64,000 bases of DNA from a virus, in IMG/VR virus record IMGVR_UViG_3300025162_000024, positions 1 through 64,000 of that record, one strand, 5' to 3'. The position numbers and the translations under genes are program-made. The notes under the pieces are model-generated. The model saw only the letters and a list, made by a program, of their open reading frames with translations, was not told where the DNA came from and made no database searches. Below, in pieces: positions 1 through 64,000 of this stretch (position 1 is its first letter; the number at the start of each line of letters is the position of its first letter).

Positions 1-17
1 CGTTGAAACTGGCCATA

Positions 18-518
18 TTAGCTCAGCGTGATCGTCACATCGGTTGCGGTCACTTCGGTCATCGCGTCAATCTCGTTGATCTTCGCGTTGAACGCGGTTT
101 GCAGTTTGATCCGCAGGGCTTCGCGGGCTTCCGCCAGCCGAGCTGCATCGATATCCGCCTGAGTCACGATGCTGCCCAGAGGGTAGCTGGAGACCGCCCC
201 GATGTTCTGCATCGTCGCCGCCTGATCCGCTGTCAGCAGGCCGGTCTGCATAGCCCCGCCCAATAGCTGCTGCACAACGGGGAGGGTCATATCCAAGTGG
301 TCAAATCGCGGATCGCTGTACAGGTCCATGAACGCCACAGCCACGGGGTTCTGCGGATTCTGAAATGCCGTCCAGATACCCGCTTCCACCATCATCAGCT
401 TGATCTGCCAAAGCTCGATGAGGTTGAGCCGCTGAACGACCGGCGTGTTCGCCCATGCGAGGAAGGCCGCATCGTCCGCGTAATTAGCCCGCGACTGAAT
501 GATCTGTTCGTAGTTCAT
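18..518 (-). CDS. Hypothetical protein, tail-fibre region
   Basis: A 166-aa protein of unknown function, the last gene of the fibre cluster in the direction of transcription. The ATG at 518 has a GAGGA ribosome site about 8 bases upstream and starts 3 bases after the stop of the gene before it. The middle (about residues 30-110) is mixed helical with hydrophobic patches; the C-terminal part is rich in Ala, Arg and Glu and should form a helix. No signal peptide or membrane segment is visible. Its place after the fibre genes suggests a tail-fibre assembly or adaptor role, which is inference only. Confidence 0.7.
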   Translation of the reverse strand: MNYEQIIQSRANYADDAAFLAWANTPVVQRLNLIELWQIKLMMVEAGIWTAFQNPQNPVAVAFMDLYSDPRFDHLDMTLPVVQQLLGGAMQTGLLTADQAATMQNIGAVSSYPLGSIVTQADIDAARLAEAREALRIKLQTAFNAKINEIDAMTEVTATDVTITLS

Positions 519-521
519 GGG

Positions 522-800
522 TTACGTCCTCGACGGCTCTCTCGCCGCCTGTTGGGTCGCCTCGTCGGCGATGTTGTCGAACATCCGCTTTGCCGAGAGC
601 ACTTCGTTGCCGAACTCAGTGGCCACGGGGTCGGGTTGCGGGTACGTCGAATCGGAAAGGATGTCGAGTGCTTTGGTCATAGCTATGCCTTCGACGGAGC
701 GCGGGTCACCAGCTGCTCTGGCGTAAGCGACGGTCCGGCCGAGGATCATCGCCTCGTAAGAGCAGCGGCTCACTCCCGGTCTAAAGATGCGGTGGATCAT
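522..800 (-). CDS. Truncated, mosaic paralogue of fibre-region genes
   Basis: This 92-aa ORF looks like two fused remnants. Its first 22 residues (MIHRIFRPGVSRCSYEAMIL...) resemble the N-terminus of the LamG fibre at 1672-3042 (MIRKLGKLGQSRISYPGMVL...). From residue 41 (internal ATG at 680, AAGG 7 bases upstream) the sequence MTKALDILSDSTYPQPDP nearly repeats the N-terminus of the gene at 3039-3353, but stops after about 50 residues where that paralogue runs to 104. The ATG at 800 overlaps the preceding stop as ATGA, so coupled translation from 800 is possible; 680 is the alternative start. It is probably a product of module shuffling and its function is unknown. Confidence 0.55.
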   Translation of the reverse strand: MIHRIFRPGVSRCSYEAMILGRTVAYARAAGDPRSVEGIAMTKALDILSDSTYPQPDPVATEFGNEVLSAKRMFDNIADEATQQAAREPSRT

Positions 801-1675
801 ACTTGCCTGACCACTACGAGTTTCGGGGTGACCACGGACAGCACATCCGCCTGGCTCGCCTGTAGAAGTCCACTGGAGGTCAAGCCCTTAACATACCAGG
901 CACCGGTCCCCCCCAACTGGGCCATACTGATCACCTGGGGGATACGTGTTCCAACATCAGCCGTCTGCTGGGTGGTGAACCCAACGGAGTTCCCCAGATA
1001 GGAGTTTATAGCGAGGTTACCGGCGATGGCCGAGACATCCAGGGTCTTCCCCCCGATCTTCGAGGCGTTCATGTCACTACCCTTGAGAGCCAGGCCGTTA
1101 TCTGCCCCGGCCACCGCATCTGGAATGCTATTTACGGTCCCGGTGGGGGCCGCCACATTGAACCACCTCTTGAACGCCGCCGCCAGATACCCGGCCGTCT
1201 CGGTGAGTGCCGTACCCATGATCGCTTTGAGGTCGGCATAGACCTTGAACGTGGTGCTCAAGTCCTGGGCGTCCGTGCTCACCAGCGACCGGTTATCCGC
1301 CCCGGTATACGCCGCCGCATACCACCAGTTGACCGTAGTGGCAACCCCGCTCGCCTCGGCCAAGCTGCTCATCACATAGACCAGCAGCTTTTGGCCGGCC
1401 ACCGCCTCGATCGGCGGGAAGCTAGCTTCGTACACCGTGAGGTTCAAGGCGTCTTTAGCGTCGAGCGGATTGGAGATCACGACGCCCAGATCGGAACTTC
1501 CGCTGGTCTGACGTTTGATCGACACACTGACCTGCCCCGCTGCGTTGGTCAGTCCCGACAGCAGGATTTGCAGGTCATACGGCCCATCGGTCGGTACGGT
1601 GAGTGTTGCGATCAGCAGGGGCACTGTCGCACTTAAAGTCTGATTAGTTAGCGATGCGGGTGTGAGCAGGATCAT
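797..1675 (-). CDS. Probable tail or baseplate-associated protein
   Basis: A protein of about 292 aa with no family I recognise. The start at 1675 is chosen because AGGAGG lies just upstream and the ATG overlaps the stop of the LamG fibre gene as ATGA; a longer frame to 1693 would put the ribosome site inside the gene. Residues 1-130 are rich in beta-prone Thr, Val and Ser, as in a beta-sandwich; the C-terminal half repeats short Gly/Ala/Thr stretches. It lies between the LamG fibre and its truncated paralogue, so a fibre-tip, adaptor or baseplate role is likely by context. Confidence 0.6.
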   Translation of the reverse strand: MILLTPASLTNQTLSATVPLLIATLTVPTDGPYDLQILLSGLTNAAGQVSVSIKRQTSGSSDLGVVISNPLDAKDALNLTVYEASFPPIEAVAGQKLLVYVMSSLAEASGVATTVNWWYAAAYTGADNRSLVSTDAQDLSTTFKVYADLKAIMGTALTETAGYLAAAFKRWFNVAAPTGTVNSIPDAVAGADNGLALKGSDMNASKIGGKTLDVSAIAGNLAINSYLGNSVGFTTQQTADVGTRIPQVISMAQLGGTGAWYVKGLTSSGLLQASQADVLSVVTPKLVVVRQV

Positions 1676-3042
1676 CCGACCCTCCTGTGACAATAATCGT
1701 AAGACTGCCAGACTTCACGCGGGTCAAGGACGCGGTTGTACAGGGCGACGTGGGCGATGGAGCCGGCCAGCCTCGCCTCGGCTCCCGTGAATAGATTTCG
1801 ACCGCCAATCGTTATCCCTGTTGTCGTGACATTGATAGCACTCGTGTAGGCTACCGGCGTCAAAGCCACCCCGTTCACATATCCAGTCAGGGATGTTCGG
1901 TTATACCCCACCGCCAAATGCACCCATGCTCCATTGGCGGTGAAATTTCCCCCTATGATATTGTTCCCATTGCCGTTGACGCGGAACAGCAGGTTGAAAC
2001 CGGGATACGTTCCGGTTAAACCGATCTCCCATGAATAGTTGCTGTTATCTCGCTTTGCCAGAAAGATTGGCGATGTCCCGCCCGTCACGTTCACCCACAT
2101 CTCAATACCGATGGCGTCAGTTAGATTAAATGCCGCGTTGTTCGCCACCAAGCCATACCCGCTCGTCCCGTTAAAGCCGGGATACTTGTACACCTCCCCC
2201 GCAATCGGGCTTTGGACGTTGGCGAGGGTGCCGCCGGTCCATGAGGTGCCAGAGAATGGCATGTACTGCCCATCGTTAGCGTTGGCGGTCCAGTCGGCGG
2301 CTATCGGGCCATTGACCGTCCATGTATTGCCCTGTGCGTCGGCGAAGCTCGTGGTGCCCGGTGGCTGGTTGAAGTTGGGGGAGGCGACGATGGTGCCGTT
2401 GATGCCGTTGCGGATTTCGACGGAGTAGATGCGACCGATAGGCACTTGGGTCGCTCCGTTACTCGCCGCCCCAACATTTATATTTGACGAGGAATCGAAT
2501 ATTGATACGACTCCATTAGTGCTGTGAGGAGTTCCAAGTTGCGCCCAGTTACTGCCATCATCGGACGTGTAGAACGTGGCAACACTGTGCCCGGCCCCAT
2601 TGTCCACATCCAACGCAACGCGGATGAACTTGTTGTCGCCTGCTGCCAATCCAGTGATGACAGAACTATTGTAGCTGACAAGGCTGCCAACCGTTCCATC
2701 CGTGTACAGTTGCAAATAGATCCTGCCGTTGGTGTAGACAAATATCTCCCAAGACATCTGGTTCCCAGTCGTCAGGAACTTGCTAACAAGGCACTGCGTC
2801 GCTGCCGGCACCCAATTCGCCATCGCCGCCTTCACCCGAATATCTTTATCACCCGGATCACTCAACGCCGCCGAATCCGGGCACGACGCATAGCACCCAG
2901 CCGTACCCGTCAGGGCCAGGGCGTTGTGCTGGAACTGACCGAAGCCGGAGAGGGGCCAATAGCCGACGAGACCGGGGCGGCCCAAGACCATCCCCGGATA
3001 GGAGATGCGTGACTGTCCGAGTTTTCCAAGCTTCCGGATCAT
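1672..3042 (-). CDS. Tail fibre with LamG/concanavalin-like lectin domains
   Basis: A 456-aa receptor-binding type protein. Residues about 25-230 and 265-450 each look like a LamG/concanavalin-A-type jelly roll: both carry patterns such as GLVGYWPL, FxGxSGYG, IEMWVNV, HLAVGYNRTSLTGYVNG and a final IAHVALYNRVLDPREV, which is typical of the Laminin_G_3 family. Such domains bind glycans, so a role in attaching to host surface sugars is expected. The short N-terminus (MIRKLGKLGQSRISYPGMVL) is shared with the remnant at 522-800 and may be the attachment module. The ATG overlaps the previous stop as ATGA. Confidence 0.8.
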   Translation of the reverse strand: MIRKLGKLGQSRISYPGMVLGRPGLVGYWPLSGFGQFQHNALALTGTAGCYASCPDSAALSDPGDKDIRVKAAMANWVPAATQCLVSKFLTTGNQMSWEIFVYTNGRIYLQLYTDGTVGSLVSYNSSVITGLAAGDNKFIRVALDVDNGAGHSVATFYTSDDGSNWAQLGTPHSTNGVVSIFDSSSNINVGAASNGATQVPIGRIYSVEIRNGINGTIVASPNFNQPPGTTSFADAQGNTWTVNGPIAADWTANANDGQYMPFSGTSWTGGTLANVQSPIAGEVYKYPGFNGTSGYGLVANNAAFNLTDAIGIEMWVNVTGGTSPIFLAKRDNSNYSWEIGLTGTYPGFNLLFRVNGNGNNIIGGNFTANGAWVHLAVGYNRTSLTGYVNGVALTPVAYTSAINVTTTGITIGGRNLFTGAEARLAGSIAHVALYNRVLDPREVWQSYDYCHRRVG

Positions 3043-3353
3043 GGCTGAGGTTCGGGTTCAACCGGCTTGGGCTCCGCGTAGATCGGGGGTAGTGGGAAGC
3101 TCGACAGCTGTGGCCACTGGTCCTGCAAGACGGCGATAACCGTCTTGACCGCCAACAGCCGGGGATCGTCGGCGTACCGCTTGTCAATAGCGTTCTGCCC
3201 GACAGTAGAGCTCGACTGGCTCAGTTGAGCAGCTACATCGGAGATAGCGTTAAACATACACTTGACGGCCAGTACCTCATCTCCAAACGAGATCGCGGTA
3301 GGGTCTGGCTGAGGGTAGGTACTGTCGCTGAGAATGTCTAGAGCTTTGGCCAT
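3039..3353 (-). CDS. Small fibre-region protein with MxKALDILSDSTYPQPDP motif
   Basis: A 104-aa protein of unknown function, apparently the full-length member of a pair whose second copy (522-800) is truncated. The first 36 residues are nearly the same in both. The middle is helical and the C-terminus is Pro/Glu-rich (EPKPVEPEPQP). AAGGG lies about 8 bases before the ATG at 3353, and its stop overlaps the start of the LamG fibre, so the two genes are probably made together. The same motif beside fibre genes in two places suggests a fibre-linked assembly factor or connector. Confidence 0.6.
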   Translation of the reverse strand: MAKALDILSDSTYPQPDPTAISFGDEVLAVKCMFNAISDVAAQLSQSSSTVGQNAIDKRYADDPRLLAVKTVIAVLQDQWPQLSSFPLPPIYAEPKPVEPEPQP

Positions 3354-3369
3354 AGGTATATCCCTTATT

Positions 3370-4128
3370 CTACGCCAGTTCGGCCATATCCGCCTTAAGC
3401 TGTTCCAAGTTCAGGTTAGAGGGGCTCACCCCAGATTGTGTAAACCACTTCTCCCACAGGGTGAAGTGAAGTTCGTCGCAGTAGGCTTCGATCGCCTTGC
3501 GGGTAATGACTATGTCGGTCTCCCCCCAGCTATCGGGGTCTTCCTCGTCCCGACCAGCTCTCATAATCTCTAAGGCATGTCCGCCCCAGGACCCCTTCTT
3601 GTACGCTCGGCCTGATCCGACGTCCCAGACTTTCTTCCCCTGCCAGGCTAAGGGCATCATGAACCCGACGTAGGCCGGACCGAACAGGGCCATTCCCTGC
3701 CTAAGTTCATCGTGGTCCTCTGGCTGGCCGTCACACCAACCTAAGATCTTGTACCCAGAGAGGCCCTCGCTCTGCATCTTCCTGAGAACAGTGTGCTCGT
3801 CCGCCCCATTATCCGTGGCAGGCGTCCCGTCATAGCCACTGACAGCCTTGTAAAAGGCTAGATTATCCTCGTCCGGGACATTGAACTGGGCCCCCTGAGC
3901 ATACAGAGACACCGCTTGGATCCCGTGGACCATGGCGGCTACAGTACAATTGCCCAGCTTGTCGTTGAGACAGGCTCCGGGCGAGACCACTTTCGCCCCC
4001 CAATCAACCTGGTCGGGTACGGGTCCCCACCCGGTACGTGCCTGATACTTGTGGAGCATCAGCCGGTGGGGGTCATGCCTTGCCGGCTGTTTACCCAAGT
4101 GGCGAGCGTAATTATGTGCGACAAACAT
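3370..4128 (-). CDS. Papain-like cysteine peptidase
   Basis: A 252-aa protein with the layout of a C1-type (papain-like) peptidase: Cys61 in NDKLGNCTVAAM and His184 in WGGHALEIM are the likely catalytic pair, followed by a Trp/Asp-containing segment (SWGETDIVITRKAIE) where the third residue normally lies. No signal peptide is visible. Related proteins occur in phages and bacteria as C1-like peptidases and may cut virion or host-envelope proteins. The neighbours (DUF1353 protein, lipoproteins, coiled-coil membrane protein) suggest a lysis or entry role; this is inference. The start overlaps the upstream stop by one base (TAATG). Confidence 0.75.
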   Translation of the reverse strand: MFVAHNYARHLGKQPARHDPHRLMLHKYQARTGWGPVPDQVDWGAKVVSPGACLNDKLGNCTVAAMVHGIQAVSLYAQGAQFNVPDEDNLAFYKAVSGYDGTPATDNGADEHTVLRKMQSEGLSGYKILGWCDGQPEDHDELRQGMALFGPAYVGFMMPLAWQGKKVWDVGSGRAYKKGSWGGHALEIMRAGRDEEDPDSWGETDIVITRKAIEAYCDELHFTLWEKWFTQSGVSPSNLNLEQLKADMAELA

Positions 4129-4610
4129 TAGGGCTGCTCCTGGCAGAGGGTCACAAACTGCTGGCTATACTCGATCTGCTCCTGTGTCAGATGGTAGCTG
4201 GACGAGCCGAACATGCGGACAGCCCCGTAACAGATATTAGCCTGGGCCTCGGGGGCCCCCTGGGAGAGCATCACCCCCCTAAGAAAGCTGTCGGCCTCCG
4301 GTCGTTCCATCCGCTGGCTGTGGTAGGCCCCGTCATGGCCCAGGGCGGCCGCCACTATGTTATGGCTGTACGGGTGCAGGCCTATGATGCTCCAGGCGGG
4401 CTCTGGGATGCTCGCCCCGTCAAAGCAGAAGCCCGACGAGATCGTCAGGATCCGGCCGTCGCCAAGCGAGTACTGGACGGGGCCGGTGATCTCCACAACG
4501 TCCTTCCAGCACTCCGGGTACTTGGCAGAGAACGGACAGGACAGACACTTAGCTGGCCTTACGGTAAAGAACCGGCTGGGGATGTCCGGGGTTAGACAGA
4601 TAATGCTCAT
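4128..4610 (-). CDS. DUF1353-family phage protein
   Basis: A 160-aa protein with the DUF1353 signature: a beta-strand rich start, then SGFCFDGASIPEPAW (the usual F.DGASIP..W), AAALGHDGAY (the usual HD.LY), a central R.EAD..F segment and a C-terminal YGAVRMFG. The family is common in tailed phages, often near lysis or tail genes, and its biochemical role is not settled. The Asp/His pattern has been taken as a possible metal or hydrolase site. Its ATG overlaps the stop of the lipoprotein gene upstream (ATGA) and its stop touches the start of the peptidase gene, so all three are likely translated as a unit. Confidence 0.8.
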   Translation of the reverse strand: MSIICLTPDIPSRFFTVRPAKCLSCPFSAKYPECWKDVVEITGPVQYSLGDGRILTISSGFCFDGASIPEPAWSIIGLHPYSHNIVAAALGHDGAYHSQRMERPEADSFLRGVMLSQGAPEAQANICYGAVRMFGSSSYHLTQEQIEYSQQFVTLCQEQP

Positions 4611-4900
4611 GGAACACCGAGGACGAACGTTCGGAGCAAAGCACCGGCCAGGGTCCCTGAGGCCTCGGCCACCGCCTTGACCGCTTCAACATTGACCAGG
4701 CTAGCCCAACTGCCGATGACTACAACCTCGTTGCCCTGCTGGTCCCTGGCGAACAAAGCGTTCTCCAACTTCTGATCGGACAGACAGGTTACGACCTGCA
4801 GGTGGGTCTCGGACCGGTCGGGCCATACCCGGTCTAGCCGGACACTTGTGCATCCGGCTAGACCCAAGATCAGTAGGAGTATACGCAAGTGTCGGCACAC
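4607..4900 (-). CDS. Small lipoprotein
   Basis: A 97-aa protein beginning with a short charged stretch, a hydrophobic segment (LRILLLILGLAGC) and a lipobox ending at Cys17, so it should be lipid-anchored after cleavage. The mature part is short with no known domain. The start is GTG at 4900, supported by AGAGG 6 bases upstream; the gene begins 2 bases after the previous stop. Two consecutive lipoproteins beside a coiled-coil membrane protein recall a phage lysis or superinfection-exclusion set, but there is no Rz1-like proline richness, so I do not call it a spanin. Confidence 0.7.
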   Translation of the reverse strand: MCRHLRILLLILGLAGCTSVRLDRVWPDRSETHLQVVTCLSDQKLENALFARDQQGNEVVVIGSWASLVNVEAVKAVAEASGTLAGALLRTFVLGVP

Positions 4901-4902
4901 TT

Positions 4903-5370
4903 CTACCTCTTCAGCTTAAGGGCAGCCAGTGGTTTGGGCATGTACGGTTGACACGCTTGTTCAACGCCCAGGCAACCAGCTTCGATATAAGCGGCCATCG
5001 CCGGGTTATTACTCTGTGTCTGGACCTGGATGGGTGCGAACCAGATGACCACGGCACTCTCGGCCAGAACCACGTACGGCGACAGACTGGTCTTCTCCCC
5101 TATAAGAGTATTGACCAGGGGGATGAACGAGGTGGAGTCGATACTCCCGGACTTGGCGGCCTGGGAGACGATCGAGGCGATAGAGAAGTACTCGGCTGCC
5201 ACCTTAGGGCGGTCCGCGTCCTTCACAGACTTCAGCTGGGTGTCGACCCCGCCCTGAACCAGATTGGTGGTCATCTGGAGCTGGGCAGTGGTGGGCATCG
5301 CCTGATTAGGCTGGCACCCGGCAAGGAACAGGAGGGAACAGAGGACGACAAGAACAGCGAGCAATCGCAT
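4903..5370 (-). CDS. Lipoprotein
   Basis: A protein of about 155 aa with a clear type II signal: MRLLAVLVVLCSLLFLAGC, the cysteine being the lipidated residue. The ATG at 5370 is preferred over the upstream TTG because GGAG sits just before it and the TTG would put the ribosome site inside the gene. The mature part is helical with a hydrophobic stretch near residues 105-120 (VVLAESAVVIWFAPI) and three C-terminal cysteines. The function is unknown; the tandem lipoprotein downstream suggests a joint envelope role, such as lysis or exclusion of other phages. Confidence 0.75.
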   Translation of the reverse strand: MRLLAVLVVLCSLLFLAGCQPNQAMPTTAQLQMTTNLVQGGVDTQLKSVKDADRPKVAAEYFSIASIVSQAAKSGSIDSTSFIPLVNTLIGEKTSLSPYVVLAESAVVIWFAPIQVQTQSNNPAMAAYIEAGCLGVEQACQPYMPKPLAALKLKR

Positions 5371-5444
5371 GTGACTCTCCAATAGAACTATGAGGCCACG
5401 GTCGGCACCCGATGCCCTGCTCTAGGCCTCTGCCTCCATTATAT

Positions 5445-5882
5445 CTAGGGTGTGGGTGGCGTGTGGCGTAGTCCGTACGCTTCGGCCAGCCACTTCCAGA
5501 TGGTCGAGAAGTTAGCGGAGATCACAGTGCCCAGCCCGATCAGGGCGGTAACCCCCAGCTTGAGCAGGTAGTGGCGTACTGTCTTCCTATAATCCTTCCA
5601 CTTCCTGACCTGGCTCAAGACCTCTGCCTGGCCCTCGGGTCCCCCCAGGAGCTTGCTGAACCCATCCTCGAGCTTGGCCAGGGCCTTGCATGTCTCTGTC
5701 TGGTCCTTGGCAATCTGCTCGAGCCTTACCCGGAGGTCGGCTGAAGACTGCTCGGAGGCCGTGCTCAGCTGGTCTATACGCGAGTGGAGCTTGCCGATAT
5801 CCTCGTGGAACTGAGACATACGGGTGGCGTGCTCAGCCAGGAGCTGCTGGAGTAGGGCGTCAGCCGAGTTGGGCATGGGCAT
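5445..5882 (-). CDS. Coiled-coil protein with C-terminal membrane helix (holin-like?)
   Basis: A 145-aa protein: residues about 15-80 are a charged, heptad-like coiled coil (HEDIGKLHSRIDQLS, LRVRLEQIAKDQTE), and residues about 106-126 (LLKLGVTALIGLGTVISANF) form one membrane segment followed by a short Trp-containing tail. This layout resembles XhlA-type haemolysin/holin partners and phage membrane-associated lysis proteins, but no family motif fixes it. It is the first gene after the head-module terminator, so it starts a new transcript together with the lipoproteins and peptidase downstream. Confidence 0.6.
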   Translation of the reverse strand: MPMPNSADALLQQLLAEHATRMSQFHEDIGKLHSRIDQLSTASEQSSADLRVRLEQIAKDQTETCKALAKLEDGFSKLLGGPEGQAEVLSQVRKWKDYRKTVRHYLLKLGVTALIGLGTVISANFSTIWKWLAEAYGLRHTPPTP

Positions 5883-5950
5883 AGTCCATGTTCCTGTAAA
5901 AAAGGAGGTCTACATCCCATTTTACGAGAACCAGTCATCACTCACTAACG

Positions 5951-5979
5951 AAAAAAGGGCCGGTCAGAAAGACCGGCCC
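5951..5979 (-). terminator. Rho-independent terminator closing the head module
   Basis: The 9-bp inverted repeat GGGCCGGTC / GACCGGCCC with a 5-base loop is followed on the minus strand by six Ts (5956-5951). It lies about 55 bases after the stop of the capsid gene at 6036 and before the gene at 5882. Confidence 0.9.
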
Positions 5980-6035
5980 TCGGGGCATCGGGGAGTGCTC
6001 AGCCGAGAAGGAGGGGCTCGGCCGGCAAGAGAACC

Positions 6036-7013
6036 TTAGGTGTATTCGTACGTCGGGCTGTAGTCGCCGGTGATGTCAGTCCGGGCGAAGCCAGGATTGC
6101 CATAACCCACGGCAACCACGCGAGATGCGTAGAACTCGAGCATCTCCGCTTCCCGCTTGATGTACATCGTTGTGTCGCCGAGCGTATAGGCTTTACCGAT
6201 GAACTCGTCGGGGCCAAACCAGTAGATCGAACCGGACAGAACCTGGGTCTTCTTGATCGTCGAGATCCATTCACAACCCAGGAACTTACCCTCGATGGTC
6301 CCGTCGGTCAGCGACTTCTGGGCCATTGCACCGGCCTGGATCGTGTCCAGACACTTGGCAACGTTCAGGATCGTGACGTTGTTACACAGGGCCTTGACCG
6401 GGGCGATACCGTGATAGGCTTCGGCCATCACCGAGCGGGCCGCGAACAGCGTGCCACGGTTGATCGCATCACCGTCAAACTTACGCCACTGATTGACGTC
6501 GACCTGACTGGTGATGTTGGACGAAGAGCTGGTCCCGACCAGACCGAGCATCGCATTGACCGTCGCCAGACACCGGCCGTCATAGTCGGCCAACAGGTCC
6601 TTGACCACGTTGTCCGAGAACACCCGACGAATGTCGATGGTCTTGTACGTGCGGAGCTGGTTCACGTCCTTACGCATTCGGGCGGTCTTCATCGGCTGGA
6701 AGCCAACGATGAACCTTGACCCGTACATGTAGAAGGTCGAGGGGCTCGAGCCACCGAAGTTGACGGCACCCGACACAGGGCTCTGCGGTTCACGCTCCAC
6801 GTAGACCGCGGGGTCATCCGTGAAAATGAACGGGACGATCATATCGTCCGTAGCCGGCTTCGAGGGGACAATCGACTCCATGTACGAATCTTCACGGACA
6901 CGGACGCGGATCATATCGCCGACCGCCTCGGCCGCCTGCTTCTGCATGCCGGCGTCTTCCGACGTGATCTTCTCGATAAAGGCCGCGTTACGGGCTTGTA
7001 CTGTGATTTCCAT
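6036..7013 (-). CDS. Probable major capsid protein
   Basis: A 325-aa protein, the last gene of the head module and directly before a strong terminator, which suits a highly expressed capsid gene. Features suggesting an HK97-type coat protein: a helical N-terminus, an E-loop-like charged segment with PQSPVSGAVNFGG, a helical region with MRKDVNQLRTYKTIDIRRVF, and beta-rich C-terminal stretches (GKFLGCEWISTIKKTQ, SGSIYWFGPDEFIGKAYTLG) typical of the P-domain. AAGGA lies 9 bases before the ATG. The call rests on gene order and length; the fold is not proven from sequence alone. Confidence 0.7.
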   Translation of the reverse strand: MEITVQARNAAFIEKITSEDAGMQKQAAEAVGDMIRVRVREDSYMESIVPSKPATDDMIVPFIFTDDPAVYVEREPQSPVSGAVNFGGSSPSTFYMYGSRFIVGFQPMKTARMRKDVNQLRTYKTIDIRRVFSDNVVKDLLADYDGRCLATVNAMLGLVGTSSSSNITSQVDVNQWRKFDGDAINRGTLFAARSVMAEAYHGIAPVKALCNNVTILNVAKCLDTIQAGAMAQKSLTDGTIEGKFLGCEWISTIKKTQVLSGSIYWFGPDEFIGKAYTLGDTTMYIKREAEMLEFYASRVVAVGYGNPGFARTDITGDYSPTYEYT

Positions 7014-7072
7014 GATTTCTTTCCTTGGTCCCGGTCTATATGGCCGCCGGTAGAGCCGTTAATGCAAAGTCA

Positions 7073-7810
7073 TTAGGCCGGGAGGGTCACGGTCCCAGAG
7101 GGGAACACCGGGAGGAACACGGACCAGAACCGGAGCAGCTTGGGGCTGCCAGCGATCGGGGCGTAGTTCTGATTGCCGACAAGGCCGTCAGAGACGATAC
7201 CGCATACAGTCTGGTCAGCCGCGATCCGTGTGGCGACCACCACGGGTGCGAGCGTACCGGGCATGCCCGCCGAAGCGTGCGGAGGATACGTGGACAGGGC
7301 CATGTTCGGAACATAGCTGGCCAGGACACCCTCGGTGTGATCGTATTCGTTGGTCTCGAACTCGTAGCCGCCCGTAGCGACATACGTGAGCAGCACGGGT
7401 CGCTGAGCGACCTGAGCATTGCCCACGGCCGCCGCATCGACAGCCGAGTAGCCGACCATGCTGTACGAGTTGTTACCCGTCGGGCTCGATACGTCGTACG
7501 AGTCGCCGGACTTCCAGACGAACAGGGGCATCGGGAGCAGGCCGTCCGTGGTAATCCGGGGCAGACCCAGCTTGAACATCGGGATAAGCTGGTTGTTCAA
7601 GGCAGAGGCCGTACCCGAGATGTACCCGACCATCCCGGACTTAACGGCGTCAACCGCTGCAGTCTGGGCCGTCGAGGTCTGGGCCACGCTGTCGTAGTAG
7701 TTGTACTTCTGCGTGGTGTCGATCCCAACCATCTTGTCGAGGTTGTGATCCGGGTTGTCACCCTTCAGCAGGTTCAGGAGCTTCGCGTACATCGGAGTGT
7801 TGAAAGCCAT
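7073..7810 (-). CDS. Virion protein next to the capsid gene (decoration or minor capsid)
   Basis: A 245-aa protein of unknown family just upstream of the major capsid candidate, with a strong AAAAGGA ribosome site. It has a short helical N-terminus, a middle rich in Ala, Thr and Ser, and a C-terminal beta-prone part (PKLLRFWSVFLPVFPSGTVTLP). No signal or membrane segment is visible. The position suggests a capsid decoration, head-fibre or minor coat protein. Its 110-base leader contains a perfect palindrome and a GC-rich hairpin, hinting at transcript-level control. Confidence 0.55.
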   Translation of the reverse strand: MAFNTPMYAKLLNLLKGDNPDHNLDKMVGIDTTQKYNYYDSVAQTSTAQTAAVDAVKSGMVGYISGTASALNNQLIPMFKLGLPRITTDGLLPMPLFVWKSGDSYDVSSPTGNNSYSMVGYSAVDAAAVGNAQVAQRPVLLTYVATGGYEFETNEYDHTEGVLASYVPNMALSTYPPHASAGMPGTLAPVVVATRIAADQTVCGIVSDGLVGNQNYAPIAGSPKLLRFWSVFLPVFPSGTVTLPA

Positions 7811-7852
7811 GATCTTTTTCCTTTTCAGAGGTCAGCTGTTGGCCGACCTGTT

Positions 7853-7866
7853 GTTCCCTAGGGAAC
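7853..7866. repeat. Perfect 14-bp palindrome in capsid-gene leader
   Basis: GTTCCCTAGGGAAC reads the same on both strands. It lies in the 110-base leader between the genes at 7922 and 7810. A second dyad (GGTCAGC with GCCGACC, one wobble pair) lies at about 7830-7849. Either could be an operator or an mRNA structure; there is no T-run that would make them terminators. Confidence 0.5.
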
Positions 7867-7871
7867 CGATT

Positions 7872-7879
7872 CACTTACC
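7872..7879 (-). promoter_or_regulatory. GGTAAGTG box, site A
   Basis: The minus strand reads AGGTAAGTGAAT in this intergenic leader. The same core occurs twice in the leader at 26144-26202. The box could be a phage promoter element; there is no direct proof, and at least one copy of the 8-mer also lies inside a coding region near 50500. Confidence 0.2.
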
Positions 7880-7921
7880 TGAGGATACCGTCGGTTTCCC
7901 CAGGCTGTGAGAATTTCTTTG

Positions 7922-8278
7922 TTAGACCTGTGCTCGACCAAAGAGCTTGTTGTCGAACGCATCGTCGGACGAGACCTTCGCAGACTTCTGCGGAGCCTCT
8001 TGGGTACTCGGGCCGCCCAACGTCTGAGGTTGGATACAGCCGACCAGGAACTCCATGAGCTGGGCAGACTTGGTCTGTCCACCTTCAAGCAAAGTCTTGG
8101 TCAGACCCTCACGGGCCGTGGGCTCGGCCGCCCCCCGCTTGATCATCTCATCGACGATCCCCGGGACTCTCGCTTCAAACGCTGCACGATCATCAGCCGC
8201 CTTGGCCAGACTCTCGGTGGCCTTCGCCGTAAACTCCGAGGACCGCTTCAAGAGGGCTGTTACTTCTGGGGTAAGCAT
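7922..8278 (-). CDS. Small head-module protein
   Basis: A 118-aa mostly helical protein with charged residues alternating with Ala (TEVTALLKRSSEF, AAFEARVPGIVDEMIKRG), and no recognised domain. AAAAGGA precedes its ATG. It has two Lys-x-Ala sites (AKAADD, QKSAKV) of a kind repeated in many virion proteins of this window. It is encoded between the Ala/Pro-rich protein and the capsid proteins, so it may be a scaffold-like or minor head protein. Confidence 0.5.
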   Translation of the reverse strand: MLTPEVTALLKRSSEFTAKATESLAKAADDRAAFEARVPGIVDEMIKRGAAEPTAREGLTKTLLEGGQTKSAQLMEFLVGCIQPQTLGGPSTQEAPQKSAKVSSDDAFDNKLFGRAQV

Positions 8279-8301
8279 GTTTGTATTCCTTTTCTTGGAT
8301 C

Positions 8302-9495
8302 TTACTGGACCGGGGCACCCTGGGGGATCGCGGCCGGAGCACCTTCGACCGGAGCAGCGGCGGCCGCTGCCGGATCAGCCGCAGGGTCCTGGCCGGCACC
8401 CGCTCCACCCAGCTGGGCGAGCAATTTCTGCAGTTCCTCGGGAGGCAACTGTTCCAACATCTGGACCAACTGCATGATCTCCGGAGGAATCTGGTCACCA
8501 CCTCCAGCCTCGGGACCAGCCGGGGTCCCGCCGCCATCGGCAGGGGACGAGGCCGCTGCCGGAGCCACATTCTCCGCTTTCTTCTGGGCCGCCGTCTTGG
8601 CCAGCGTGGCCTGGACGATACCCGTCAGATCACCGATCGCCGCCAGATACCCGGACTGTTCCGGGGTATACTGAGCAGCCTGCTTCGGTTGCAGTGTCTG
8701 TTTGATCTGGGCGACCGCGTCTGTCTGACCAGCGGTGTACGCCTGCTTGAGGAGGGCAGCAATCTCCTCGGGGACCTGGGGGGCGGCTGCCTGCTTGGGC
8801 TGGGTCTGGGAGAGCAGTGCCTGGCCAAGCTGGTAACCAGCCTGGAACTCAGCGGCTTCCTTCTGGAAACCAGCGGCGACCGCATTCAGGTCCAAACCGG
8901 CCAGAGGATCAGTTGAGGTCGGCGCGACTTCAGCTGCGGCCTTAGGGGCGACCTCTGCGGCAGCCTTGGGGGCGGGTGTAGCACCCTCGTCATTCTTGAC
9001 GGCGGGGGTCGCATCCTTCTTCGGCTCTTCTTTCTTCTTGCCGACGGGGGGAACGGCGGGGGCCGCTTCGCACTTGCATGGGTCTGACTTGCACTTCTCA
9101 CAGACCTCGGCGGCCTCCTTCGTGGCGAGCATCGTAAGCTGGGCCATGAGGTCGTTGCCCTCTTCTGCCAGCTTCCGCTGCGAAGCACTCTTCAGGCTGC
9201 CGCTACCCTCGGTGGGGTCCTTCTCCTTGGGGGAGATGGCCGGCTCATCGACCAGCGTGAGCTTGGTCTTGGTCGGATCGTTGCCCTTCGCCTTGTCGGC
9301 GGACACCGATTCCTTGCTCGCCCCTTCAGGGCCCAACGGATTGAATTTCTTTGAGGCTGCTACGTTCGCAGCATCCTGGGCACCGGGGGCTGCCGAGCCG
9401 GCGTCTTTATCTTCCGTGGTCGGAAGAGTGCCAGCCGCTTTGGCCGACTTGCGGAATTTCTGAATCGCTTCGAGCAACGCGGGATTCGTGGTCAT
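8302..9495 (-). CDS. Ala/Pro/Gln-rich head protein (possible scaffold or internal protein)
   Basis: A protein of about 397 aa of low complexity: long Ala-, Pro-, Lys- and Glu-rich stretches with little predicted fold, a four-cysteine cluster (CEKCKSDPCKC) near residue 135, and a Met/Leu/Gln-rich helix near the C-terminus (MQLVQMLEQLPPEELQKLLA). The start at 9495 is chosen because GGAG lies before it; the upstream TTG would include that site. It lies just before the capsid genes, where scaffolding or prohead-core proteins are usually encoded, and it contains several KQA/KTA-type sites. A scaffold role is inference. Confidence 0.55.
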   Translation of the reverse strand: MTTNPALLEAIQKFRKSAKAAGTLPTTEDKDAGSAAPGAQDAANVAASKKFNPLGPEGASKESVSADKAKGNDPTKTKLTLVDEPAISPKEKDPTEGSGSLKSASQRKLAEEGNDLMAQLTMLATKEAAEVCEKCKSDPCKCEAAPAVPPVGKKKEEPKKDATPAVKNDEGATPAPKAAAEVAPKAAAEVAPTSTDPLAGLDLNAVAAGFQKEAAEFQAGYQLGQALLSQTQPKQAAAPQVPEEIAALLKQAYTAGQTDAVAQIKQTLQPKQAAQYTPEQSGYLAAIGDLTGIVQATLAKTAAQKKAENVAPAAASSPADGGGTPAGPEAGGGDQIPPEIMQLVQMLEQLPPEELQKLLAQLGGAGAGQDPAADPAAAAAAPVEGAPAAIPQGAPVQ

Positions 9496-9565
9496 ATCGG
9501 TCTCCAAGAAGTTGGTCAGTTCCTGACCTCTTCAAATATCATTCTAACTCCTGACAATCCCACAC

Positions 9566-11017
9566 TCAGCTTAAAACACAATTTTGTAGGATTGCCAGTT
9601 CGACGGCCGGTGAGGAACTGTCCTCGGCCAAGGCCGCCTCTACACAGGCCAGCTTGTACGTAGCATATCCTTTCAACAGAGGATCGGTAGCCGCAGATAC
9701 AGCCGCTGAACTAGTCTGAATCTCTCTGGGCTCCCCAGCCGCCCGCCACACCCTTGATTCCGCCGCCTGTTTGGACAACGAGATAGACGGGTGCAGACTG
9801 ACAACCCTGGGGTCGTCCACCGGGGGCAGAGAGGCGTAGGTGCTATCCCCAGCCAGGTAGAAAGCCTGCTGTTCGAGATCGGAGAACAACGTAGGCAAGT
9901 GAGCAGCACACTTAGCGATCCGCTCTTCACTGGCCTGAACGAACGTCCGAGCCCAGTCGGAAAAGGACAGGCAGCATCCGGCTTTTACCAGCTGTCCGAG
10001 GAACTCTGCAGCCTTCTTATCCGAAAACACCTGCTTCAGATCAACGTGCAACGAGGGGGCGGCCGAGGCCTTCGCCTTGTACATAGAGGCCTGTAACGGG
10101 ATACGTTTCTCCATCCGGCCCAGGTCGAATACGATCTTCCTCCGGGCTCCTGCCCGCTTGGAGAGCACGGGCAATTGCGGGGCCGAGACCCGTGCCTCAG
10201 GGAGGTCCGCGGCCAGCTCTATGACGCTCGCCGCCTTTCTCAAGCTCCAGGCGATGCGATCAGCCGGCTTCTTCACCCTCGAGATATCGAAGAAATCGGG
10301 GGTCTCGTTGACCATCCCAATGTCCAGCCCATCGTCGCACAAGGAGTAGGCCAATTTCGAGATGTGAGGGCAGTAATCGGCGGCGCGAGTCGATACATGG
10401 CCGCAAACGCTACACACGTCATGGGTGACGTCGCAGGACATGGAGAACCCTATGTCCTTACCCGAGGCCAGCTTCTGCAGATCTGAATCCCAATCGGGGC
10501 CGTGCGGTACTTGAATGAGCAGCTCAGGTCGCCACATTTCATCGTTGTGGGCCGCGGCCTTGATCGATCCGTAGACCTTGTCGCCCTCTTTGGGACGGTT
10601 ATGGTGCTCTTCATAGACCGCCCCGTGATCGACAAACGTCTGGATCTGGTCTTTGACCCCGCGGTCTACGTGGTCCCTGTACGTACTGGCGTTCTTCGTG
10701 TGATACCTGGGGTTTCCGTGTTCGTCCGGCTTTCGCAGCTCGACCTTGGTCCAGTCCCCATGCGGAATGTTCAGGTCACGGGCCGACTTGTAATAGAAGT
10801 CACGGTTCTTGTTCTTCCCGAACCGATCAGCATCCCCCATGGCTATAAGGTGGATGATCGAGTGACCGGGTTCTGCCCTAATGTCCATCCCTGAGAACAC
10901 ATCGGCCGCCGCCCGCTTCCTCAGCCAATCGGAGGACAACTGTCCACGGAAGGTCTCGACCAGCTGGGCCACCGGTTCATCAAACTCGTAGGAGGATGGG
11001 TCGATGTACTTTTCCAT
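9566..11017 (-). CDS. Probable prohead (head maturation) protease
   Basis: A 483-aa protein. Residues about 50-220 resemble prohead proteases of large phages: a start with IIHLIAMGDADRFGKNKNRD, then HGAVYEEHHNRPKEGDKVYG with the candidate catalytic His138/His139, then GKDIGFSMSCDV with candidate Ser192 or Ser194, directly followed by a Cys/His cluster (C195, C202, C205, C216, H218) matching the DVCSVCGH...YCPH pattern known next to the serine in such proteases. The C-terminal half is helical and may be a propeptide or core domain. It is encoded a few genes before the capsid protein, as expected. Its N-terminus has a KRAAAD site, a possible self-cleavage site. Confidence 0.65.
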   Translation of the reverse strand: MEKYIDPSSYEFDEPVAQLVETFRGQLSSDWLRKRAAADVFSGMDIRAEPGHSIIHLIAMGDADRFGKNKNRDFYYKSARDLNIPHGDWTKVELRKPDEHGNPRYHTKNASTYRDHVDRGVKDQIQTFVDHGAVYEEHHNRPKEGDKVYGSIKAAAHNDEMWRPELLIQVPHGPDWDSDLQKLASGKDIGFSMSCDVTHDVCSVCGHVSTRAADYCPHISKLAYSLCDDGLDIGMVNETPDFFDISRVKKPADRIAWSLRKAASVIELAADLPEARVSAPQLPVLSKRAGARRKIVFDLGRMEKRIPLQASMYKAKASAAPSLHVDLKQVFSDKKAAEFLGQLVKAGCCLSFSDWARTFVQASEERIAKCAAHLPTLFSDLEQQAFYLAGDSTYASLPPVDDPRVVSLHPSISLSKQAAESRVWRAAGEPREIQTSSAAVSAATDPLLKGYATYKLACVEAALAEDSSSPAVELAILQNCVLS

Positions 11018-11019
11018 GG

Positions 11020-11736
11020 TTACTTTCGGCTCATCGCATCATTAGCCCCAAGAGCGGCTAGGATCGCCGAGACCGCAGCCCCGACAATCGACGCATTTCC
11101 TTTCCAACCTCCACGTCGAAGTTGTGTCCACGGCCCTTGCCGGGCCCTTGCGAACTCCGCAGGAATCTCCGGGCTTGTGGCAGTCGCTGGAACGGCCTTT
11201 CGTACCTCAACGTCAGCTATTGGCTTGCCTTCCTTGTCTACCGGACGCATTCGCATAGTTTGGCGTATTCCGATAACTGTGGGGACTGCCGTGGCCGCCG
11301 TACCAAGTAAGTAACCACCAGTTGACTTCGTCTTGTCCCATGTCGACATGGGTGCCCCGGCCTCCTGGATATTACTGGGCACGGCCCACATTCTGCCTTT
11401 ACCGTCAGTGGCCATCGTCGGGGCGTTCGACGGATTGGTCAGGTAGTCCATGGCCCGACCCGGTCCGATCGATGCGGCGAACCCAGCGGCCGCCCCCGGT
11501 GCAGCCCCTAAGAGTGCCCCGATCAGAGCGTTACGCTTTCGCTTTTGAGTCTGTACCGGGTCAGTCCCCTGATCCGACATCAGATAGCTGGCCCCTCCGC
11601 CCAGGCCGGCACCGGCCAGTGCCCCCAGGACCGAAGAGGAATACGGGTGGACCTCGTAGGGGGTGAACGAATCCGCCTTCTTCCGCATGGCGATCCCTGT
11701 GAGTACCCCTGAGATGAATGTGGTGTTTTCCGGCAT
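11020..11736 (-). CDS. Gly-zipper membrane protein
   Basis: A 238-aa protein with three Gly/Ala-rich hydrophobic segments: about residues 35-55 (SVLGALAGAGLGGGASYL), 70-92 (LIGALLGAAPGAAAGFAASIG) and 215-232 (IVGAAVSAILAALGAN). Such glycine zippers pack membrane helices and occur in phage internal or ejection proteins. The segment between is polar. The N-terminus contains AMRKKADSF, one of the Lys-x-Ala sites seen across the virion proteins. It ends 2 bases before the start of the protease gene. The function is unknown; a virion protein is likely by context. Confidence 0.6.
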   Translation of the reverse strand: MPENTTFISGVLTGIAMRKKADSFTPYEVHPYSSSVLGALAGAGLGGGASYLMSDQGTDPVQTQKRKRNALIGALLGAAPGAAAGFAASIGPGRAMDYLTNPSNAPTMATDGKGRMWAVPSNIQEAGAPMSTWDKTKSTGGYLLGTAATAVPTVIGIRQTMRMRPVDKEGKPIADVEVRKAVPATATSPEIPAEFARARQGPWTQLRRGGWKGNASIVGAAVSAILAALGANDAMSRK

Positions 11737-11739
11737 AGG

Positions 11740-12642
11740 TTATGGCCCTAACTGAGGAGTACTGGGAACCGGTATCGGTTGCGATCCCGACCCTGAGGGC
11801 TGTGAGTACCCAGCTGGATACACGCCGATAATCCCGTCAAGCTTACGTTTGTTGGCGGCAGCCGTCTCCTGCCGTCGGGCGTGGGCCTCGGCGGCCGCCG
11901 CATCACGGATGGCCTGGGCCTGTTCGCTCATCGCCCCTGCCTGAGCGGCCTGGGCGGCGGCCGCTGCACGGGCGGCCACTGTCTGGTTAGCAGTAGACTT
12001 TGTCTGAGCATCCAACTGTTTCACCTGGAACTCCGACTGAGCCTTGAGCCTCTCAGCCTCGGTCTGTTTACGTCCTTCGGTATCCGCCTGGCGAGCAGCG
12101 AGCTCCGCCTTGCTCTGTTCTTTCCGGTCTTTGACCTCTTTGGTCCTCAACCCGAGCTCTTTGGCCTTCATGGCCAGCTCAGGATCCATATACCTGATCC
12201 CGGCCTTGCTCCCACCGAGTGCTTCGGGAACCGCCCCTTTGAGCACATCGAGCGTCTTGGTCTTCGCCACCTGATAAAGGTCTGGTCGCATACCTCTGGA
12301 GTCGGCGCGAAGAGCCTCTTCTCGGGTGTTGTCCACTTTCCTGTTGTTCAGCAATTGGCTCTCGGTGCCCGCCACCTGTCCGACCTCAAACGTATCGAGA
12401 TACCCCTGGCTCAGAGCTCGACGGAGAAGTCCACGGACGAGCAGGGGTTGCTCGGCGGTCGTCGGTGAGAGCTTGGACAGGTCGTTATAGAAGTTGATCA
12501 CCTCTTCACGTGGATACTTACTGATCACCTCATCGTTATCCAGCAAGTCTTCGACCAACCCTTTGACCGCTATGGCCCGGCGTTCGTCACGGACCTCGGG
12601 ATCGCCCAGTTTATCAACGGCCTTGCCCACCTCCTGGTTCAA
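11740..12642 (-). CDS. Helical coiled-coil virion protein, start uncertain
   Basis: A protein of at least 300 aa with a long helical centre: residues about 155-265 are rich in Glu, Lys, Ala and Gln (KEVKDRKEQSKAELAARQ) and should form a coiled coil; the C-terminus is Pro/Ser/Gly-rich. The only available start is a TTG at 12642, without a good ribosome site. The same frame stays open further upstream to a stop near 12752 and reads like coding sequence (LFETTTETLSNLWSGL), so the true gene may begin earlier or be joined to the gene at 12713 by a frameshift. Function unknown. Confidence 0.5.
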   Translation of the reverse strand: MNQEVGKAVDKLGDPEVRDERRAIAVKGLVEDLLDNDEVISKYPREEVINFYNDLSKLSPTTAEQPLLVRGLLRRALSQGYLDTFEVGQVAGTESQLLNNRKVDNTREEALRADSRGMRPDLYQVAKTKTLDVLKGAVPEALGGSKAGIRYMDPELAMKAKELGLRTKEVKDRKEQSKAELAARQADTEGRKQTEAERLKAQSEFQVKQLDAQTKSTANQTVAARAAAAAQAAQAGAMSEQAQAIRDAAAAEAHARRQETAAANKRKLDGIIGVYPAGYSQPSGSGSQPIPVPSTPQLGP

Positions 12643-12712
12643 GGCGTTATCGTGGGCAGCCCCGCCCCCGGTCAGACCCGACCACAGGTTGGACAGGGTC
12701 TCGGTCGTCGTC

Positions 12713-13576
12713 TCAAACAGGGCCCGCTTCGCAAAGCATGCGAAAGGGGTTTACTTCAACCGACCCCCTGGACGGCTGGGGCTTGGGCTGGGTGAATTCG
12801 GCGGCCGCCTCTTGGGCAGCTTTGAGCGATTGCCTGGCTTGGAGCTCGGACATCGTGGCGGCCACGAACTGGTCGACCATGTTGTAAGGCGACAGGTTGA
12901 AATCGGCCTGCTTGGATCCCTGGGCCCTTACACTCTTCCAGCGGTCGGCACACGTCGCATCCCACAAGAGTTCGGCCAGCTCGTTGCCCAGATCGTTTCC
13001 ATACTTGCCTCGAAGTCCCTGCTCTATCTCCGAAAAGGCCACTTTGTGGAAATTGTTCTGAAGTTCGGTTACAGCCCGGTCCAGGCTCTCAACAACACGG
13101 AACTCGGCGATCGCCGCCTGACTCTTGGCCTCGAGCACCTTCTGATCCGCAGCCATCTTCCGCATAAGCCTGGCTGCACCGTTCACCGGCTGAGGCCTAC
13201 TCTCTTGGACGTCTGCAGCCAGCTTGCGGAGAGATGCACTCTTCGCCAGCAGGTTGGGGACCTGCTCATCCTGGAAATTAGGCTTGTCCCCGGGGAGGGC
13301 CGATCCCTCATCCACAATCTGCTGGAGGCATGTATCTGGATCGGCCAGGTCGAATACTTCAAGACGGTCAGATCCGCTCTTGGTCTGCTGCTGGGCCAGC
13401 GACCGCCCAATGTTATACGACTCGGCGGCGCGACGAACCTGCTCAGGCAGAAGCTGGCTGTCGACTGCAACCTTCTTCAAGGCCTGTGTAGGACTATGCC
13501 CGTCGTTGACCAGACCGGCCACCTTCCGGACGGACTTTTCGATCTTAGCACGGGTCTCTTCGGTCATAGGTTGCAT
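12713..13576 (-). CDS. Helical virion protein, possibly interrupted at its end
   Basis: A 287-aa helical protein of unknown family. It contains repeated Lys-x-Ala sites (LLAKSASLRKLAAD, LMRKMAADQK) of the type found in neighbouring virion proteins, and its C-terminal third is Gln/Ala-rich. The last dozen codons after VEVNPF (RMLCEAGPV) look unlike the rest, while a +1 shift in the C/T run there would continue into the frame of the gene at 11740. Either these are two overlapping genes or a frameshift splits one protein. Its context is the head module. Confidence 0.55.
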   Translation of the reverse strand: MQPMTEETRAKIEKSVRKVAGLVNDGHSPTQALKKVAVDSQLLPEQVRRAAESYNIGRSLAQQQTKSGSDRLEVFDLADPDTCLQQIVDEGSALPGDKPNFQDEQVPNLLAKSASLRKLAADVQESRPQPVNGAARLMRKMAADQKVLEAKSQAAIAEFRVVESLDRAVTELQNNFHKVAFSEIEQGLRGKYGNDLGNELAELLWDATCADRWKSVRAQGSKQADFNLSPYNMVDQFVAATMSELQARQSLKAAQEAAAEFTQPKPQPSRGSVEVNPFRMLCEAGPV

Positions 13577-13602
13577 TTAACTGGTCCTCTTCTGATAGTC
13601 TA

Positions 13603-14601
13603 TCAGACAGGAACTTCCTCTTTCTCCGGGACTTCCACGCTCGTCTCGAGCTCCACCGGCTCCATCGGGGCCGCCCCCTCTGTAATCTTCATCATCCGGG
13701 GTTCGTGCTTAGGTACCTGCCCCATCGCCCCGGGCCTATCCTCCCACCCGCCCATCGTATCGGCCAAGGCGATCTTGGCCCCCTCCATGGTCCCTACCAG
13801 CTGCTTCTGATCTCCAGGTGTATCCTGGGCCGCCTTGGTCTCCTGGGCTCTAAGTTGGCGTTCGCGGGTGTCGTACTGCATGTGGTGCAGTGAGGTGATC
13901 GGACCCTCGTGCTTGAACTGACTGTCGAAGAAGGCACGGACCGCCTGGTCCGCTCCAGCCTTCCTCAAGCATTCCAGGGTCTCTGCGTCGGCATCCCCAT
14001 AGCCCATTAGTGCCCGGAGAACCTTCGCCTTGAACTGGAATCCAGCATACTGCATGAACGTGCGGAACACCCGACCATCAGGGATCGGCCCGGCAAACAG
14101 CTTTCCGTACAGGCCTCCGCGGGCCTCGGCATTTCTCAGGTCGAAGAAGACCGCCTCGTACACAGCCAGGGTCTGCGGAGCGAACCCGACGAACTCACAG
14201 ATCTTCTGTGGCTCCTCATTCGACAGGATGAACGCCTCGGCGATGGCCACGACCCCGCCGGAGGCCGCCGCATGGTTCATCTCCCTGGCCTCCAGATAAG
14301 GCCAGTACTCGCGGCTGATCTTGGCGAACATCGGACCATAATCGATCTTCTGGTCGTCGACCGGCTCGTTCAAGTCGGTCTTTACCCTCTGGAACTTGGG
14401 GAAAGTACTGGGGTTGACCCTGGCCATTTCAAGGATGGTCGTGGTCATCTTCCGGATGATCGGGTCTTTCGCCGCCTGCAGGAGCTTAGAAGGTGTCAGG
14501 TGTAAGCGGGCCAGACTGGCCGCGGCCGTCCACCGCCAATCGCGTGGGCGAAGGGCACCTGACCGCTCCGGGAGTGGATCTTGCCTTGCCTTCTTTGACA
14601 T
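13603..14601 (-). CDS. Hypothetical head-module protein
   Basis: A protein of about 332 aa, largely helical up to residue 235, then a disordered, acidic C-terminus rich in Pro, Glu and Met (EPVELETSVEVPEKEEVPV). The ATG at 14601 is used rather than an upstream TTG. Motifs are not recognised. A helical N-terminal domain with a disordered acidic tail would suit a minor head or scaffold-like protein. It sits between the 782-aa virion protein and the helical proteins at 12713 and 11740 and is transcribed with them. Confidence 0.55.
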   Translation of the reverse strand: MSKKARQDPLPERSGALRPRDWRWTAAASLARLHLTPSKLLQAAKDPIIRKMTTTILEMARVNPSTFPKFQRVKTDLNEPVDDQKIDYGPMFAKISREYWPYLEAREMNHAAASGGVVAIAEAFILSNEEPQKICEFVGFAPQTLAVYEAVFFDLRNAEARGGLYGKLFAGPIPDGRVFRTFMQYAGFQFKAKVLRALMGYGDADAETLECLRKAGADQAVRAFFDSQFKHEGPITSLHHMQYDTRERQLRAQETKAAQDTPGDQKQLVGTMEGAKIALADTMGGWEDRPGAMGQVPKHEPRMMKITEGAAPMEPVELETSVEVPEKEEVPV

Positions 14602-14612
14602 ACTGGCCAAGC

Positions 14613-16961
14613 CTATTCCATCGCCTCATTTTGAATGTCTGTCTTGTGGCTGGCCACGCTGTCCGCGGTGCGAGCCCCCTTGTTCTTCAGAGAGAGTACC
14701 AGATCGCCCAATCCTTTGAGCTGGTTCCTCAAGCTCTCCTCAAGCTCTTTGAGCCCTTCGGCCCCGTACCTGGACTTGAACTCGTCGCCATCCTTCCAGA
14801 ACAGGAAGAGTGCCCGGCACAACCTGTCAAGTGCCAACTGCCAGTCACCCATGAACCGATCGATCTCGTCAATCGAATCGGCGGTCCCCACAAGCTGGGC
14901 GATGGCCCCGGCGTCAAACGTCTGCTTATCCTGAGAGTCGACCGCAGGCTGACCCCCGAGGCTAGCTTTACCCGTGGGTCGGGCCAGAGCATGTCGAACC
15001 TCGTTGGGCTGCTTGGCGTTCACCCCGAAGAACGAGGTATCCCCCAAATTCTCAGGGATGTCCGCGGCCATCTTGGAGAACTCGACCAGGACCGAGACAG
15101 ACCCCTCGGCCGCGGTCTTCTCCATCAGCTCGATAGTCTCGTCAAGGGAGAACCCAATATCCTCAATGAGACGGACGAACGCCTGCTTCTTGGGCAGGTC
15201 CTCGGCGTACGCCTTGTCACCCGTTCCAAGCTCGACCGTCACCTGTTCGCCGCCCCGTGCGGCGGTCAGCTTCAGGACGGGCATCACCTGGTTAATAAGG
15301 ATGTCTGAAGCCTGGGCCAGCGTTGCCAGCCTCCCGTCATCTCGGCCTTTGAGACGCATGCAGCGGGTAGAGCTGGGCAGGAACAGGGTATGCCCCACTT
15401 TACGCGGTTCTGCGATAGTCGAGTCCACGTACAGCTCAGTGCAATCCTCCCACTTCCCGCCCAGCCCATCACCCTTGATCCGGAGACCGCCATCGACATC
15501 TTCGGTGGCCAACGACCGGGGAGACCTCTCACCGCTACCGATAGGTGTTTTATACTCCTCTTCCTTGAGGTCGACGCGGAACGTGCCGTAGATCTGGCCG
15601 TTCATCCCCATGATCAACCACCGGCGATCGTCGTAATCCTTGGACTTTTCGCCCTTGAGCGAGGTGAGCTTGGGCTGGTCCTGTACCCAGTTGACCAGTT
15701 CGTACCGTTTGCCGCCCCCGGGGAGGGCCACGGCCGGCTTCGAGTCAGACGAGTACCGGTGACCGACTTCTATCTCGCACTTGGCCTGGATGTCTACGTA
15801 TCGCAGGTTCGTCCGCTGCACATCCCTATGGGAGTACCCGACCGGGTAGCACTCGCAACCGCAGTCCTTCTCATAGGCCACGATCTGCCGGACGCCGCCC
15901 GTGGTATCCATCGACTGGTAGATGCCCGGGACCGAGATGGTCTCCATCTGGGTAATAGGCCGGATAGCGTGCCAACGGCTGTGTTCTTTTCGCGAATCGC
16001 GGATCACCGGCAACCCGGCGGCCAGCAGCTCTTTCTCACTCTCGGTCAGCTTCAGGAACGAGGCATGATCCTCCAGATCCAGGTCGGTGATCACCTTCAC
16101 CTGGTGGAAACCCAATGGTTCCATGTGCGAGGCACGCTTGGAGTACCGGGGGAGGTCCGACAGGTATGAGTCGAACATGTCATGGAGTGGCATGATCTCG
16201 GAGACCCCCGAGTTCGGATCGACCTTTCGGCCTTCCCGCATGCTCTTGTTGATCCCCTTGAACTCTTCTCCGACCAGGTCCTGGGCTACGTAGTGGCGGG
16301 CTGCGGCAGACTTGGGATTCTCCGAAGCGGACTTCACGATCCGCTCACGGTCCTCGTCGTTCACCCCGTTCAGATAGGTTCGGAGATCCAGGTTGGAAGC
16401 TGACTTCTGATGACGGGAGAGGGTGGCGCGAGCGAAGAGTTCGTCTGCCGCACTCTTGCAGGTAGCAGGCGTACTGCCCTCGGCGGCCATCGAACTAAGG
16501 AACTCCCCGACCCACGGGGCCGGATTCTCTGGGAGCCAGACGGGCATCGTCTGGGCCTGGGCCAGTTTGCCGTACTGCTGGGGCGAGTACAAGAAGGCAG
16601 TGAAATCTGGTTGACTGCGAGAGAACTGCTCAGCCGTCTGGTTCGTGGACTGGCCTAGGGCATGGATCCCCTTATTGCGGAGCTGTTCGGCCCATGCATC
16701 GTCCAGCGGCAACATCAGGTCCTGGGAGCGAACCCACATCATTCCGCTCTTCAGCTCACCGTTCAGGAAGAAGACAGGGATCAGCACCTGGTCCCCTTCC
16801 AGGTCACAGTTGAAGACACCGATCGCCTTGGTCTGTTCGTCATTGGCATCCAGCACCTGAAAACCGGTCAGATTCGCGAACAGACCGGGAGCCCGGCTCC
16901 TGATAGTGGAAAAGGCAGTCTCGGCAAACATCTTCTCAAACTCGTTCAGTGCACCGGCCAT
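14613..16961 (-). CDS. Large hypothetical virion protein
   Basis: A 782-aa protein, the first gene of the head transcript. No family is recognised. It starts with a helical segment (LNEFEKMFAETAFSTI), then a mixed alpha/beta region, a Cys pair (DCGCEC, near residue 385), and a C-terminal helical region. Many Lys-x-Ala sites occur (QKSASN, VKSASE, SKRASH, EKTAAE, SKMAAD). It is encoded directly downstream of the RNA polymerase terminator. The size and place suggest a structural or internal head protein, but no enzymatic motif is visible. Confidence 0.6.
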   Translation of the reverse strand: MAGALNEFEKMFAETAFSTIRSRAPGLFANLTGFQVLDANDEQTKAIGVFNCDLEGDQVLIPVFFLNGELKSGMMWVRSQDLMLPLDDAWAEQLRNKGIHALGQSTNQTAEQFSRSQPDFTAFLYSPQQYGKLAQAQTMPVWLPENPAPWVGEFLSSMAAEGSTPATCKSAADELFARATLSRHQKSASNLDLRTYLNGVNDEDRERIVKSASENPKSAAARHYVAQDLVGEEFKGINKSMREGRKVDPNSGVSEIMPLHDMFDSYLSDLPRYSKRASHMEPLGFHQVKVITDLDLEDHASFLKLTESEKELLAAGLPVIRDSRKEHSRWHAIRPITQMETISVPGIYQSMDTTGGVRQIVAYEKDCGCECYPVGYSHRDVQRTNLRYVDIQAKCEIEVGHRYSSDSKPAVALPGGGKRYELVNWVQDQPKLTSLKGEKSKDYDDRRWLIMGMNGQIYGTFRVDLKEEEYKTPIGSGERSPRSLATEDVDGGLRIKGDGLGGKWEDCTELYVDSTIAEPRKVGHTLFLPSSTRCMRLKGRDDGRLATLAQASDILINQVMPVLKLTAARGGEQVTVELGTGDKAYAEDLPKKQAFVRLIEDIGFSLDETIELMEKTAAEGSVSVLVEFSKMAADIPENLGDTSFFGVNAKQPNEVRHALARPTGKASLGGQPAVDSQDKQTFDAGAIAQLVGTADSIDEIDRFMGDWQLALDRLCRALFLFWKDGDEFKSRYGAEGLKELEESLRNQLKGLGDLVLSLKNKGARTADSVASHKTDIQNEAME

Positions 16962-17004
16962 GAGGTATCTCCAGCTGTAAAGGCCTATGACGGCCGCTCC
17001 TTAC

Positions 17005-17010
17005 ATCATA
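17005..17010 (-). promoter_or_regulatory. Candidate -10 box (TATGAT) before the head module
   Basis: The minus strand reads GTACGATATGATGTAAGG about 20 bases after the T-run of the terminator at 17031-17064 and about 45 bases before the ATG at 16961. TATGAT fits a sigma-70-type -10 box but no good -35 hexamer is seen, so this is only a candidate start of the head transcript. Confidence 0.25.
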
Positions 17011-17030
17011 TCGTACCGGCCAATAGCTAA

Positions 17031-17064
17031 AAAAGAGGGCCATCGGAGGAGGAGCCGATAGCCC
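17031..17064 (-). terminator. Rho-independent terminator after RNA polymerase beta' C-terminal gene
   Basis: A 10-bp stem (GGGCTATCGG / CCGATGGCCC on the minus strand, one G-U pair) with an 8-base loop is followed by a T-rich tract. It lies between the stop at 17125 and the start at 16961 and separates the internal-protein/RNA polymerase block from the head module. Confidence 0.85.
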
Positions 17065-17124
17065 AGGTGGCGGCGCGAGCCTCTGCCCGTCGCCGCAATG
17101 ATCATCTGCAGGAGTATACCCGGA

Positions 17125-18966
17125 TCAATACTTTCCTGTCGTCTCGAGATCTTTCCCGAATTCCTCGGGATTGATCAACGAGGCCACGTAACTAGTGTCA
17201 TGCCTTGGTGCCGTACGAGCTCTGTGTACCGTATCGAGCAGCCCCTTCTCCAGGTAGCTTCCGGCCATTCTTGTTAAAGGATTTGGGTCCCTGAGACCGT
17301 GTTCCATGGCCCGGACCATCTCTGGTTCAAACCCGGGGTGCTCCGTATCCGCGTCTACACTCTCCACGCCCAGCGACTTAAGGTCATTTGCTACCCGAGG
17401 GGTGATCCTCGTCCCTAGGGAATAATGAGCTGCGGGCTTCACCAGGTAGCGGCCGACAGCCTCATGGGTCTTTACCGACTGGACAGTTTCACTCGGCTTG
17501 TAGGCCCTGGCCAGCTGATCAAAGGTGACCAGGTCATCGGGTAACGTTCCCTCGACCCGGTCCGAGTTCGTGATCCTCGCGTGATTCTGGATCCCACGGG
17601 AGAGCACCTCTATGTTCCGACGGTGTGACCGGACGTCTGAATCGTCCAATGCCTTCTTGAACGTCTCGATGAACAGCCGGCGTCCCTCGCCCAGCCCCTT
17701 ATACTGGACGGCGTCCGACGGGTTCACAGCCCCCTCGTTCAGCGGGTCTCCGGCCTCCACCTGGTCCCCGACCTTCACTCGTAGATCTATACCGGCCGGC
17801 ACGTAATGATCCAGGGCCCCGACTTTAACGTAGTTACCACCCTGTGGAGCTTCTCGTATATCTGAGATCCTCCCGTCCTCGGAGGCTACGACTGCCGCTT
17901 CAGGGAAGACCTTGGGTGCCTGGAGCATCCGGTTGATGTAGGCAAAGCCCGATCGGGGGTGCTTCTCTTTGCTGACCGTACCACCGGTGTGCTTCTGGGA
18001 CAAGCTACCCTGTGCTATCTTCTCGCCAACAGCCTGACTGGAGGCGATCCCCACCTGATCCCCGATCCCTGGGAGCCTCCCTTTCTCACGGACCCCGGCA
18101 CATACCGAGCAGATTCCTTCGGGGGCCTGACAGGTTGCAGCCGACCTGACGAGGATCCGGGCGTCTCCCAGTCCTTTGCGGACCTCAGGTGTGATCAGGG
18201 TCCCGGCATCGTACTTCCCTGATTTCTGGGCGAGGATCGCCCCGTCATTGTCCTTGTCACTGGCGGGTACGGGAAGCCCAGATCCAGTCTTGCAATCGTG
18301 CTGGGTCACGGTCAGCCGATGGGAGACGAACGCCATCTGCTTGCCCAGGTGACCTGATTGGGCGGTCGAGAGCTTGGCACTGATCGAACCCTGACGGGCA
18401 CCGTACCCGGCCGCAAAAAATTCACTTGGGGTCAGTCCCTCCGAGTACCCATGGAGGATCGGAAAGGGGATCGTCCTCCCCCTGTGATCCGCGACCAGCA
18501 TATCCCCGATCAACCCCTGTCTGTACTGGGTAGGATTGCCTCTAGCCCCGGACAGAGCTTGAATGGCCAGAGAGTTGCCCGAGGCGATCCCCTCGTCCAT
18601 CAGCTGCTTCTCCATCGGCCGTATCTCGGACATCACCAGCTGGTTAACCGCGTTCTGCTTTGCCTCCTCAGGCATATTCGACGCATTGAGCAGGTCTACC
18701 TTGTCCCTGAGCTCCTGGCGGCGTTTCTTGAGCTCCTGGCTCATCTCCAGATCAGACATCTTGATCGAACTGCCCTGGGACCGGGCGGCCCGGCCCCCGA
18801 CATGCATCAGCCCGTTGGCCACCTTGAGATACTGGTCAGGATGCTTAGCATGCAGCTCCTCAAGCAGCTGGGCCATACCGCGGTTATCCAACAGGCGGCC
18901 TTCTGCCTGCATATCCTGAGGCAGCTGTTGATTCACCAGAAGTTGGCCAACCGTGGTTTGGATCAT
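17125..18966 (-). CDS. RNA polymerase beta' subunit, C-terminal part
   Basis: A 613-aa protein carrying the downstream half of bacterial-type beta' (RpoC). It begins with TTVGQLLVNQQLP, equal to the conserved TTVGR...N..LP of beta'. SGARGNPTQYRQ (139-150) leads into the bridge-helix region; EGLTPSEFFAAGYGARQGS and TAQSGHLGKQM (176-211) are the trigger loop; Cys225, Cys279, Cys286 and Cys289 rebuild the second beta' zinc site with the usual C-x6-C-x2-C spacing; GIASSQAVGEK (306-316) and HTGG match GVIAAQSIGEP and H(I/T)GG. It completes the beta' chain that begins in the gene at 26340, so the two should assemble into one catalytic core with the NTP site shared between them. Later residues (330-613) are more divergent. 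Confidence 0.93.
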   Translation of the reverse strand: MIQTTVGQLLVNQQLPQDMQAEGRLLDNRGMAQLLEELHAKHPDQYLKVANGLMHVGGRAARSQGSSIKMSDLEMSQELKKRRQELRDKVDLLNASNMPEEAKQNAVNQLVMSEIRPMEKQLMDEGIASGNSLAIQALSGARGNPTQYRQGLIGDMLVADHRGRTIPFPILHGYSEGLTPSEFFAAGYGARQGSISAKLSTAQSGHLGKQMAFVSHRLTVTQHDCKTGSGLPVPASDKDNDGAILAQKSGKYDAGTLITPEVRKGLGDARILVRSAATCQAPEGICSVCAGVREKGRLPGIGDQVGIASSQAVGEKIAQGSLSQKHTGGTVSKEKHPRSGFAYINRMLQAPKVFPEAAVVASEDGRISDIREAPQGGNYVKVGALDHYVPAGIDLRVKVGDQVEAGDPLNEGAVNPSDAVQYKGLGEGRRLFIETFKKALDDSDVRSHRRNIEVLSRGIQNHARITNSDRVEGTLPDDLVTFDQLARAYKPSETVQSVKTHEAVGRYLVKPAAHYSLGTRITPRVANDLKSLGVESVDADTEHPGFEPEMVRAMEHGLRDPNPLTRMAGSYLEKGLLDTVHRARTAPRHDTSYVASLINPEEFGKDLETTGKY

Positions 18967-19511
18967 TTTGACTGTGTCCCATGGTCGGCATTCTGCAAAC
19001 TACGAATATCCTCGATCGTGGCGTAATTCTTAGCCGCAGCGTCCGCAAAATCGTCCATCGCCCCCTCTCGCATGCCGAGAGCCTTAATGTACGCCCTATA
19101 CTTATCGTAATTCTGCGTATCCTCCACAAATGCCTTTCCCTCTGGCTCGGCCATTCCTTTCAATGCCCCTGCCTGCTGGTTAAGGCCGGATCTATCTGAC
19201 ATAGCGGTTACCACTCCAAGTCCCGCTCCACCCAAACCTCCGACACCTGCCCCCATAGCTGCGTTAAGGAGGTAATCCGTTGCCTTTGGATCTTTCTTCA
19301 GCAGAGTTAACAGTGCTCCTATCCCGCCGCCGGCCAAAGCCCCAGCCCCGCCATAGGTAGCTGCCCGGCCCGGGACCATCCCACCAAGACCTTGCGAAGA
19401 TGCCTCGTTAAGCCGCTGCCACATGCTGGAGTCGGCTATATTATCAGTGAACGCCAGCTTCCTGTACAGCTCTCGCCCAAGTTGTTCACATGCTTCTTTG
19501 GTCACGGTCAT
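18963..19511 (-). CDS. Gly-zipper membrane protein with LGRELYRKLA tag
   Basis: A 182-aa protein. Its N-terminus, TKEACEQLGRELYRKLAF, is shared with the proteins at 22649 and 23247 and, more loosely, 25145. Residues about 50-110 form two glycine-zipper hydrophobic hairpins (GGAGALAGGGIGALLTLLKK, then AAMGAGVGGLGGAGLGVV) with the linker KDPKATDYLLN between them. The same linker-and-zipper unit appears in the proteins at 23247 and 37294. The remainder is helical and polar. Its stop overlaps the start of the beta' C-terminal gene by four bases (ATGA), so the two are likely co-translated. The likely role is an internal, membrane-active virion protein. Confidence 0.7.
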   Translation of the reverse strand: MTVTKEACEQLGRELYRKLAFTDNIADSSMWQRLNEASSQGLGGMVPGRAATYGGAGALAGGGIGALLTLLKKDPKATDYLLNAAMGAGVGGLGGAGLGVVTAMSDRSGLNQQAGALKGMAEPEGKAFVEDTQNYDKYRAYIKALGMREGAMDDFADAAAKNYATIEDIRSLQNADHGTQSK

Positions 19512-19514
19512 CGC

Positions 19515-20711
19515 CTAGTTAGGGACATCCGACGAGGTCCTGGATATCTCTGTCCAGTTCACCCCGTCAAACAGGAATATAATCGATTGAGAGTGGCCTG
19601 CCGAAGGCGGGCGGAATGCAGCCAGCTTGAAGGCCGGGGCGAATGTGACAACCCCGAGGGCCCCGGGGCCCGCATTCTTCACGGTCAGGGTCAGCATCTG
19701 GGTATAGACCGAGGACGGGGCATTGATATACACGGGATTACCGTCAGTGATCGAGATGATCGCATGGTTGTACTGGTTGCCAGGGATGGTCACTGAACCA
19801 CCGCCGGACACAGTCGTCTGATACGTGTTGAACGCAGCCTGCTTACGGAAGTAGGTGCCGTACTGGTTCTCGACCGTAAACTTACCGGTCCCGTCCAGGA
19901 GGATGATCTTGTTTGCAGAGTTGTTGATCGTGACCTGGCCGGCCACCGATCGCAGGGTAATCACGCTCTCATAACAGCTAGAGTCGATCTTGGCCGGGCC
20001 CGCCACGTTCCCCTCGGTATACCCGTTAAGCACGCAGTAAGGTCGATTCACGTACAGCCCGTACCCAGCGTTCCCCTCTACATCGAAGCTCACGGCTACG
20101 GTACACCCAGCAACCCCCAGGTGGATCCCGTCGCCACGGTTGCCTACGGAGGAGACCGAGACGAGCGTCCAGGCATTGGTATTGTCGAACCCGACAGCCT
20201 TGGAATCGAGGCAAACCCCATGGCCAAGATTAGCCTGGGTCGAACAGCTCTCGATCAGCCCTGAGTTACCGTTGACTACATTGATCCCGTGGCCGCCCTG
20301 GTGTGTCACCTGAAGCGAGCGCAGGACACAGTTACCAGCCCCGTTCGTGGTGTCGACCAGGCCGATGACGATCCCATCCATGGTCCTGCCGACTACGGCC
20401 GTATCGAGTGTAAAGTCCTCAAGAGACACTCCGTCGGCCCCGGACTCCACCTGGATCCCAACCACATCCTTGGTCTTGACCAGGATGGTCCCGGGACCCG
20501 CCCCTCTAAGCTTCATAGACTTAGAGATCTTCAGGGTCGAGGAGATCGCAAACTTACCGGGTGGGAGAGCGACGGTCCCCCCAACGGCCTGGGCCGCTTG
20601 TATCGCAGCTTGAATCCCGGCAGTAGAGTCATTGACCCCTGTCGGATCGGCTCCGTACGCCGTGGCATTGAACTCTGTGGCGGTCACTATCACTGGCTTA
20701 GAAGCTGCCAT
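19515..20711 (-). CDS. Right-handed beta-helix protein (tail spike)
   Basis: A protein of about 398 aa of the pectate-lyase-like beta-helix class. The N-terminal NATAYGADPTGVNDSTAGIQ followed by AIQAAQAVGGTVALPPGKF is the classic Pectate_lyase_3 opening; GISIKLRGAGPGT-like and repeated short strands with GHGINVVNGNSG, NLGHGVCLDSKAVG and GDGIHLGVAG make up the coils. The C-terminal 120 residues form another beta-rich region. Such proteins are trimeric spikes that bind or degrade host surface polysaccharide. The ATG at 20711, with AAGGA upstream, is preferred over the GTG at 20735. Confidence 0.8.
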   Translation of the reverse strand: MAASKPVIVTATEFNATAYGADPTGVNDSTAGIQAAIQAAQAVGGTVALPPGKFAISSTLKISKSMKLRGAGPGTILVKTKDVVGIQVESGADGVSLEDFTLDTAVVGRTMDGIVIGLVDTTNGAGNCVLRSLQVTHQGGHGINVVNGNSGLIESCSTQANLGHGVCLDSKAVGFDNTNAWTLVSVSSVGNRGDGIHLGVAGCTVAVSFDVEGNAGYGLYVNRPYCVLNGYTEGNVAGPAKIDSSCYESVITLRSVAGQVTINNSANKIILLDGTGKFTVENQYGTYFRKQAAFNTYQTTVSGGGSVTIPGNQYNHAIISITDGNPVYINAPSSVYTQMLTLTVKNAGPGALGVVTFAPAFKLAAFRPPSAGHSQSIIFLFDGVNWTEISRTSSDVPN

Positions 20712-20721
20712 CTTAATATCC

Positions 20722-20955
20722 TTAAGGTTTTCCACCGACTAGCTTTACAACACTGCGTGCGGGGCTCACCCCGAGGGCCGCTGCCCTCTCCTGAAAGTCA
20801 GAATCAGCGGCGTTCGAGACGACCACGCCCTGTGCCCCGTAATCCGAAGCTACGAGCAGCGGTTGCCCAAAGCTATCGAGGATTGCAAGGCCAGAGGCCC
20901 CGTCAATCTCGAACTTCTTGCCAAGGGCACCCCCGGCCTGGACCAGCAACTTCAT
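20722..20955 (-). CDS. Small hypothetical protein upstream of tail spike
   Basis: A 77-aa soluble, beta-prone protein (KLLVQAGGALGKKFEIDG, PLLVASDYGAQGVVVSN). No family is recognised. Its start overlaps the stop of the gene at 20955-21551 by one base and it ends 10 bases before the spike gene, so it is firmly inside the operon. Spike-adjacent small proteins can be caps or adaptors, but nothing in the sequence shows this. Confidence 0.5.
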   Translation of the reverse strand: MKLLVQAGGALGKKFEIDGASGLAILDSFGQPLLVASDYGAQGVVVSNAADSDFQERAAALGVSPARSVVKLVGGKP

Positions 20956-21551
20956 TAACGGCCTCCCCGGGACTGTCTGAACGCTTCGAGAGCGGAGCTA
21001 GCCGCTTTAGACCCTTGGGGCTGCTGAGCAGGTCCGCCGGGCATCCCCTGCAAGACATTCGAGCCGGCCAATGCCTGGTCAAGGCCGTTACCGGCCTGTG
21101 CCGGGTCCACGGCCTGTCCAGAGATCCCTGCACCCATCACGGTGGGCTGGCCCTGCTCTGGAGGCTGTTCCTGGTTGGAGGGGGCTGAGACATCCGACTG
21201 AGGGGCGAGCCCCAGATACTCGAGCATCCGGGTCACCAGATCCTCAAGGTTCGTGATCCGCTCGTCTGTAGAGGGCTTCTTGGGCTTCTCCTGCCCCTCG
21301 CGGACCGCGTCGGTCAGCATGTTCTTCAGCGTGTTGGGGTCGATCCCTGCCGGCTGCTGCGGAGGTGCCTGGGGTTGGGCTTGGGCTGGATCTTGGGGAG
21401 GGCCACCCTGAGGAGGCTGTTGCTGCTGTTGGGCAGCTTGCTCCTCGGGTGAGGGGGTGACCCCCTGGGCGGTCATCGGGGTGTACGCCCGCTTCTCCAG
21501 CAATTCCATCGCCTCCTTCATCAGCCCGGCCAATTTTGGATTGTATGCCAT
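20955..21551 (-). CDS. Pro/Gln-rich virion protein
   Basis: A protein of about 198 aa. The first 25 residues are helical (MAYNPKLAGLMKEAMELLEK) and contain a KRAY site; the next 60 are a Gln/Pro-rich disordered linker; a short helix (ITNLEDLVTRMLEYLGL) and a Gly/Gln-rich tail follow. The ATG at 21551 is preferred to the TTG at 21569. The leader and first codons of this gene exist a second time in decayed form at 22564-22640, on the other side of a two-gene insertion. Function unknown, probably structural. Confidence 0.55.
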   Translation of the reverse strand: MAYNPKLAGLMKEAMELLEKRAYTPMTAQGVTPSPEEQAAQQQQQPPQGGPPQDPAQAQPQAPPQQPAGIDPNTLKNMLTDAVREGQEKPKKPSTDERITNLEDLVTRMLEYLGLAPQSDVSAPSNQEQPPEQGQPTVMGAGISGQAVDPAQAGNGLDQALAGSNVLQGMPGGPAQQPQGSKAASSALEAFRQSRGGR

Positions 21552-21582
21552 ATGCCTGTAGTTTACCAAGAAGGCCTGGAGA
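21506..21582 (-). repeat. Direct repeat copy 1 (intact leader and gene start)
   Basis: Minus-strand 21582-21555 matches 22640-22613 at 24 of 28 bases (core TTGGTAAACTACAGG here, CTGGTAAACTACAGG in the other). The likeness continues into the first codons of the gene at 21551 (PKLAGLMK). The two copies flank the cassette at 21583-22563. Confidence 0.75.
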
Positions 21583-21624
21583 CTGCTGTCTTACTCGGAG
21601 ATCGCTCCAGGTGGAGACCCGTGA

Positions 21625-22029
21625 CTAGCCAGTCTGATACGGGTACATGTAGTTGAACTTCTCAGCACGCTTAATACAGCCACAGGGACGGCCAAGAAGT
21701 TTGAGAGACATTACCTTCCACAGCCAGCCTATGACCCCAGCTAACCTGTGCAGGGTATCCCCAACCCCCTTGTCTGTGGAGTTGGATACCCGCCGAACTG
21801 TTCTCGCCCATAGAGGCCACGCAGAGAATGGCACTATCTTGAGCGGTGTAAACTTGCCCGTACGCGGATAACTGCCAAGTCCAAGTTGGTAGTGGACCAG
21901 AGGGATAAGCCAACCGCCATCTTTCGGTGTTGCGTACTGTTCGAGGAACTTAATCCACGCAGCAAAGCGATCTGCGGCGGCTGCCTTTCGATAATGCTCA
22001 ACCGTTTCTGCGGGAATAGTAATGCGCAT
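21625..22029 (-). CDS. Moron-like protein with C-terminal CGC..R..NYMYPY motif
   Basis: A protein of about 134 aa. The ATG at 22029 is chosen because a terminator hairpin (22043-22079) lies inside any longer frame. The N-terminal part is helical; residues about 25-75 look beta-prone with GGWLIPLVHYQLGLGSY. The C-terminus (GVGDTLHRLAGVIG, then GRPCGCIKRAEKFNYMYPY) resembles a short C-x-C..R...N...P motif that ends many small phage and bacterial proteins of unknown role. It belongs to a cassette inserted between virion genes. Confidence 0.55.
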   Translation of the reverse strand: MRITIPAETVEHYRKAAAADRFAAWIKFLEQYATPKDGGWLIPLVHYQLGLGSYPRTGKFTPLKIVPFSAWPLWARTVRRVSNSTDKGVGDTLHRLAGVIGWLWKVMSLKLLGRPCGCIKRAEKFNYMYPYQTG

Positions 22030-22042
22030 GAGGTGGCTCAAC

Positions 22043-22079
22043 AAAAAGGGGTAGTAGAAGGCTTTTCGTCTACTACCCC
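22043..22079 (-). terminator. Rho-independent terminator inside the moron-like cassette
   Basis: An 11-bp perfect stem (GGGGTAGTAGA / TCTACTACCCC) with a 10-base loop is followed on the minus strand by TTTTT. It ends the transcript of the gene at 22092-22550. Confidence 0.85.
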
Positions 22080-22091
22080 TATCCATAATTC

Positions 22092-22550
22092 TTACTCCCA
22101 AACGGTCGGGTAGGTAGAACGCGGCGTCGGCCGAGGGGGGTCGGGAGGGTAGTAGAGATCCCTACATTCTGCATTACCACCTGGGGTAGGTCCAATACAT
22201 TCATGGGTATAGTCTGTAAGGGCTATCTTATGAGTACCTTCAGGGTACTCAGGATAGAGCGGCACCCACATGTTATCTGTAACTACATCTGAGTAAGCAC
22301 AAACTATATTGAGCATTCTGATATACTCTTGCGTACCATCTCCTTCTCCCATATCTTTTATGGTACTATACCATACCACTTTACAAACATATGCAGGGAT
22401 ATGTATGAGAGGTTTTATTCCATTAATTCCAGACTGACTGGTTCCAGACGTGGGCTGCATCGCCAGTAGTTTGGGGAGTGCCATCGGAAGAGCCACTAGG
22501 GCTACCGCGGCCATGCCAAGTCTCTTGATAAATTGAATACGAGTTACCAT
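22092..22550 (-). CDS. Exported moron-like protein
   Basis: A 152-aa protein with an N-terminal signal-like segment: basic start (MVTRIQFIKRLG), hydrophobic core (MAAVALVALPMALPKLLA), then polar sequence. The mature part is Tyr-rich with four cysteines and a Pro-rich tail. No family is recognised. Base use is visibly more AT-rich than the neighbours, AAAGGA precedes the ATG, and a dedicated terminator follows. Together with the flanking direct repeats this marks an acquired moron: a gene expressed on its own, perhaps altering the host envelope. The function is unknown. Confidence 0.6.
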   Translation of the reverse strand: MVTRIQFIKRLGMAAVALVALPMALPKLLAMQPTSGTSQSGINGIKPLIHIPAYVCKVVWYSTIKDMGEGDGTQEYIRMLNIVCAYSDVVTDNMWVPLYPEYPEGTHKIALTDYTHECIGPTPGGNAECRDLYYPPDPPRPTPRSTYPTVWE

Positions 22551-22563
22551 AACGATATCCTTT

Positions 22564-22640
22564 CTACGTTTCCTGCTTCATCAGACCGGCCAGTTTCGGC
22601 CTAAGTCATCTACCTGTAGTTTACCAGGAAGTCTCGGAGA
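22564..22640 (-). pseudogene. Decayed copy of the start of the gene at 20955-21551
   Basis: The minus strand repeats the leader of the gene at 21551 and then its first codons with a one-base loss: the shifted frame still reads RPKLAGLMKQ, matching NPKLAGLMKE, before stopping at a TAG. It is the second arm of the direct repeat that brackets the cassette at 21583-22563 and marks where the cassette entered. Confidence 0.65.
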
Positions 22641-22648
22641 ACGTCGGC

Positions 22649-23257
22649 CTACTTGGGGATCGAGCCGATCAACGATCCCAGGGGGAGGCCCATGAGGAAC
22701 CGGTGCTTGGACTCTCTGCGGTTCATGATCTCAGACGTCTTATTGCTGGTCCGGGCTAGAATCGTGTCTGCCAGAGCCTGACCGGCACCGGTAGTGAGCA
22801 GGGCTGAGAGAGTGGCTGCCCCTCCAGCCGACAGGCCCATTGTCGAGACATCTGCACTACGAAAGGCCTGAGGGTGAGCCGATGCATAGGCTGCCGTCCC
22901 CAGCCCAGTGAGCAGTCCGATGACCACTGAGGGAAGTGCGTACTGGCTCACGCCATGCACGAAGCTCTGTCCAAAGTGGCCCTTACGCTTCTCTGCCTGT
23001 GCCTTCAGGGTATCCAGGTATTCTTTACCCTTGTTCCCAGCAGGCATATTCAGCGTGTCCGTAATCGGAGCTCTAAGCAGGCTCAGCCCTGGAACGAAGC
23101 TGGTAGGGGCCACGGCCAGACTCTTCCAGGGGTTATCGATGGCCGAGGACAGCTCATTGCTCACCGACTGCCCGACCCTCCCCAAGTACGAGGAGTCATC
23201 GGCCGCCATCTTCCTGTACAGCTCCCGTCCGAGTTGCTCACAGGCCTTACCGGTCAT
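22649..23257 (-). CDS. Gly-zipper membrane protein with LGRELYRKMA tag
   Basis: A protein of about 202 aa. The start at 23257 gives the N-terminus MTGKACEQLGRELYRKMAAD, matching the tag of its paralogues; it overlaps the upstream stop by 11 bases and has GAGAG upstream. Hydrophobic Gly/Ala/Leu segments follow at about residues 98-120 (YALPSVVIGLLTGLGTAAY) and 135-160 (GLSAGGAATLSALLTTGAG). The C-terminus (FLMGLPLGSLIGSIPK) is again apolar. It is probably an internal virion protein that inserts in membranes; it is encoded between its closest paralogue and the RNA polymerase half. Confidence 0.65.
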   Translation of the reverse strand: MTGKACEQLGRELYRKMAADDSSYLGRVGQSVSNELSSAIDNPWKSLAVAPTSFVPGLSLLRAPITDTLNMPAGNKGKEYLDTLKAQAEKRKGHFGQSFVHGVSQYALPSVVIGLLTGLGTAAYASAHPQAFRSADVSTMGLSAGGAATLSALLTTGAGQALADTILARTSNKTSEIMNRRESKHRFLMGLPLGSLIGSIPK

Positions 23258-23876
23258 ATGGGTTACTCTCGTCAGTACCGCGGGCAGCGTTGTTGTATCC
23301 CATAGCACTGTTAGTCATCATCTTCCAACTCGGCAAGCTCTCTGCATCCTTATCCGTCATGTAGCTGCCGTGTCTCTCGGCAATGAGCCCAGGGGCCTTC
23401 TTGTTATACGCCTCGGCCTCATTCTTACTGATAGTCTGCAGGGCATCGATACTCGGACCGGTCAGGAACTGACCTACGGGATTAGCCCTGCGGTTCAGGG
23501 TGGCCGTTGCCAGGTTGTTATCGGCCTGGACCAGGGGGGCTACAGCCTCGCCAAGATGCTTGTTGATATCCGAGTAATCCTCGGTCGCCTGCTGGTAACC
23601 TAGCCCGGCTCCGCCCGCTGCACCCAGGCCACCCCCGATCAAAGCGTTCAGAAGGTAGTCTTTGGCCTTCGGATCTTTCTTGAGCAACGCGGTCAGCAGG
23701 CCACCGCCAGCCATTCCGGCCAGGGCCCCGGCACCCCCATAGGTAGCGGCCCGACCCGGGACCATCCCACCCAGGTTGTTGGCCGCCGACTGATTCAGCT
23801 GCTGCCACATATTCGGATCGGCAGCCAGCTTACGGAAGATCTCACGGCCGAGGTTCTCACATGCTTCTTTGGTCAT
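23247..23876 (-). CDS. Gly-zipper membrane protein with LGREIFRKLA tag
   Basis: A protein of about 209 aa and the closest paralogue of 18963-19511. Shared parts, in order: TKEACENLGREIFRKLAADP, a short MW..LNQ segment, GGMVPGRAATYGGAGALAG, KKDPKAKDYLLNALIGGG and a second glycine zipper. After residue 105 it is polar and helical. The ATG at 23876 is preferred because it gives the conserved N-terminus. Two membrane hairpins are expected. The duplication of the whole unit in one operon suggests the copies form a mixed complex. Confidence 0.7.
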   Translation of the reverse strand: MTKEACENLGREIFRKLAADPNMWQQLNQSAANNLGGMVPGRAATYGGAGALAGMAGGGLLTALLKKDPKAKDYLLNALIGGGLGAAGGAGLGYQQATEDYSDINKHLGEAVAPLVQADNNLATATLNRRANPVGQFLTGPSIDALQTISKNEAEAYNKKAPGLIAERHGSYMTDKDAESLPSWKMMTNSAMGYNNAARGTDESNPYDR

Positions 23877-23886
23877 AGTCGTATCT

Positions 23887-25101
23887 CTACTTAGGTTGGA
23901 GTACATCCATCAGTTTAACACGGGCCGCATCAGATATCGGAAGATTAACCCGGTTCTCTACCGATCGGATGATCGGGCTGTTCTTGGACGCCTGGATCTT
24001 CTCTTCTCGCTCCTTGACCTTCCGACGGTGCCACAGGTAAGTGGCGATCCCGGCGAGGGCCGCCCCACCCCCGATAGCCCAAGGAGCGTACTTGTCGGCT
24101 ACCGCCTTGATCGTGCCGGCAGCGGGGGCCACCGACTCCTCGTACCCGTGACCACCGCCACGGAACAAGTGTCCTAACTGCATTTCCTGCAGCTGCTTAC
24201 GCAACCACAGGCTTGGTTCCTGCTGCTTCAGATAGCTATCGAACTCTTCCCGGGCCCGGGGCTGCTCTGGTAGAGGGATCTGCTCACCGTACCCCTTGTG
24301 CTGCTTGAACAGTTCAAACTCTGTACGCAGCCTGGGATAGAAGTCCCTGGAAGACATGCCAAGGGCTCCTCGGACATTACCGGTGACCGCCGCCTCTGGA
24401 AGCTGCTTTCGCATACCGACCAGCACCTTATGGGCGTTTTCGATCACCTTGGGGTCTTCCGACTCCAGGATCTTCTTGGCGTATGTGGCTATTGCCTCTG
24501 GGTCCTCCCCGGGGGCCGGCGGAGGCGGCTCATTAGGATCGTCACTGCCCAGAGCGGGTGCAGCAGGTCCAGCCGGTGCCCCTGGGGCTGTCGGCGTCTC
24601 CCGATACTCAAAGAACTTGGACAGGCCGGAGACAGCCTCGTCCTGCATCATCTTGTGTGCCCAGGACTTCTCCATCCCCGCTTCGCGATGCAGCTGCATC
24701 AGCCCGTTGAGAGGACCAGCCTGGAATTCTTTGTAATGCTGATAGTGCTCAGGTTCCCATTCCTCTGCGTCCTTAGGCACCAGCCACCGGCGGAGCGGGC
24801 TTCCACGAGCTGCGAGCATCACGTCGGGGACCCCCACGCCAAGCACGTGGAACTGGGCGGCGGTCGACCCGCGATCCGTGTACTCCCGGAGCGTCTCACG
24901 ATAATCATCGTCAACCGGAGGTGCCCCGACCGCCCCAAACCTATGCAGGGTTCCAGTGGCGTCCGGGCCGTTCAGTGCCGAGCTAACCGCGAGCCCCGTG
25001 GCACCCATACCGATCCCGGCTACTCCAGCCCCGCCGAGAGCGGCTTCCAGGCCAGCATTGAACGACGTGCGTTTCTTCTTCTTATTGATCGGATCGATCA
25101 T
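23887..25101 (-). CDS. Two-anchor membrane virion protein
   Basis: A 404-aa protein with a Lys-rich start (MIDPINKKKKRTSF), a Gly/Ala hydrophobic segment at about 18-43 (LEAALGGAGVAGIGMGATGL), a long polar helical and Pro-rich centre (with PNEPPPPAPGEDPEA), and a second hydrophobic segment at about 345-362 (YAPWAIGGGAALAGIATYLW) followed by a basic stretch. No enzyme motif. The topology, with both ends membrane-active, resembles the other internal proteins of this block. Confidence 0.6.
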   Translation of the reverse strand: MIDPINKKKKRTSFNAGLEAALGGAGVAGIGMGATGLAVSSALNGPDATGTLHRFGAVGAPPVDDDYRETLREYTDRGSTAAQFHVLGVGVPDVMLAARGSPLRRWLVPKDAEEWEPEHYQHYKEFQAGPLNGLMQLHREAGMEKSWAHKMMQDEAVSGLSKFFEYRETPTAPGAPAGPAAPALGSDDPNEPPPPAPGEDPEAIATYAKKILESEDPKVIENAHKVLVGMRKQLPEAAVTGNVRGALGMSSRDFYPRLRTEFELFKQHKGYGEQIPLPEQPRAREEFDSYLKQQEPSLWLRKQLQEMQLGHLFRGGGHGYEESVAPAAGTIKAVADKYAPWAIGGGAALAGIATYLWHRRKVKEREEKIQASKNSPIIRSVENRVNLPISDAARVKLMDVLQPK

Positions 25102-25144
25102 GGTCTTGAACCTACCGGCTAAACCTACCTGCTAACAGCTACGC

Positions 25145-26104
25145 TCACACTTCCTTCGGCTTAGCCTTGCTCGGCGTAGTGCCGTCCCCGGTAAATGCCT
25201 CGCCACCCTTGTACCCCAGGTATCCGCCAAGGCCAGCTCCGCCTGCGGCTCCCAGCAGACCTAGAAGTGCGCCAAGCCTGGGATCCTGAGCATTGCTAGC
25301 TAGGCCAGCCCCAAGCATTCCACCTGCCGCCAGCCCGGCACCCGCCCCTACACCCGAAAATGCTCCGCGACCAGCTCCGCGGAATACAGCCTCTCCGAGA
25401 CCTTCGTCATCTCGTTTTCTCGCACCGCCCAGTAATCCGCCAACACCAGCCCCTAGTCCCCCGACGCCCAGAGAGGTACCGAGCAGACCTAAGATTGCGG
25501 CTGTGCCCAGGCCAGCCCCGGCCACTCCGCCCGCAGCTCCAGGATTAGGCTGATCCGGAGTCGCCAGCTTCCTGAACAGCTGCCTGCCCAGTTCCTCCGA
25601 AGACTTCTTATCCAGCTCGTTGTTCTCGACATCCGGCTTCTTCTTTTTCTCCTCTTCCTCGTCCTCAGAGTTTCCCTGGTTGGCCAGCATGTAACCACCG
25701 ACCCCGCCAGCGGTTAGACCGAGTGCACCGAGGATCGCCCAGGTCGTCGGGCTCATCCCACCCTTGGCCGCAGGCGTCGGATCATCCGGCGTATACGGAA
25801 TAGGCCGTGCCGCTCCTGTCGGGGGCAAAGAGCCCAGGAAATCTTTGAGCGGAGGCTGGACCGGGGGGAGAGGGTTGTAACCCGGAAGCCTCGGTCCTTC
25901 GGAGAGCCCACTAGTCGGAGATGCTTGGGCCGCTTGGGCCGCCGCCTGGTCCAGGGCCATGTCCTTGTCAGACACAGCCGGTTCCATCGGTCTATTCGCT
26001 TCCGGGGGAAGGATCTTGGTCGGATTGGCCTTGAATGCTTGTCGAAAGGCAGTCTCGTCCGCCAGCTTCCGAAACAGACTACGGCCAAGCTCTTCTTGAG
26101 TCAT
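25145..26104 (-). CDS. Gly-zipper membrane protein with two LGRxLFRKLA tags
   Basis: A 319-aa protein that carries the recurring tag twice: at the N-terminus (TQEELGRSLFRKLADE) and again near residue 165 (SSEELGRQLFRKLATP). Between them lie a Pro-rich stretch, a membrane segment (WAILGALGLTAGGVGGYML) and an acidic/basic patch. After the second tag come four or more glycine zippers (GVAGAGLGTAAILGLLGT and following) up to residue 300. It reads like two family members joined in tandem, by gene fusion. It is encoded directly after the RNA polymerase gene and a 41-aa membrane protein. Confidence 0.65.
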   Translation of the reverse strand: MTQEELGRSLFRKLADETAFRQAFKANPTKILPPEANRPMEPAVSDKDMALDQAAAQAAQASPTSGLSEGPRLPGYNPLPPVQPPLKDFLGSLPPTGAARPIPYTPDDPTPAAKGGMSPTTWAILGALGLTAGGVGGYMLANQGNSEDEEEEKKKKPDVENNELDKKSSEELGRQLFRKLATPDQPNPGAAGGVAGAGLGTAAILGLLGTSLGVGGLGAGVGGLLGGARKRDDEGLGEAVFRGAGRGAFSGVGAGAGLAAGGMLGAGLASNAQDPRLGALLGLLGAAGGAGLGGYLGYKGGEAFTGDGTTPSKAKPKEV

Positions 26105-26143
26105 GTGCAGGTTCCTCTTCTATCCCTTTAGCATACTGGAAAA

Positions 26144-26202
26144 CACTTACCCGGCTTGAAAATTGGTTACGAACCTACCCTCAAGGGGTTAATACACTTA
26201 CC
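26144..26202 (-). promoter_or_regulatory. Two GGTAAGTGT boxes in leader
   Basis: The minus strand has GGTAAGTGTATTAACC (from 26202) and GGTAAGTGTTTTCC (from 26151), 51 bases apart, upstream of the ATG at 26104. A like box lies at 7872-7879. Repeated short boxes in leaders could be promoters for a phage or host polymerase, or protein-binding sites. TATGCT, a possible -10 hexamer, follows the second box. Confidence 0.25.
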
Positions 26203-26210
26203 TAGGCTAA

Positions 26211-26336
26211 TCACCTGGCCAGAGCCAGGCACAGCTTGACCACGGTGACCAGGATCGAGAAGGCCCCTACACAGGCCAAAGCCTTCATGCACCAGCGATT
26301 CGATCTACCCCGCTCTTCCTCATCGAGATAGCCCAT
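26211..26336 (-). CDS. 41-aa single-pass membrane protein
   Basis: A short ORF with an acidic start (MGYLDEEERGRSNRW) and one membrane segment (ALACVGAFSILVTVVKLCLA). AAGG lies 8 bases before the ATG, and the gene begins 3 bases after the stop of the RNA polymerase fusion, so it is probably translated from the same message. No family is known. Confidence 0.6.
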   Translation of the reverse strand: MGYLDEEERGRSNRWCMKALACVGAFSILVTVVKLCLALAR

Positions 26337-26339
26337 AGG

Positions 26340-29300
26340 TCACGCCTTGAACTGTACCGGATCGTTCAATCCCAGCTCTCCCCTGTGGTAAGCGTCGACC
26401 GCCGACTCCCGGTCCAGGAACGACCGGGGCTGAGCCTTCTTAGCCGCCTGGGTCGCCAGGTACAGCCCGATCAGGTACTCCTGGCGTGGGCCCATATGGG
26501 GTTTGAACGTGTTGACCGCCAGGAGATTGCGGGAGGGCATCATCTTCTCACGGGCATCTTTCACGGCCTCGGCGGTGACCGGTACTGAGTAGGACAGTAC
26601 GTCACCATCCGCATCCGCCCCGAACCCAGGGAGGACAAACGGATGCAGGGCTATCGTGCTGCTCTGCCTGATCTTAGGGTTGAACGCCATGTACCCGTAG
26701 CGGTGCCAAACTGGAGCTCTAGTCATCAGGATTGGACGTTCTTCCATCTCCTTGTCCATCGCCTGTCTGGCTCGCGGATCCCTGTTCTCTACCCACTTAG
26801 CTAACTCCAGGACCGGAACCCGACTGGCACCTGCGTTGTACTGCTGAGAGAGCCGACGGAGGATGAACGGCTTGTACACCTGCCATGCAGTATTCTCAGG
26901 GATACCCGCATCATCCACGTCCAGAGAATCGTCTGGGGAGAACACGGCCTTGCCCGATCCGACCATGGAAGAGCCTACCATACGCCGTTGGAGGAGGCCG
27001 GTTTTGTTAGTATCTTTACCGAACACATGAGCTAACAGACCACCAACGTTCTTATTCTCAAGCTCTGGATTTACCGAGTTATCGCGGCCAACAGCCGCTC
27101 GAATAGCGTCATATACAGCAAGGCGGTGCTCGCCTAAAGGCATTCCCTTCTCTTTGGCATCTTTCAGATTGTCATTGAGCGAGAAGAGCTCCTTGTACAT
27201 GAGATTGGCATCACTCGTCAGTTGCATTCCGTCGATGATCGACACGGGCCGGAACATCGGGGGTACTACGGGCACAGCCGACCAGAACAAGCTCTTGGGG
27301 TCGACACCGGTCTTTTTCAGACCATCCAGGTACCCCAGCTTGCGTATGGCGTCATCCCGCTTCTGACCTTTCAGACCAGGGATCTGCTGCTTTAGCCGAT
27401 CCCACTCCTTGCCAACGTCTATCCCTCCAACTTTCTGCTCGAGCTCTGCAGGGTCCTTTGCCAGCTGCTCTCGGTACTCTTTTACCGTAAGCCCCAGCAA
27501 CCGGCGGAGCGGATCCTCCATGATCGGGCTGGGCATCTTCTCCTGCAGGGGCAAGGACGACCATCTTTGTCCATGGTGGCCACCGGTCATCCCTGTGTCG
27601 AACAGGCCGCCTGGTACAGCCTCTCCGGTCTTTCTGTCCACGGCATCCCCCGAGGTCAGAGAGTACGGAGCCAACTGCTTTATGTCCGAATCGGTCATCG
27701 CCCCGAAGTTCAGGTCTCCGTCCTTCTCCTGTACATTGACCCCGGCCCCCTTCAGGTAGGCCAGGAACTTATCGTAGACCATAGGTCGATGCAATGGAGG
27801 TGTTGGAAGCCCGCGTCGAAAAGCATCCCAGAAATCGTCGTTTCGCTGGCCGCGGACCAACTTGGCATCTTTGAGGACGTTAGTGGCACCCATCGACAGG
27901 AGTGCGTTGGTATCAAGCAGACCAAGCCGCTTAGAGTTCCCCTCTTCGCCCTTGCTCGGTAAATCCTCGGCCGTGTACCCTCCAACCTCGTCCCTAGCCC
28001 CTTCCTTACCCTCCGCTGAGTGCATGAGCCTGTAGTAGAAGCGGTTACCGACCGCCACGTCCTTCAGCGTACGCCCAGTCTCAGGATCGTGTACGTCCTC
28101 CTCCAGTTTCATCCCGTTCTTGGCCAACTCGGTCTTTGCGAAATTCGCCCAATCGCCCTGGAACGGCCTGACCAGATACGGTTTTCCGGTCTTAGCCGCG
28201 ATCTTCCCCAGGGCGGCGGCCACCACCTGAATGTGATTAACACGGCTTGTAATGCCCAGTGGATTCACCACAATTTCAGTAGGTTCTCCGCCCTGATCAT
28301 GCGGCATGGAAGTATCTGGCACTACTGCACTTACAATTCCTTTGTCCCCGAATGTACCAGCTAGCTTATCCCCGACATGCATGGGCTCCACGCCCTTGAC
28401 AATGACCTTGACCTGTCCGTCATCATCCCGGTATGTGTCTGTGACTGTCCCAGGGTAGCTCTTATCCCAAGTCACACTGTCGTCGGCCCATGCAGAGTGC
28501 CTGGTTGCATGCACTGCCTGGCTCCGCAAGGTCTTCCTCTGCCCCACGGCCAGGATCAGCGGGTCACCCTCGTTCACGACCGTACCCTGCTTGACCACCC
28601 CATCATCGCCCACCATGCTCAACTGATCCCTGGTGTACTTCGACGGATACATCCCGAGGAACTTACCGCGATCGACTTCTTTGCCCTCTCCAGGTTCGTA
28701 GCTCACCTGGTGCATACGCTCGGCGGCCAGCTTCTTAGCCGCGGTCTCGCTGATGATGATGGCGTCCTCGTGGTTCGGGGCACCCTTATACGAGAACGGC
28801 AGATACGCGACCTTCAGGTTCTTCCCAAGGGCGAGTGTCCCGTCCTTGTCCGTGAAGTTCGCATGGGCCAGCATCTGCCCAGATTTGACCGTATCCCCTG
28901 CTTTGACCGCTGGGGTGTGATGGATGAACGTCGCGTAGTTGTAGGGGAAGTTGTTGTAGAGCTGGTGAACGTCCTTGCCGTCTCCGCCGTATGAGACGGT
29001 GATCGCATCAGGGGTAACCTCCAATACCCGCCCATCACTCTTGGCCCGGACCACCGATCGATTGCCAACCTTAGACTCGAAACTGACCCCGTCATCATCC
29101 GAGCTCTGAACATGCGGGGCCTCCCCATGCTCCAGGGGCAAAGCCTGCTTGATCATGCGAGAGCCCATGATGTGCCGGCCTCCCTTCTCCCCGCTGAACC
29201 CAGGGACCAGGTTGGACATGGTCGAGAACATCCGCTCGGGTGCTGGAGGCACGTAATCCACCTGATCACGGGGGACCACGGTCAGCTTGCCCTTGACCGA

Positions 29301-30686
29301 GGCCCGGACCAGCTTAGCCTTAGGGTCGTCCAGTTCTCCGGGGAACGCCACAACCTTACCCCATACGTCCTCGGCTGCGATCGGCGCAATCTTTCCGGTG
29401 CGTGCATCTCGCATCTGAGAGTACAGTCGCCCGTCAGATCCTTTGAGTGTTCCGGTAGCGGCCCGGACATCGACACCCACGGAGCTCGACTCAACAGTGA
29501 AGATAGGGTCTATGAACCCGAGCTGTGATGGATGCTGGTTACGACTCTCCATTGGGATTGACCCTTTGGAGGTAATCCCACCCTCACCCAACCGAGTAAT
29601 CCGCAAATGCTGGTCAAGGATTTCCACAGGGTTGGTTTCTGTCCCGTGCGTGCCCAGCCCGCTGTACAATATCGCTGAGTGTAATTGAGGAGTCAGCGCG
29701 GAGGCGGGCATCGCCTTCAGCGATCCGTGCCTCGTCGCCTTCCACAGCAGATTGCGGACCAATCCCCCGGCATCCTTAGTGATCCTTTCGGCCAGCAGGT
29801 CCTCAGGGCCCATGATCTGCTGGTTAGCCTGGTCATCACGATCGTCGAAGTCTACTTCTCCCCGGTTCAGCTGCAGGAGCTTCTTGGCCGCTCCGAGCAT
29901 CGCCCCAGGAGTTACCCGATCTGTGTCCAACCCGAGATTCCTCTGCATAACCCGACGATCGATCCGGGTAGCGTCCAACGCCTGCCTGAGAGTCTCCTGT
30001 GGCGTAAGCTTCAGGGCCTGGAGCTTCTCGCTCCCCATCCGGAGAGCTGCTCGGATCACAGCATCCCCCTCAGCCCGGATCCCCGTGTTCTTCGCCAGCA
30101 GCTCTTTGCCCAATGCGTCTTCCAGCTGCTTGTCGTCCACTCCAAGGGCACGTAGCACTGGCAGGAGAGGGATGTTCCCCTGATCCAGGCTCATTTTGAA
30201 CACACCGGTCTCTGGCTCCATCGAGATCCGGAACGACTTACCCCGCTGTACGTTGAATACGCTCTCGAGCTCCCCGTTCTCCTTCTGGCGGCTGTAGACC
30301 CCGGGCTTCACCCGGCTCTGGTTGGCCAGCGTGTACTGGCCCCCGTTGTGGATGAACACCCCATCCTGGGTCATGTAGGGGACCGAAGCGACCATCTTGG
30401 TCTGCTTGTCTACACTCTGCCCAGTAGCCTTATCAATCAGGTTCCAGGTGCCTTTGAGCTTCCGGCCGAGAGTTCTCCTCTTCAAGATCGCTTCCTTCTG
30501 CTCGGCGATCGAGAAGTCTTTGGGCCCTGACCATCCGAGGTCCGAGAGCTCTAACCGGTACTTCTGGTTCTCGACAGGGAACTTGCTCTGAATTGACGAA
30601 AAGACCTTGTCATCGACCGCCTTGCGGAGGGCAGGGATATCGTCAAGGGCGCGGAGGGCCACGGGATCTTCAAGCTCTTCGGGCAT
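26340..30686 (-). CDS. RNA polymerase beta/beta' fusion (beta plus N-terminal half of beta')
   Basis: A 1448-aa single chain. The beta part has HPSQLGFIDPI (385-395), PNHEDAIIISE (637-646, as in FEDAIIISE), VGDKLAGTFGDKG (771-783, with both lysines of VGDK...NKG) and NPLGITSRVN (808-817). It continues without a stop into beta': a clamp-like segment GHHGQRWSSLP (1036-1046), VPVVPPMFRPV, RRMVGSSMVGSGKAV (the GKRVDYSGRSVI region), PFILRRL, RPILMTRAPVWHRYG, and the active-site loop GADADGD (1356-1362), which keeps the three Mg-binding aspartates of NADFDGD. It ends soon after that loop. The beta' N-terminal zinc site is not visible. The remaining beta' is the gene at 17125. No alpha, omega or sigma gene is seen here. 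The product should transcribe phage genes, possibly from within the virion. Confidence 0.95.
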   Translation of the reverse strand: MPEELEDPVALRALDDIPALRKAVDDKVFSSIQSKFPVENQKYRLELSDLGWSGPKDFSIAEQKEAILKRRTLGRKLKGTWNLIDKATGQSVDKQTKMVASVPYMTQDGVFIHNGGQYTLANQSRVKPGVYSRQKENGELESVFNVQRGKSFRISMEPETGVFKMSLDQGNIPLLPVLRALGVDDKQLEDALGKELLAKNTGIRAEGDAVIRAALRMGSEKLQALKLTPQETLRQALDATRIDRRVMQRNLGLDTDRVTPGAMLGAAKKLLQLNRGEVDFDDRDDQANQQIMGPEDLLAERITKDAGGLVRNLLWKATRHGSLKAMPASALTPQLHSAILYSGLGTHGTETNPVEILDQHLRITRLGEGGITSKGSIPMESRNQHPSQLGFIDPIFTVESSSVGVDVRAATGTLKGSDGRLYSQMRDARTGKIAPIAAEDVWGKVVAFPGELDDPKAKLVRASVKGKLTVVPRDQVDYVPPAPERMFSTMSNLVPGFSGEKGGRHIMGSRMIKQALPLEHGEAPHVQSSDDDGVSFESKVGNRSVVRAKSDGRVLEVTPDAITVSYGGDGKDVHQLYNNFPYNYATFIHHTPAVKAGDTVKSGQMLAHANFTDKDGTLALGKNLKVAYLPFSYKGAPNHEDAIIISETAAKKLAAERMHQVSYEPGEGKEVDRGKFLGMYPSKYTRDQLSMVGDDGVVKQGTVVNEGDPLILAVGQRKTLRSQAVHATRHSAWADDSVTWDKSYPGTVTDTYRDDDGQVKVIVKGVEPMHVGDKLAGTFGDKGIVSAVVPDTSMPHDQGGEPTEIVVNPLGITSRVNHIQVVAAALGKIAAKTGKPYLVRPFQGDWANFAKTELAKNGMKLEEDVHDPETGRTLKDVAVGNRFYYRLMHSAEGKEGARDEVGGYTAEDLPSKGEEGNSKRLGLLDTNALLSMGATNVLKDAKLVRGQRNDDFWDAFRRGLPTPPLHRPMVYDKFLAYLKGAGVNVQEKDGDLNFGAMTDSDIKQLAPYSLTSGDAVDRKTGEAVPGGLFDTGMTGGHHGQRWSSLPLQEKMPSPIMEDPLRRLLGLTVKEYREQLAKDPAELEQKVGGIDVGKEWDRLKQQIPGLKGQKRDDAIRKLGYLDGLKKTGVDPKSLFWSAVPVVPPMFRPVSIIDGMQLTSDANLMYKELFSLNDNLKDAKEKGMPLGEHRLAVYDAIRAAVGRDNSVNPELENKNVGGLLAHVFGKDTNKTGLLQRRMVGSSMVGSGKAVFSPDDSLDVDDAGIPENTAWQVYKPFILRRLSQQYNAGASRVPVLELAKWVENRDPRARQAMDKEMEERPILMTRAPVWHRYGYMAFNPKIRQSSTIALHPFVLPGFGADADGDVLSYSVPVTAEAVKDAREKMMPSRNLLAVNTFKPHMGPRQEYLIGLYLATQAAKKAQPRSFLDRESAVDAYHRGELGLNDPVQFKA

Positions 30687-30709
30687 ATCCCTAGTTTATC
30701 AGACTAGGC

Positions 30710-33454
30710 TTAGACGAGGCCGCGGACAGGGCCGGAACCTGGGACGATCGGATGTTTGACAGGGAGCTGAGCGTGTTGCTCTGGGGCCGCCGGGAGCTGT
30801 ACCGGTGGCTGTGTCGGTGCCGGTGTGAACATCTTCGATGCCTGACTGCCAATCCAATCAAACATCCCGGAATTTGGCCCAGTCTGCGGAGATGCCGGTG
30901 GCGGCTGCACAGGCTGACCTGTAGTCTGCTTAGCCTCAGGAGGGGCAACCTCCGGCTTGGGCTGTTCCCAGGTTTTATGCCCGACATTGTCTCCCCTCGG
31001 CGGTTCTCCAGGCTTGTACTTTAGTCTATCCTCATCTGTAACTCCACGGAACATTTGCGGGTACTTCTCAGACAATCGGGTCTGAACGGCGTATAGACCT
31101 TGTCCGGATATGCCAGGGGTAGATTCATCTCCATTTTCATCTCCTACCACGGCACGCCCGGCAGTCGGCTGCTGCCCTGTAGACCGATTAAGCGTGAGCT
31201 GGGCCAGATTAGATTCGCTCTTCGGATCGAGAGCTTTCGGTACCGAAGTCTCATTTGGACCCCTAAACGGATCGGTCACCGGCAGATCAGGATTGGTCAC
31301 TGCTGGTGCCTGCGGGGCAGGGGCTGGTGCGGGGGCCGCGGGTGCCGTGGCGGCCGCCGGAGCACCAGTAGCAGCAGCAGCCGCTGGCGTAGTCTGGGGA
31401 GCCGCTGGTGCCTGTTGCTGATCGTTGAACGGCTTACCCTGCATCAGATTCTGTACGCCCTTCCACGTCTCGCCGAGCGACGTATCCCACCCCATCTTCT
31501 GAGCGAGCATCCCACCGAACAGAGTGGCTAACACCCCGACCATCCCGATCAACGGGTGGTCCGTGGCAAACCCACCGATCGCAGCCAAGAGACCCATCAA
31601 CTGTGCTGGGTGCATGTTACCGAGCATGGCCATGATCTGACCACCGGTCCCTTTGGCACCCGCAACGTTCATCGCTCGTTGATCGTAATTCTTGCCCAAG
31701 GCTTTGAACTGCTCTTCCTGGGCCGGGCTGGCCTTGCCCGTGTCGTGCAGCTCCTTGAGAGCATTAAACTTCGCCATGTTCGTAGTGTCCTGGACCTTGG
31801 CAATATTCACCTGCAGCTTCCGGATCTGAGCCTGCTTGTCCGCCTCCTGCAGATTGGGATTGGCCTGGATCGTCTGGATCTCTGCCTGCTTCCCCTCGAT
31901 GAACTGATCAATCTGACCCTGGTTGGCACCGGTCAGCAACGGGATCGGTCCATAGATCTGGGAGGCCGGTCCCCCGCCGGTCGTTGCATCCATAACACTC
32001 TTGAACGTACCTTCGAGTCCCCCCTTGCCGCTCACGGCAGCCTGGGCGGCCGGGCTCTTCCCAAACTCGGTGAGTGCCTCAGGGGTGAACTTGTAGTTGT
32101 TGGTAGCCGGGTCATACCGCAGATTACGAGCCGTGCGGTCGAGATACCCGTGGTATGCCACATGCTGGGGATTGGTCTGGGCGAAGTTCTGCATGGCAAA
32201 TGGGAGCATCCCCCTACCCTGGTATAGCTCCTGAGCCCTTTGGGCCTCTGCTAACTGTGCAGGGTTCAAGAGCTTGGAGTCGATCGCATTCTGGATGACC
32301 TCGCCACCGTACCCGTAACCAGGCGTGTACTCGCCAGCCGCCTGCTTCTCGAAACGGATATCTGAGACCCACCCCAACTCGACCGCTCGCTTCCGCATGG
32401 GTCCATCGAGCAGCCCGTGGACGTCCGCACCCTTGATGAACGCTCGGGCCAGGTCCAGGGAACTCATGTGGGCAATGTACTTACCCAGCTCTTCCGAGGC
32501 CTGCTTGGCCCCTATCGGCACCACAAGAGCCCGATCGGAGCTCAGCCCTCTGGAGAGCTTGTCAGGGTTCTCCCCCGGATCCACAGAAGTCAGATAGATC
32601 GGAGGAGGGCTGAGCTTCTTGGACCTGCGTTGAGCTTCCTTCTCGGCCTCGCCCTTGATCACCTCGGGGTTCAGCCTCTGGTCCAAGCGGTACCCACCGT
32701 ACGCACCGGCCAACGCCGACAGGATCATATAGGGGTAGAGCATGGCCTCGGGGAACGAAGCTCGCTTCTCCCCATCGTCCAGCACCCTCTCCAGGCGGTC
32801 GACAAACTCATAGAGGTCGAAACCTGAGGATGCCTTCTTATGCGACTGCCGTTCCCGATCCAAGAGCTTCGAGTACTCTGCTTGGGCCCGGCGGACACGG
32901 GCATCGATCGAGGTGTCAGCCTCATCATCGGCATACTCGGCGTCCATCTTCTTCTTGGCCATAAGCCCACCTGCCACGAGGGCCGCAGCCCCCAACGAGA
33001 GGGGAACGGTCACCCCAGGGTTCTGGTACCAGGAGCCCCGGCCAGTAGCGGCCCCGGCCGCGGACGATGCATAATCCAATCCCTTAGATGCGGCGGTCCC
33101 CACCCCACTCGCAATATCCCCAGCCCGGTCCCCGGCAGCCACTATCAGCTGGGGGAGGGTCATGGCCAACTTCGGCTCTGTCTTCTTCTGCTGTTCTTGG
33201 TTAAGCCTATACAGGTGGTATGCCAGAAGGCCTAGACCCCCGGCCCCGATAGCCCCCATCCCGAACGTGGCCATCGTGGATCCCTGCTGGGGGCCCCCGG
33301 ACAAGTACTTCATCAGCCGGTTGGAATCATAGGGGTGGTTCCTGGACCAAACACCAAGATCCTGGGTCAATGCAGAATCGAGCAGCTGCTTACCCTCTAC
33401 CTCGGGCACCTCGTCAGCAGACTTCGTGAGGAAACTTGTGCGTTCGGTGGCCAT
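30710..33454 (-). CDS. Large multi-segment membrane virion protein
   Basis: A 914-aa protein encoded just before the RNA polymerase fusion. It starts with LTKSADEVPEVEGKQLLD and has hydrophobic Gly/Ala-rich segments at about residues 60-85, 150-170, 238-256 and 612-650 (LMGLLAAIGGFATDHPLIGM), separated by charged helical regions; the last 260 residues are Pro/Ala/Gln-rich and probably disordered. Several KxA sites occur (KKASSG, EKRASF, AKQASE, EKQAAG). No enzyme motif is seen. Size and topology suit an internal head protein that forms or lines a channel through the host membrane during DNA entry; this is inference. Confidence 0.6.
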   Translation of the reverse strand: MATERTSFLTKSADEVPEVEGKQLLDSALTQDLGVWSRNHPYDSNRLMKYLSGGPQQGSTMATFGMGAIGAGGLGLLAYHLYRLNQEQQKKTEPKLAMTLPQLIVAAGDRAGDIASGVGTAASKGLDYASSAAGAATGRGSWYQNPGVTVPLSLGAAALVAGGLMAKKKMDAEYADDEADTSIDARVRRAQAEYSKLLDRERQSHKKASSGFDLYEFVDRLERVLDDGEKRASFPEAMLYPYMILSALAGAYGGYRLDQRLNPEVIKGEAEKEAQRRSKKLSPPPIYLTSVDPGENPDKLSRGLSSDRALVVPIGAKQASEELGKYIAHMSSLDLARAFIKGADVHGLLDGPMRKRAVELGWVSDIRFEKQAAGEYTPGYGYGGEVIQNAIDSKLLNPAQLAEAQRAQELYQGRGMLPFAMQNFAQTNPQHVAYHGYLDRTARNLRYDPATNNYKFTPEALTEFGKSPAAQAAVSGKGGLEGTFKSVMDATTGGGPASQIYGPIPLLTGANQGQIDQFIEGKQAEIQTIQANPNLQEADKQAQIRKLQVNIAKVQDTTNMAKFNALKELHDTGKASPAQEEQFKALGKNYDQRAMNVAGAKGTGGQIMAMLGNMHPAQLMGLLAAIGGFATDHPLIGMVGVLATLFGGMLAQKMGWDTSLGETWKGVQNLMQGKPFNDQQQAPAAPQTTPAAAAATGAPAAATAPAAPAPAPAPQAPAVTNPDLPVTDPFRGPNETSVPKALDPKSESNLAQLTLNRSTGQQPTAGRAVVGDENGDESTPGISGQGLYAVQTRLSEKYPQMFRGVTDEDRLKYKPGEPPRGDNVGHKTWEQPKPEVAPPEAKQTTGQPVQPPPASPQTGPNSGMFDWIGSQASKMFTPAPTQPPVQLPAAPEQHAQLPVKHPIVPGSGPVRGLV

Positions 33455-33463
33455 ACTTGGATT

Positions 33464-33799
33464 TTACCCGGATTGGAACGAGAACTGGCCGTTATTGCTC
33501 CTGAGACCGCGATTGGCGTGTTCAGGATACTGGAGTGCAAACTGGGTCCACCGGACAAGGACAATGAACTTACCGTCCACAAACTGACGGTCCTCTACGT
33601 GGATCTGGGCATAGCCCTTGGCCGCCAGGTTAGTGATCTGCCTATATTTCTCCAGATGCTTCTCGTCACTCAGATTCAGGAGATCGACGAACCCCTCAGG
33701 GTTCACGACCAGCCCTTCATCCCCCCGCTCAACTAGCGACGATTGCTCTTCCAGGATCGGAAGATTCTGCTCCCTGTGCACTGGTACTCGCGTCTGCAT
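33464..33799 (-). CDS. Small soluble hypothetical protein
   Basis: A 111-aa protein of alpha/beta character (QIHVEDRQFVDGKFIVLVRW). No family is recognised. Its start at 33799 lies 71 bases inside the preceding gene in another frame, but a near-perfect AAGGAG 4 bases before the ATG supports it. It ends 10 bases before the start of the 914-aa membrane protein. A role as a chaperone or adaptor for the big membrane proteins would fit but is not shown. Confidence 0.55.
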   Translation of the reverse strand: MQTRVPVHREQNLPILEEQSSLVERGDEGLVVNPEGFVDLLNLSDEKHLEKYRQITNLAAKGYAQIHVEDRQFVDGKFIVLVRWTQFALQYPEHANRGLRSNNGQFSFQSG

Positions 33800-34106
33800 C
33801 TGTCTCCTTGATGTTCAATTTCCGTCGAAGTTCCCGACTGTTCCGCTCCAGGTCGGCCAACACCTGAGCCTTACGCATCTCGTCCAACTTGCTCGAAGCG
33901 TCCGGGGTCAGCATCCGGCTCGCTCCGTAGCCCACGGCGGCCCCGGCCAAGGGCGGAACGGCCAACGTCAAATAGGCTACGGCATCCGCCAGGTTGGCGA
34001 GCATCGAGGTCTCACCCTGCTTGTTCAGCTGGGCCTCTAGCTCACCGGGTGTGACACCCGCATGGGCCAAGGCCGAGGCAATCCCATATCGGAAATACTG
34101 TCCCAT
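33729..34106 (-). CDS. Small membrane virion protein
   Basis: A 125-aa protein with an amphipathic N-terminus, a hydrophobic stretch at about residues 42-66 (DAVAYLTLAVPPLAGAAVGY), then a charged helix (LDEMRKAQVLADLERNSREL). One membrane pass or hairpin is expected. It overlaps the gene at 33464 by 71 bases. It belongs to the same run of membrane-active proteins around the RNA polymerase. Function unknown. Confidence 0.55.
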   Translation of the reverse strand: MGQYFRYGIASALAHAGVTPGELEAQLNKQGETSMLANLADAVAYLTLAVPPLAGAAVGYGASRMLTPDASSKLDEMRKAQVLADLERNSRELRRKLNIKETDADASTSAQGAESSDPGRAIVAS

Positions 34107-34115
34107 GTTAGCCTC

Positions 34116-34562
34116 CTAGCCGAAAAAGTGGTGTAACTGGTGATCGCCGACCAGGCCCAGGTTGATCCCAAACGAGAGAATCTCCAACCTTTGGGCTGCC
34201 CGGAGCAACGCACAAGCATGGGGCTGACAATGGTCAGGCCGTAGTCGATTGGGTATGACGAGCATGGACAATGCCAGTATGGTCAGCGCGAGTACGACGA
34301 TCATGTCCTGCCTGGTATACCCCCCAAGCAGGAGTAGGGCGAGGACCCCCGCATTGGCCCCAAACCCGGCTATCCGCCACCTGCGTTCCCTATTCGCCTT
34401 CCACAGCTCGAGCAGGCAAGCACAAGGGCAACTGGTGGCCAACGGTGAATCACAGGTCAGGGTGAGCCGGCTGTCTACAGCCTTGAGCTGAACTTGACAG
34501 CCTGGGACGAGCACCCGGAGCAACGTGAGTTTCAGTCTTGGGATTAGATTCAGCAGACGCAT
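34116..34562 (-). CDS. Cys-rich membrane protein
   Basis: A protein of about 148 aa. The ATG at 34562 has AGGA 8 bases upstream and overlaps the preceding stop slightly. A helical N-terminus is followed by a cysteine-rich part (LTCDSP, TSCPCACLLEL), two adjacent membrane segments (GFGANAGVLALLLLGGY and MIVVLALTILALSMLVI) and a His/Cys-containing tail (DHCQPHACALL). No family is recognised. Clustered Cys and His could bind metal. Confidence 0.5.
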   Translation of the reverse strand: MRLLNLIPRLKLTLLRVLVPGCQVQLKAVDSRLTLTCDSPLATSCPCACLLELWKANRERRWRIAGFGANAGVLALLLLGGYTRQDMIVVLALTILALSMLVIPNRLRPDHCQPHACALLRAAQRLEILSFGINLGLVGDHQLHHFFG

Positions 34563-34566
34563 AGGG

Positions 34567-35448
34567 TCATCCTCGCCAGATTCCACTTGCACGTAACAGC
34601 CCACCTACTAATCCTATCCGGCCCAATGTTTGCTGGAGTTCGGGGGGAGCCCCGAACACAGCGCCCATCGTCCTCCCGACCAGGGAGCCCGCGGCATACC
34701 CCAAGCCCGCTCCCATCGCTCCCCGGACCAAGTCTCCCGTGGTGATCAGCCCCTGGTCGTTCCGGGACTGCATGGCCCCCGCCAACGTCCGGAAGGCAGT
34801 TGCTTTCTCCGCCGGGTTCAATATAGGATCTGTGATCAGCGTGCCTGCGGCTACCCCCGGATCGATCCGAGCCCCCCAGACCATGGCCGCAGGGAGCAAT
34901 GACTGTTGCCCGAGGAACTCTGAGCTCTGCTTCTCTCCATCCAGCTTGGGCGGTAGCTTCATCCAATTCTGGAGGTCATCGTAGCTATGACCCCCGGTCT
35001 CCTCCAGATGCTTCTGGAGCTGCATAGAGTTCGGATACGTCTGGTTCAGCTGCTCTTGGGTCATCGGCTGACCGGTAGGCGGGTGCAGCGTGTTCTCGGT
35101 CTGGGCCCCTATGTACATCTTGTGCAGTGCCCCGGGATCCGCCCTGTACTTGTCTGCGAAAGCCTGTCTCGCGTTGCCCAGGTTAGTAGCGTGAATATCC
35201 AACGCTCCCCAGCCGGCACCGGCCCCAGCCCCTAAAAGGGCACTGACCAGGCCAAGACGGCTCTCATCAAACTGGGGGAAGAAGTGGGCCAATGGTTTGG
35301 ACAGAAGGTAACCGGTCCCGGCCCCCACCAGCGTCTTCATCCCCGCACTCAGCCAGGGACCGGCGATCCCCTGGGGGAATGGCCCGGGGTATCTCCCGGT
35401 CATGTGCTCTGCGATCCCCACAGGATTTTTGTACCACTCGTTGGCCAT
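34567..35448 (-). CDS. Gly-zipper membrane virion protein
   Basis: A 293-aa protein with hydrophobic Gly/Ala-rich stretches at about residues 35-50 (GMKTLVGAGTGYLL), 65-85 (LGLVSALLGAGAGAGWGAL) and 240-290 (GAMGAGLGYAAGSLVGRTMG, then a Leu/Gly tail). The centre is polar with a helical PPKLDGEKQSSEFLG region. It has the same build as the other internal proteins of this block but lacks the LGRELYRKLA tag. It ends 4 bases before the next start. Confidence 0.55.
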   Translation of the reverse strand: MANEWYKNPVGIAEHMTGRYPGPFPQGIAGPWLSAGMKTLVGAGTGYLLSKPLAHFFPQFDESRLGLVSALLGAGAGAGWGALDIHATNLGNARQAFADKYRADPGALHKMYIGAQTENTLHPPTGQPMTQEQLNQTYPNSMQLQKHLEETGGHSYDDLQNWMKLPPKLDGEKQSSEFLGQQSLLPAAMVWGARIDPGVAAGTLITDPILNPAEKATAFRTLAGAMQSRNDQGLITTGDLVRGAMGAGLGYAAGSLVGRTMGAVFGAPPELQQTLGRIGLVGGLLRASGIWRG

Positions 35449-35452
35449 CGGT

Positions 35453-37279
35453 CTACTTCTCCGAGGACGAGGTCTGGCTGGCTGTACCGACGGTGGCCGC
35501 TGTCTGCTTGGAGGGTCCGCCCGAGGAGGTTGGTGTTTGGCTCGCCATGGGTTTGACCGCCGGTGCCTGGGGAGAGGCGGGTGCCTGCTGAACCTTTGGG
35601 ATGCCCTGTGTCAATCCTGCCTCGGGAAGTTTAGAGGCCAGAGAGGCGAAGACCTGCTCAGCACTCCACTTAGAGTGAGGGGTCATCCCACGGATCAGAG
35701 CCTTTGCCACTTGGACCGCCGCACTCTTGGTCGACGATTGCTTGGAACCGCCGGGGACCGCCGACAGACTCTTGACCGCCGGGCTCGGGGCAGAGGGCAT
35801 AGCAGTAGGCTTAGGAGTTGGTGCAGCCGCCGGCATGCTCGCCGTATCCCTTCTCCCGAAGTTAATCCCACCCGGCTGAGAGTCAGGCTTAACTATCGAG
35901 TTAGGATTGTCCCTCATGGGCATCGCTGGAGCTGTCGGCTTCGGGGCTGCAGAAGGCATACTCGCAGGCTGAGTAGGCCTAGTCTGTTGCTTGGCCATGT
36001 ATGCGCCTGCCGCGGCCACCCTGCCCTTCTGCGCATCGTACGCTGCACTCTCGTTTGCAGTCCAATTTGACGGACCAGGTGTCTGGCCCGGTCCGAACTT
36101 AATTGGAGGGAGTGCCCCGAAGCTGTTACCATTACTCTGAAAGGCGGAGACATTACTAGATACGCCGTCAGCTGCCATTTTCGGACCGGCCGGTGCCTGA
36201 GGTACCTGTGGAACTTGCGGGACTTGGGGCATGCCGGCGACCGAAGCATGTGACGCAGCTTCCTGATGTAACTTGTTGCCCTGGCTCTTCTTAGACTGTG
36301 AAGCCAGCCGGAGTGACTCTTTCATCCTCCGGTACGACGGGAGGTTCTGAATATCGTAGCGGTTCACAGGGGGCAATGCCCCAGGCTGCCCCGGTGTCTG
36401 AGGTTGACCTGGTGCCGGGGGCTGCTGCATATCAGCTGACTTCTTGGGAATTGGCATGCCCATTGAAGATCCGCCCAGCATGCTCTTGCCGGCTTCTAAA
36501 GCATGGCCTGCTGCCCCCGTAACCTGCGATGCACTTGGAAGCATTTTCACCTGGTTTGCTCTTCCCAAGTAATCTCGAAGACCCCCAAGGAATCCTAGCT
36601 TATTGCCGTTCTGATCTTCCCCAAGCGGCCGGAAGGCTCCAAGCTCCTTCTGATACTGCCGATCGCCGGGCGGTGTGGCGTGAGAGAACATACTGCCGAC
36701 AAAGTCACGAATACCGCCGGTTTCAATCGGCTTATGCGGAGCACTAGCGGAGACTGCTCCCGCCACTCCAGAGAATGGTGAGAACGCTGGCTTGCCCGAA
36801 GGTGCAAAAGCAGCTGAAGCCGCCCCAGCCACTCCAGAGAATGGTGAGACCGCTGGCTTAGCCGCAACTGGAGCAGCGTGGGTGTTGCCAAGGTACGGTG
36901 ACTGCAGGGGCATCTGTCCGGCCTTGCCGCCTTCTGGTGTGCCGTATACCGGCATATCGCCCGCCTCTTTGACCAAGCGGGTCATCGCCTCGCCATACAG
37001 GGTCTCGACCAGGGCCGCTGCCTTCTCCATCGACCCGGTCCGCCGGTACAGGTCGAGGACCAAGAATCCAAGCTCCTGGGCCCGGTCCATGACCTCTACC
37101 TGCTTAGCGGCCTTCTCCGGGAGATCCTTGCGGGGGGTCGCAGCGAAGTCATGAGCGTCCTGGGCCGACATGGACCTGGCCGCCTCTCGGATCTCGGGGC
37201 CAGCCTTTTTCAGCTTGCCCTTCTTGTACTGCTCGACCATGGCCATGAATCTCTGCTGCTTTTGACTGGTTGCTGGCAT
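35453..37279 (-). CDS. DUF3008-like N-terminus with long disordered tail
   Basis: A 608-aa protein. The first 60 residues (MPATSQKQQRFMAMVEQYKK, later SMSAQDAHDFAATPRKDLPE) match a short domain common in phages, annotated DUF3008-like, of unknown role. Then follow a helical segment (VLDLYRRTGSMEKAAALVE) and about 480 residues rich in Pro, Ala, Gly, Ser and Gln. Two in-frame copies of (V/F)SPFSGVAGA reflect a 32-bp direct repeat. The tail should be flexible. The place among virion genes suggests a structural or internal protein. Confidence 0.65.
   Translation of the reverse strand: MPATSQKQQRFMAMVEQYKKGKLKKAGPEIREAARSMSAQDAHDFAATPRKDLPEKAAKQVEVMDRAQELGFLVLDLYRRTGSMEKAAALVETLYGEAMTRLVKEAGDMPVYGTPEGGKAGQMPLQSPYLGNTHAAPVAAKPAVSPFSGVAGAASAAFAPSGKPAFSPFSGVAGAVSASAPHKPIETGGIRDFVGSMFSHATPPGDRQYQKELGAFRPLGEDQNGNKLGFLGGLRDYLGRANQVKMLPSASQVTGAAGHALEAGKSMLGGSSMGMPIPKKSADMQQPPAPGQPQTPGQPGALPPVNRYDIQNLPSYRRMKESLRLASQSKKSQGNKLHQEAASHASVAGMPQVPQVPQVPQAPAGPKMAADGVSSNVSAFQSNGNSFGALPPIKFGPGQTPGPSNWTANESAAYDAQKGRVAAAGAYMAKQQTRPTQPASMPSAAPKPTAPAMPMRDNPNSIVKPDSQPGGINFGRRDTASMPAAAPTPKPTAMPSAPSPAVKSLSAVPGGSKQSSTKSAAVQVAKALIRGMTPHSKWSAEQVFASLASKLPEAGLTQGIPKVQQAPASPQAPAVKPMASQTPTSSGGPSKQTAATVGTASQTSSSEK
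36762..36859. repeat. 32-bp direct repeat inside a coding region
   Basis: 36762-36793 and 36828-36859 are the same except for one base (core CCAGAGAATGGTGAGA). They encode the two SPFSGVAGA copies of the disordered protein at 35453-37279. A recent tandem expansion is likely. Confidence 0.8.
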
Positions 37280-37293
37280 AGTTCCTCGTTCCC

Positions 37294-40200
37294 TTATTCT
37301 ACATCACCCTGTGTCTTGTGCGACAGGTCGTTCCATCCCTTGACCAGGCTCTGGACCCTGGGATCTTCGTACTTCACTGGCTTTGAGCCTGCGGAGTCCT
37401 CCGCGTACTGGAAGCCACCGCCTGGCCGGGGCAGCCTGAAGATGCCTGATGGTTTGCCAGCGGCGTCGTTCTGGGCCCCGTAGAACTTATCCCCAAGCTT
37501 CTTCTCCCCTTGGGCCACTCCGATCCTACCGCTCATAACCTCTGAGTCCGGGCCGGGCAATATGCCTCTGACGAACTGGCCCAGGCCGAGTACTGGATGG
37601 ACGTTGAGCGATCGGCCTATGGCGTCGGTGGTCGCGTCGATCGGCCCGAGCTTCTCGCCCTCTGGGCCTACCCCGTAGTCACGGAAGGCTCCGATCGTTG
37701 TGTTGTGCTGCCGCTGCATGATCCCGTTGGCCTCTGAAAGGGCCTGGGCCATCCCCGGATCTTCCCGTCCCGCACTCATCTCACGCACCCTGATATCCTT
37801 GGCCAAGGTCAACATACGCCCTCCGTCCAGGCCGCCTTCGACCAGGGCCCCGGCCCCGCCCACGGCCAACCCCGTCTTCAAAGCTTTAGTCGAAGCCTTT
37901 GCCCCACTCAGCACATGTCGAACTGTGTTAGCCCCCATCCATACGCCCATCCCGTTCAAAGTGAGCTTCTCAGCCGCCCTCTGTCTGTCTTCAAATGTCT
38001 TTCCGGTCACGACACCAGATAACCCGGTGGCCGCCTCTTGGGCCATCCCGGGGGCCATCGCGACCATGGCCGGGGCCATCGCCGGATTGACCATGGCCGT
38101 CAAGGGCTTGACCCCTTCTTCATATGTATCGGAGTTCTTGGCTGCCTGGGACCGGCCGGGGTATGCCGGGTCCTCCTCGGGCAGCTTCTGCCCCGAGTCC
38201 ACCCTTATCTGCTCTTTGGCCCGCTCCTCTGGCTGCAGGTCCCAGTCTTTCATGGAGACGCTGGAGATCCCTGCTCTAGGATCTTCCGTGGGCTTTGCCT
38301 GTCCAGCTCGGTAGGCTCCGAGACCGGCACCGCCCACTCCGCCCAGGCCCGCTCCGATCAAGGCATTCTTCAGGTAGTCTTTCAGCTTGGGCCTCTCCTG
38401 GAGCAGGGTGATCAGAGCACCTAGGCCTCCGCCGGCCAGGGCCCCGGCCCCACCGTAGACCGCGGCTGAGGTCCCGGCATCTGCAGATTGCTTGGGCTCC
38501 CCCTGGTTAAAGGTGCGGACGTAGCCGGGCATAAGCCGGGACATCTCGGCATCGGGGAAGCCCCCCTCGTTCTCCTCTACATCCTTAAAACGAGGATGCT
38601 CAGGGATCGCGAAGCTCTTGGAAGGATCCTTCGGATCAGGCGCAGTTTTTCCCATGTTCTGCCTGAACCAAGAAATAGCTTTCAACGCGTCTTCCGGCGT
38701 ATGCACCGGCTGCCCGGTAATGTCCGAGTACAGCCGCTTGATGTCCGCAGCCGCATTCGACAACTCAAGCTTACGGTTAGTCTCCAAGGTAGTCCACCGG
38801 GTATCGTTCCTTTGTAGACTGTGGCCAACCTCGTGCCTTCCGAACATCAGCTGCAGAGCACGATTAGTCGCGGGATCTGCGGATGACGCCTGATCTGAAG
38901 CGATATCATGATGGGCTATATACTTAGATACCGGAGCAGGTCTACTCAGGTAGCTTGAGACTGGCTCTGATCTCGATTCTCTCGCCCCGTTGACAAACGA
39001 GGCCGGAACATTAGTCTCCCCGCCAGCCGAGTAATTCGACTGTTCGGTCGGCACAGAGTGCAATGCCAAGGGCCTATCGGCCTTGGACAAGTCTTGATCC
39101 TCCAATTCGGTCATCTTATGGGAGGCGGCGTACCCTTTGGCCAGGTCTATCTCACGATTGATACCGCCAGGTAGCTTTGAGTAGGCTGGAGCCAACGCCT
39201 GCCTCGGGGTCGTGACAGCCTCTGCCCCCACTCCTCTGAGTTTGCCCATCGGTGTAATGTCCGGAAGATCAAGCTTCTCCACTGGTAGCCTTGGTCCCGG
39301 TTCCCCCGCCTGCTTCGGTCCAAAGGTCCTAGCATATCCTGGAAGTTGGTTTACTGGCTGGTTACTGACCACACCGGGCATAACCTGGGCTGCCCAGTCG
39401 TCGGGGAACCCGCCGTTGTCCTCGTACACCTGATAGTCCAGGGCGGTCGGGATCTTCCCGGTGTTCTTAAGCATCTCACGACCCATAACCTCGTTTTGCT
39501 GCCCAAACCTGGGAGGCAACAGATCAGAAAGCCCCGGCACATTCTTATACAGATCCGACGGGATCCGCTTAGCAAGCCAATCTCTAGCTCGCTCAAGTGT
39601 TCCCCATTCGCCCCTGGGATTGAAATTATGAGTGGCAGTATTCACCCGTCGGGCCTGCTCAGGATCAGTGTTCTGCCTGTACCAGGCCAGAGCCTCACTA
39701 GCCTCCTGAGGGTTAGTTACAGGTTTACCCGTGTGCAGAGCGTACTGCCGCTTGATCTCACCAACATTGTTAAGAAGCTCTATAGGCCGGTTTATGTGCC
39801 CCATTCCATCCGACGGAAGTTTCTCTAAACCCAGATCAGCGGCTGTGTATGGTCTGCCCATTAAACCAGCTATATCTTCGGACTTCTGACTTCCATGCCC
39901 GCCTATTTCATGCGCAGTAACCGCAGACGCCATGCTCCCAAGAGGGGCGGTCCCCGGACGAGGAACAAACGCCGTAGGTCCCGAGCTGTCGAGCGTAAAA
40001 GGACCGCCAAAGGCGTTGCGAGCTTCTGGAGCATACGCAAACCTGGCAGTAGGGGCAGCCCGGCTACCAGGCACTTCGGGGCGTACGACACGATACAGCC
40101 CACTCTGAAAACCTGCCTGAGCCTTCTGGGCAACTTGTGGGTCGGATTCCCAGTATGTCTTAGCATCGGCATAAACCTTGTCAAGACCTCCCGGAACCTT

Positions 40201-41394
40201 CGCGTACCACGGGGATAACACGTTGTACGGTGAAGTTGGTGGCAGAACTTCGTTGGAAACAGATAAGGAAGTCCGCGGATCATGTTTACCGTAGGCGTTC
40301 ATTCCGCCAAATGCGGCTCCCATCGCTCCGCCTGTCAGAGCACTGTTACCTACCCCCTGCCCGATGCTGCGATTAGGATCAATCGTATTTCTGGCAATGA
40401 CGTTGCTTGCGGCAGTGTGCAGCCCGCTGAGATCCGCACTTGCAAGTCCGCTGCCGAGCACTCTACCAAGTGTTCTCCCAGCGACCCTTCTCGTGATATC
40501 TCCGCCAAGCTGGCCTACCACCCGCCCACCAGTACCAGCTACTGTCGGGAACGCCGCCCCCATCACTCCACCAAGCCCAGCATTGCCAGCCCGCATGGCC
40601 AGAGCCTGCCCAGTGCTTATATTCTGCCCATTCTGCCTGGCCCTGGCAATCTCCTCGGCCGCCGATAGATCTCCAGACACCCCGCCCTGCCCAGCGAATA
40701 AGGCCGTAGCAGCCAACGGAGCCTTTACAGCCATCAACGGGGCTGTGCCGGCCACCCCCCCACCAATCCTGGCTACTGTGTTCAGTGCTGTATCGGCCGT
40801 CGGATTACCCAGTGAGGTCATCTCATGGTAGGCATTGGCATCCTGGCCACTGACCAGCCCAAGTGCATGTCCAGCCGGTAGGAGTGCCGAGTCGACAATA
40901 CCCTTGTTGAAAGAGTCAAGAGCCTGCTGGGCTGTTCCAGCGTTAGCCTCGCCCTTGGCCTGCAGATTATGCTGATACTGCTGCCGAGCTGTGTTCTCAT
41001 CCCCACCGGTCAATGCCGCATTCTGATGTCTGGCGATAATCCCCATGCCCAGCTTAGGGGTGTACCTGCCGGCAGTCTTCAACTCCTGAATGTCATTACC
41101 GGCATTAACCCTCCACTGAGGGGTGCCCTCTGGAAGCACAGGAGCAGCCTTCGGAGTGCTAGGGGCAATCGGGGTCTTTCCGGAGGTCCCGGGGACCAGG
41201 GGGGCGGCTGCTGCTTGCTTCGGAGCCTGTCTCCCCATCTGCCAGGGTGTCGCGTTATTAACCACACTGGCCTTCATCCGGGCTATGGCCTGGACCAGCG
41301 GGAGACTTACGCCCCGGCCGTGGGGGAGGGGCTGGACGGGCAGGGTCTGGCCGTCGAGGGCAGAGGCGAGCTTAAATAGGAGCTCTGAGGTCAT
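37294..41394 (-). CDS. Giant virion protein with two metalloprotease-like domains and a Gly zipper
   Basis: A protein of about 1366 aa. The ATG at 41394 is used because any longer frame runs into a terminator. A disordered N-terminus is followed by Gly/Ala-rich apolar regions (about 200-400). Two related domains follow: the first has AVTAHEIGGHGSQ (His495), the second FGRHEVGHSLQ (His854), a proper HExxH zinc-protease signature. Downstream parts also match (TGKPVTNPQEASEALAWYRQ against TGQPVHTPEDALKAISWFRQ; GGFPDDWAAQVMPG against GGFPDAEMSRLMPG). Near residues 975-1025 lies the zipper unit GGAGALAGGGLGALITLLQE shared with the tagged membrane proteins. It is probably an injected or entry protein with a peptidase function. 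Confidence 0.7.
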   Translation of the reverse strand: MTSELLFKLASALDGQTLPVQPLPHGRGVSLPLVQAIARMKASVVNNATPWQMGRQAPKQAAAAPLVPGTSGKTPIAPSTPKAAPVLPEGTPQWRVNAGNDIQELKTAGRYTPKLGMGIIARHQNAALTGGDENTARQQYQHNLQAKGEANAGTAQQALDSFNKGIVDSALLPAGHALGLVSGQDANAYHEMTSLGNPTADTALNTVARIGGGVAGTAPLMAVKAPLAATALFAGQGGVSGDLSAAEEIARARQNGQNISTGQALAMRAGNAGLGGVMGAAFPTVAGTGGRVVGQLGGDITRRVAGRTLGRVLGSGLASADLSGLHTAASNVIARNTIDPNRSIGQGVGNSALTGGAMGAAFGGMNAYGKHDPRTSLSVSNEVLPPTSPYNVLSPWYAKVPGGLDKVYADAKTYWESDPQVAQKAQAGFQSGLYRVVRPEVPGSRAAPTARFAYAPEARNAFGGPFTLDSSGPTAFVPRPGTAPLGSMASAVTAHEIGGHGSQKSEDIAGLMGRPYTAADLGLEKLPSDGMGHINRPIELLNNVGEIKRQYALHTGKPVTNPQEASEALAWYRQNTDPEQARRVNTATHNFNPRGEWGTLERARDWLAKRIPSDLYKNVPGLSDLLPPRFGQQNEVMGREMLKNTGKIPTALDYQVYEDNGGFPDDWAAQVMPGVVSNQPVNQLPGYARTFGPKQAGEPGPRLPVEKLDLPDITPMGKLRGVGAEAVTTPRQALAPAYSKLPGGINREIDLAKGYAASHKMTELEDQDLSKADRPLALHSVPTEQSNYSAGGETNVPASFVNGARESRSEPVSSYLSRPAPVSKYIAHHDIASDQASSADPATNRALQLMFGRHEVGHSLQRNDTRWTTLETNRKLELSNAAADIKRLYSDITGQPVHTPEDALKAISWFRQNMGKTAPDPKDPSKSFAIPEHPRFKDVEENEGGFPDAEMSRLMPGYVRTFNQGEPKQSADAGTSAAVYGGAGALAGGGLGALITLLQERPKLKDYLKNALIGAGLGGVGGAGLGAYRAGQAKPTEDPRAGISSVSMKDWDLQPEERAKEQIRVDSGQKLPEEDPAYPGRSQAAKNSDTYEEGVKPLTAMVNPAMAPAMVAMAPGMAQEAATGLSGVVTGKTFEDRQRAAEKLTLNGMGVWMGANTVRHVLSGAKASTKALKTGLAVGGAGALVEGGLDGGRMLTLAKDIRVREMSAGREDPGMAQALSEANGIMQRQHNTTIGAFRDYGVGPEGEKLGPIDATTDAIGRSLNVHPVLGLGQFVRGILPGPDSEVMSGRIGVAQGEKKLGDKFYGAQNDAAGKPSGIFRLPRPGGGFQYAEDSAGSKPVKYEDPRVQSLVKGWNDLSHKTQGDVE

Positions 41395-41451
41395 ACCACC
41401 AGTGTACATCGATCTTAGCCCGTAAGGAGAACGTGTACGTATATCTGACAG

Positions 41452-41482
41452 AAAAAAGGCCGGCTGTGTCATTCAGCCGGCC
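41452..41482 (-). terminator. Rho-independent terminator after the portal block
   Basis: A 9-bp stem (GGCCGGCTG / CAGCCGGCC) with a 7-base loop is followed on the minus strand by six Ts. A further 16-bp perfect palindrome (GCCGGGTGCACCCGGC, 41495-41510) lies between it and the stop of the gene at 41520. Confidence 0.88.
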
Positions 41483-41519
41483 CACGCAAACACTGCCGGG
41501 TGCACCCGGCTACGGTGTA

Positions 41520-41927
41520 TCAGTTCTGAACCTGGCCCGAGACGATAAACGCGGTCCTCGCACTCGGGACAGAAAACCCAGTTACGTTCCCGGGCTTGAG
41601 GATGTAGCCGGCTTCAGGATCGACCGGGATCGAGACGGCCTGGATATTAAACCCGCCGTTCTTCTGCAGGACACAGAGTCCGGGGGACCAGATCTCCAAG
41701 GGCTGGGTATCGCTGAGGGGTTGCCCAGGGGTCACAGCGGGTCTCACAAGGTATAGAGTGCCATTCTCCTCTTGGTTCTCCACCAGAAGCTCCACGACGT
41801 TCCCCACCTTTAGCTGGCGGCCGCGGACTGGGAGACCTCCTAACTTAGCGGTGTCGGCCGCCTCGAACAAGCGTAACCGCTCAACCGCGTAGTCCGTTAA
41901 CTGCTTTGAGGGTAAGGAGTTGGGCAT
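41520..41927 (-). CDS. Small beta-rich protein next to the portal
   Basis: A 135-aa protein with a helical start (LPSKQLTDYAVERLRLFE) followed by beta-prone sequence (VGNVVELLVENQEENGTLYL, PGNVTGFSVPSARTAFIV). It is the last gene of the portal transcript. Small beta-rich proteins after portals can be head-tail connectors or head decoration, but no family is recognised. Confidence 0.55.
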   Translation of the reverse strand: MPNSLPSKQLTDYAVERLRLFEAADTAKLGGLPVRGRQLKVGNVVELLVENQEENGTLYLVRPAVTPGQPLSDTQPLEIWSPGLCVLQKNGGFNIQAVSIPVDPEAGYILKPGNVTGFSVPSARTAFIVSGQVQN

Positions 41928-41933
41928 AAGTCC

Positions 41934-42110
41934 TCATATCTGCTGCCACCCGGTCCAGCGGATCACAGATCGCTCAGACGCCAGTTGCCACTCGTAGATA
42001 TCACGGATGCAGTTCTTCTCCGCCTCGCTCGGCTCCAGGTTCAGCTTATGCAGGGGGATGGTGACTATGAGGGGCTTGTCCGGGGCCGGATTGGGCTGCT
42101 CAGTGGTCAT
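41934..42110 (-). CDS. Small hypothetical protein after the portal
   Basis: A 58-aa protein. The ATG at 42110 has GAGGA 8 bases upstream and follows the portal stop by 10 bases; longer frames have no better start. A short Pro-rich beginning, a beta-strand (LIVTIPLHKLNL) and a helical, Trp-containing end are visible. No family is recognised. Confidence 0.45.
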   Translation of the reverse strand: MTTEQPNPAPDKPLIVTIPLHKLNLEPSEAEKNCIRDIYEWQLASERSVIRWTGWQQI

Positions 42111-42120
42111 TTGCAGATCC

Positions 42121-43875
42121 TCATTGGGCCTGCTGCTGCCCTTCGTTCTGCGTCTCTTGACTTTGGCGAGCCAGCTGCATTTTTGCTTTGACCAAAGACC
42201 AGAGCGTTTCATCCGATTGCTTCAGCTTCAACATTTCGGATTTTCTTTGTTCGTACGGTATCTGTAAGAGCTTAGTAGCCAATTGCTCAGCCTGCTGTGT
42301 AAGTTGCGGGAGGCTCGTGCCGCCGCCGGACCCGCCAGCAGAAGGCTGACTCGGCTGTCCGGTGACCCCTGCAGCCTGGAGCATGGGGCTCTGCTTGGAC
42401 TGAGCTTGTTGCTGCAGTATAGAAAGGTCCGAAGAAAGTTCCATCTGAGCCTCAGCCTCAAGACGCTGACTGCGGAAGCGATTCTTCCGATCCTGATCGG
42501 GGTCCACGCCCATCCGCTCAAGGATCGGGCCCATGTCGATCCGCTGGCTGGTCGCAAGACTCATCACCATCTGCCGGTTCTCAATATCATCGGCAAGCGT
42601 GACAGGCTTGAACTTAGCGTCACATCCTTCCCAGGCCATGGCCGTGGATACTGTCTTGTTCAACCATGACAACCAAAGATTTATGCCGGATAGGTAGTCC
42701 GAAAAAGTTTGCTGCACAGTCCTCAACGCCACAGGCAGTACGTCGAACTTCATGGTGCCGCGGTACATCTCCGCAGGGACACCGGAAGCATTTAGCATCT
42801 CGTCGGTGGCCGCCCCGATCATGTCATGGGTGATCATCTGGGTGCCTTCACCTCCGAGGCACTGATATGCGATTGGCGAGCCCACGAAATTCCACCCCCC
42901 AGGATTTCGCCGATGCTGTTTGAGCATTTGGCTCACCATACCGTTGAACATCGCGGGGTTTATAGCGGAGGCGTCGATCCCCGCCTGGGGTGCTGCAGGA
43001 CTGATCACCCGGAACGGAACTATATATTCTTGCGCGAGAACTTCATTATAAAGCTTAAGAGTCTGTATATACCATGCTTGTGAGAACAGGTGAAGGAAGT
43101 TCCCGATCCCCCATCCCTTAACATCAACGCCCGCGAGCGTCTTGTTCCGCATGTGGAAGACGACCCCCGGGTTGAACTGGAACAGTTTCCCGGCCTGTAT
43201 GGCTCGTACGATATCCCATGGCATCGTCTCCAGCGTGAACGGATCCCCCTCCTTGAGCTCCTTAACAATCTGGGGATCAGGGTCCCACGAGTAAACGCAC
43301 TTCCCGGAGATCGGGTGTTCCTTGATCTTCATCCGATGGGGGGTCCAGCGGATGACATGGATATCCTCTTCCATCGGCCGCCGGCGGTCTATAGGCTTCT
43401 CCGTCACCTGGTTAGACTTGCACTTCCCACACTTCCAGATGAATTTGAAGTCCTTGAACTTGTAGTTGACCCGATCGATCCTGAGCTCTTGGCCACACTC
43501 AGTACAGGCCAGGAACCGGGAGAACGGCAGGTAGACGGAAGAAAAACTGTTGGCGTACGCCATGTAATCGTCGCCCAACGCAGCAGCCGTATTGAGCACG
43601 TCAAACGGCCCGTTCAGGAACTTCTCGACCCGTTTCCTCTGCTGATCCGAACAGTTGGTGATATCCACGTCGGTCAGGAAGTACCGGACCATCCGCTTCA
43701 TGGCCTGGGCATAGGTAGGCGACCGGTACCACAGATGCTCGCACCACCGGAGCAGCTCAGGGACCGACCGGGGCATCTGGGCCGTGGAATAAGAGAGGAA
43801 TGGGTTCGGATAAGTCCGCATCCGCTGACCTTCAACGTTCTGGGCCTCTCCTGTATTGCCGTCGAGCATTCCCAT
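42121..43875 (-). CDS. Portal protein with zinc-ribbon insertion
   Basis: A 584-aa protein with the features of a phage portal: a helical N-terminus (WCEHLWYRSPTYAQAMKRMV), an alpha/beta body, the conserved stem-region pattern ending with ASGVPAEMYRGTMKF and QQTFSDYLSGINLWLSW, and a Gln-rich C-terminal crown (about 480-584). Cys124, Cys127, Cys149 and Cys152 (ACTECGQE...WKCGKCKS) form a zinc ribbon inserted in the wing. Portals form the dodecameric ring for DNA entry and exit and contact the terminase and neck. AAGGA stands 6 bases before the ATG. Confidence 0.8.
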   Translation of the reverse strand: MGMLDGNTGEAQNVEGQRMRTYPNPFLSYSTAQMPRSVPELLRWCEHLWYRSPTYAQAMKRMVRYFLTDVDITNCSDQQRKRVEKFLNGPFDVLNTAAALGDDYMAYANSFSSVYLPFSRFLACTECGQELRIDRVNYKFKDFKFIWKCGKCKSNQVTEKPIDRRRPMEEDIHVIRWTPHRMKIKEHPISGKCVYSWDPDPQIVKELKEGDPFTLETMPWDIVRAIQAGKLFQFNPGVVFHMRNKTLAGVDVKGWGIGNFLHLFSQAWYIQTLKLYNEVLAQEYIVPFRVISPAAPQAGIDASAINPAMFNGMVSQMLKQHRRNPGGWNFVGSPIAYQCLGGEGTQMITHDMIGAATDEMLNASGVPAEMYRGTMKFDVLPVALRTVQQTFSDYLSGINLWLSWLNKTVSTAMAWEGCDAKFKPVTLADDIENRQMVMSLATSQRIDMGPILERMGVDPDQDRKNRFRSQRLEAEAQMELSSDLSILQQQAQSKQSPMLQAAGVTGQPSQPSAGGSGGGTSLPQLTQQAEQLATKLLQIPYEQRKSEMLKLKQSDETLWSLVKAKMQLARQSQETQNEGQQQAQ

Positions 43876-43877
43876 CG

Positions 43878-44117
43878 CTATTCCTTTGCATCAGCAGGAG
43901 TTACGGCCAATGTACGCAGACGTTGGCAGGGGCACCGGAGACGCCCACAGTCGTCAGCCGAAGCCTTGATCAGCGGGTCTCCAGCCTCAGACTTGAATGC
44001 TGGCTCATAGGCCTCGGCAGAAAAGATAGGCTGACCGAGCACCTCCCGCTGGGTGAGAGGTCGCCTGAAGCATTCACACCAGGTGGTGCCCGCCACTGTA
44101 TTTGCGTGCTTTTCCAT
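43878..44117 (-). CDS. Small Cys-containing protein before the portal
   Basis: A 79-aa soluble protein with cysteines in CECFRRP and GRLRCPCQRLR, which may bind a metal. It ends 2 bases before the portal start. No family is recognised. It could be a head-assembly factor. Confidence 0.45.
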   Translation of the reverse strand: MEKHANTVAGTTWCECFRRPLTQREVLGQPIFSAEAYEPAFKSEAGDPLIKASADDCGRLRCPCQRLRTLAVTPADAKE

Positions 44118-44131
44118 CAGACTCCAGTCTA

Positions 44132-44884
44132 TCAGGCCTCGGGCTGCGTGCTCTCCGCCCCCAGGATCAAGAAGTCAGTAAGCTCCAGGCCCCCTGAGAT
44201 AACATAGGTCTGCCCGGTGTACGCACAGGTAATGAGCTGACCATCGATCAGCAACTGGATCTTCGAGTCGGCATCCCCACTCTCAAACTGCGGAGGACGG
44301 CTCCCACCCCCCTCTGGGTTCCACACAAGGAGGAGCCCAGCCTTGTTCGGGGAGAGGATCACGTCGTCATACCCAACGGCGATCCTCATCTTGTCGATGA
44401 TGAACGTGACAGCCACCCGCTTCCGCCTTGGGGCCTGGGCGGTCTGTGGCGGTATGCGTACCACTCGTCGCTCTTCGACCTGCTCGGACACCATAGGCTT
44501 AGTCTGAATCGTTTCCAACGGCTTCCTCTCCTCTGAGGTCCACACCTGGTCCTGCCCCTGGTCTTCACCCATCTCTGACATCGGTTCCTCCACTTTGGCC
44601 GGTCTGGCCATCCTCGTCGGTTCCTGGGGTCGGCGCGAGCCTGGCTGGACCGGGACCGCCCGATCGCCTACGACCTTTGCCCTCTGTGCGGCTCGGGGCC
44701 CTCCAACCTTGACCTTAGACATGCTCCGGCCATCCTTTGACACTACGTCCACCTCGAACTCCGCATTTGGATCGATCATTCCACTTGACCATTCGCCCAG
44801 CGTCCGGGCCTGCCCCGGTTCGACCACTTCGACATCTCCGCCGGCCGATGAGTCAGATCCGATAGTTTTGAAGGCGAGTGCCAT
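44132..44884 (-). CDS. Hypothetical virion-associated protein
   Basis: A 250-aa protein: about 30 N-terminal residues with beta character, a long disordered, charged and Pro-rich stretch (about 60-145) and a beta-rich C-terminal domain (KRVAVTFIIDKMRIAVGYDD, QLLIDGQLITCAYTGQ). The C-terminal domain may be a small beta-sandwich. It is part of the portal transcript. No family is recognised. Confidence 0.5.
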   Translation of the reverse strand: MALAFKTIGSDSSAGGDVEVVEPGQARTLGEWSSGMIDPNAEFEVDVVSKDGRSMSKVKVGGPRAAQRAKVVGDRAVPVQPGSRRPQEPTRMARPAKVEEPMSEMGEDQGQDQVWTSEERKPLETIQTKPMVSEQVEERRVVRIPPQTAQAPRRKRVAVTFIIDKMRIAVGYDDVILSPNKAGLLLVWNPEGGGSRPPQFESGDADSKIQLLIDGQLITCAYTGQTYVISGGLELTDFLILGAESTQPEA

Positions 44885-45062
44885 TAGACCTCCGCTGCCC
44901 GTTGACCATCAGATGTACGTGGTTCTCCGGACTCGTGTAGACCGTGGACTCGAACTTATTGTTGGGGTCTATCTGTGCCGATGGAGTATCTCGGTCAACT
45001 CCGAGTACTGCCATCTCCTCTTCCGTGAACTCAATGCCCGTCGCTCTGTATGTGAATGCCAT
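44853..45062 (-). CDS. Small hypothetical protein
   Basis: A 69-aa protein whose 3' end overlaps the next gene by 32 bases in another frame. The ATG at 45062 is preferred to the TTG at 45068. Sequence such as MAFTYRATGIEFTEEEMAVL suggests an N-terminal beta-strand and helix. It is in the portal transcript. No family is recognised. Confidence 0.45.
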   Translation of the reverse strand: MAFTYRATGIEFTEEEMAVLGVDRDTPSAQIDPNNKFESTVYTSPENHVHLMVNGQRRSNGTRLQNYRI

Positions 45063-45080
45063 GCCCAAGAGTATACCGCG

Positions 45081-45449
45081 TCAGCTGATCCCAAGCTGGC
45101 CAAAGGGTGCCGGGCGGTCGGTGTTCTCCACATTCGTAACGTCGAATGTGCCACCAGCACCCACTGCAGTACCCAGTACATTAGCCGGATCCAATGTTCC
45201 GCCAGCAGAGACCATTACTTTGGCTACGGGCAGGGTCCCCCCGGCTGAGGCCAATACACTGGCTAATGGAATCGTGTACTGAGGATCTCCGATGCCCGGG
45301 GACCCGCCTACCCTATTAAATACGGAAAAGGTGTCCGCGACATCCGCCGAGTACTGGCCATTTGAATAGGTCATTACCACGGCGTCCTGGGCCCCCGCCT
45401 GTGTCGCAGCATACAAGTTCAATCCTGCTGATCCGTTCCATGTAATCAT
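45081..45449 (-). CDS. Small beta-repeat protein next to the spike
   Basis: A 122-aa protein. The second half has three short repeats of the type (V/A)xxAGGT(L/F) (ASAGGTLPVAKV, VSAGGTLDPANV, VGAGGTFDVTNV), which suggests a beta-stack. It directly follows the spike gene. It may be a spike cap or a fibre-related protein. Confidence 0.5.
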   Translation of the reverse strand: MITWNGSAGLNLYAATQAGAQDAVVMTYSNGQYSADVADTFSVFNRVGGSPGIGDPQYTIPLASVLASAGGTLPVAKVMVSAGGTLDPANVLGTAVGAGGTFDVTNVENTDRPAPFGQLGIS

Positions 45450-45462
45450 CTTGGCATCTCAT

Positions 45463-47385
45463 CTACGCGATAATCTTCGAGACAATTCGCCACACGCACC
45501 CGGTCCCAATCCCATCGCACTCCAGGGTCACGGTGTCACCCAGGGCATCAATCGCCTCGAATGATCCCGCCCCTTCAATAGAGCAGGTTGCCAGTGGCGG
45601 CAGCAAGGCCACGAGGCAGCCGGTCTGATTGCCCGCCGCGGCTAACACTGCATTCGTGGTCAGGGTGATCGTCCCCGCCCCGGTATTGACGCTGGCAATC
45701 GCGTAGACCCCGGCTTGGATATTGGCCTTTTGCCCGATGGCAACCTTGTCGCCAGCGAGCGCCGCTGCAAATGTCGCTCCGACCGTGCAGACACTGCCGC
45801 CGCCAGCATCCGTTACCGGCGTGTTGGAGTTCTTGGCAGCCCAGTAGGGTACGATGATCAGCTTCTTGGCATCGGCCGAGATCTTCTTGAACGTGATTCG
45901 TCTCCCGGACATATCGCGGTTGGCGTTGAAGGTGTCCTGGAGGAACACAACGATGTCCACCGTGTTGGAGACCGTGATCAAGCCGAGATGCCTGCCATCC
46001 AAGGCGGTCGTCGCCTGTGCGTTGTACGTGTGTGTTGCTTCCGGCCCGGCATTGTTGAACACCTGCATCGCCGGGGAAAACGCGCTCCCGATCGTAGTCG
46101 GGGCCGTATTCCACCGGTTCCCCGTGATGACCCCCTGGGTGACATACGTGGACACCGCCGCGAAGCTCACCGAGCACTCCGAGTTATTCCCCTCGATCAC
46201 CGCATGCCCGCCCCCGTAGAAGTAGATGCCATTGGGCGAGCCTGCCATCACATTGCCGGTGACCGTCAGGTACACGATGGCGCCATCGAAATTAGCCGTG
46301 GCATCGTTGAACCGGATCAGATCCGTTCCTGCCCCGTTGAGCAGGTTGCCGGTGATCGTGATCATCCCCATCGTCTGCGGATAGGCAGTTACGAAGTGCA
46401 GGGCATAACGAGGCACGTTGGCGGTGTAGGTGAAGCGGTTTCCTGTGAAGGAGTACCCATTGGCGGTCGAAGATGCCTGGTTGTCCAGGTACACGGTGTC
46501 ATACGTGTTGGCCGCCGTGAACTTCGGGTAGAAGTTATTGTCGCTGAACGTGACATTGACCGACGGTGGAACGTGGATCAGATGATCGCTGATAGTCGCA
46601 GTGCTCTGCCCCACGTGGTTAGACCGCACGTACAGTCCGTTCAGGTATCCCGCATTGCCAACCGTGCCATTTACGGTGCAGTCAATGAATGGCCCTGCGT
46701 TGTCGATCGCGAAGCATTCGCTGATCCAGATCGGGCCGCATATCTGACCCGATGGAATGTTGAAATACACAGCCGCCCCAGTGCTCTGCTCGAATACACA
46801 CTGCAAAACCCGATGCTCCCACTGTTGGCATAGCTCAATAGCACTGCCAGCCATGGAACTGAACCAGATGTTTACAAACTGGATGTCGATCCAGGCGTTC
46901 TTGGTCGGCCCCGTGGTAGAGGGCATCTGCACGATCCCGCGCAACGGGTTCGTCGTCCCATTCCATGCCGACTGATTGGTGCGGTTTCCATGCATCCGAA
47001 AGTCCCGGAACATGCTCAGAGCGTTCGTGGTATAGAACCCGCCGGTCGTCGGATCGAAGGGCATCAACTTGATCATGTCGCAGTTGGCGGCATTGGCCAG
47101 ATACAGCGTTGTGTGATCGGACCCGGTCCCACACATCATAACGCGATTGGTCAGATTGATAGTGGCACTGATGTAAAACGTGCCGGCCGATAAACGAATG
47201 GTGCCGGAGCCAGTAGCCGCAATCAGGTCATGTGCCGCTTGGATCTGTACATCGTCTGCCGTGCCGTCGCAAACAAACTGAGCTCCGGCTTTCGCCGAAA
47301 GCGGAGCGTCAGAAGCAGCCACCACGATCTCGAAATGCGAGTCACGAATGCCCTGGGTGAGGCCGTCTTGAGTTACTAGTGCCAT
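45463..47385 (-). CDS. Right-handed beta-helix tail spike
   Basis: A 640-aa protein with the pectate-lyase-like opening: FVCDGTADDVQIQAAHDLIA, TGSGTIRLSAGTFYISATIN and a long run of short beta-coils with Asn and Gly at the turns (LTVTGNVMAGSPNGIYFYGG, AVIEGNNSECSVSFAAVSTY). The C-terminal 170 residues form another beta domain (GTGCVWRIVSKIIA). The start (MALVTQDGLTQGIRDSHFEI) is probably the attachment module. It is the second beta-helix protein in the window, so the virion may carry more than one receptor-binding spike, for surface polysaccharide. Confidence 0.8.
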   Translation of the reverse strand: MALVTQDGLTQGIRDSHFEIVVAASDAPLSAKAGAQFVCDGTADDVQIQAAHDLIAATGSGTIRLSAGTFYISATINLTNRVMMCGTGSDHTTLYLANAANCDMIKLMPFDPTTGGFYTTNALSMFRDFRMHGNRTNQSAWNGTTNPLRGIVQMPSTTGPTKNAWIDIQFVNIWFSSMAGSAIELCQQWEHRVLQCVFEQSTGAAVYFNIPSGQICGPIWISECFAIDNAGPFIDCTVNGTVGNAGYLNGLYVRSNHVGQSTATISDHLIHVPPSVNVTFSDNNFYPKFTAANTYDTVYLDNQASSTANGYSFTGNRFTYTANVPRYALHFVTAYPQTMGMITITGNLLNGAGTDLIRFNDATANFDGAIVYLTVTGNVMAGSPNGIYFYGGGHAVIEGNNSECSVSFAAVSTYVTQGVITGNRWNTAPTTIGSAFSPAMQVFNNAGPEATHTYNAQATTALDGRHLGLITVSNTVDIVVFLQDTFNANRDMSGRRITFKKISADAKKLIIVPYWAAKNSNTPVTDAGGGSVCTVGATFAAALAGDKVAIGQKANIQAGVYAIASVNTGAGTITLTTNAVLAAAGNQTGCLVALLPPLATCSIEGAGSFEAIDALGDTVTLECDGIGTGCVWRIVSKIIA

Positions 47386-47391
47386 TACCTG

Positions 47392-47397
47392 AGTATA
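47392..47397 (-). promoter_or_regulatory. Candidate -10 box (TATACT) before the spike gene
   Basis: The minus strand reads GGGTATACTCAGG about 20 bases after the T-run of the terminator at 47416-47447. It is very close to the ATG at 47385, so a transcript starting here would have almost no leader. There is no clear -35 box. Weak candidate. Confidence 0.2.
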
Positions 47398-47415
47398 CCC
47401 TAGCCCCTGATAGCT

Positions 47416-47447
47416 AAAAAAAAGCCTCTCCCCGGGTGGAGAGAGGC
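47416..47447 (-). terminator. Rho-independent terminator ending the accessory region
   Basis: On the minus strand GCCTCTC pairs with GAGAGGC around a GC-rich loop and is followed by eight Ts. It lies between the stop at 47487 and the spike start at 47385 and separates the small-gene region from the structural block. Confidence 0.85.
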
Positions 47448-47486
47448 CTTATGAACCTGCCCACACGGGCAGATAAAGGAGCTAGG

Positions 47487-48566
47487 TTAACGCATACCAG
47501 GATTCTTCCGATAGCAGTCCTTGGCCAGGGTCGTCGGATTCTGGTAGTCGAATCCGACCTCTGGTGAGTCAGAAGAGCACTTGGAGACACAGGTTACAGT
47601 CCGGGCCACTGGATAGCGTTCACCCTCTGGGTACGAGAACAGCTTGTCCCAGAGTCTGCACCATCCGTCAGCACACAGATACTCGTAGACACCTCCAACC
47701 ACCCGGAACCTGGGCTCAGGCTTCTTCAGGTAGCAGGCCGAGGCCTTGGCACACATGGGTGACGACGAGGCTTGCCAGATGATGGCCCCATCCGAACCAC
47801 TTCCGACCGAGTGGGCCCTGACCTGTACGTATCCGCCCGGGGCGTCAGAAGAGGGCATCCACAGGGCATCCCCCAGATTGAACCGGCCATCGGCACACTC
47901 GTACATCTTGAGCTTCTCGGGATACACCGTGTAGCACTTATCTCTGTGAGCTACAAACCCACCGCCGAGCGTGATCAGCCCATCGGCGGCCACCGATCGC
48001 ACCGGATAAGGCCCTTTCACCGGGTACATCCCACCCGTATGCACATAGAGATCATCCCCGACCTTGAACTGGCCGTCGGCACACGTATGCTGCCGAGGAT
48101 CCTGAAGATAGCAGTCCTCTGGAAAGGCCACAGTGGTGCACGCGTTGATCTTGCTGGCCGCAAGCAGTATCGCTATCTTACCGTAGCATCCCTTATACTG
48201 TGTGCCAAACGATCGGACCTGCACCCAGTCATCCCCGTAGCGCGTCCAGAGCTTATCCCCGACCTTGAACTGACCGTCGGCACACTTCCAGGTGTCCACC
48301 GCCTTGGGCTGCAGCTGGGCAAACTTCTCCTTGACCTCTTCCCCGATACTCGGGTCGATCATATCCTGGGCCGTAGCCCACCCCCGGTCCCAGGCGTTCC
48401 ACAGGGCGGGTGTCGTCTTCGTATACGGGTTCTTCTCCCGGAGAATGCCCAGGGCGTAGTCCTGGGCCCCTCGCTGAACGACCTGGGAGATCTGCTGGGT
48501 TAGAGCATCTCCCACCGTATTCTGGAGCCATTCTTCGCCCGCCACTTCAATCGTCTTCTTCGACAT
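47487..48566 (-). CDS. Protein with four CADGxFxxGDxLW repeats
   Basis: A 359-aa protein. The ATG at 48566 has AAGGAG 6 bases upstream. The first 100 residues are helical; then come four units, each opening with a variant of CADG and a loop: CADGQFKVGDKLW, CADGQFKVGDDLYV, CADGRFNLGDALW and CADGWCRLWDKLF. Each unit is roughly 50-75 residues long and Cys-rich, with other cysteines in C..CYL or CYxxxP settings, so disulfides or metal are possible. No family is recognised. It has no signal peptide. Confidence 0.55.
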   Translation of the reverse strand: MSKKTIEVAGEEWLQNTVGDALTQQISQVVQRGAQDYALGILREKNPYTKTTPALWNAWDRGWATAQDMIDPSIGEEVKEKFAQLQPKAVDTWKCADGQFKVGDKLWTRYGDDWVQVRSFGTQYKGCYGKIAILLAASKINACTTVAFPEDCYLQDPRQHTCADGQFKVGDDLYVHTGGMYPVKGPYPVRSVAADGLITLGGGFVAHRDKCYTVYPEKLKMYECADGRFNLGDALWMPSSDAPGGYVQVRAHSVGSGSDGAIIWQASSSPMCAKASACYLKKPEPRFRVVGGVYEYLCADGWCRLWDKLFSYPEGERYPVARTVTCVSKCSSDSPEVGFDYQNPTTLAKDCYRKNPGMR

Positions 48567-48576
48567 CTTCTTCTCC

Positions 48577-49209
48577 TTAAACAAGTTGGGTGTCAGCCGG
48601 ATACAGGCAGGCACTAAACAGATCCTGGTTCAGCACAGACCTGGCCGTGGACAGGAAGAACGTCTCTGCCTTATCCCAGGACCAGGCCTGAAGCCTTTCC
48701 GCGTACGGCTCATGCTTCAGCTGCCATTCGAGCTTAGATGGACGCAGCAGATCCCTTCGCTCAGTGGCCAGCATCCGGTTGTCGATCTCGTGGATCTCGG
48801 CTTGGATCGCCTCGGGGATCGGCCAGGGCAACCCCAGCCGCTGGGCTATAGCCTGCCGGTTGAGCTCTCCTATGGCCTTGAACTGGGGGATTGCAGCCTT
48901 GATCGGCCGGGGGAGATCCTTGGTATAGGCCTCCTCCGCGTCATGGAACAGGAGCCAGGCCCTGGCATCCAGAGAGGCCCGGTAGCAGCATTCAACCGAG
49001 TGCTGGGCCACAGAGTAGGGAACGATACTCGCACCCCCATACCTGTTCTCGATCGACAGGTGATGTGCGATATCCCCGAGCCACACATCCTCCGGCCGCG
49101 GATCGCACGTCCAGTAGGGGACCCCCAGGTAGGTCTGGGTCCAGTACCCCTTGCGATCTGAGCCTATCTCTGGCCTCCAGTTCTCGTAAACGACGTCAAT
49201 CTCTGGCAT
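48577..49209 (-). CDS. HD-domain hydrolase (YfbR-like)
   Basis: A 210-aa protein with the HD phosphohydrolase signature: a metal-binding His70 (YSVAQHSVECC), the His89-Asp90 pair (LLFHDAEEAYTKD) and a later Asp (IHEIDNRML). Proteins of this type in phages are annotated as 5'-nucleotidase/YfbR-like or HD hydrolases, acting on deoxynucleoside monophosphates. A nucleotide-pool role is plausible. The start at 49209, with AAAGGA upstream, overlaps the preceding stop by one base (TAATG). Confidence 0.75.
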   Translation of the reverse strand: MPEIDVVYENWRPEIGSDRKGYWTQTYLGVPYWTCDPRPEDVWLGDIAHHLSIENRYGGASIVPYSVAQHSVECCYRASLDARAWLLFHDAEEAYTKDLPRPIKAAIPQFKAIGELNRQAIAQRLGLPWPIPEAIQAEIHEIDNRMLATERRDLLRPSKLEWQLKHEPYAERLQAWSWDKAETFFLSTARSVLNQDLFSACLYPADTQLV

Positions 49210-49430
49210 TAAGGTCCTTTCCTCTCTGCAGGCAGCCGGCCATCCAGGTAGTAGAACACGGGTGAACCCGTGGTCAGATCTGACCTGTACTGGGCGGCCC
49301 CGGCCACTACCGCCTCCCTCTGACATCTGTCCTTCGCATACGATTCCCCGATGCTCTCGGCTACAGCAAACACTAGAAATGTCCAGATCAGAATCACGAT
49401 CGATACTGCGGATTTCTCGTACCCGTCCAT
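49209..49430 (-). CDS. Small membrane protein with AGAAQYRxDxxTG motif
   Basis: A 73-aa protein: one membrane segment (SIVILIWTFLVFAVAES), then AVVAGAAQYRSDLTTGSPVF and a KGP end. The same tail layout (AVEAGAGEYRADPRTG, KGP end) is in the next gene, so the pair is a tandem duplication. The motif is common in small phage and prophage proteins of unknown role. Confidence 0.6.
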   Translation of the reverse strand: MDGYEKSAVSIVILIWTFLVFAVAESIGESYAKDRCQREAVVAGAAQYRSDLTTGSPVFYYLDGRLPAERKGP

Positions 49431-49431
49431 C

Positions 49432-49644
49432 TCAAGGTCCTTTCTCTACAGGGGCCGTCGTTGGCCGGGGGAAGAACACAAACTGGGTCTGCCCAGTCCG
49501 TGGATCCGCCCGGTACTCTCCGGCCCCGGCCTCCACAGCCCGCTTATTAAACTCAGACTGGCCGCAGCCCTGGCCAATAGCACACCCTACGCCTACTAAG
49601 ATAGTAGCCGCTATGCATCCCGCGATGAACTCGTCAAAGGTCAT
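49432..49644 (-). CDS. Small membrane protein, paralogue of the neighbour
   Basis: A 70-aa protein with a hydrophobic Gly/Cys-rich segment (GCIAATILVGVGCAIGQGC), then SEFNKRAVEAGAGEYRADPR and a KGP end. The ATG at 49644 overlaps the stop of an even smaller ORF as ATGA. It is the middle of three related small membrane genes. Confidence 0.6.
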   Translation of the reverse strand: MTFDEFIAGCIAATILVGVGCAIGQGCGQSEFNKRAVEAGAGEYRADPRTGQTQFVFFPRPTTAPVEKGP

Positions 49645-49760
49645 ACTGCTTTCTCCTGCTTGTTCCAACCAGATTGGCCCATGCCCTGGCCAATCCCGAA
49701 CCCGATGAGCCCCGATAGGCCGGCGACCACGCAGCCCTGTACACGATCACCGCCAGTCAA
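49641..49760 (-). CDS. 39-aa membrane protein, short paralogue
   Basis: A short ORF from a TTG at 49760 that reads CVVAGLSGLIGFGIGQGMGQ and then SGWNKQEKAV. This matches GCIAATILVGVGCAIGQGCGQSEFNKRAV in the next gene and ends with an ATGA overlap on its start, which supports translation. It looks like a truncated member of the trio, lacking the AGAAQYR tail. The start codon is uncertain. Confidence 0.45.
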   Translation of the reverse strand: MTGGDRVQGCVVAGLSGLIGFGIGQGMGQSGWNKQEKAV

Positions 49761-51549
49761 CCATGCCGCCATCTGCTGCTTGCGAGAGCGTCCAGTCGCC
49801 AGGCCCCCTCAGAAGCAGGTCCATGTACGCGTCGTACGCCTTCGACCGGAGCGTAAACATCCGATCGGGGGTCGGCAGGCGATTGTACATCGCTATCTGC
49901 ATAAGCTCGGGCATCCGTCCGTCGAGCTCGCCCCGCTCTGACATCTGTACCAGGTCGCGGCAGGAGACTCCGCACATCTCCCGGACCCATGCCGGCTGCT
50001 TCTCATCACTCAGAGCGTACTGAGACCGAATACCCCGTAACCGAGCCTTGATCGCCTTCCAGAGGTTGGCGAAGGCTGCAGTTCCGTTATCCGCATGAAC
50101 AGTGGTCTCAGAGCCCTTGGCTGGCTGGGCCGGACGATGCGGGATAGCCGCCAGCGCGTGCTGCCCGCAGGATAACCAATCTGCGTACGCCTTGATGGCC
50201 TGTGTTCCTTCCTGAAATCTTTGCGATGGCCGCGGAAGCTCGGCCGTCTTAGCCAACTCCACAAGCCCCGGGTATTTCTCTTTCAACGTTCCAACCGATG
50301 CCATAGCCTCGATATCGTACAGGCTTACTCCGCATACAGCTGTGATCCAGCGTGCGCGACTATGCCCATTACATTTGCAAATCTCAGGCAGGCCCTTCAT
50401 CCGAAAGGATAGAACGTGCCAAAGGGACCTGAATACTGCTTTCGGAGTAAGTGACAGGCCATCCCACGCGGTCGTAATATCCACGCTAGCCGGCGGTTCC
50501 TGCAACCACTTACCTTGGCCACCTCCGAGCTTCTCTACTGGCGTATGTGCAGGCTTACTCTGCGTAATCTGGTTGGCAGTTAGCCACATGCTATATATGC
50601 GATGACTAGCATTACCAGCCTTAAACAAGCTGTCTGGACTCGGGAACGGAGCTGTCTCTGCCAGCTTAAGCAGAGCTGGCAATCTGGTCTCAAGCTTCCC
50701 GGCTGCCGCCATCTCCAGCAGTTCCAAGTGACTACAGCCGCACATCGCGTTCACCATCTTACGCCGCCCGTATTCCTCATAAACAGCACTGATACCCCGC
50801 AAACCGCGCAGCCTGGGTAAGATGGCTTTCCAGAGTGCCTTGAAAGCCAACTCCGCCGTCGACCTCACCTCGTGATCGCTGAGCTCGGGAGGACAAGTAT
50901 TACTCCTGAAAACCAGATTATCAGGACGCCACATGCTGTAAATACGGTGGCCGTCGCTTCCTTTCTGAAAGACATCGTCAGGTGATGGAAGCATAGACGT
51001 CTCGGTCATCCGTATCAGCTCCGGTAACTTGACATCAAGCTCTCCGGCAGCCGCCATATCCAACAGTTTCCAGTAAGAACAGCCACACAGTGCTTTCACC
51101 CACCGGCTCTTACCACACTCTCCGTAAATGGAGTTAATTCCTCGCAGACCCCTTAACCTTGCAAGAACCGCCTTGCCGAGTGCCTTGTACGCTGCGTCCG
51201 CCGCAATCTTCGCATTGCTGGTGCTAAGCACAGGATTGATCGCCACTTCTGTACTTGTACTGCGGACTGCAGATACCTCGCTCTTGGCTGTAGCCGTCTT
51301 CTTCGTCTCCACGCCCACCGCATGAGCCTGCTTCTGGGGCACGGGGGTCTCGGCCAATGCCTTCATGAACACCGCACCCAACTTCTGCAGCCCCTCGAGG
51401 GCCACGCACATCCGGGAGAGGATGGCCGGGATAACCTCTGGCCGTTTCAACAGATCGCCGACCGTACCGCCACCGGTACCCCAGGCGTCTGTCGTATACA
51501 TCTCCACTACTGACGCGAACGGAACTTGACCTTGAATCTTCTCGTCCAT
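49747..51549 (-). CDS. Four-repeat protein of unknown type
   Basis: A 600-aa protein. After a disordered N-terminus (about 1-115) it has four repeats of about 90 residues, at 117-207, 231-322, 367-458 and 490-578. Each runs: AxxALxKAxxxRLRGLRGI, a short variable part, WVxAMCGxSxxxLxxMAxxG, PELxxLAxTxxLPSPDxxF and IYSMW. The CGxS, RLRG and LP.PD parts are the most constant. No known domain fits; the charge (Arg/Lys) would allow nucleic-acid or lipid binding. AAGGAG precedes the ATG but sits in a dyad-rich leader (51554-51597). Confidence 0.6.
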   Translation of the reverse strand: MDEKIQGQVPFASVVEMYTTDAWGTGGGTVGDLLKRPEVIPAILSRMCVALEGLQKLGAVFMKALAETPVPQKQAHAVGVETKKTATAKSEVSAVRSTSTEVAINPVLSTSNAKIAADAAYKALGKAVLARLRGLRGINSIYGECGKSRWVKALCGCSYWKLLDMAAAGELDVKLPELIRMTETSMLPSPDDVFQKGSDGHRIYSMWRPDNLVFRSNTCPPELSDHEVRSTAELAFKALWKAILPRLRGLRGISAVYEEYGRRKMVNAMCGCSHLELLEMAAAGKLETRLPALLKLAETAPFPSPDSLFKAGNASHRIYSMWLTANQITQSKPAHTPVEKLGGGQGKWLQEPPASVDITTAWDGLSLTPKAVFRSLWHVLSFRMKGLPEICKCNGHSRARWITAVCGVSLYDIEAMASVGTLKEKYPGLVELAKTAELPRPSQRFQEGTQAIKAYADWLSCGQHALAAIPHRPAQPAKGSETTVHADNGTAAFANLWKAIKARLRGIRSQYALSDEKQPAWVREMCGVSCRDLVQMSERGELDGRMPELMQIAMYNRLPTPDRMFTLRSKAYDAYMDLLLRGPGDWTLSQAADGGMVDWR

Positions 51550-51553
51550 CTTG

Positions 51554-51597
51554 GGTCTCCTTAGACCTAAGACCTACTCCCTAGGTCATATGACCTA
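51554..51597. promoter_or_regulatory. TAGGTC/GACCTA operator-like array
   Basis: Half-sites GACCTA at 51564, 51571 and 51592 and TAGGTC at 51582 form a perfect 16-bp palindrome (TAGGTCATATGACCTA, 51582-51597) and a second dyad (GACCTActcccTAGGTC, 51571-51587). GGTCT and AGACC (51554-51567) form a small hairpin holding the AAGGAG of the gene at 51549. It may be a transcriptional operator, or an RNA structure that hides the ribosome site. Confidence 0.5.
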
Positions 51598-51640
51598 CGG
51601 ATAGCTGGCCCCAGTGAAATTCACCGGGTGGCCGCGATCG

Positions 51641-52048
51641 TCAGACAGTGGCTAGGTTAAGGACGTGATCAATGAATGACTGGGCTACCTCGCGGGTCGA
51701 ATAGAGATCGTTCTGATCCACCTTACGCCAGGCACCACTCTCCAGGAACTCTACCTCCATCACCCAGCTAACAGCTCCCTGGGGCAGGATCCCCTGGACC
51801 TTTACGGCCAGGACCTCACGCTCATCCCCGAACCAGTATAGGATACGCCCCGGATAGATTGGCTGGCCGTCCCCGGTACTAGGCAGGCAGTAGACCAGCT
51901 CGTCACGTTCTCTGACAGCCTGTACAAGCCAGGTTAGTGCCGGCCGTACCTGTGGCCACTCTGATAACTTGCCAGGAAGCGTTTCCGGACTTCCAAAATG
52001 GCCTGAAATGATCATCTCAACGATCTCTATCGGTGTCAGATTTGGCAT
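51641..52048 (-). CDS. Small accessory protein with SGHFGSPETLP and DGQPIY modules
   Basis: A 135-aa protein made of two modules that recur in the neighbourhood. Residues 9-40 (EMIISGHFGSPETLP, then EWPQVRPA) match the gene at 58142. Residues about 60-125 (GDGQPIYPGRILYWFG, DLYSTREVAQ) match the C-terminal half of the gene at 52036. Such mixing suggests rapid shuffling of accessory proteins. Function unknown. Confidence 0.55.
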   Translation of the reverse strand: MPNLTPIEIVEMIISGHFGSPETLPGKLSEWPQVRPALTWLVQAVRERDELVYCLPSTGDGQPIYPGRILYWFGDEREVLAVKVQGILPQGAVSWVMEVEFLESGAWRKVDQNDLYSTREVAQSFIDHVLNLATV

Positions 52049-52593
52049 AATCGGTCCTCTCTCGCCTTGTCAGCTGCAGCCTGGGCCAGCCCACGGGTGG
52101 AATAGAGATCCTTGGCATATCGATCACTGCTGGAACCTGTGCTCGGTCCCTCCAAGATATCCACGATCACCGTCCACTCCCGGCTCCAGTCACTGTAAGA
52201 GTAGTGAGCTACTCGCCCCTCTCGGGGGTCACTGTACCCGAAGTAGCAGTACAGCTTACGCCCTCGGTAGATGGGCTGCCCGTCCGCAGTCTTCGGCAGG
52301 CTCTCTCGAATCTTTACGAGCTCTTCGACGGCCGGCTCCAGCAGTTCCTCGGCATCGACCCCGACCAGAGAGCAGAGGGTCATGCACAGCCCCTCACGGG
52401 TCTCCAGGTGCTGGTGTAGGACTTCACAGTCTCTGGTCAATATCTTCAGCAACTCAAAGGTATGGCTGAGAACGGCACTCACCATTACCAGGCCTCCACC
52501 GAGGTCAATTGAGGTCTCGTCCACAACCTGCCTGGCCTTTCTCTCCACTTTGTCCACAGCCTCTTCAACATCCTTCAGCGTAAATGCCATCAC
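52036..52593 (-). CDS. Accessory protein with DGQPIYxGRxLY module
   Basis: A 185-aa protein: an N-terminal helical part (LKDVEEAVDKVERKARQVVD), a second helical part, then ADGQPIYRGRKLYCYFGYS and DLYSTRGLAQAAADK, shared with the gene at 51641. AAGGAG stands before the ATG at 52593. It overlaps the downstream gene by 13 bases. Function unknown. Confidence 0.55.
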   Translation of the reverse strand: MMAFTLKDVEEAVDKVERKARQVVDETSIDLGGGLVMVSAVLSHTFELLKILTRDCEVLHQHLETREGLCMTLCSLVGVDAEELLEPAVEELVKIRESLPKTADGQPIYRGRKLYCYFGYSDPREGRVAHYSYSDWSREWTVIVDILEGPSTGSSSDRYAKDLYSTRGLAQAAADKAREDRLCQI

Positions 52594-52599
52594 GTCTCC

Positions 52600-52677
52600 T
52601 TATCTGTCGACAAACACATGGGTTACCTCAGGGTAGCTCGAGCCATCCTGGGTGACGACCGTCCCCAGATACCGCAT
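52600..52677 (-). CDS. 25-aa small ORF
   Basis: A short ORF, MRYLGTVVTQDGSSYPEV plus a few residues, between the methyltransferase gene and the gene at 52036. It starts just after the methyltransferase stop with a poor ribosome site and ends 6 bases before the next start. It fills an otherwise empty gap in a tightly packed region; expression is unproven. Confidence 0.3.
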   Translation of the reverse strand: MRYLGTVVTQDGSSYPEVTHVFVDR

Positions 52678-52688
52678 GTAACAGCCGC

Positions 52689-53543
52689 CTACTTTCTAGG
52701 GTTTCTCATGATCAACACTTCGGGCCCCACCTCATTCGTCGACTTCCGCCCCACCAGGTGCTTCCATACCCAGCGGCTCTCTGGGTACAGCTCCCGGATG
52801 AGTGGGATATCGTAGAAGCGTATCACTATCCTGGCCTGCTTGAACCCGTCCAATGCCGTAGCCAGCTGCTTATGCTGGTCCAGGGTGAACTTGTGCTTGT
52901 AGAGCTCCCCAGGCCCCGGAAACGGAGGGTCCATGTACAACCCGTTGGCCGGGATATCCGAGCAGTTCCCAATGAACTGAATGGCGTCCATGCACAGGAA
53001 GTTGCACTTCCTGAGCCACTTACGGGCCTCTACGATCGAGCGAACGGCGCTCCAGTAGTGCTTTGCACTGTCCCCACCACTCGATGACCACCTGAAGCTG
53101 ATCCCGCCCGAGAACTCATTGAACGTCCCGGCCCGGCCATGACGGCCCATCCAGCTGCAGACAAAGTATCGTTCGGCCCAATCAAGGTCCGCCAATGGCC
53201 GAGCCTCATTCTCCTGCTCCAGTCGGGCACAGTACGCCTGGGCCTCCAGAAGCTCCTGCTCGTGGTAAATCTTCCGCCTAAGACGGCGGTAGAGCTCTGG
53301 GCCCTTCACCGAGTCGGCCATCACCCGGGCTAGGTTCATCAGATGGCTGTGCAGATCATTGACCAGGATGGATCTAGCTGTCATATAGGGGATCTCGGAC
53401 ATCGACCCGGCGAACGGGACCCCCACCCAGTTGCAGCCCTCGAGCTCATGGCCGACCACATGAGCCAACATTCTGTTGCTTCCGAACCAGCTCGCAATAG
53501 CCGTGACCGCCGCGGGTTCTGTGATTATGTTCCTAGCCGCCAT
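52689..53543 (-). CDS. D12-class DNA adenine N6-methyltransferase
   Basis: A 284-aa protein with the layout of Dam-type (MT-D12) methyltransferases: the SAM-binding motif near 39-48 (WVGVPFAGSMSE, usual PF.G.GS), ILVNDLHSHLMNL (usual LND.N), a helical centre, and the catalytic D205-P-P-F in YMDPPFPGPGELYKHKF, where the family has DPPY. The product would methylate adenine in phage DNA, protecting it from host enzymes or regulating promoters. No restriction partner is seen next to it, so it is probably an orphan enzyme. Confidence 0.85.
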   Translation of the reverse strand: MAARNIITEPAAVTAIASWFGSNRMLAHVVGHELEGCNWVGVPFAGSMSEIPYMTARSILVNDLHSHLMNLARVMADSVKGPELYRRLRRKIYHEQELLEAQAYCARLEQENEARPLADLDWAERYFVCSWMGRHGRAGTFNEFSGGISFRWSSSGGDSAKHYWSAVRSIVEARKWLRKCNFLCMDAIQFIGNCSDIPANGLYMDPPFPGPGELYKHKFTLDQHKQLATALDGFKQARIVIRFYDIPLIRELYPESRWVWKHLVGRKSTNEVGPEVLIMRNPRK

Positions 53544-53555
53544 CTGTCTCCGTTC

Positions 53556-53798
53556 TTACTTACAAATAGAGGGATAGGAAGTCTTGTGCTGCTGGGATTG
53601 ATAGTTGACTATGGAGTACGGAAGACTCCCCCGAGAAGCAAACACCACTTCCCATCCCTCTGTCCAAGCCCCATACTCCACGTCCTTAAGCCTCACCATT
53701 TTACCTACAGTGGCGATGTCTGTCGGAATCCAACTCACCATTACCTGACATCCGCCCGCAACCTCACGGCGGAGTTCACACTGCGAATACATACCCAT
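53556..53798 (-). CDS. Small phage protein (V.WIP..IA.VGK type)
   Basis: An 80-aa protein with CELRREVAGGCQVMVSWIP, IATVGKMVRL and WEVVFASRG. This is a pattern common in small phage proteins that open CRLRR...VAWIP..., of unknown role. AGGAG stands 4 bases before the ATG. Confidence 0.55.
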   Translation of the reverse strand: MGMYSQCELRREVAGGCQVMVSWIPTDIATVGKMVRLKDVEYGAWTEGWEVVFASRGSLPYSIVNYQSQQHKTSYPSICK

Positions 53799-53805
53799 CT
53801 GTCTC

Positions 53806-54042
53806 CTAGTCCCCAGACTTAACTGGACGAATGACGACCGTGGCCCCAGGCTGCGGTACTACGAGTGCACTTGGCCCAAACGGAAGCAGTCTGCCATCCG
53901 TAAGCCTGACGCCCCCTGGACGCTCGTAGGACGAGGTTACCGACTGCTTGATGTACAGCACATCGTGAAACGAGAAGACGTCTCCTCCGCAGAGGGTCGC
54001 GAACTCTACGGTTACCTCCCTACTTTCCATGTCTATTTTCAA
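53806..54042 (-). CDS. Small hypothetical protein (TTG start)
   Basis: A 78-aa beta-prone protein (VTVEFATLCGGDVFSF, ALVVPQPGATVVIRPV). The TTG at 54042 is chosen because AGGAG lies 6 bases upstream, whereas the first ATG (54030) has none at a proper distance. No family is recognised. Confidence 0.5.
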   Translation of the reverse strand: MKIDMESREVTVEFATLCGGDVFSFHDVLYIKQSVTSSYERPGGVRLTDGRLLPFGPSALVVPQPGATVVIRPVKSGD

Positions 54043-54051
54043 GGCGTTCTC

Positions 54052-54246
54052 CTATCTGTACTCGGTACTACTCTGATCAGGCTCCAACACTACTCGAGTC
54101 CCCAGGTCCTGAACTGCTTGCAGGTCTGACCAGATGTCGTCATCCCACGAGGTAGTCTCACTCCCACCCTCTCGGGTCCCAGCCATCTTGACTTGGGCAT
54201 CACCCGGCATCCGCTGCAACTCTGCGATCAGCTCAGATACGATCAT
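54052..54246 (-). CDS. Small phage protein, MIVSELIAELQRMPGDAQV type
   Basis: A 64-aa protein starting MIVSELIAELQRMPGDAQVK, a common opening of small phage proteins whose role is not known, followed by an acidic stretch. Its start overlaps the stop of the upstream gene as ATGA. Confidence 0.55.
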   Translation of the reverse strand: MIVSELIAELQRMPGDAQVKMAGTREGGSETTSWDDDIWSDLQAVQDLGTRVVLEPDQSSTEYR

Positions 54247-54659
54247 GTTCCCTCGAATTTCTTCTTTAACCGAGCGTACTTCGCCCGCTCCTCTGCCTCT
54301 TCCCGACTCTTTTTCACGGCTCTTGCCTTGAGCTCAGAGGCAAACTTGGAAGTGATCCGCAACTTGGCCTCTGCCTCCCAATCCGGACTGTACAGCCACC
54401 GGATAGGTAATTGCAGCTCATGGTACTCGTGCCCTCCATACGTCCAGAACTCGTCCCCCGAATAACAGATATACTCAGTCGAAAAGTCAGAGAAACTCAA
54501 GTACTTCTCGGGGGTTAGGCTGATGGAGAAGTCATCTTCCTGCTCGTATCCGGGCACCGTCTCCCGCTCAAGCTGACAATAGCGTCTCAGGAGCCCCACT
54601 GCGTCTACCTGGAGCTGATCGTCCAGCTCTTTCCAGGTGTCGAACTTAGCTTTGTCCAT
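54243..54659 (-). CDS. Hypothetical protein with helical C-terminus
   Basis: A 138-aa protein: helical N-terminus, Tyr-rich centre (EYICYSGDEFWTYGGHEYHE) and a charged helix at the end (KARAVKKSREEAEERAKYAR). No family is recognised. It is part of the run of tightly joined small genes. Confidence 0.5.
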   Translation of the reverse strand: MDKAKFDTWKELDDQLQVDAVGLLRRYCQLERETVPGYEQEDDFSISLTPEKYLSFSDFSTEYICYSGDEFWTYGGHEYHELQLPIRWLYSPDWEAEAKLRITSKFASELKARAVKKSREEAEERAKYARLKKKFEGT

Positions 54660-54670
54660 TGGTCTCCTTC

Positions 54671-54862
54671 TTAGCCGACATAGACCTCCATGGGTGTCAC
54701 CCTCTCCACATACTCAGCGGTCAAGCTACTCACGCACCTTTTTTCTCGCGACCGCAAAGCCTTAACCAGGCGTTTCCTGCACCTCTTTGACGCCGGGCTC
54801 GGAAACTTGTAGTCGGTGATCTCGTAGTCCTTCATCCCGATCTTCCGCACTTTGTCGAGCAT
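54671..54862 (-). CDS. Small basic protein
   Basis: A 63-aa basic protein (KRCRKRLVKALRSREKRC). The ATG at 54862 has AAAGGA upstream. It overlaps the upstream small gene by 101 bases in another frame. It may bind nucleic acid; no family is recognised. Confidence 0.45.
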   Translation of the reverse strand: MLDKVRKIGMKDYEITDYKFPSPASKRCRKRLVKALRSREKRCVSSLTAEYVERVTPMEVYVG

Positions 54863-54962
54863 CACTGTGTCCTTTCCTGCCAAAGGCTCTCGCCCAGTTC
54901 TGGGCCAACACCTCGTCCGATACCTGCTGACGCCTGCGTTTGTCTCCCTTACCGTTCTGCAT
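54762..54962 (-). CDS. GKGDKRR-type small phage protein
   Basis: A 66-aa ORF whose first 31 residues (MQNGKGDKRRRQQVSDEVLA, then NWARAFGRK) match a short family common in phages, with GKG(D/S).RRP and NW.R.FG. Members usually stop soon after FGKK; the part past residue 33 here overlaps the next gene and may not be native, so a frameshift near 54865 is possible. Confidence 0.5.
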   Translation of the reverse strand: MQNGKGDKRRRQQVSDEVLAQNWARAFGRKGHSDARQSAEDRDEGLRDHRLQVSEPGVKEVQETPG

Positions 54963-54992
54963 AGAAGGACATATCCTATCACTTTACGCAGA

Positions 54993-55445
54993 CTAAGGCT
55001 TGGGCAACCTGGCCAATGCCTCTTCGACCGTCTCGAACTCATTACCAGGAACAATCTTCAGTGCCCCGCATCCCATGCAGTTCACGACCTCTGCAGACGT
55101 GTGGGGAGTCTCGTAGACTATCGTAATCTGGTCACAGCACTCAGCACAGACCAGCTTGAGAGGCATGTACTTGTACGTCCAGATGGGTGCCGGCCGCTCG
55201 TCGGTCACCTCGAGGTACTCTATCTCCCGGATGATAGTGCACCTGTCTGGTGTTTTCGACCAGACCTCGTATATAAGCGTAGGAAGCCACTCCCCATTCG
55301 GGCCGGCCTGGGCATGCTCATACCAGGATCGGCCCATATGCGTCCACCATGTCTTCCGAATCAGCCGGGTAGGCCCCTGCATCCGGATAGAGACAGCCCC
55401 TGTCGGATTCTTCTTCAACGTGTTCAGATCGATCAATACCTTCAT
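54993..55445 (-). CDS. Zinc-ribbon protein
   Basis: A 150-aa protein with a beta-rich N-terminal part and a two-knuckle zinc ribbon near the C-terminus: CAECCDQ and NCMGCGA about 25 residues apart. Such ribbons bind nucleic acid or proteins. Its start overlaps the upstream stop (ATGA). Function unknown. Confidence 0.55.
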   Translation of the reverse strand: MKVLIDLNTLKKNPTGAVSIRMQGPTRLIRKTWWTHMGRSWYEHAQAGPNGEWLPTLIYEVWSKTPDRCTIIREIEYLEVTDERPAPIWTYKYMPLKLVCAECCDQITIVYETPHTSAEVVNCMGCGALKIVPGNEFETVEEALARLPKP

Positions 55446-55648
55446 ACCGATGCTCCTTCCAGCTTTATAGGGAATCCTGGTCTATTCCAGACCTCGGGCC
55501 ACTGCTCCCTGGCCATATGCAACAGTTCCCCGCCCGACAGGGTAGCACGAGCCAAGAACACTGAGTTGCACCCCGGCCTAGTATCTCCCCCACTCCGATC
55601 CCAGAAGGCGACTGCGGTCCACCCGTCCTTCTGGGCCCCTTCTTGCAC
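55442..55648 (-). CDS. C-terminal fragment or small ORF in shifted frame
   Basis: A 68-aa reading from a GTG at 55648. Its sequence (SVFLARATLSGGELLHMARE, then FPIKLEGASV) looks properly coding, while the overlapping end of the gene at 55465 looks random. It may be the true C-terminus of that gene, reached by a -1 frameshift in the GGGG run near 55635, or a separate GTG gene. Confidence 0.45.
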   Translation of the reverse strand: MQEGAQKDGWTAVAFWDRSGGDTRPGCNSVFLARATLSGGELLHMAREQWPEVWNRPGFPIKLEGASV

Positions 55649-56148
55649 TTACATCCGCCACCGCAACCTGGGGCCTTGGCATCGACCTCTTCGTACAGCT
55701 TGTTCAAGAGTTTGACCCGCTGGGCGGTTGTCAGGCTGTTGCATATCTCATGCATCATCCAACGGGCCTCTTCCGCCTCGGCCTCGTCCGGATCGTATAC
55801 CAGCGTGCCTGGGGGTACCTCCTCGATGACCCCCACCTCAAACTCCTCCTTGGCCTCCTCCGTAACCTCTCTCAGAAGCTGGTCCAGCTCATCCTCATCC
55901 TCTCGCTTGGCCTGCTCCCGCCGCCTGTTTTCCCTCTCCAAAGACACGGGCATCCCCAGGACGGCACAGTAGGCAAAGGTGAGCATGGCCGATCCGAGCA
56001 ATGCCGGGATCCACCATGGGTCGCAGAACATGGCTAGGACAAAGCAGGCTACGGCCTCCAGGGCCACGCAGATCGAGGCTGCCACTAGCTTCGCCCGCAG
56101 AATGTGAAACGATCTACGCAGATACTGCTCTCGCTCGTTACTGGTCAT
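55465..56148 (-). CDS. Two-segment membrane protein with coiled coil and Cys knuckle
   Basis: A 227-aa reading. Residues about 17-70 form two membrane segments (LVAASICVALEAVACFVLAM and WIPALLGSAMLTFAYCAVLG), then a long acidic coiled coil (ERENRRREQAKREDEDELDQ) and a Cys-rich patch (CGGGCKCKK) at about 165. After that the sequence becomes Gly/Cys/Ser-rich and unlike coding sequence, whereas the -1 frame (55442-55648) reads well. The natural protein probably continues in that frame. Confidence 0.5.
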   Translation of the reverse strand: MTSNEREQYLRRSFHILRAKLVAASICVALEAVACFVLAMFCDPWWIPALLGSAMLTFAYCAVLGMPVSLERENRRREQAKREDEDELDQLLREVTEEAKEEFEVGVIEEVPPGTLVYDPDEAEAEEARWMMHEICNSLTTAQRVKLLNKLYEEVDAKAPGCGGGCKCKKGPRRTGGPQSPSGIGVGEILGRGATQCSWLVLPCRAGNCCIWPGSSGPRSGIDQDSL

Positions 56149-56157
56149 GGTCGCTCC

Positions 56158-56418
56158 TCATCTGAAGTTACACTTGGGGCACGGGCAGCGGATCATGTGG
56201 ACACACATGGACCCGTCCGACTTTATGCCCGTACCACAGCACTCCGGGCACCCATCATGCAGACATGGCTGCCAATCACCATCGAGATGATCCCTGATCC
56301 GCTCGATATGCCGCCGCTGCCGTTCACGAAGGTCTCGATCATACTCTTCCCGATCCACTCGCTTGAAACCATCGAACCACCGTCCGGTGGTCGTCGAAGC
56401 CCAGGTTAATCCTGACAT
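56158..56418 (-). CDS. Small Cys-rich zinc-finger-like protein
   Basis: An 86-aa protein with a charged helix (DREEYDRDLRERQRRHIERI) and a dense cluster of cysteines: CLHDGCPECCGTG and RCPCPKC. CPxC with CGTG resembles DnaJ-type zinc knuckles. The ATG at 56418 is the only suitable start after the upstream stop at 56426. Function unknown. Confidence 0.5.
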   Translation of the reverse strand: MSGLTWASTTTGRWFDGFKRVDREEYDRDLRERQRRHIERIRDHLDGDWQPCLHDGCPECCGTGIKSDGSMCVHMIRCPCPKCNFR

Positions 56419-56425
56419 AGGCAAT

Positions 56426-57409
56426 CTACTTCCTGCCATCCGATAGGATAGCGTTTCCACACGTGATTCGGCTGGAGTCCTCTTCCCGACTGGCGATAAA
56501 CACCAGAACATCAAACCCCGCTGATTTCAGCCTGCTCTCCATATCCTGGTAAGGGTGGTACGTCGGGTAATCCCCAGCCGTCTGGATCCCGGCCTGGGTG
56601 GCCGCGGTCGTCTTGTGCATGGGGGTCAGCTTGCAAATGAAGTACGCAGGGCTGAACATGGAGGCCAGCTTCTGGGCGTCCACGGTATACTCGGCAACCG
56701 CAAAGTTCAGGGTGATCTTCCGGCCGCGGGGGACGCCACTCTCCTGCATGACCCTCAACATCATCTCACTGGACTCAGCCAGGGGCATGGCATTCCCCTT
56801 GAACATGGCGGAACGCTCTCCCTCATCAGTCGAATTGATGCTCAGCTGGAGTCCGGCTTCGCCCAAGAACTGCTCATTCTTCAGCCTCATCCACTGACTC
56901 AGGAAATGCCGCAGGTACACGTTTCGCACAGGGAGCATAGTGCTGACCACGGGGTGGATCGTCTCGAACCCTAATCCTAGGCCAGCCCGCAGCTTAGTGG
57001 CGTGCTCGATGACCGTCTGGTTCCAGGTTGGCTCACCCATCCGGGCATAGTGGATATTGAGCCGGCGGCCGGAGCGGACCGTAGGGTGCAGGCTCATGGC
57101 CGTCGAGATCTGCCCGTTCAGATCGGCTAGCGTAGCATTACGGCCCGGGCCAACCTTTGGCACATCCCAGAACGAGCAGCCCATGGAGCACCCGTATTGA
57201 GTGCTTATGGTGATAACCCACTTCTCTTCCAGGGGGAGCATTGGCTGGTGTCGGACCTGATCTGGCTCCCGGAAGAGGCCCATAGCATCGCACTTGAGGT
57301 TGACCTGCTTGCCATAGTCGCCCAGGGATAGACATTCGAGCAGGCCCCGATCCCCCTGCACGATCAGGATGTGGCCGGTCGGGACCTCAATCACTTGCTT
57401 TATGTGCAT
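56426..57409 (-). CDS. Radical SAM protein, RlmN-like, with altered cluster motif
   Basis: A 327-aa protein like RlmN/Cfr-type radical SAM enzymes. The pattern QYGCSMGCSFWDVPKVGPG followed by RNATLADLNGQI corresponds to the cluster region (usual C-x3-C-x2-C then RN.T..EI..Q). Cys74 and Cys78 are present but the third cluster Cys is Trp81 (codon TGG). The C-terminal Cys317 (ITCGNAIL) corresponds to the methyl-carrying Cys of RlmN (ACGQL), while the other catalytic Cys, seven residues before the cluster, is Thr here. Canonical family members methylate adenine C2 of 23S rRNA and tRNA; this copy may be inactive, altered, or affected by a sequence error. GGAG lies 7 bases before the ATG. Confidence 0.75.
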   Translation of the reverse strand: MHIKQVIEVPTGHILIVQGDRGLLECLSLGDYGKQVNLKCDAMGLFREPDQVRHQPMLPLEEKWVITISTQYGCSMGCSFWDVPKVGPGRNATLADLNGQISTAMSLHPTVRSGRRLNIHYARMGEPTWNQTVIEHATKLRAGLGLGFETIHPVVSTMLPVRNVYLRHFLSQWMRLKNEQFLGEAGLQLSINSTDEGERSAMFKGNAMPLAESSEMMLRVMQESGVPRGRKITLNFAVAEYTVDAQKLASMFSPAYFICKLTPMHKTTAATQAGIQTAGDYPTYHPYQDMESRLKSAGFDVLVFIASREEDSSRITCGNAILSDGRK

Positions 57410-57855
57410 GGGATTTCTCCGTTTCCTTCCAAAAGGGTATTGCCATTCCTATAGAGCATGGTCACCCCGTACCCATACTTACGTTGAACATCGTAGAAAC
57501 CAGGAGGGCACGTCCTGTAGGCCTGGGCCGGGATATTCTCGACCTGGGCTGCGGCGTAACCTGTGCTGCACCCGATAACCGTGCAGTTCAAGTGGCCTGC
57601 TATCCCCCAGCCGCGGATGGCCCCTCCAGCTTTGAGGACCAGCCCATGCCCCTTGGGCCGATCTATGCCGATCCCAATCAGGTTATCCCTGACCCAGACG
57701 GTGGCCTTGGCCGGGACGGTAAACGTGTACCCATTGCTCAACAGACTGCGGACAACCATCCGTCGGGGGCATACCATGTCCCGGTCCAAGATCAGGTCTG
57801 GAGCCGCCCACCGATGGGTCCAGAAGTAGACAAGATCCACAATACGCTTGAACAT
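57400..57855 (-). CDS. Hypothetical protein
   Basis: A 151-aa protein with a hydrophobic opening (MFKRIVDLVYFWTHRW) and a beta-rich body with Gly-rich turns (GHGLVLKAGGAIRGWGIAGH, GYAAAQVENIPAQAY). I looked for a dUTPase match and did not find the five motifs. Its 3' end overlaps the radical SAM gene by 10 bases. Function unknown. Confidence 0.45.
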   Translation of the reverse strand: MFKRIVDLVYFWTHRWAAPDLILDRDMVCPRRMVVRSLLSNGYTFTVPAKATVWVRDNLIGIGIDRPKGHGLVLKAGGAIRGWGIAGHLNCTVIGCSTGYAAAQVENIPAQAYRTCPPGFYDVQRKYGYGVTMLYRNGNTLLEGNGEIPCT

Positions 57856-57870
57856 GCAGGCTCCTTCAGG

Positions 57871-58140
57871 TCATTTGACCCGCTTAAGCTTACCTTTGAC
57901 CAGGGTGTACGGCTGACCCCGGACCTCTACGCACTCTGGAACCACGATGAACAAGGCTGTGTACGGCCCGTTCTCCTTGTCCTCCAGCCCCTTCTTCAGC
58001 TCCTCCTCCATATACTTCCGGGCCTGATGCTCCTGCCCGAAGTAATCGCTGTTGATGCACTTGCCGTCCTTGTCGTGTATGTGGTACCCGTATTCTTCTC
58101 GGCCCACGCTGATCGTGACTGTTCGGTTGATCTTGCCCAT
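57871..58140 (-). CDS. Small hypothetical protein
   Basis: An 89-aa alpha/beta protein (TVTISVGREEYGYHIHDKDG, then a charged helix and VVPECVEVRGQPYTLVKGKL). No family is recognised; it lies between the gene at 57400 and the gene at 58142. Confidence 0.5.
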   Translation of the reverse strand: MGKINRTVTISVGREEYGYHIHDKDGKCINSDYFGQEHQARKYMEEELKKGLEDKENGPYTALFIVVPECVEVRGQPYTLVKGKLKRVK

Positions 58141-58141
58141 A

Positions 58142-58468
58142 TCACTCCTGGTCTGGCATGTCCTGTACTGCCCGCCTGGCTATCCCCTGCAGGTAATGCG
58201 GGTCCTCTGCCAATCTGACGGCCATCGCCCCATCTAGCTGCTCGCCAGCCTTCAGAGATTCACGCATATGCCGGATCGGGTCCGCAATGGACCGTACAGC
58301 TGCCTCAGCCGTCTGGAGCCTGGCTAGTATCCGGCTGAATGCCGGACGTACCTGAGGCCACTCGTTTAACTTGAACGGGAGCGTCTCTGGACTTCCGAAA
58401 TGCCCTGAAATGATCATCTCGAGGATCTCGACGTCACCGATCTTGAACACTCTCTTACCGTTGTTCAT
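58142..58468 (-). CDS. Small accessory protein with SGHFGSPETLP module
   Basis: A 108-aa protein. Residues 14-45 (EMIISGHFGSPETLPFKL, NEWPQVRPA) nearly repeat the N-terminus of the gene at 51641, 6.5 kb away; the C-terminal part (helical, ESLKAGEQLDGAMAVRLAED) is different. The ATG at 58468 is used; its first bases overlap the preceding stop. Confidence 0.55.
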   Translation of the reverse strand: MNNGKRVFKIGDVEILEMIISGHFGSPETLPFKLNEWPQVRPAFSRILARLQTAEAAVRSIADPIRHMRESLKAGEQLDGAMAVRLAEDPHYLQGIARRAVQDMPDQE

Positions 58469-58833
58469 CGCCCACTCTTTCTCTTGAACTCTACTGAGAT
58501 CCACCGGTTGTTCGCGAACTGGCCGGGCATCGCCCTGTCGTACACGTCAGTCACCTGCTTGAACCTGGGCTTATACCGCTGGAGGAAGAAGTCCTGGCCC
58601 AGGTCTACGTACCGCCCAGCCCGCTCGTCCCACTCAGGGTGGGTCAGCAGCCGGTTCAGGACCCCGCAATGGCCGCATACAAACTGGCACTCACCGGGGT
58701 GCCAGGTATCTCCCCCAGTACATCCGTGGGGACCCTCATACCAATGCGTTTGGATCAACTCGGTATTGGCTATCAGTTGCCGGCGTTCACAGCTGACACA
58801 GGTGATGGACTTACTCAGAAGTTTGGTCGACAT
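58465..58833 (-). CDS. Zinc-knuckle protein
   Basis: A 122-aa protein with two Cys pairs, CVSCERR near the N-terminus and CGHCGV in the middle, plus Cys and His between (HGCTGG, ECQFVCGHC). It could bind one or two zinc ions. The C-terminal part is mixed and ends basic. The ATG at 58833 overlaps the upstream gene by 19 bases. Confidence 0.5.
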   Translation of the reverse strand: MSTKLLSKSITCVSCERRQLIANTELIQTHWYEGPHGCTGGDTWHPGECQFVCGHCGVLNRLLTHPEWDERAGRYVDLGQDFFLQRYKPRFKQVTDVYDRAMPGQFANNRWISVEFKRKSGR

Positions 58834-59303
58834 GAATACCTTCCTGTCCGGCAGCACTGGCACTGGAAGTCAGCGGCTGGCGGAGGGGTCCACACCACTG
58901 GCTTACCCATATTGGGCTGGATCCCGGCGATAGTCGCAGGCTTCTCTGGGAGTTCCATGGGAATGTTCTTCCTCCAATGGGTCACCTCAATGAACTCATC
59001 ATCATTGCGATCGAGCCAGCCCCAGTCCTCGGAGGCCCATCTAGCCTCTCCCAGAAACTCGAAGCGTCCGCAGCCCTCGACCCCGATCAGAACATACTCG
59101 CCCTCAGCCGGGAGCCGGTCTCGCACGGATATCCACCGCTGTGAAGCTCTGAACTCCTGAAGCTCGCGAAACGCATCTAGTCGGATACGGCTCTCAGCCA
59201 CTTCCTCTTCGGTATCCTGGCAGCCCGGGTGAGCCCCGTAGTTCTCAACCGTCCACTCGTCGTCAGCTATCAGACTCATCAGCACTCTGTCAGATATGCT
59301 CAT
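58815..59303 (-). CDS. DUF551-domain protein
   Basis: A 162-aa protein. Residues about 55-115 carry the DUF551 pattern: RWISVRDRLPAEGEYVLIG, a variable loop, then EVTHWRKNIPMELPEKP. The domain is frequent in phage small proteins, of unknown role. The C-terminus has extra cysteines (CQCCRTGRYSC). It overlaps its upstream neighbour by one base. Confidence 0.7.
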   Translation of the reverse strand: MSISDRVLMSLIADDEWTVENYGAHPGCQDTEEEVAESRIRLDAFRELQEFRASQRWISVRDRLPAEGEYVLIGVEGCGRFEFLGEARWASEDWGWLDRNDDEFIEVTHWRKNIPMELPEKPATIAGIQPNMGKPVVWTPPPAADFQCQCCRTGRYSCRPNF

Positions 59304-59506
59304 TATTCGTCATTTCTCCGGTGCTCTCCGCACCAATCCGAGGCCTCAACTTCTGGGCGTACGTACTCTACGTCACGGAAATCTCCATCAGGAAAGGTCA
59401 TAATATGCACAGTTGGAGGATACCGCATACAATCTCCAGGCGACTCATCCGTGTGTGGAGGACCATCGTAAGCCCTCCAAAACCTGCAGCTTTCACAGAG
59501 GTCCAT
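59303..59506 (-). CDS. Small Cys-rich protein (CESCRFW type)
   Basis: A 67-aa protein opening LCESCRFW with GDCMRYPP and ending RPEVEASDWCGEHR. This is a known small phage pattern (CxxC...C.R.PP...DWCGEH), likely to bind zinc. The ATG at 59506 has AAAGGAAG 6 bases upstream. Confidence 0.6.
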   Translation of the reverse strand: MDLCESCRFWRAYDGPPHTDESPGDCMRYPPTVHIMTFPDGDFRDVEYVRPEVEASDWCGEHRRNDE

Positions 59507-59771
59507 AACCAACTTCCTTTCGTTGTGTCAAGCAAGATACTCCGCCGCGCTCGAACTCACGGCAGACCTCTGGCCTGTGCTCGTACTCGGCACACCGCCC
59601 ATCCCCATTCAGCCAGATGCACCGGGCCAGGTCGTCGTAGTCATCTGAGGTCAGGTAGTCGTCTATCTGCTGTACGAGGTTGGCGGGCAGCCCAGCCAGC
59701 TCGTAGGGCATGAACGGAGGACTACTCTGGTTCCAGCAGCACACTCCGCAGTCCAATGGGCACTGGATCAT
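59493..59771 (-). CDS. CxxCxxCC protein, YkgJ-like
   Basis: A 92-aa protein with CPLDCGVCCW, ARCIWLNGDGRCAEYEHRPE and CREFERGGVSCL. This is the YkgJ/CxxCxxCC cysteine pattern thought to bind zinc or iron. Its role is not known. Its ATG overlaps the stop of the 28-aa membrane gene as ATGA and it overlaps the gene at 59303 by 14 bases. Confidence 0.65.
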   Translation of the reverse strand: MIQCPLDCGVCCWNQSSPPFMPYELAGLPANLVQQIDDYLTSDDYDDLARCIWLNGDGRCAEYEHRPEVCREFERGGVSCLTQRKEVGYGPL

Positions 59772-59854
59772 CGACAGCCCCGTATGATGGCGACGACCAC
59801 GCCCACCACGACCAGCAGGACCATGCCCCAGACACCTGCAAGCTCTAGTGACAT
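59768..59854 (-). CDS. 28-aa membrane miniprotein
   Basis: A very short ORF, mostly one membrane segment (GVWGMVLLVVVGVVVAIIRG), with AGGAG 6 bases before its ATG and an ATGA overlap with the next gene. Both signals support real translation. Confidence 0.6.
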   Translation of the reverse strand: MSLELAGVWGMVLLVVVGVVVAIIRGCR

Positions 59855-59855
59855 C

Positions 59856-60161
59856 TCAGTCTCCTGTGTTGAAGAAACGCCAGTACTTATGCTTAAGGCT
59901 GGCGATGTGATCGCACATCTTCAGCCATTCGCCACGGGCCCCCTGAGGAGTGGACCCGGCCGCCTCGTAGCACATCTGGCAGATCAAAGGATTCCCATCG
60001 CAGCCGGGCATATCATTGGTGTAAATTCCGCCAAACGACATTCCTTCGCGTATCCGGTCTCCACAGAACCCGCAACGGAAGCGGGCCTTATCCCCGGACC
60101 AGGCCGCATTCACATCCCGCTCCGTGGCCTTCCGGAACTCGATGATCCAATAGTGGCTCAT
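59856..60161 (-). CDS. Zinc-finger-like small protein
   Basis: A 101-aa protein with CGFCGDR and CQMCYEA about 35 residues apart, a four-Cys zinc site, then a helical end with WLKMCDHIASLKHKYWRF. The pattern occurs in small phage proteins. Function unknown. Confidence 0.55.
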   Translation of the reverse strand: MSHYWIIEFRKATERDVNAAWSGDKARFRCGFCGDRIREGMSFGGIYTNDMPGCDGNPLICQMCYEAAGSTPQGARGEWLKMCDHIASLKHKYWRFFNTGD

Positions 60162-60290
60162 CTAATCACCCCACCGGTCTCTGGGCCCGCCGCACACGAA
60201 GATGGCTGTTCCGACGATGACCGCGGATACCAGCAGAGCACCCAGGGTAAGTCCGGCCAACTGACATAGGCTAACGCTTGCTATCAGCAT
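60162..60290 (-). CDS. 42-aa membrane miniprotein
   Basis: A short protein of one membrane segment (LAGLTLGALLVSAVIVGTAI). The ATG at 60290 has AAGGAG 4 bases upstream; the longer frame has no such signal. Its start lies inside the preceding gene. Confidence 0.6.
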   Translation of the reverse strand: MLIASVSLCQLAGLTLGALLVSAVIVGTAIFVCGGPRDRWGD

Positions 60291-60441
60291 CTTTCTCCTT
60301 TTTCTGGCCAAAGAGCTCTTCAGCCATCTTGGCCAGCCGCTTGGCCTTCTTCTGACTCGTTTTCCCCTTGAACCGAGGAGTACGCTGCACTGGGGTCTCG
60401 AATGGCTTGTCCGGCCTCCAGTTGGCATTGGCTAAAGCCAC
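60271..60441 (-). CDS. Small basic protein (GTG start)
   Basis: A 56-aa protein rich in Lys, Arg and Gln (KGKTSQKKAKRLAKMAEE). The GTG at 60441 has GGGAG upstream. It overlaps the gene upstream by 10 bases and the membrane miniprotein downstream. It may bind nucleic acid. Confidence 0.45.
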   Translation of the reverse strand: MALANANWRPDKPFETPVQRTPRFKGKTSQKKAKRLAKMAEELFGQKKEKDADSKR

Positions 60442-60566
60442 TTGACTCCCTTCCCGCACAGACGGCACCTATGATTATCTCCGGACCAGCGGAACTCACT
60501 GTTCTTGGTCGGGCGGTACCAGTGCAGCCCCAAGTCGCAGAACATGAGCTTAAGAAGGGTACGCAT
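60432..60566 (-). CDS. 44-aa Cys-containing protein (MRTLLKLMFCDLG type)
   Basis: A small protein MRTLLKLMFCDLGLHWYR... ending CRLCGKGVKWL. The opening and the CxxCGK end match short phage proteins of unknown role. It starts inside the preceding gene with AGAGGGG upstream. Confidence 0.55.
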   Translation of the reverse strand: MRTLLKLMFCDLGLHWYRPTKNSEFRWSGDNHRCRLCGKGVKWL

Positions 60567-61560
60567 TGGACCGGCCCCTCTTGTACTCGGAGAGCATTGA
60601 CAATATGCAATCGGGATCGTGCAGTACCCCTGACTCAACATCTGCCCGTTCCGCACAATCACTACACCAGTATGCGCCAGACACAACGTCAAACTCGACA
60701 ATATTCTCACACAGTGTCTCTTCCAGCTGATCGATCAGGGCATCAGCCTCCTTCAGCCTGTACTCAGCCGTCTTACCAGCCTTGGCCATACGGAAGATGC
60801 CGCGAAGATCATCGCAGTTCTTGGCCTTGGAGAGCCTCCGGCACTCGTCACTCCCGCACTTTCCGGCTACGCACCCCGTACACACCCAATACTCGTCGGT
60901 CTCCGGGACCAGCTCGTAGGAGACCCCGTCGATCACCCCGGACCAGAGAACCTTTGGCTCGACCTTCTTCGCCCATTCGGCCAGCGACTTCTTAGCCTGC
61001 TCATCCGGTATCCGCTTCAAAGAGCTCGAATCCTCTGTGCGTGTGGCAGGCTCTGACTTCCCGTCATCCCGGTGGAAGACACCGGCGGGGAACTCGTAGA
61101 TCCCGTGACGACCCTCTCCGATATCGTAATACCGAGGCTTCTTCTCCCTCTCAGCCGCCCACCGGGCCATGATCCCCCTGGCCAACCTGAGCGAGATCGG
61201 GCGGATGCAACTGTTATCCTCTTCGGACAGGGCCGAGGCGATCCCCTCTTTCTGGTGGACGAGGCGGGCCGGGAACTCCCAGATCGCCCTGATCTCTTCG
61301 TCTGTGGTCGATGTAGACGCGTAGAACCGGACGGACTCTGCAGGCTTCCACGGGAATTCGGAGAGGAACGGGGCTCGAAGCACGTAGCTATCCCCGTACG
61401 CCCCCTTCAACAGGCACTGGCCGTCGTAAACCGCCAGGTCCTCGTAGGTGCACGGTCCGACGGCCAGCACCGGCAGCAGCCGGTCAATCCATACGATCTT
61501 GTCTCCAACACGGATCGGCTGACCCTGTTTGGGGTCGCCATTTGCATATGTAGGGGTCAT
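60550..61560 (-). CDS. Accessory protein with repeated WEFPA modules
   Basis: A 336-aa protein. It opens with a beta region (GQPIRVGDKIVWIDR) and then has two copies of one module: AIWEFPARLVHQ at about 110-125 and PRYYDIGEGRHGIYEFPAGV plus FHRDDGK at about 165-190, each followed by an S/T-D...R..... Q/E helix. The same module (GPRYYRSK, VIWEFPASVCHYDG) is in the gene at 62710. The C-terminal part has Cys groups (CTGCVAGKCGSDECRRL, CSDCAER). Function unknown. Confidence 0.55.
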   Translation of the reverse strand: MTPTYANGDPKQGQPIRVGDKIVWIDRLLPVLAVGPCTYEDLAVYDGQCLLKGAYGDSYVLRAPFLSEFPWKPAESVRFYASTSTTDEEIRAIWEFPARLVHQKEGIASALSEEDNSCIRPISLRLARGIMARWAAEREKKPRYYDIGEGRHGIYEFPAGVFHRDDGKSEPATRTEDSSSLKRIPDEQAKKSLAEWAKKVEPKVLWSGVIDGVSYELVPETDEYWVCTGCVAGKCGSDECRRLSKAKNCDDLRGIFRMAKAGKTAEYRLKEADALIDQLEETLCENIVEFDVVSGAYWCSDCAERADVESGVLHDPDCILSMLSEYKRGRSNAYPS

Positions 61561-61574
61561 CATTTCTCCTTATC

Positions 61575-61667
61575 TCACGGCAGAATCCACCGCAACAAGT
61601 AAAGTACAAGTCCGGCCACCCCGGCCAGACTAACCAAGATCACGACTGCCTTCTCCACTCTGCTCAC
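61575..61667 (-). CDS. 30-aa membrane miniprotein
   Basis: A short ORF from GTG at 61667, which overlaps the stop of the upstream gene as GTGA. It is almost all one membrane segment (AVVILVSLAGVAGLVLYLLR). It is one of several single-pass miniproteins in this region. Confidence 0.55.
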   Translation of the reverse strand: MSRVEKAVVILVSLAGVAGLVLYLLRWILP

Positions 61668-62089
61668 TTGGCCCTCGCCTTCTTCCACCGGGCTATCTGG
61701 GCCAAAGCCACCTTCTGAGAGATACGCTTGTCCTTAAACTCCTGGCACATCTCCTCAGGGCAAGTTGGCCATGATTCGCCGCGTGGGAAGTACACTTTTC
61801 GATCCGGGTAACTCCGAATAATGTCCCTACACCGATACCAGCGAAGAGCCGGCTTTGTAGTCTTCTTCCATGTCCGCAGGGCTCTCCCGATCTGGATAGC
61901 CAGATCCTTGGCCGCCGTAAGATCGAGGTTTAGGAGATTACCGTTGAATCCATGGGAGATAGCCAACCTATCGTCTGCAGTGAACTGTAGGCTTCCACAG
62001 AGACCAGTGCCTTTCAATGGGAAGCCCCATGTGACATTCCCCGCCCTCAAATATTCTCTCGTATACCGCTTAGAACTGCGTTTGGTCAT
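61664..62089 (-). CDS. Hypothetical basic protein
   Basis: A 141-aa protein with a basic N-terminus (MTKRSSKRYTREYLRAGN), a beta region (GLCGSLQFTADDRLAISHGF), a helix (AAKDLAIQIGRALRTWKK) and a basic end. No family is recognised. It overlaps the upstream gene by 20 bases. Confidence 0.5.
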   Translation of the reverse strand: MTKRSSKRYTREYLRAGNVTWGFPLKGTGLCGSLQFTADDRLAISHGFNGNLLNLDLTAAKDLAIQIGRALRTWKKTTKPALRWYRCRDIIRSYPDRKVYFPRGESWPTCPEEMCQEFKDKRISQKVALAQIARWKKARAK

Positions 62090-62309
62090 TTTCGGCCTCC
62101 TCAGCCATCTGTTCTGCTATCCGCCAATCACGAGCCCTACGAGCTTCCCGGGCACGGTCATCCGCAGCCTGAATCTCCCTGCGGGCCTCCGCCGCCCGCC
62201 ACCCATCCTGGTAGTCGCGGGCATCCCTTTCCCATCCATAGTAAAGACGGCTGCCTGTACGGCCCAGCCCGTAATCATCAAAGCCCTGATCGTACGTCTT
62301 TCGGCTCAC
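62070..62309 (-). CDS. Charged helical protein (GTG start)
   Basis: A 79-aa protein: KTYDQGFDDYGLGRTGSRLY and a long Arg/Glu/Ala helix (RAAEARREIQAADDRAREAR). The GTG at 62309 has AAAGGAG 4 bases upstream and overlaps the previous stop (GTGA). Coiled-coil formation is likely. Confidence 0.55.
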   Translation of the reverse strand: MSRKTYDQGFDDYGLGRTGSRLYYGWERDARDYQDGWRAAEARREIQAADDRAREARRARDWRIAEQMAEEAENDQTQF

Positions 62310-62473
62310 TTTGCTCCTTTCTTGGCCACATGCGGATCCAACCGCTTCAGGTACTTGCATATGCATCGGCCGTAGTGCCGCTGCTTACGCCCGTCCATAC
62401 ACCCGTGCTGCTTTATTTGCCGCGGGGTCATTGCCCGTCTGTGCTTGCTGCAATAGGCTGCACGTAGTTTCAT
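62306..62473 (-). CDS. 55-aa basic Cys/His protein
   Basis: A small ORF reading MKLRAAYCSKHRRAMTPRQI, then HGCMDGRKQRHYGRCICKYL. Cys and His spacing may bind a metal. AGGAG precedes the ATG, the previous gene stops right before it (TGAATG), and its stop overlaps the next GTG, so translation is well supported. Confidence 0.6.
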   Translation of the reverse strand: MKLRAAYCSKHRRAMTPRQIKQHGCMDGRKQRHYGRCICKYLKRLDPHVAKKGAK

Positions 62474-62713
62474 TCAGCTCCTGAGCTTGACGGAGGTCTC
62501 CGCACTCTTCAGCAGGGTCTGCCCGGCCACGGTCAGCATGGTAACCCTCTGTGTGGACCCAGTACGTTCCAGTACAGTGTTGAGCAGGGCCGCCTGCTGG
62601 ACGACCGCCGAGTATACAGCATCCTCGCCCGCCGCATCATGGACGTTGCACGTGGTATGGAGCTCGTCACCCTCGGCCATCGTCCGGAGCTTCAGGATCT
62701 CTCTGTTCTTCAC
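62474..62713 (-). CDS. Small helical protein
   Basis: A 79-aa protein, helical (DAVYSAVVQQAALLNTVLER), no family recognised. Its ATG overlaps the upstream stop and its stop adjoins the next start. Confidence 0.5.
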   Translation of the reverse strand: MKNREILKLRTMAEGDELHTTCNVHDAAGEDAVYSAVVQQAALLNTVLERTGSTQRVTMLTVAGQTLLKSAETSVKLRS

Positions 62714-63189
62714 TCTGACTCCGGGTAGCCCCTACGATACTTGGCGATCGCCTCACAGGTGCCCCGGTAAGACCCAGGGTAGGGACTAAAGCGATCCTCG
62801 ATCTCCCCGATCAGCTTATTGGCATCCGCCAGCTGCCGGTTGAGCCTGTCGTTGATACGACTCATAATCCATAGCCTACCCTCAGCCTGCGACATGCTCA
62901 CAAGCTCGTCGCTAGTCTCCGGAAATATACTAGGAGTGGTCCTACCGTCATAGTGGCAGACGCTGGCCGGGAACTCCCAAATCACCCAGGGAGGGTTACA
63001 ACCCAACTTCGATCGGTAGTAGCGTGGACCTTCCTCTTCCGCGGCCTTCCCGGCCAGCTCCTCCTTGATCTCCTTCTTCAACTCCTGGCCGTATGCGGTG
63101 ATCGCCTCGGCCAATCCATGGGCCTCCGGGACGAGCATACTGGTCTTGGTATAGATATCGTCGTACAACTTCTCGGTCTTCGTGTCCAT
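62710..63189 (-). CDS. Accessory protein with RYY...WEFPA module
   Basis: A 159-aa protein: helical start (LAEAITAYGQELKKEIKEEL), then GPRYYRSKLGCNPPWVIWEF, PASVCHYDG and a T/S-D...Q..G helix. This module is shared with the gene at 60550. The ATG at 63189 has AAGGAG upstream. A further helix (LADANKLIGEIEDRF) ends the protein. Function unknown. Confidence 0.55.
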   Translation of the reverse strand: MDTKTEKLYDDIYTKTSMLVPEAHGLAEAITAYGQELKKEIKEELAGKAAEEEGPRYYRSKLGCNPPWVIWEFPASVCHYDGRTTPSIFPETSDELVSMSQAEGRLWIMSRINDRLNRQLADANKLIGEIEDRFSPYPGSYRGTCEAIAKYRRGYPESE

Positions 63190-63199
63190 CCCAGTCTCC

Positions 63200-63502
63200 T
63201 TATCTGGGCAGGGCCAGGGCCGCTGCCAGTTTGCATCCTTGGTCGTGGCCCTCCTCCATGGGAAAGCCACACTCGGGGCAGAACGAACTTCCGTACTCGC
63301 CACACGCATCAAGCCCAGGCTGCCACTCCACTGCTTTCAAGGCCTTTTCCATCGCCCTGATCTTCTTGTCGGCCGTGTCCAGCATCCTCCTCAGGTCCGC
63401 AATCCTCTTCTGCTGGCCGACATCAGCCTCCTCCAGCAGCTGGAGCCTGGACCGGGCACAGCCACTGAAATGAAGGTCTCCACGGCATTTCATGTCACTC
63501 AT
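63200..63502 (-). CDS. Helical Cys-rich protein
   Basis: A 100-aa protein: N-terminal cysteines (MKCRGDLHFSGC), a coiled-coil helix (QKRIADLRRMLDTADKKIRA) and a C-terminal CxxC site (FCPECGFPMEEGHDQGC). The ATG at 63502 overlaps the upstream stop and has GGAG upstream. It may bind zinc. Confidence 0.5.
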   Translation of the reverse strand: MSDMKCRGDLHFSGCARSRLQLLEEADVGQQKRIADLRRMLDTADKKIRAMEKALKAVEWQPGLDACGEYGSSFCPECGFPMEEGHDQGCKLAAALALPR

Positions 63503-63752
63503 CTTCAAACTCCAGGCTAGTCATGTCATGATCGCAGGTAACCGAGGGGCTGGTCAGTGATTCTCCGGCCAAGGCTGCGTGGTACACCGCTCGCAGGTCC
63601 CTCTTCAGGTCTTTCATCTCTGTAGCAGACATCCCACTCTGGCCCTCAGCGTTCGCCACGGTACACGCCTTGATCAGCCCTTCCAGGACATCGAGCACCC
63701 CATAGGCCTTTACAGCCTCGTCAATGGCCACCCTAAGAAATGGACTTATCAT
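63495..63752 (-). CDS. Small helical protein
   Basis: An 85-aa helical protein (MISPFLRVAIDEAVKAYGVL). AGAGGAAAG precedes the ATG at 63752. It overlaps both neighbours slightly. No family is recognised. Confidence 0.5.
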   Translation of the reverse strand: MISPFLRVAIDEAVKAYGVLDVLEGLIKACTVANAEGQSGMSATEMKDLKRDLRAVYHAALAGESLTSPSVTCDHDMTSLEFEDE

Positions 63753-63984
63753 GCTTCTTTCCTCTCCGGGCTTCCCGCTTCTCAGCGGCACTAAAGCTCA
63801 ACCATCGCTCTACCGCCTCTTTGAGACAGGCAGGGCACATCTTACGGGTCAGGTTGGGGTCTCCACCGGTTACTCGGACCACGGTAAAGCAGTGATTCTT
63901 GCACTTACAACAGATATGTCTCTGTCCGCGGCCCCTGGTTGGGTATGCCATGCTCGCCCACGGGGCTCTCTGTTCTTTGGCCAT
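63733..63984 (-). CDS. Zinc-finger-like small protein
   Basis: An 83-aa protein with CCKCKNHC and CPACLKE about 25 residues apart, a four-Cys site, and a basic helical end (SAAEKREARRGKKHDKSIS). AGGAG precedes the ATG. It is the first complete gene on this end of the window. Confidence 0.55.
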   Translation of the reverse strand: MAKEQRAPWASMAYPTRGRGQRHICCKCKNHCFTVVRVTGGDPNLTRKMCPACLKEAVERWLSFSAAEKREARRGKKHDKSIS

Positions 63985-64000
63985 GAGTCTCCTACCGGTT

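Follow-up and report, generated by a model that had tools for sequence, protein, structure and literature searches.

How a pair of genes, here termed casA and casB, came to lie between two neighbouring genes (U and T) of a large phage, enclosed by two versions of one stretch of DNA, is the question raised by this locus. A preliminary description had taken the pair to be a moron cassette that entered by recombination between duplicated gene starts and was 'caught in the act'. The window analysed here spans 64 kb at the start of a 124,318-base IMG/VR virus record. The positions of the features are listed in Table 1.

Genomic setting and relatives

A split multi-subunit RNA polymerase is encoded in the window (beta, 26340-30686; beta', 17125-18966). 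Its subunits show 26-32% identity to those of Salmonella phage Arash and Vibrio phage D69 and about 36-41% identity to the best IMG/VR relatives. The minus strand carries every gene at issue (U, casA, casB, T and their neighbours) in the transcription order beta, three genes, U, casA, casB, T, a gene for a 77-residue protein, a pectate-lyase-like gene, a tagged gene and beta'. No family was assigned to gene U in family searches; gene T encodes a P/Q-rich protein that is a probable virion component.

In six of the eight relatives compared (L011, L117, L118, L120, L121 and L126) a P-rich, T-like gene directly follows beta with no casA- or casB-like gene in between, and in L122 and L123 the two are separated by another open frame. 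The aligning part of T is its N-terminus (hhalign E = 3e-4, probability 38%). Matches to the 77-residue gene behind T occupy the corresponding position in two relatives. No match to casA, casB or U was obtained in 13 relative records, which are possibly fragments and were searched with no positive control, and the insert region had no match at the DNA level in the phage records searched. The collections searched yielded no close relative at the DNA level, and hence no view of the empty site. The interval between beta and beta' ranges from 0.6 to 8.6 kb among the relatives examined and, being so variable, looks like an insertion hotspot.

The beta gene of L011 (10001-14794) carries an intein-like insert at the GEEG/NSKR site, and intein-like C-terminal ends (LYFANNVLVSNS and LYGVYGVLVSNS) precede the same site in the beta genes of L118 and L120; the beta gene of the window has no intein-like insert. 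Opposite-strand DNA ligase-like genes were recognized by eye in the beta-beta' interval of L013 (15412-16302) and L027 (16431-17423). In L003 a self-complementary stretch of about 280 bases (8247-8522; record positions 92247-92522) forms a long imperfect palindrome (76%, E = 8e-44).

Within the window, helix-like starts ending in K-x-A (RKLA, EKRA, RKRA) are found on many nonhomologous minus-strand genes between 6036 and 41472, for example those at 18963, 20955, 22649, 23247 and 25145, the last of which also has such a stretch internally (EELGRQLFRKLA). The enrichment of K.A within the first 60 residues is only 1.5-fold overall. Similar starts occur in relatives (MNKYLEKLA in L027; K.AF.P in the T family), and the stretch could be a tag for virion targeting or protease processing. 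A glycine-rich paralogous stretch (NLGGMVPGRAATYGGAGALAG) is common to three genes at the DNA level (19261-19523, 23599-23895 and 38318-38466). Gene starts pair differently from these bodies (19452-19493/23204-23245), which suggests that start and body modules were shuffled separately among these genes. A further direct repeat of 90 bases was found elsewhere in the window (51938-52027/58340-58429, 83% identity, E = 2e-19).

Table 1. Features of the U-T region (positions in the window).
Feature	Position	Strand	Description
Gene T	20955..21551	-	P/Q-rich, probable virion protein; syntenic gene just after RNAP beta in relatives
Repeat copy 1	21512..21624	-	Intact T start preceded by leader, spacer and decayed U end (13-base gap)
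Leader core TGGTAAACTACAGG, copy 1	21555..21568	-	Precedes T start
casB	21625..22029	-	134 aa; C-terminal G[LV]GDT...CGC.KR..K.N..[FY]PY module; native stop codon
Intrinsic terminator after casA	22047..22080	-	12-bp perfect stem, T run
casA	22092..22550	-	152 aa, AT-rich; N-terminal signal TRIQFIKRLGMAAVALVALP, four Cys
Repeat copy 2	22572..22697	-	Intact U end and stop, spacer, promoter-like leader, decayed T start
Leader core TGGTAAACTACAGG, copy 2	22613..22626	-	Promoter-like GGTAAACT
Gene U, upstream neighbour	22649..23281	-	ORF; N-terminal tag MTGKACEQLGRELYRKMA; U part of the repeat lies at its 3' end

The duplicated U-T boundary

The repeat around the T start exists as reported, with a core of 93 bases (21512-21604/22572-22662) at 74% identity (blastn E = 4.8e-8) and a gapped local score of 95 against a maximum of 47 for about 1000 random window pairs. 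The repeat search returned it as two segments, 21544-21604/22602-22662 at 74% (offset 1058) and 21512-21539/22572-22599 at 24/28 (86%; offset 1060). It does contain the T leader and first codons, but it is larger than had been claimed. On the U side, TCACGGGTCTCCACCTGG, just after the casB stop in copy 1, resembles TCATGGGCCTCCCCCTGG inside the U end at 15 of 18 positions, a score matched by four of 20,000 shuffles and one of 20,000 window 20-mers (about 1e-4). Because the repeat spans U codons as well, what was duplicated is the whole U-T boundary, composed of the last U codons, the spacer and the first T codons.

Identity between the copies is uneven: it is highest in the leader core (90%) and the T codons (86%), intermediate in the U end (72%) and around the start codon (64%), and lowest in the spacer (55%). 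The 24 of 28 matching bases previously ascribed to the leader belong to the T codons (CCAAAATTGGCCGGGCTGATGAAGGAGG), and the leader core matches at 19 of 21. Copy 1 starts right after the casB stop codon. An extension of the repeat into casB was considered and rejected: a colinear U match beyond 21624 adds almost nothing (score 26 versus 24), and the residues concerned are a conserved phage motif. As this motif nearly reaches the stop, the stop codon is native to casB and the repeat is unable to extend into the gene.

The two copies have decayed reciprocally. Copy 2 preserves the end of U, but two bases, not one as first described, are missing from its T start, which now reads ATG-ACT-TAG. Copy 1 preserves the T start, and a 13-base gap disrupts the frame of its U end. 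Each copy retains exactly the half that its own neighbour needs, which is the expected state of a doubled boundary in which each neighbour kept its needed half. Of the four positions at which the T codons differ, three are synonymous changes even though copy 2 no longer functions (P of about 0.06 by our own rough estimate from n = 4). Mostly synonymous changes, together with a higher identity in the T codons than in the spacer, suggest, though on small numbers, that copy 2 was once a live T start diverging under selection and worked as such in a diverged relative. The timing implied by 'caught in the act' is unsupported: the copies are some 26% diverged and bear indels, and the searches gave no close relative with an empty site.

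The inserted genes and the duplicated leader

The insert between the boundary copies comprises 947 bases (21625-22571) and contains casA, a terminator and casB. Each of the features previously noted in it was recovered, namely an AT-richer gene, a signal-like hydrophobic N-terminus (by inspection), a strong terminator and a CGC..R motif in the small gene (casB). The GC profile places casA lowest among 43 genes in both GC (47.3%, z = -3.5) and GC3 (41%, z = -3.7); casB has 53.1% GC (z = -1.7). By inspection, the start of CasA is positively charged and hydrophobic and resembles a twin-arginine-type export signal without the second arginine, and CasA is probably exported as predicted from this signal. 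The terminator hairpin has a folding energy of -21.9 kcal/mol (z = -4.3). The predicted structures lacked confidence (pLDDT 48 for CasA and 44 for CasB) and were too poor for a structure search; the roles proposed for the two proteins are drawn from features of their sequences.

No relatives of casA were found in the phages, IMG/VR, bacterial genomes or family libraries searched. The C-terminal module of CasB, G[LF]GD...CxxC.KR...N...PY, is common to proteins of Microcystis phage Mel-JY01 (WWT39382), Nonlabens phage P12024S (P12024S_35) and ctfjg026 (UOF82526) and to at least 220 IMG/VR loci. CasB differs from the three named proteins in carrying about 85 extra N-terminal residues; the IMG/VR relatives L037, L038 and L040 align to it farther upstream, for example over a WP(L/M)W-like stretch. 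The relative in P12024S lies near the annotated large terminase gene and that in L037 near a terminase-like frame (by eye); a single-sequence search of bacterial genomes gave none. Judged by sequence, CasB is a small phage accessory protein whose C-terminus is that of a widespread phage protein family without a name.

The 14-base leader core is identical in the two copies (14/14). It was considered as a dispersed element and rejected, there being no enrichment in the window. The shorter pattern GGTAWACT is present five times on the window's gene strand, each time in a noncoding leader (the noncoding share being 5.8%); the pattern was generalized after the leaders had been seen, and two of the five occurrences are the repeat copies themselves. 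Its enrichment was sought in relatives and none was found. A sigma-70 scan upstream of casA gave no match. With its promoter-like motif, the copy-2 leader may be a captured promoter that drives casA, which is a reasonable reading.

Origin of the insert and known systems

The explanation that we favour, with a probability of about 0.6, is that a foreign two-gene insert was gained via out-of-register recombination at the U-T boundary. The segment casA-terminator-casB would have entered between U and T, leaving two versions of one boundary flanking it, the second of which was probably supplied by a diverged relative. The leader kept in copy 2 would serve as the casA promoter, with transcription ending at the hairpin, while T would retain its own leader; exported CasA would act at the host envelope. 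The parts of this account seen directly are the paired boundary copies, the reciprocal decay and the foreign composition of casA. The terminator belonging to casA and the lack of U or T remnants in the insert support insertion.

A tandem duplication of the U-T block within this phage (U-T-U-T), in which casA and casB later replaced the inner T and U and left the outer edges of the inner copies, would reach the identical end state, and paralogous stretches abound nearby (19261-19523/23644-23895 and 19452-19493/23204-23245). We regard this course as conceivable but doubtful, as casA and casB hold no remnants of an inner T or U and the uneven identity with mostly synonymous T-codon changes favours a once-live allele over neutral decay. 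That conservation peaks in the leader core (19/21), and that GGTAWACT stands ahead of other genes, would also follow if the repeat were a regulatory element dispersed before many genes, like T4 PeSL or mycobacteriophage start-associated sequences, and its match at the flanks incidental. This is improbable given that no exact copies of the 14-base core exist in the window beyond these two, that the match extends into coding sequence of both genes, with U codons at one end and T codons at the other, and that neither copy folds with unusual stability (z = +1.29 and +0.08).

Foreign DNA between direct repeats could recall a mobile element inserted by a transposase or integrase with target-site duplication. 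We give this very little credence: no family match to a recombinase, transposase or nuclease was found for casA or casB, a repeat of more than 90 bases far exceeds the usual target duplications, and terminal inverted repeats were not found at the insert ends. An assembly chimera is conceivable in that the source record is an assembled metagenomic contig, but it is just as hard to credit, both flanks sharing strand and gene block; assembler confusion is unlikely between copies that are 26% diverged.

Recombination at the U-T boundary agrees with the preliminary description in kind but not in detail or timing, and the latter is partly supported: insertion at a duplicated boundary stands, whereas the 'duplicated starts' are a gene-gene boundary. 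A broader view, which we hold to be rather unlikely, has gene starts serving as recombination joints in this phage group, with an incoming gene bringing a duplicated resident leader as a working late promoter and the resident keeping its own; the U-T boundary would then be one fossil of promoter capture at a hotspot between RNAP beta and T.

Phage morons are foreign genes with their own transcriptional control (PMC2266997). The insert resembles them in that it adds, between genes of the virion block, genes that deviate in base composition and have a terminator of their own, and the term moron cassette holds to the extent of the deviant composition and this terminator. It differs from them in having no sigma-70 promoter match before casA and in comprising two genes with the terminator between them and a long duplicated gene boundary on either side. 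In T4-like phages, PeSL promoter/stem-loop cassettes bring about the shuffling of genes (Arbiol 2010; Comeau 2014; via PMC4503421). As far as they are outlined in that source, they share with this locus a repeated intergenic stretch, a promoter-like motif and an adjoining accessory gene; here, in contrast, the repeat includes codons of both neighbours, has no stem-loop and is present in two copies only. Cluster K mycobacteriophages have start-associated sequences, elements of 13 bp that precede many genes (PMC3203893) and likewise lie just ahead of start codons, whereas here one boundary of 113-126 bp is present twice.

The locus documents with unusual clarity how accessory genes are added to a large phage while both neighbours stay unharmed: the boundary is duplicated, and decay affects each half only where that half is dispensable. 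Should the retained leader drive casA, it would show a new gene obtaining expression at once; should it not, ordinary phage mosaicism is what remains. The insert is a well-preserved product of ordinary phage mosaicism, a clear fossil of gene shuffling and not a new type of system.
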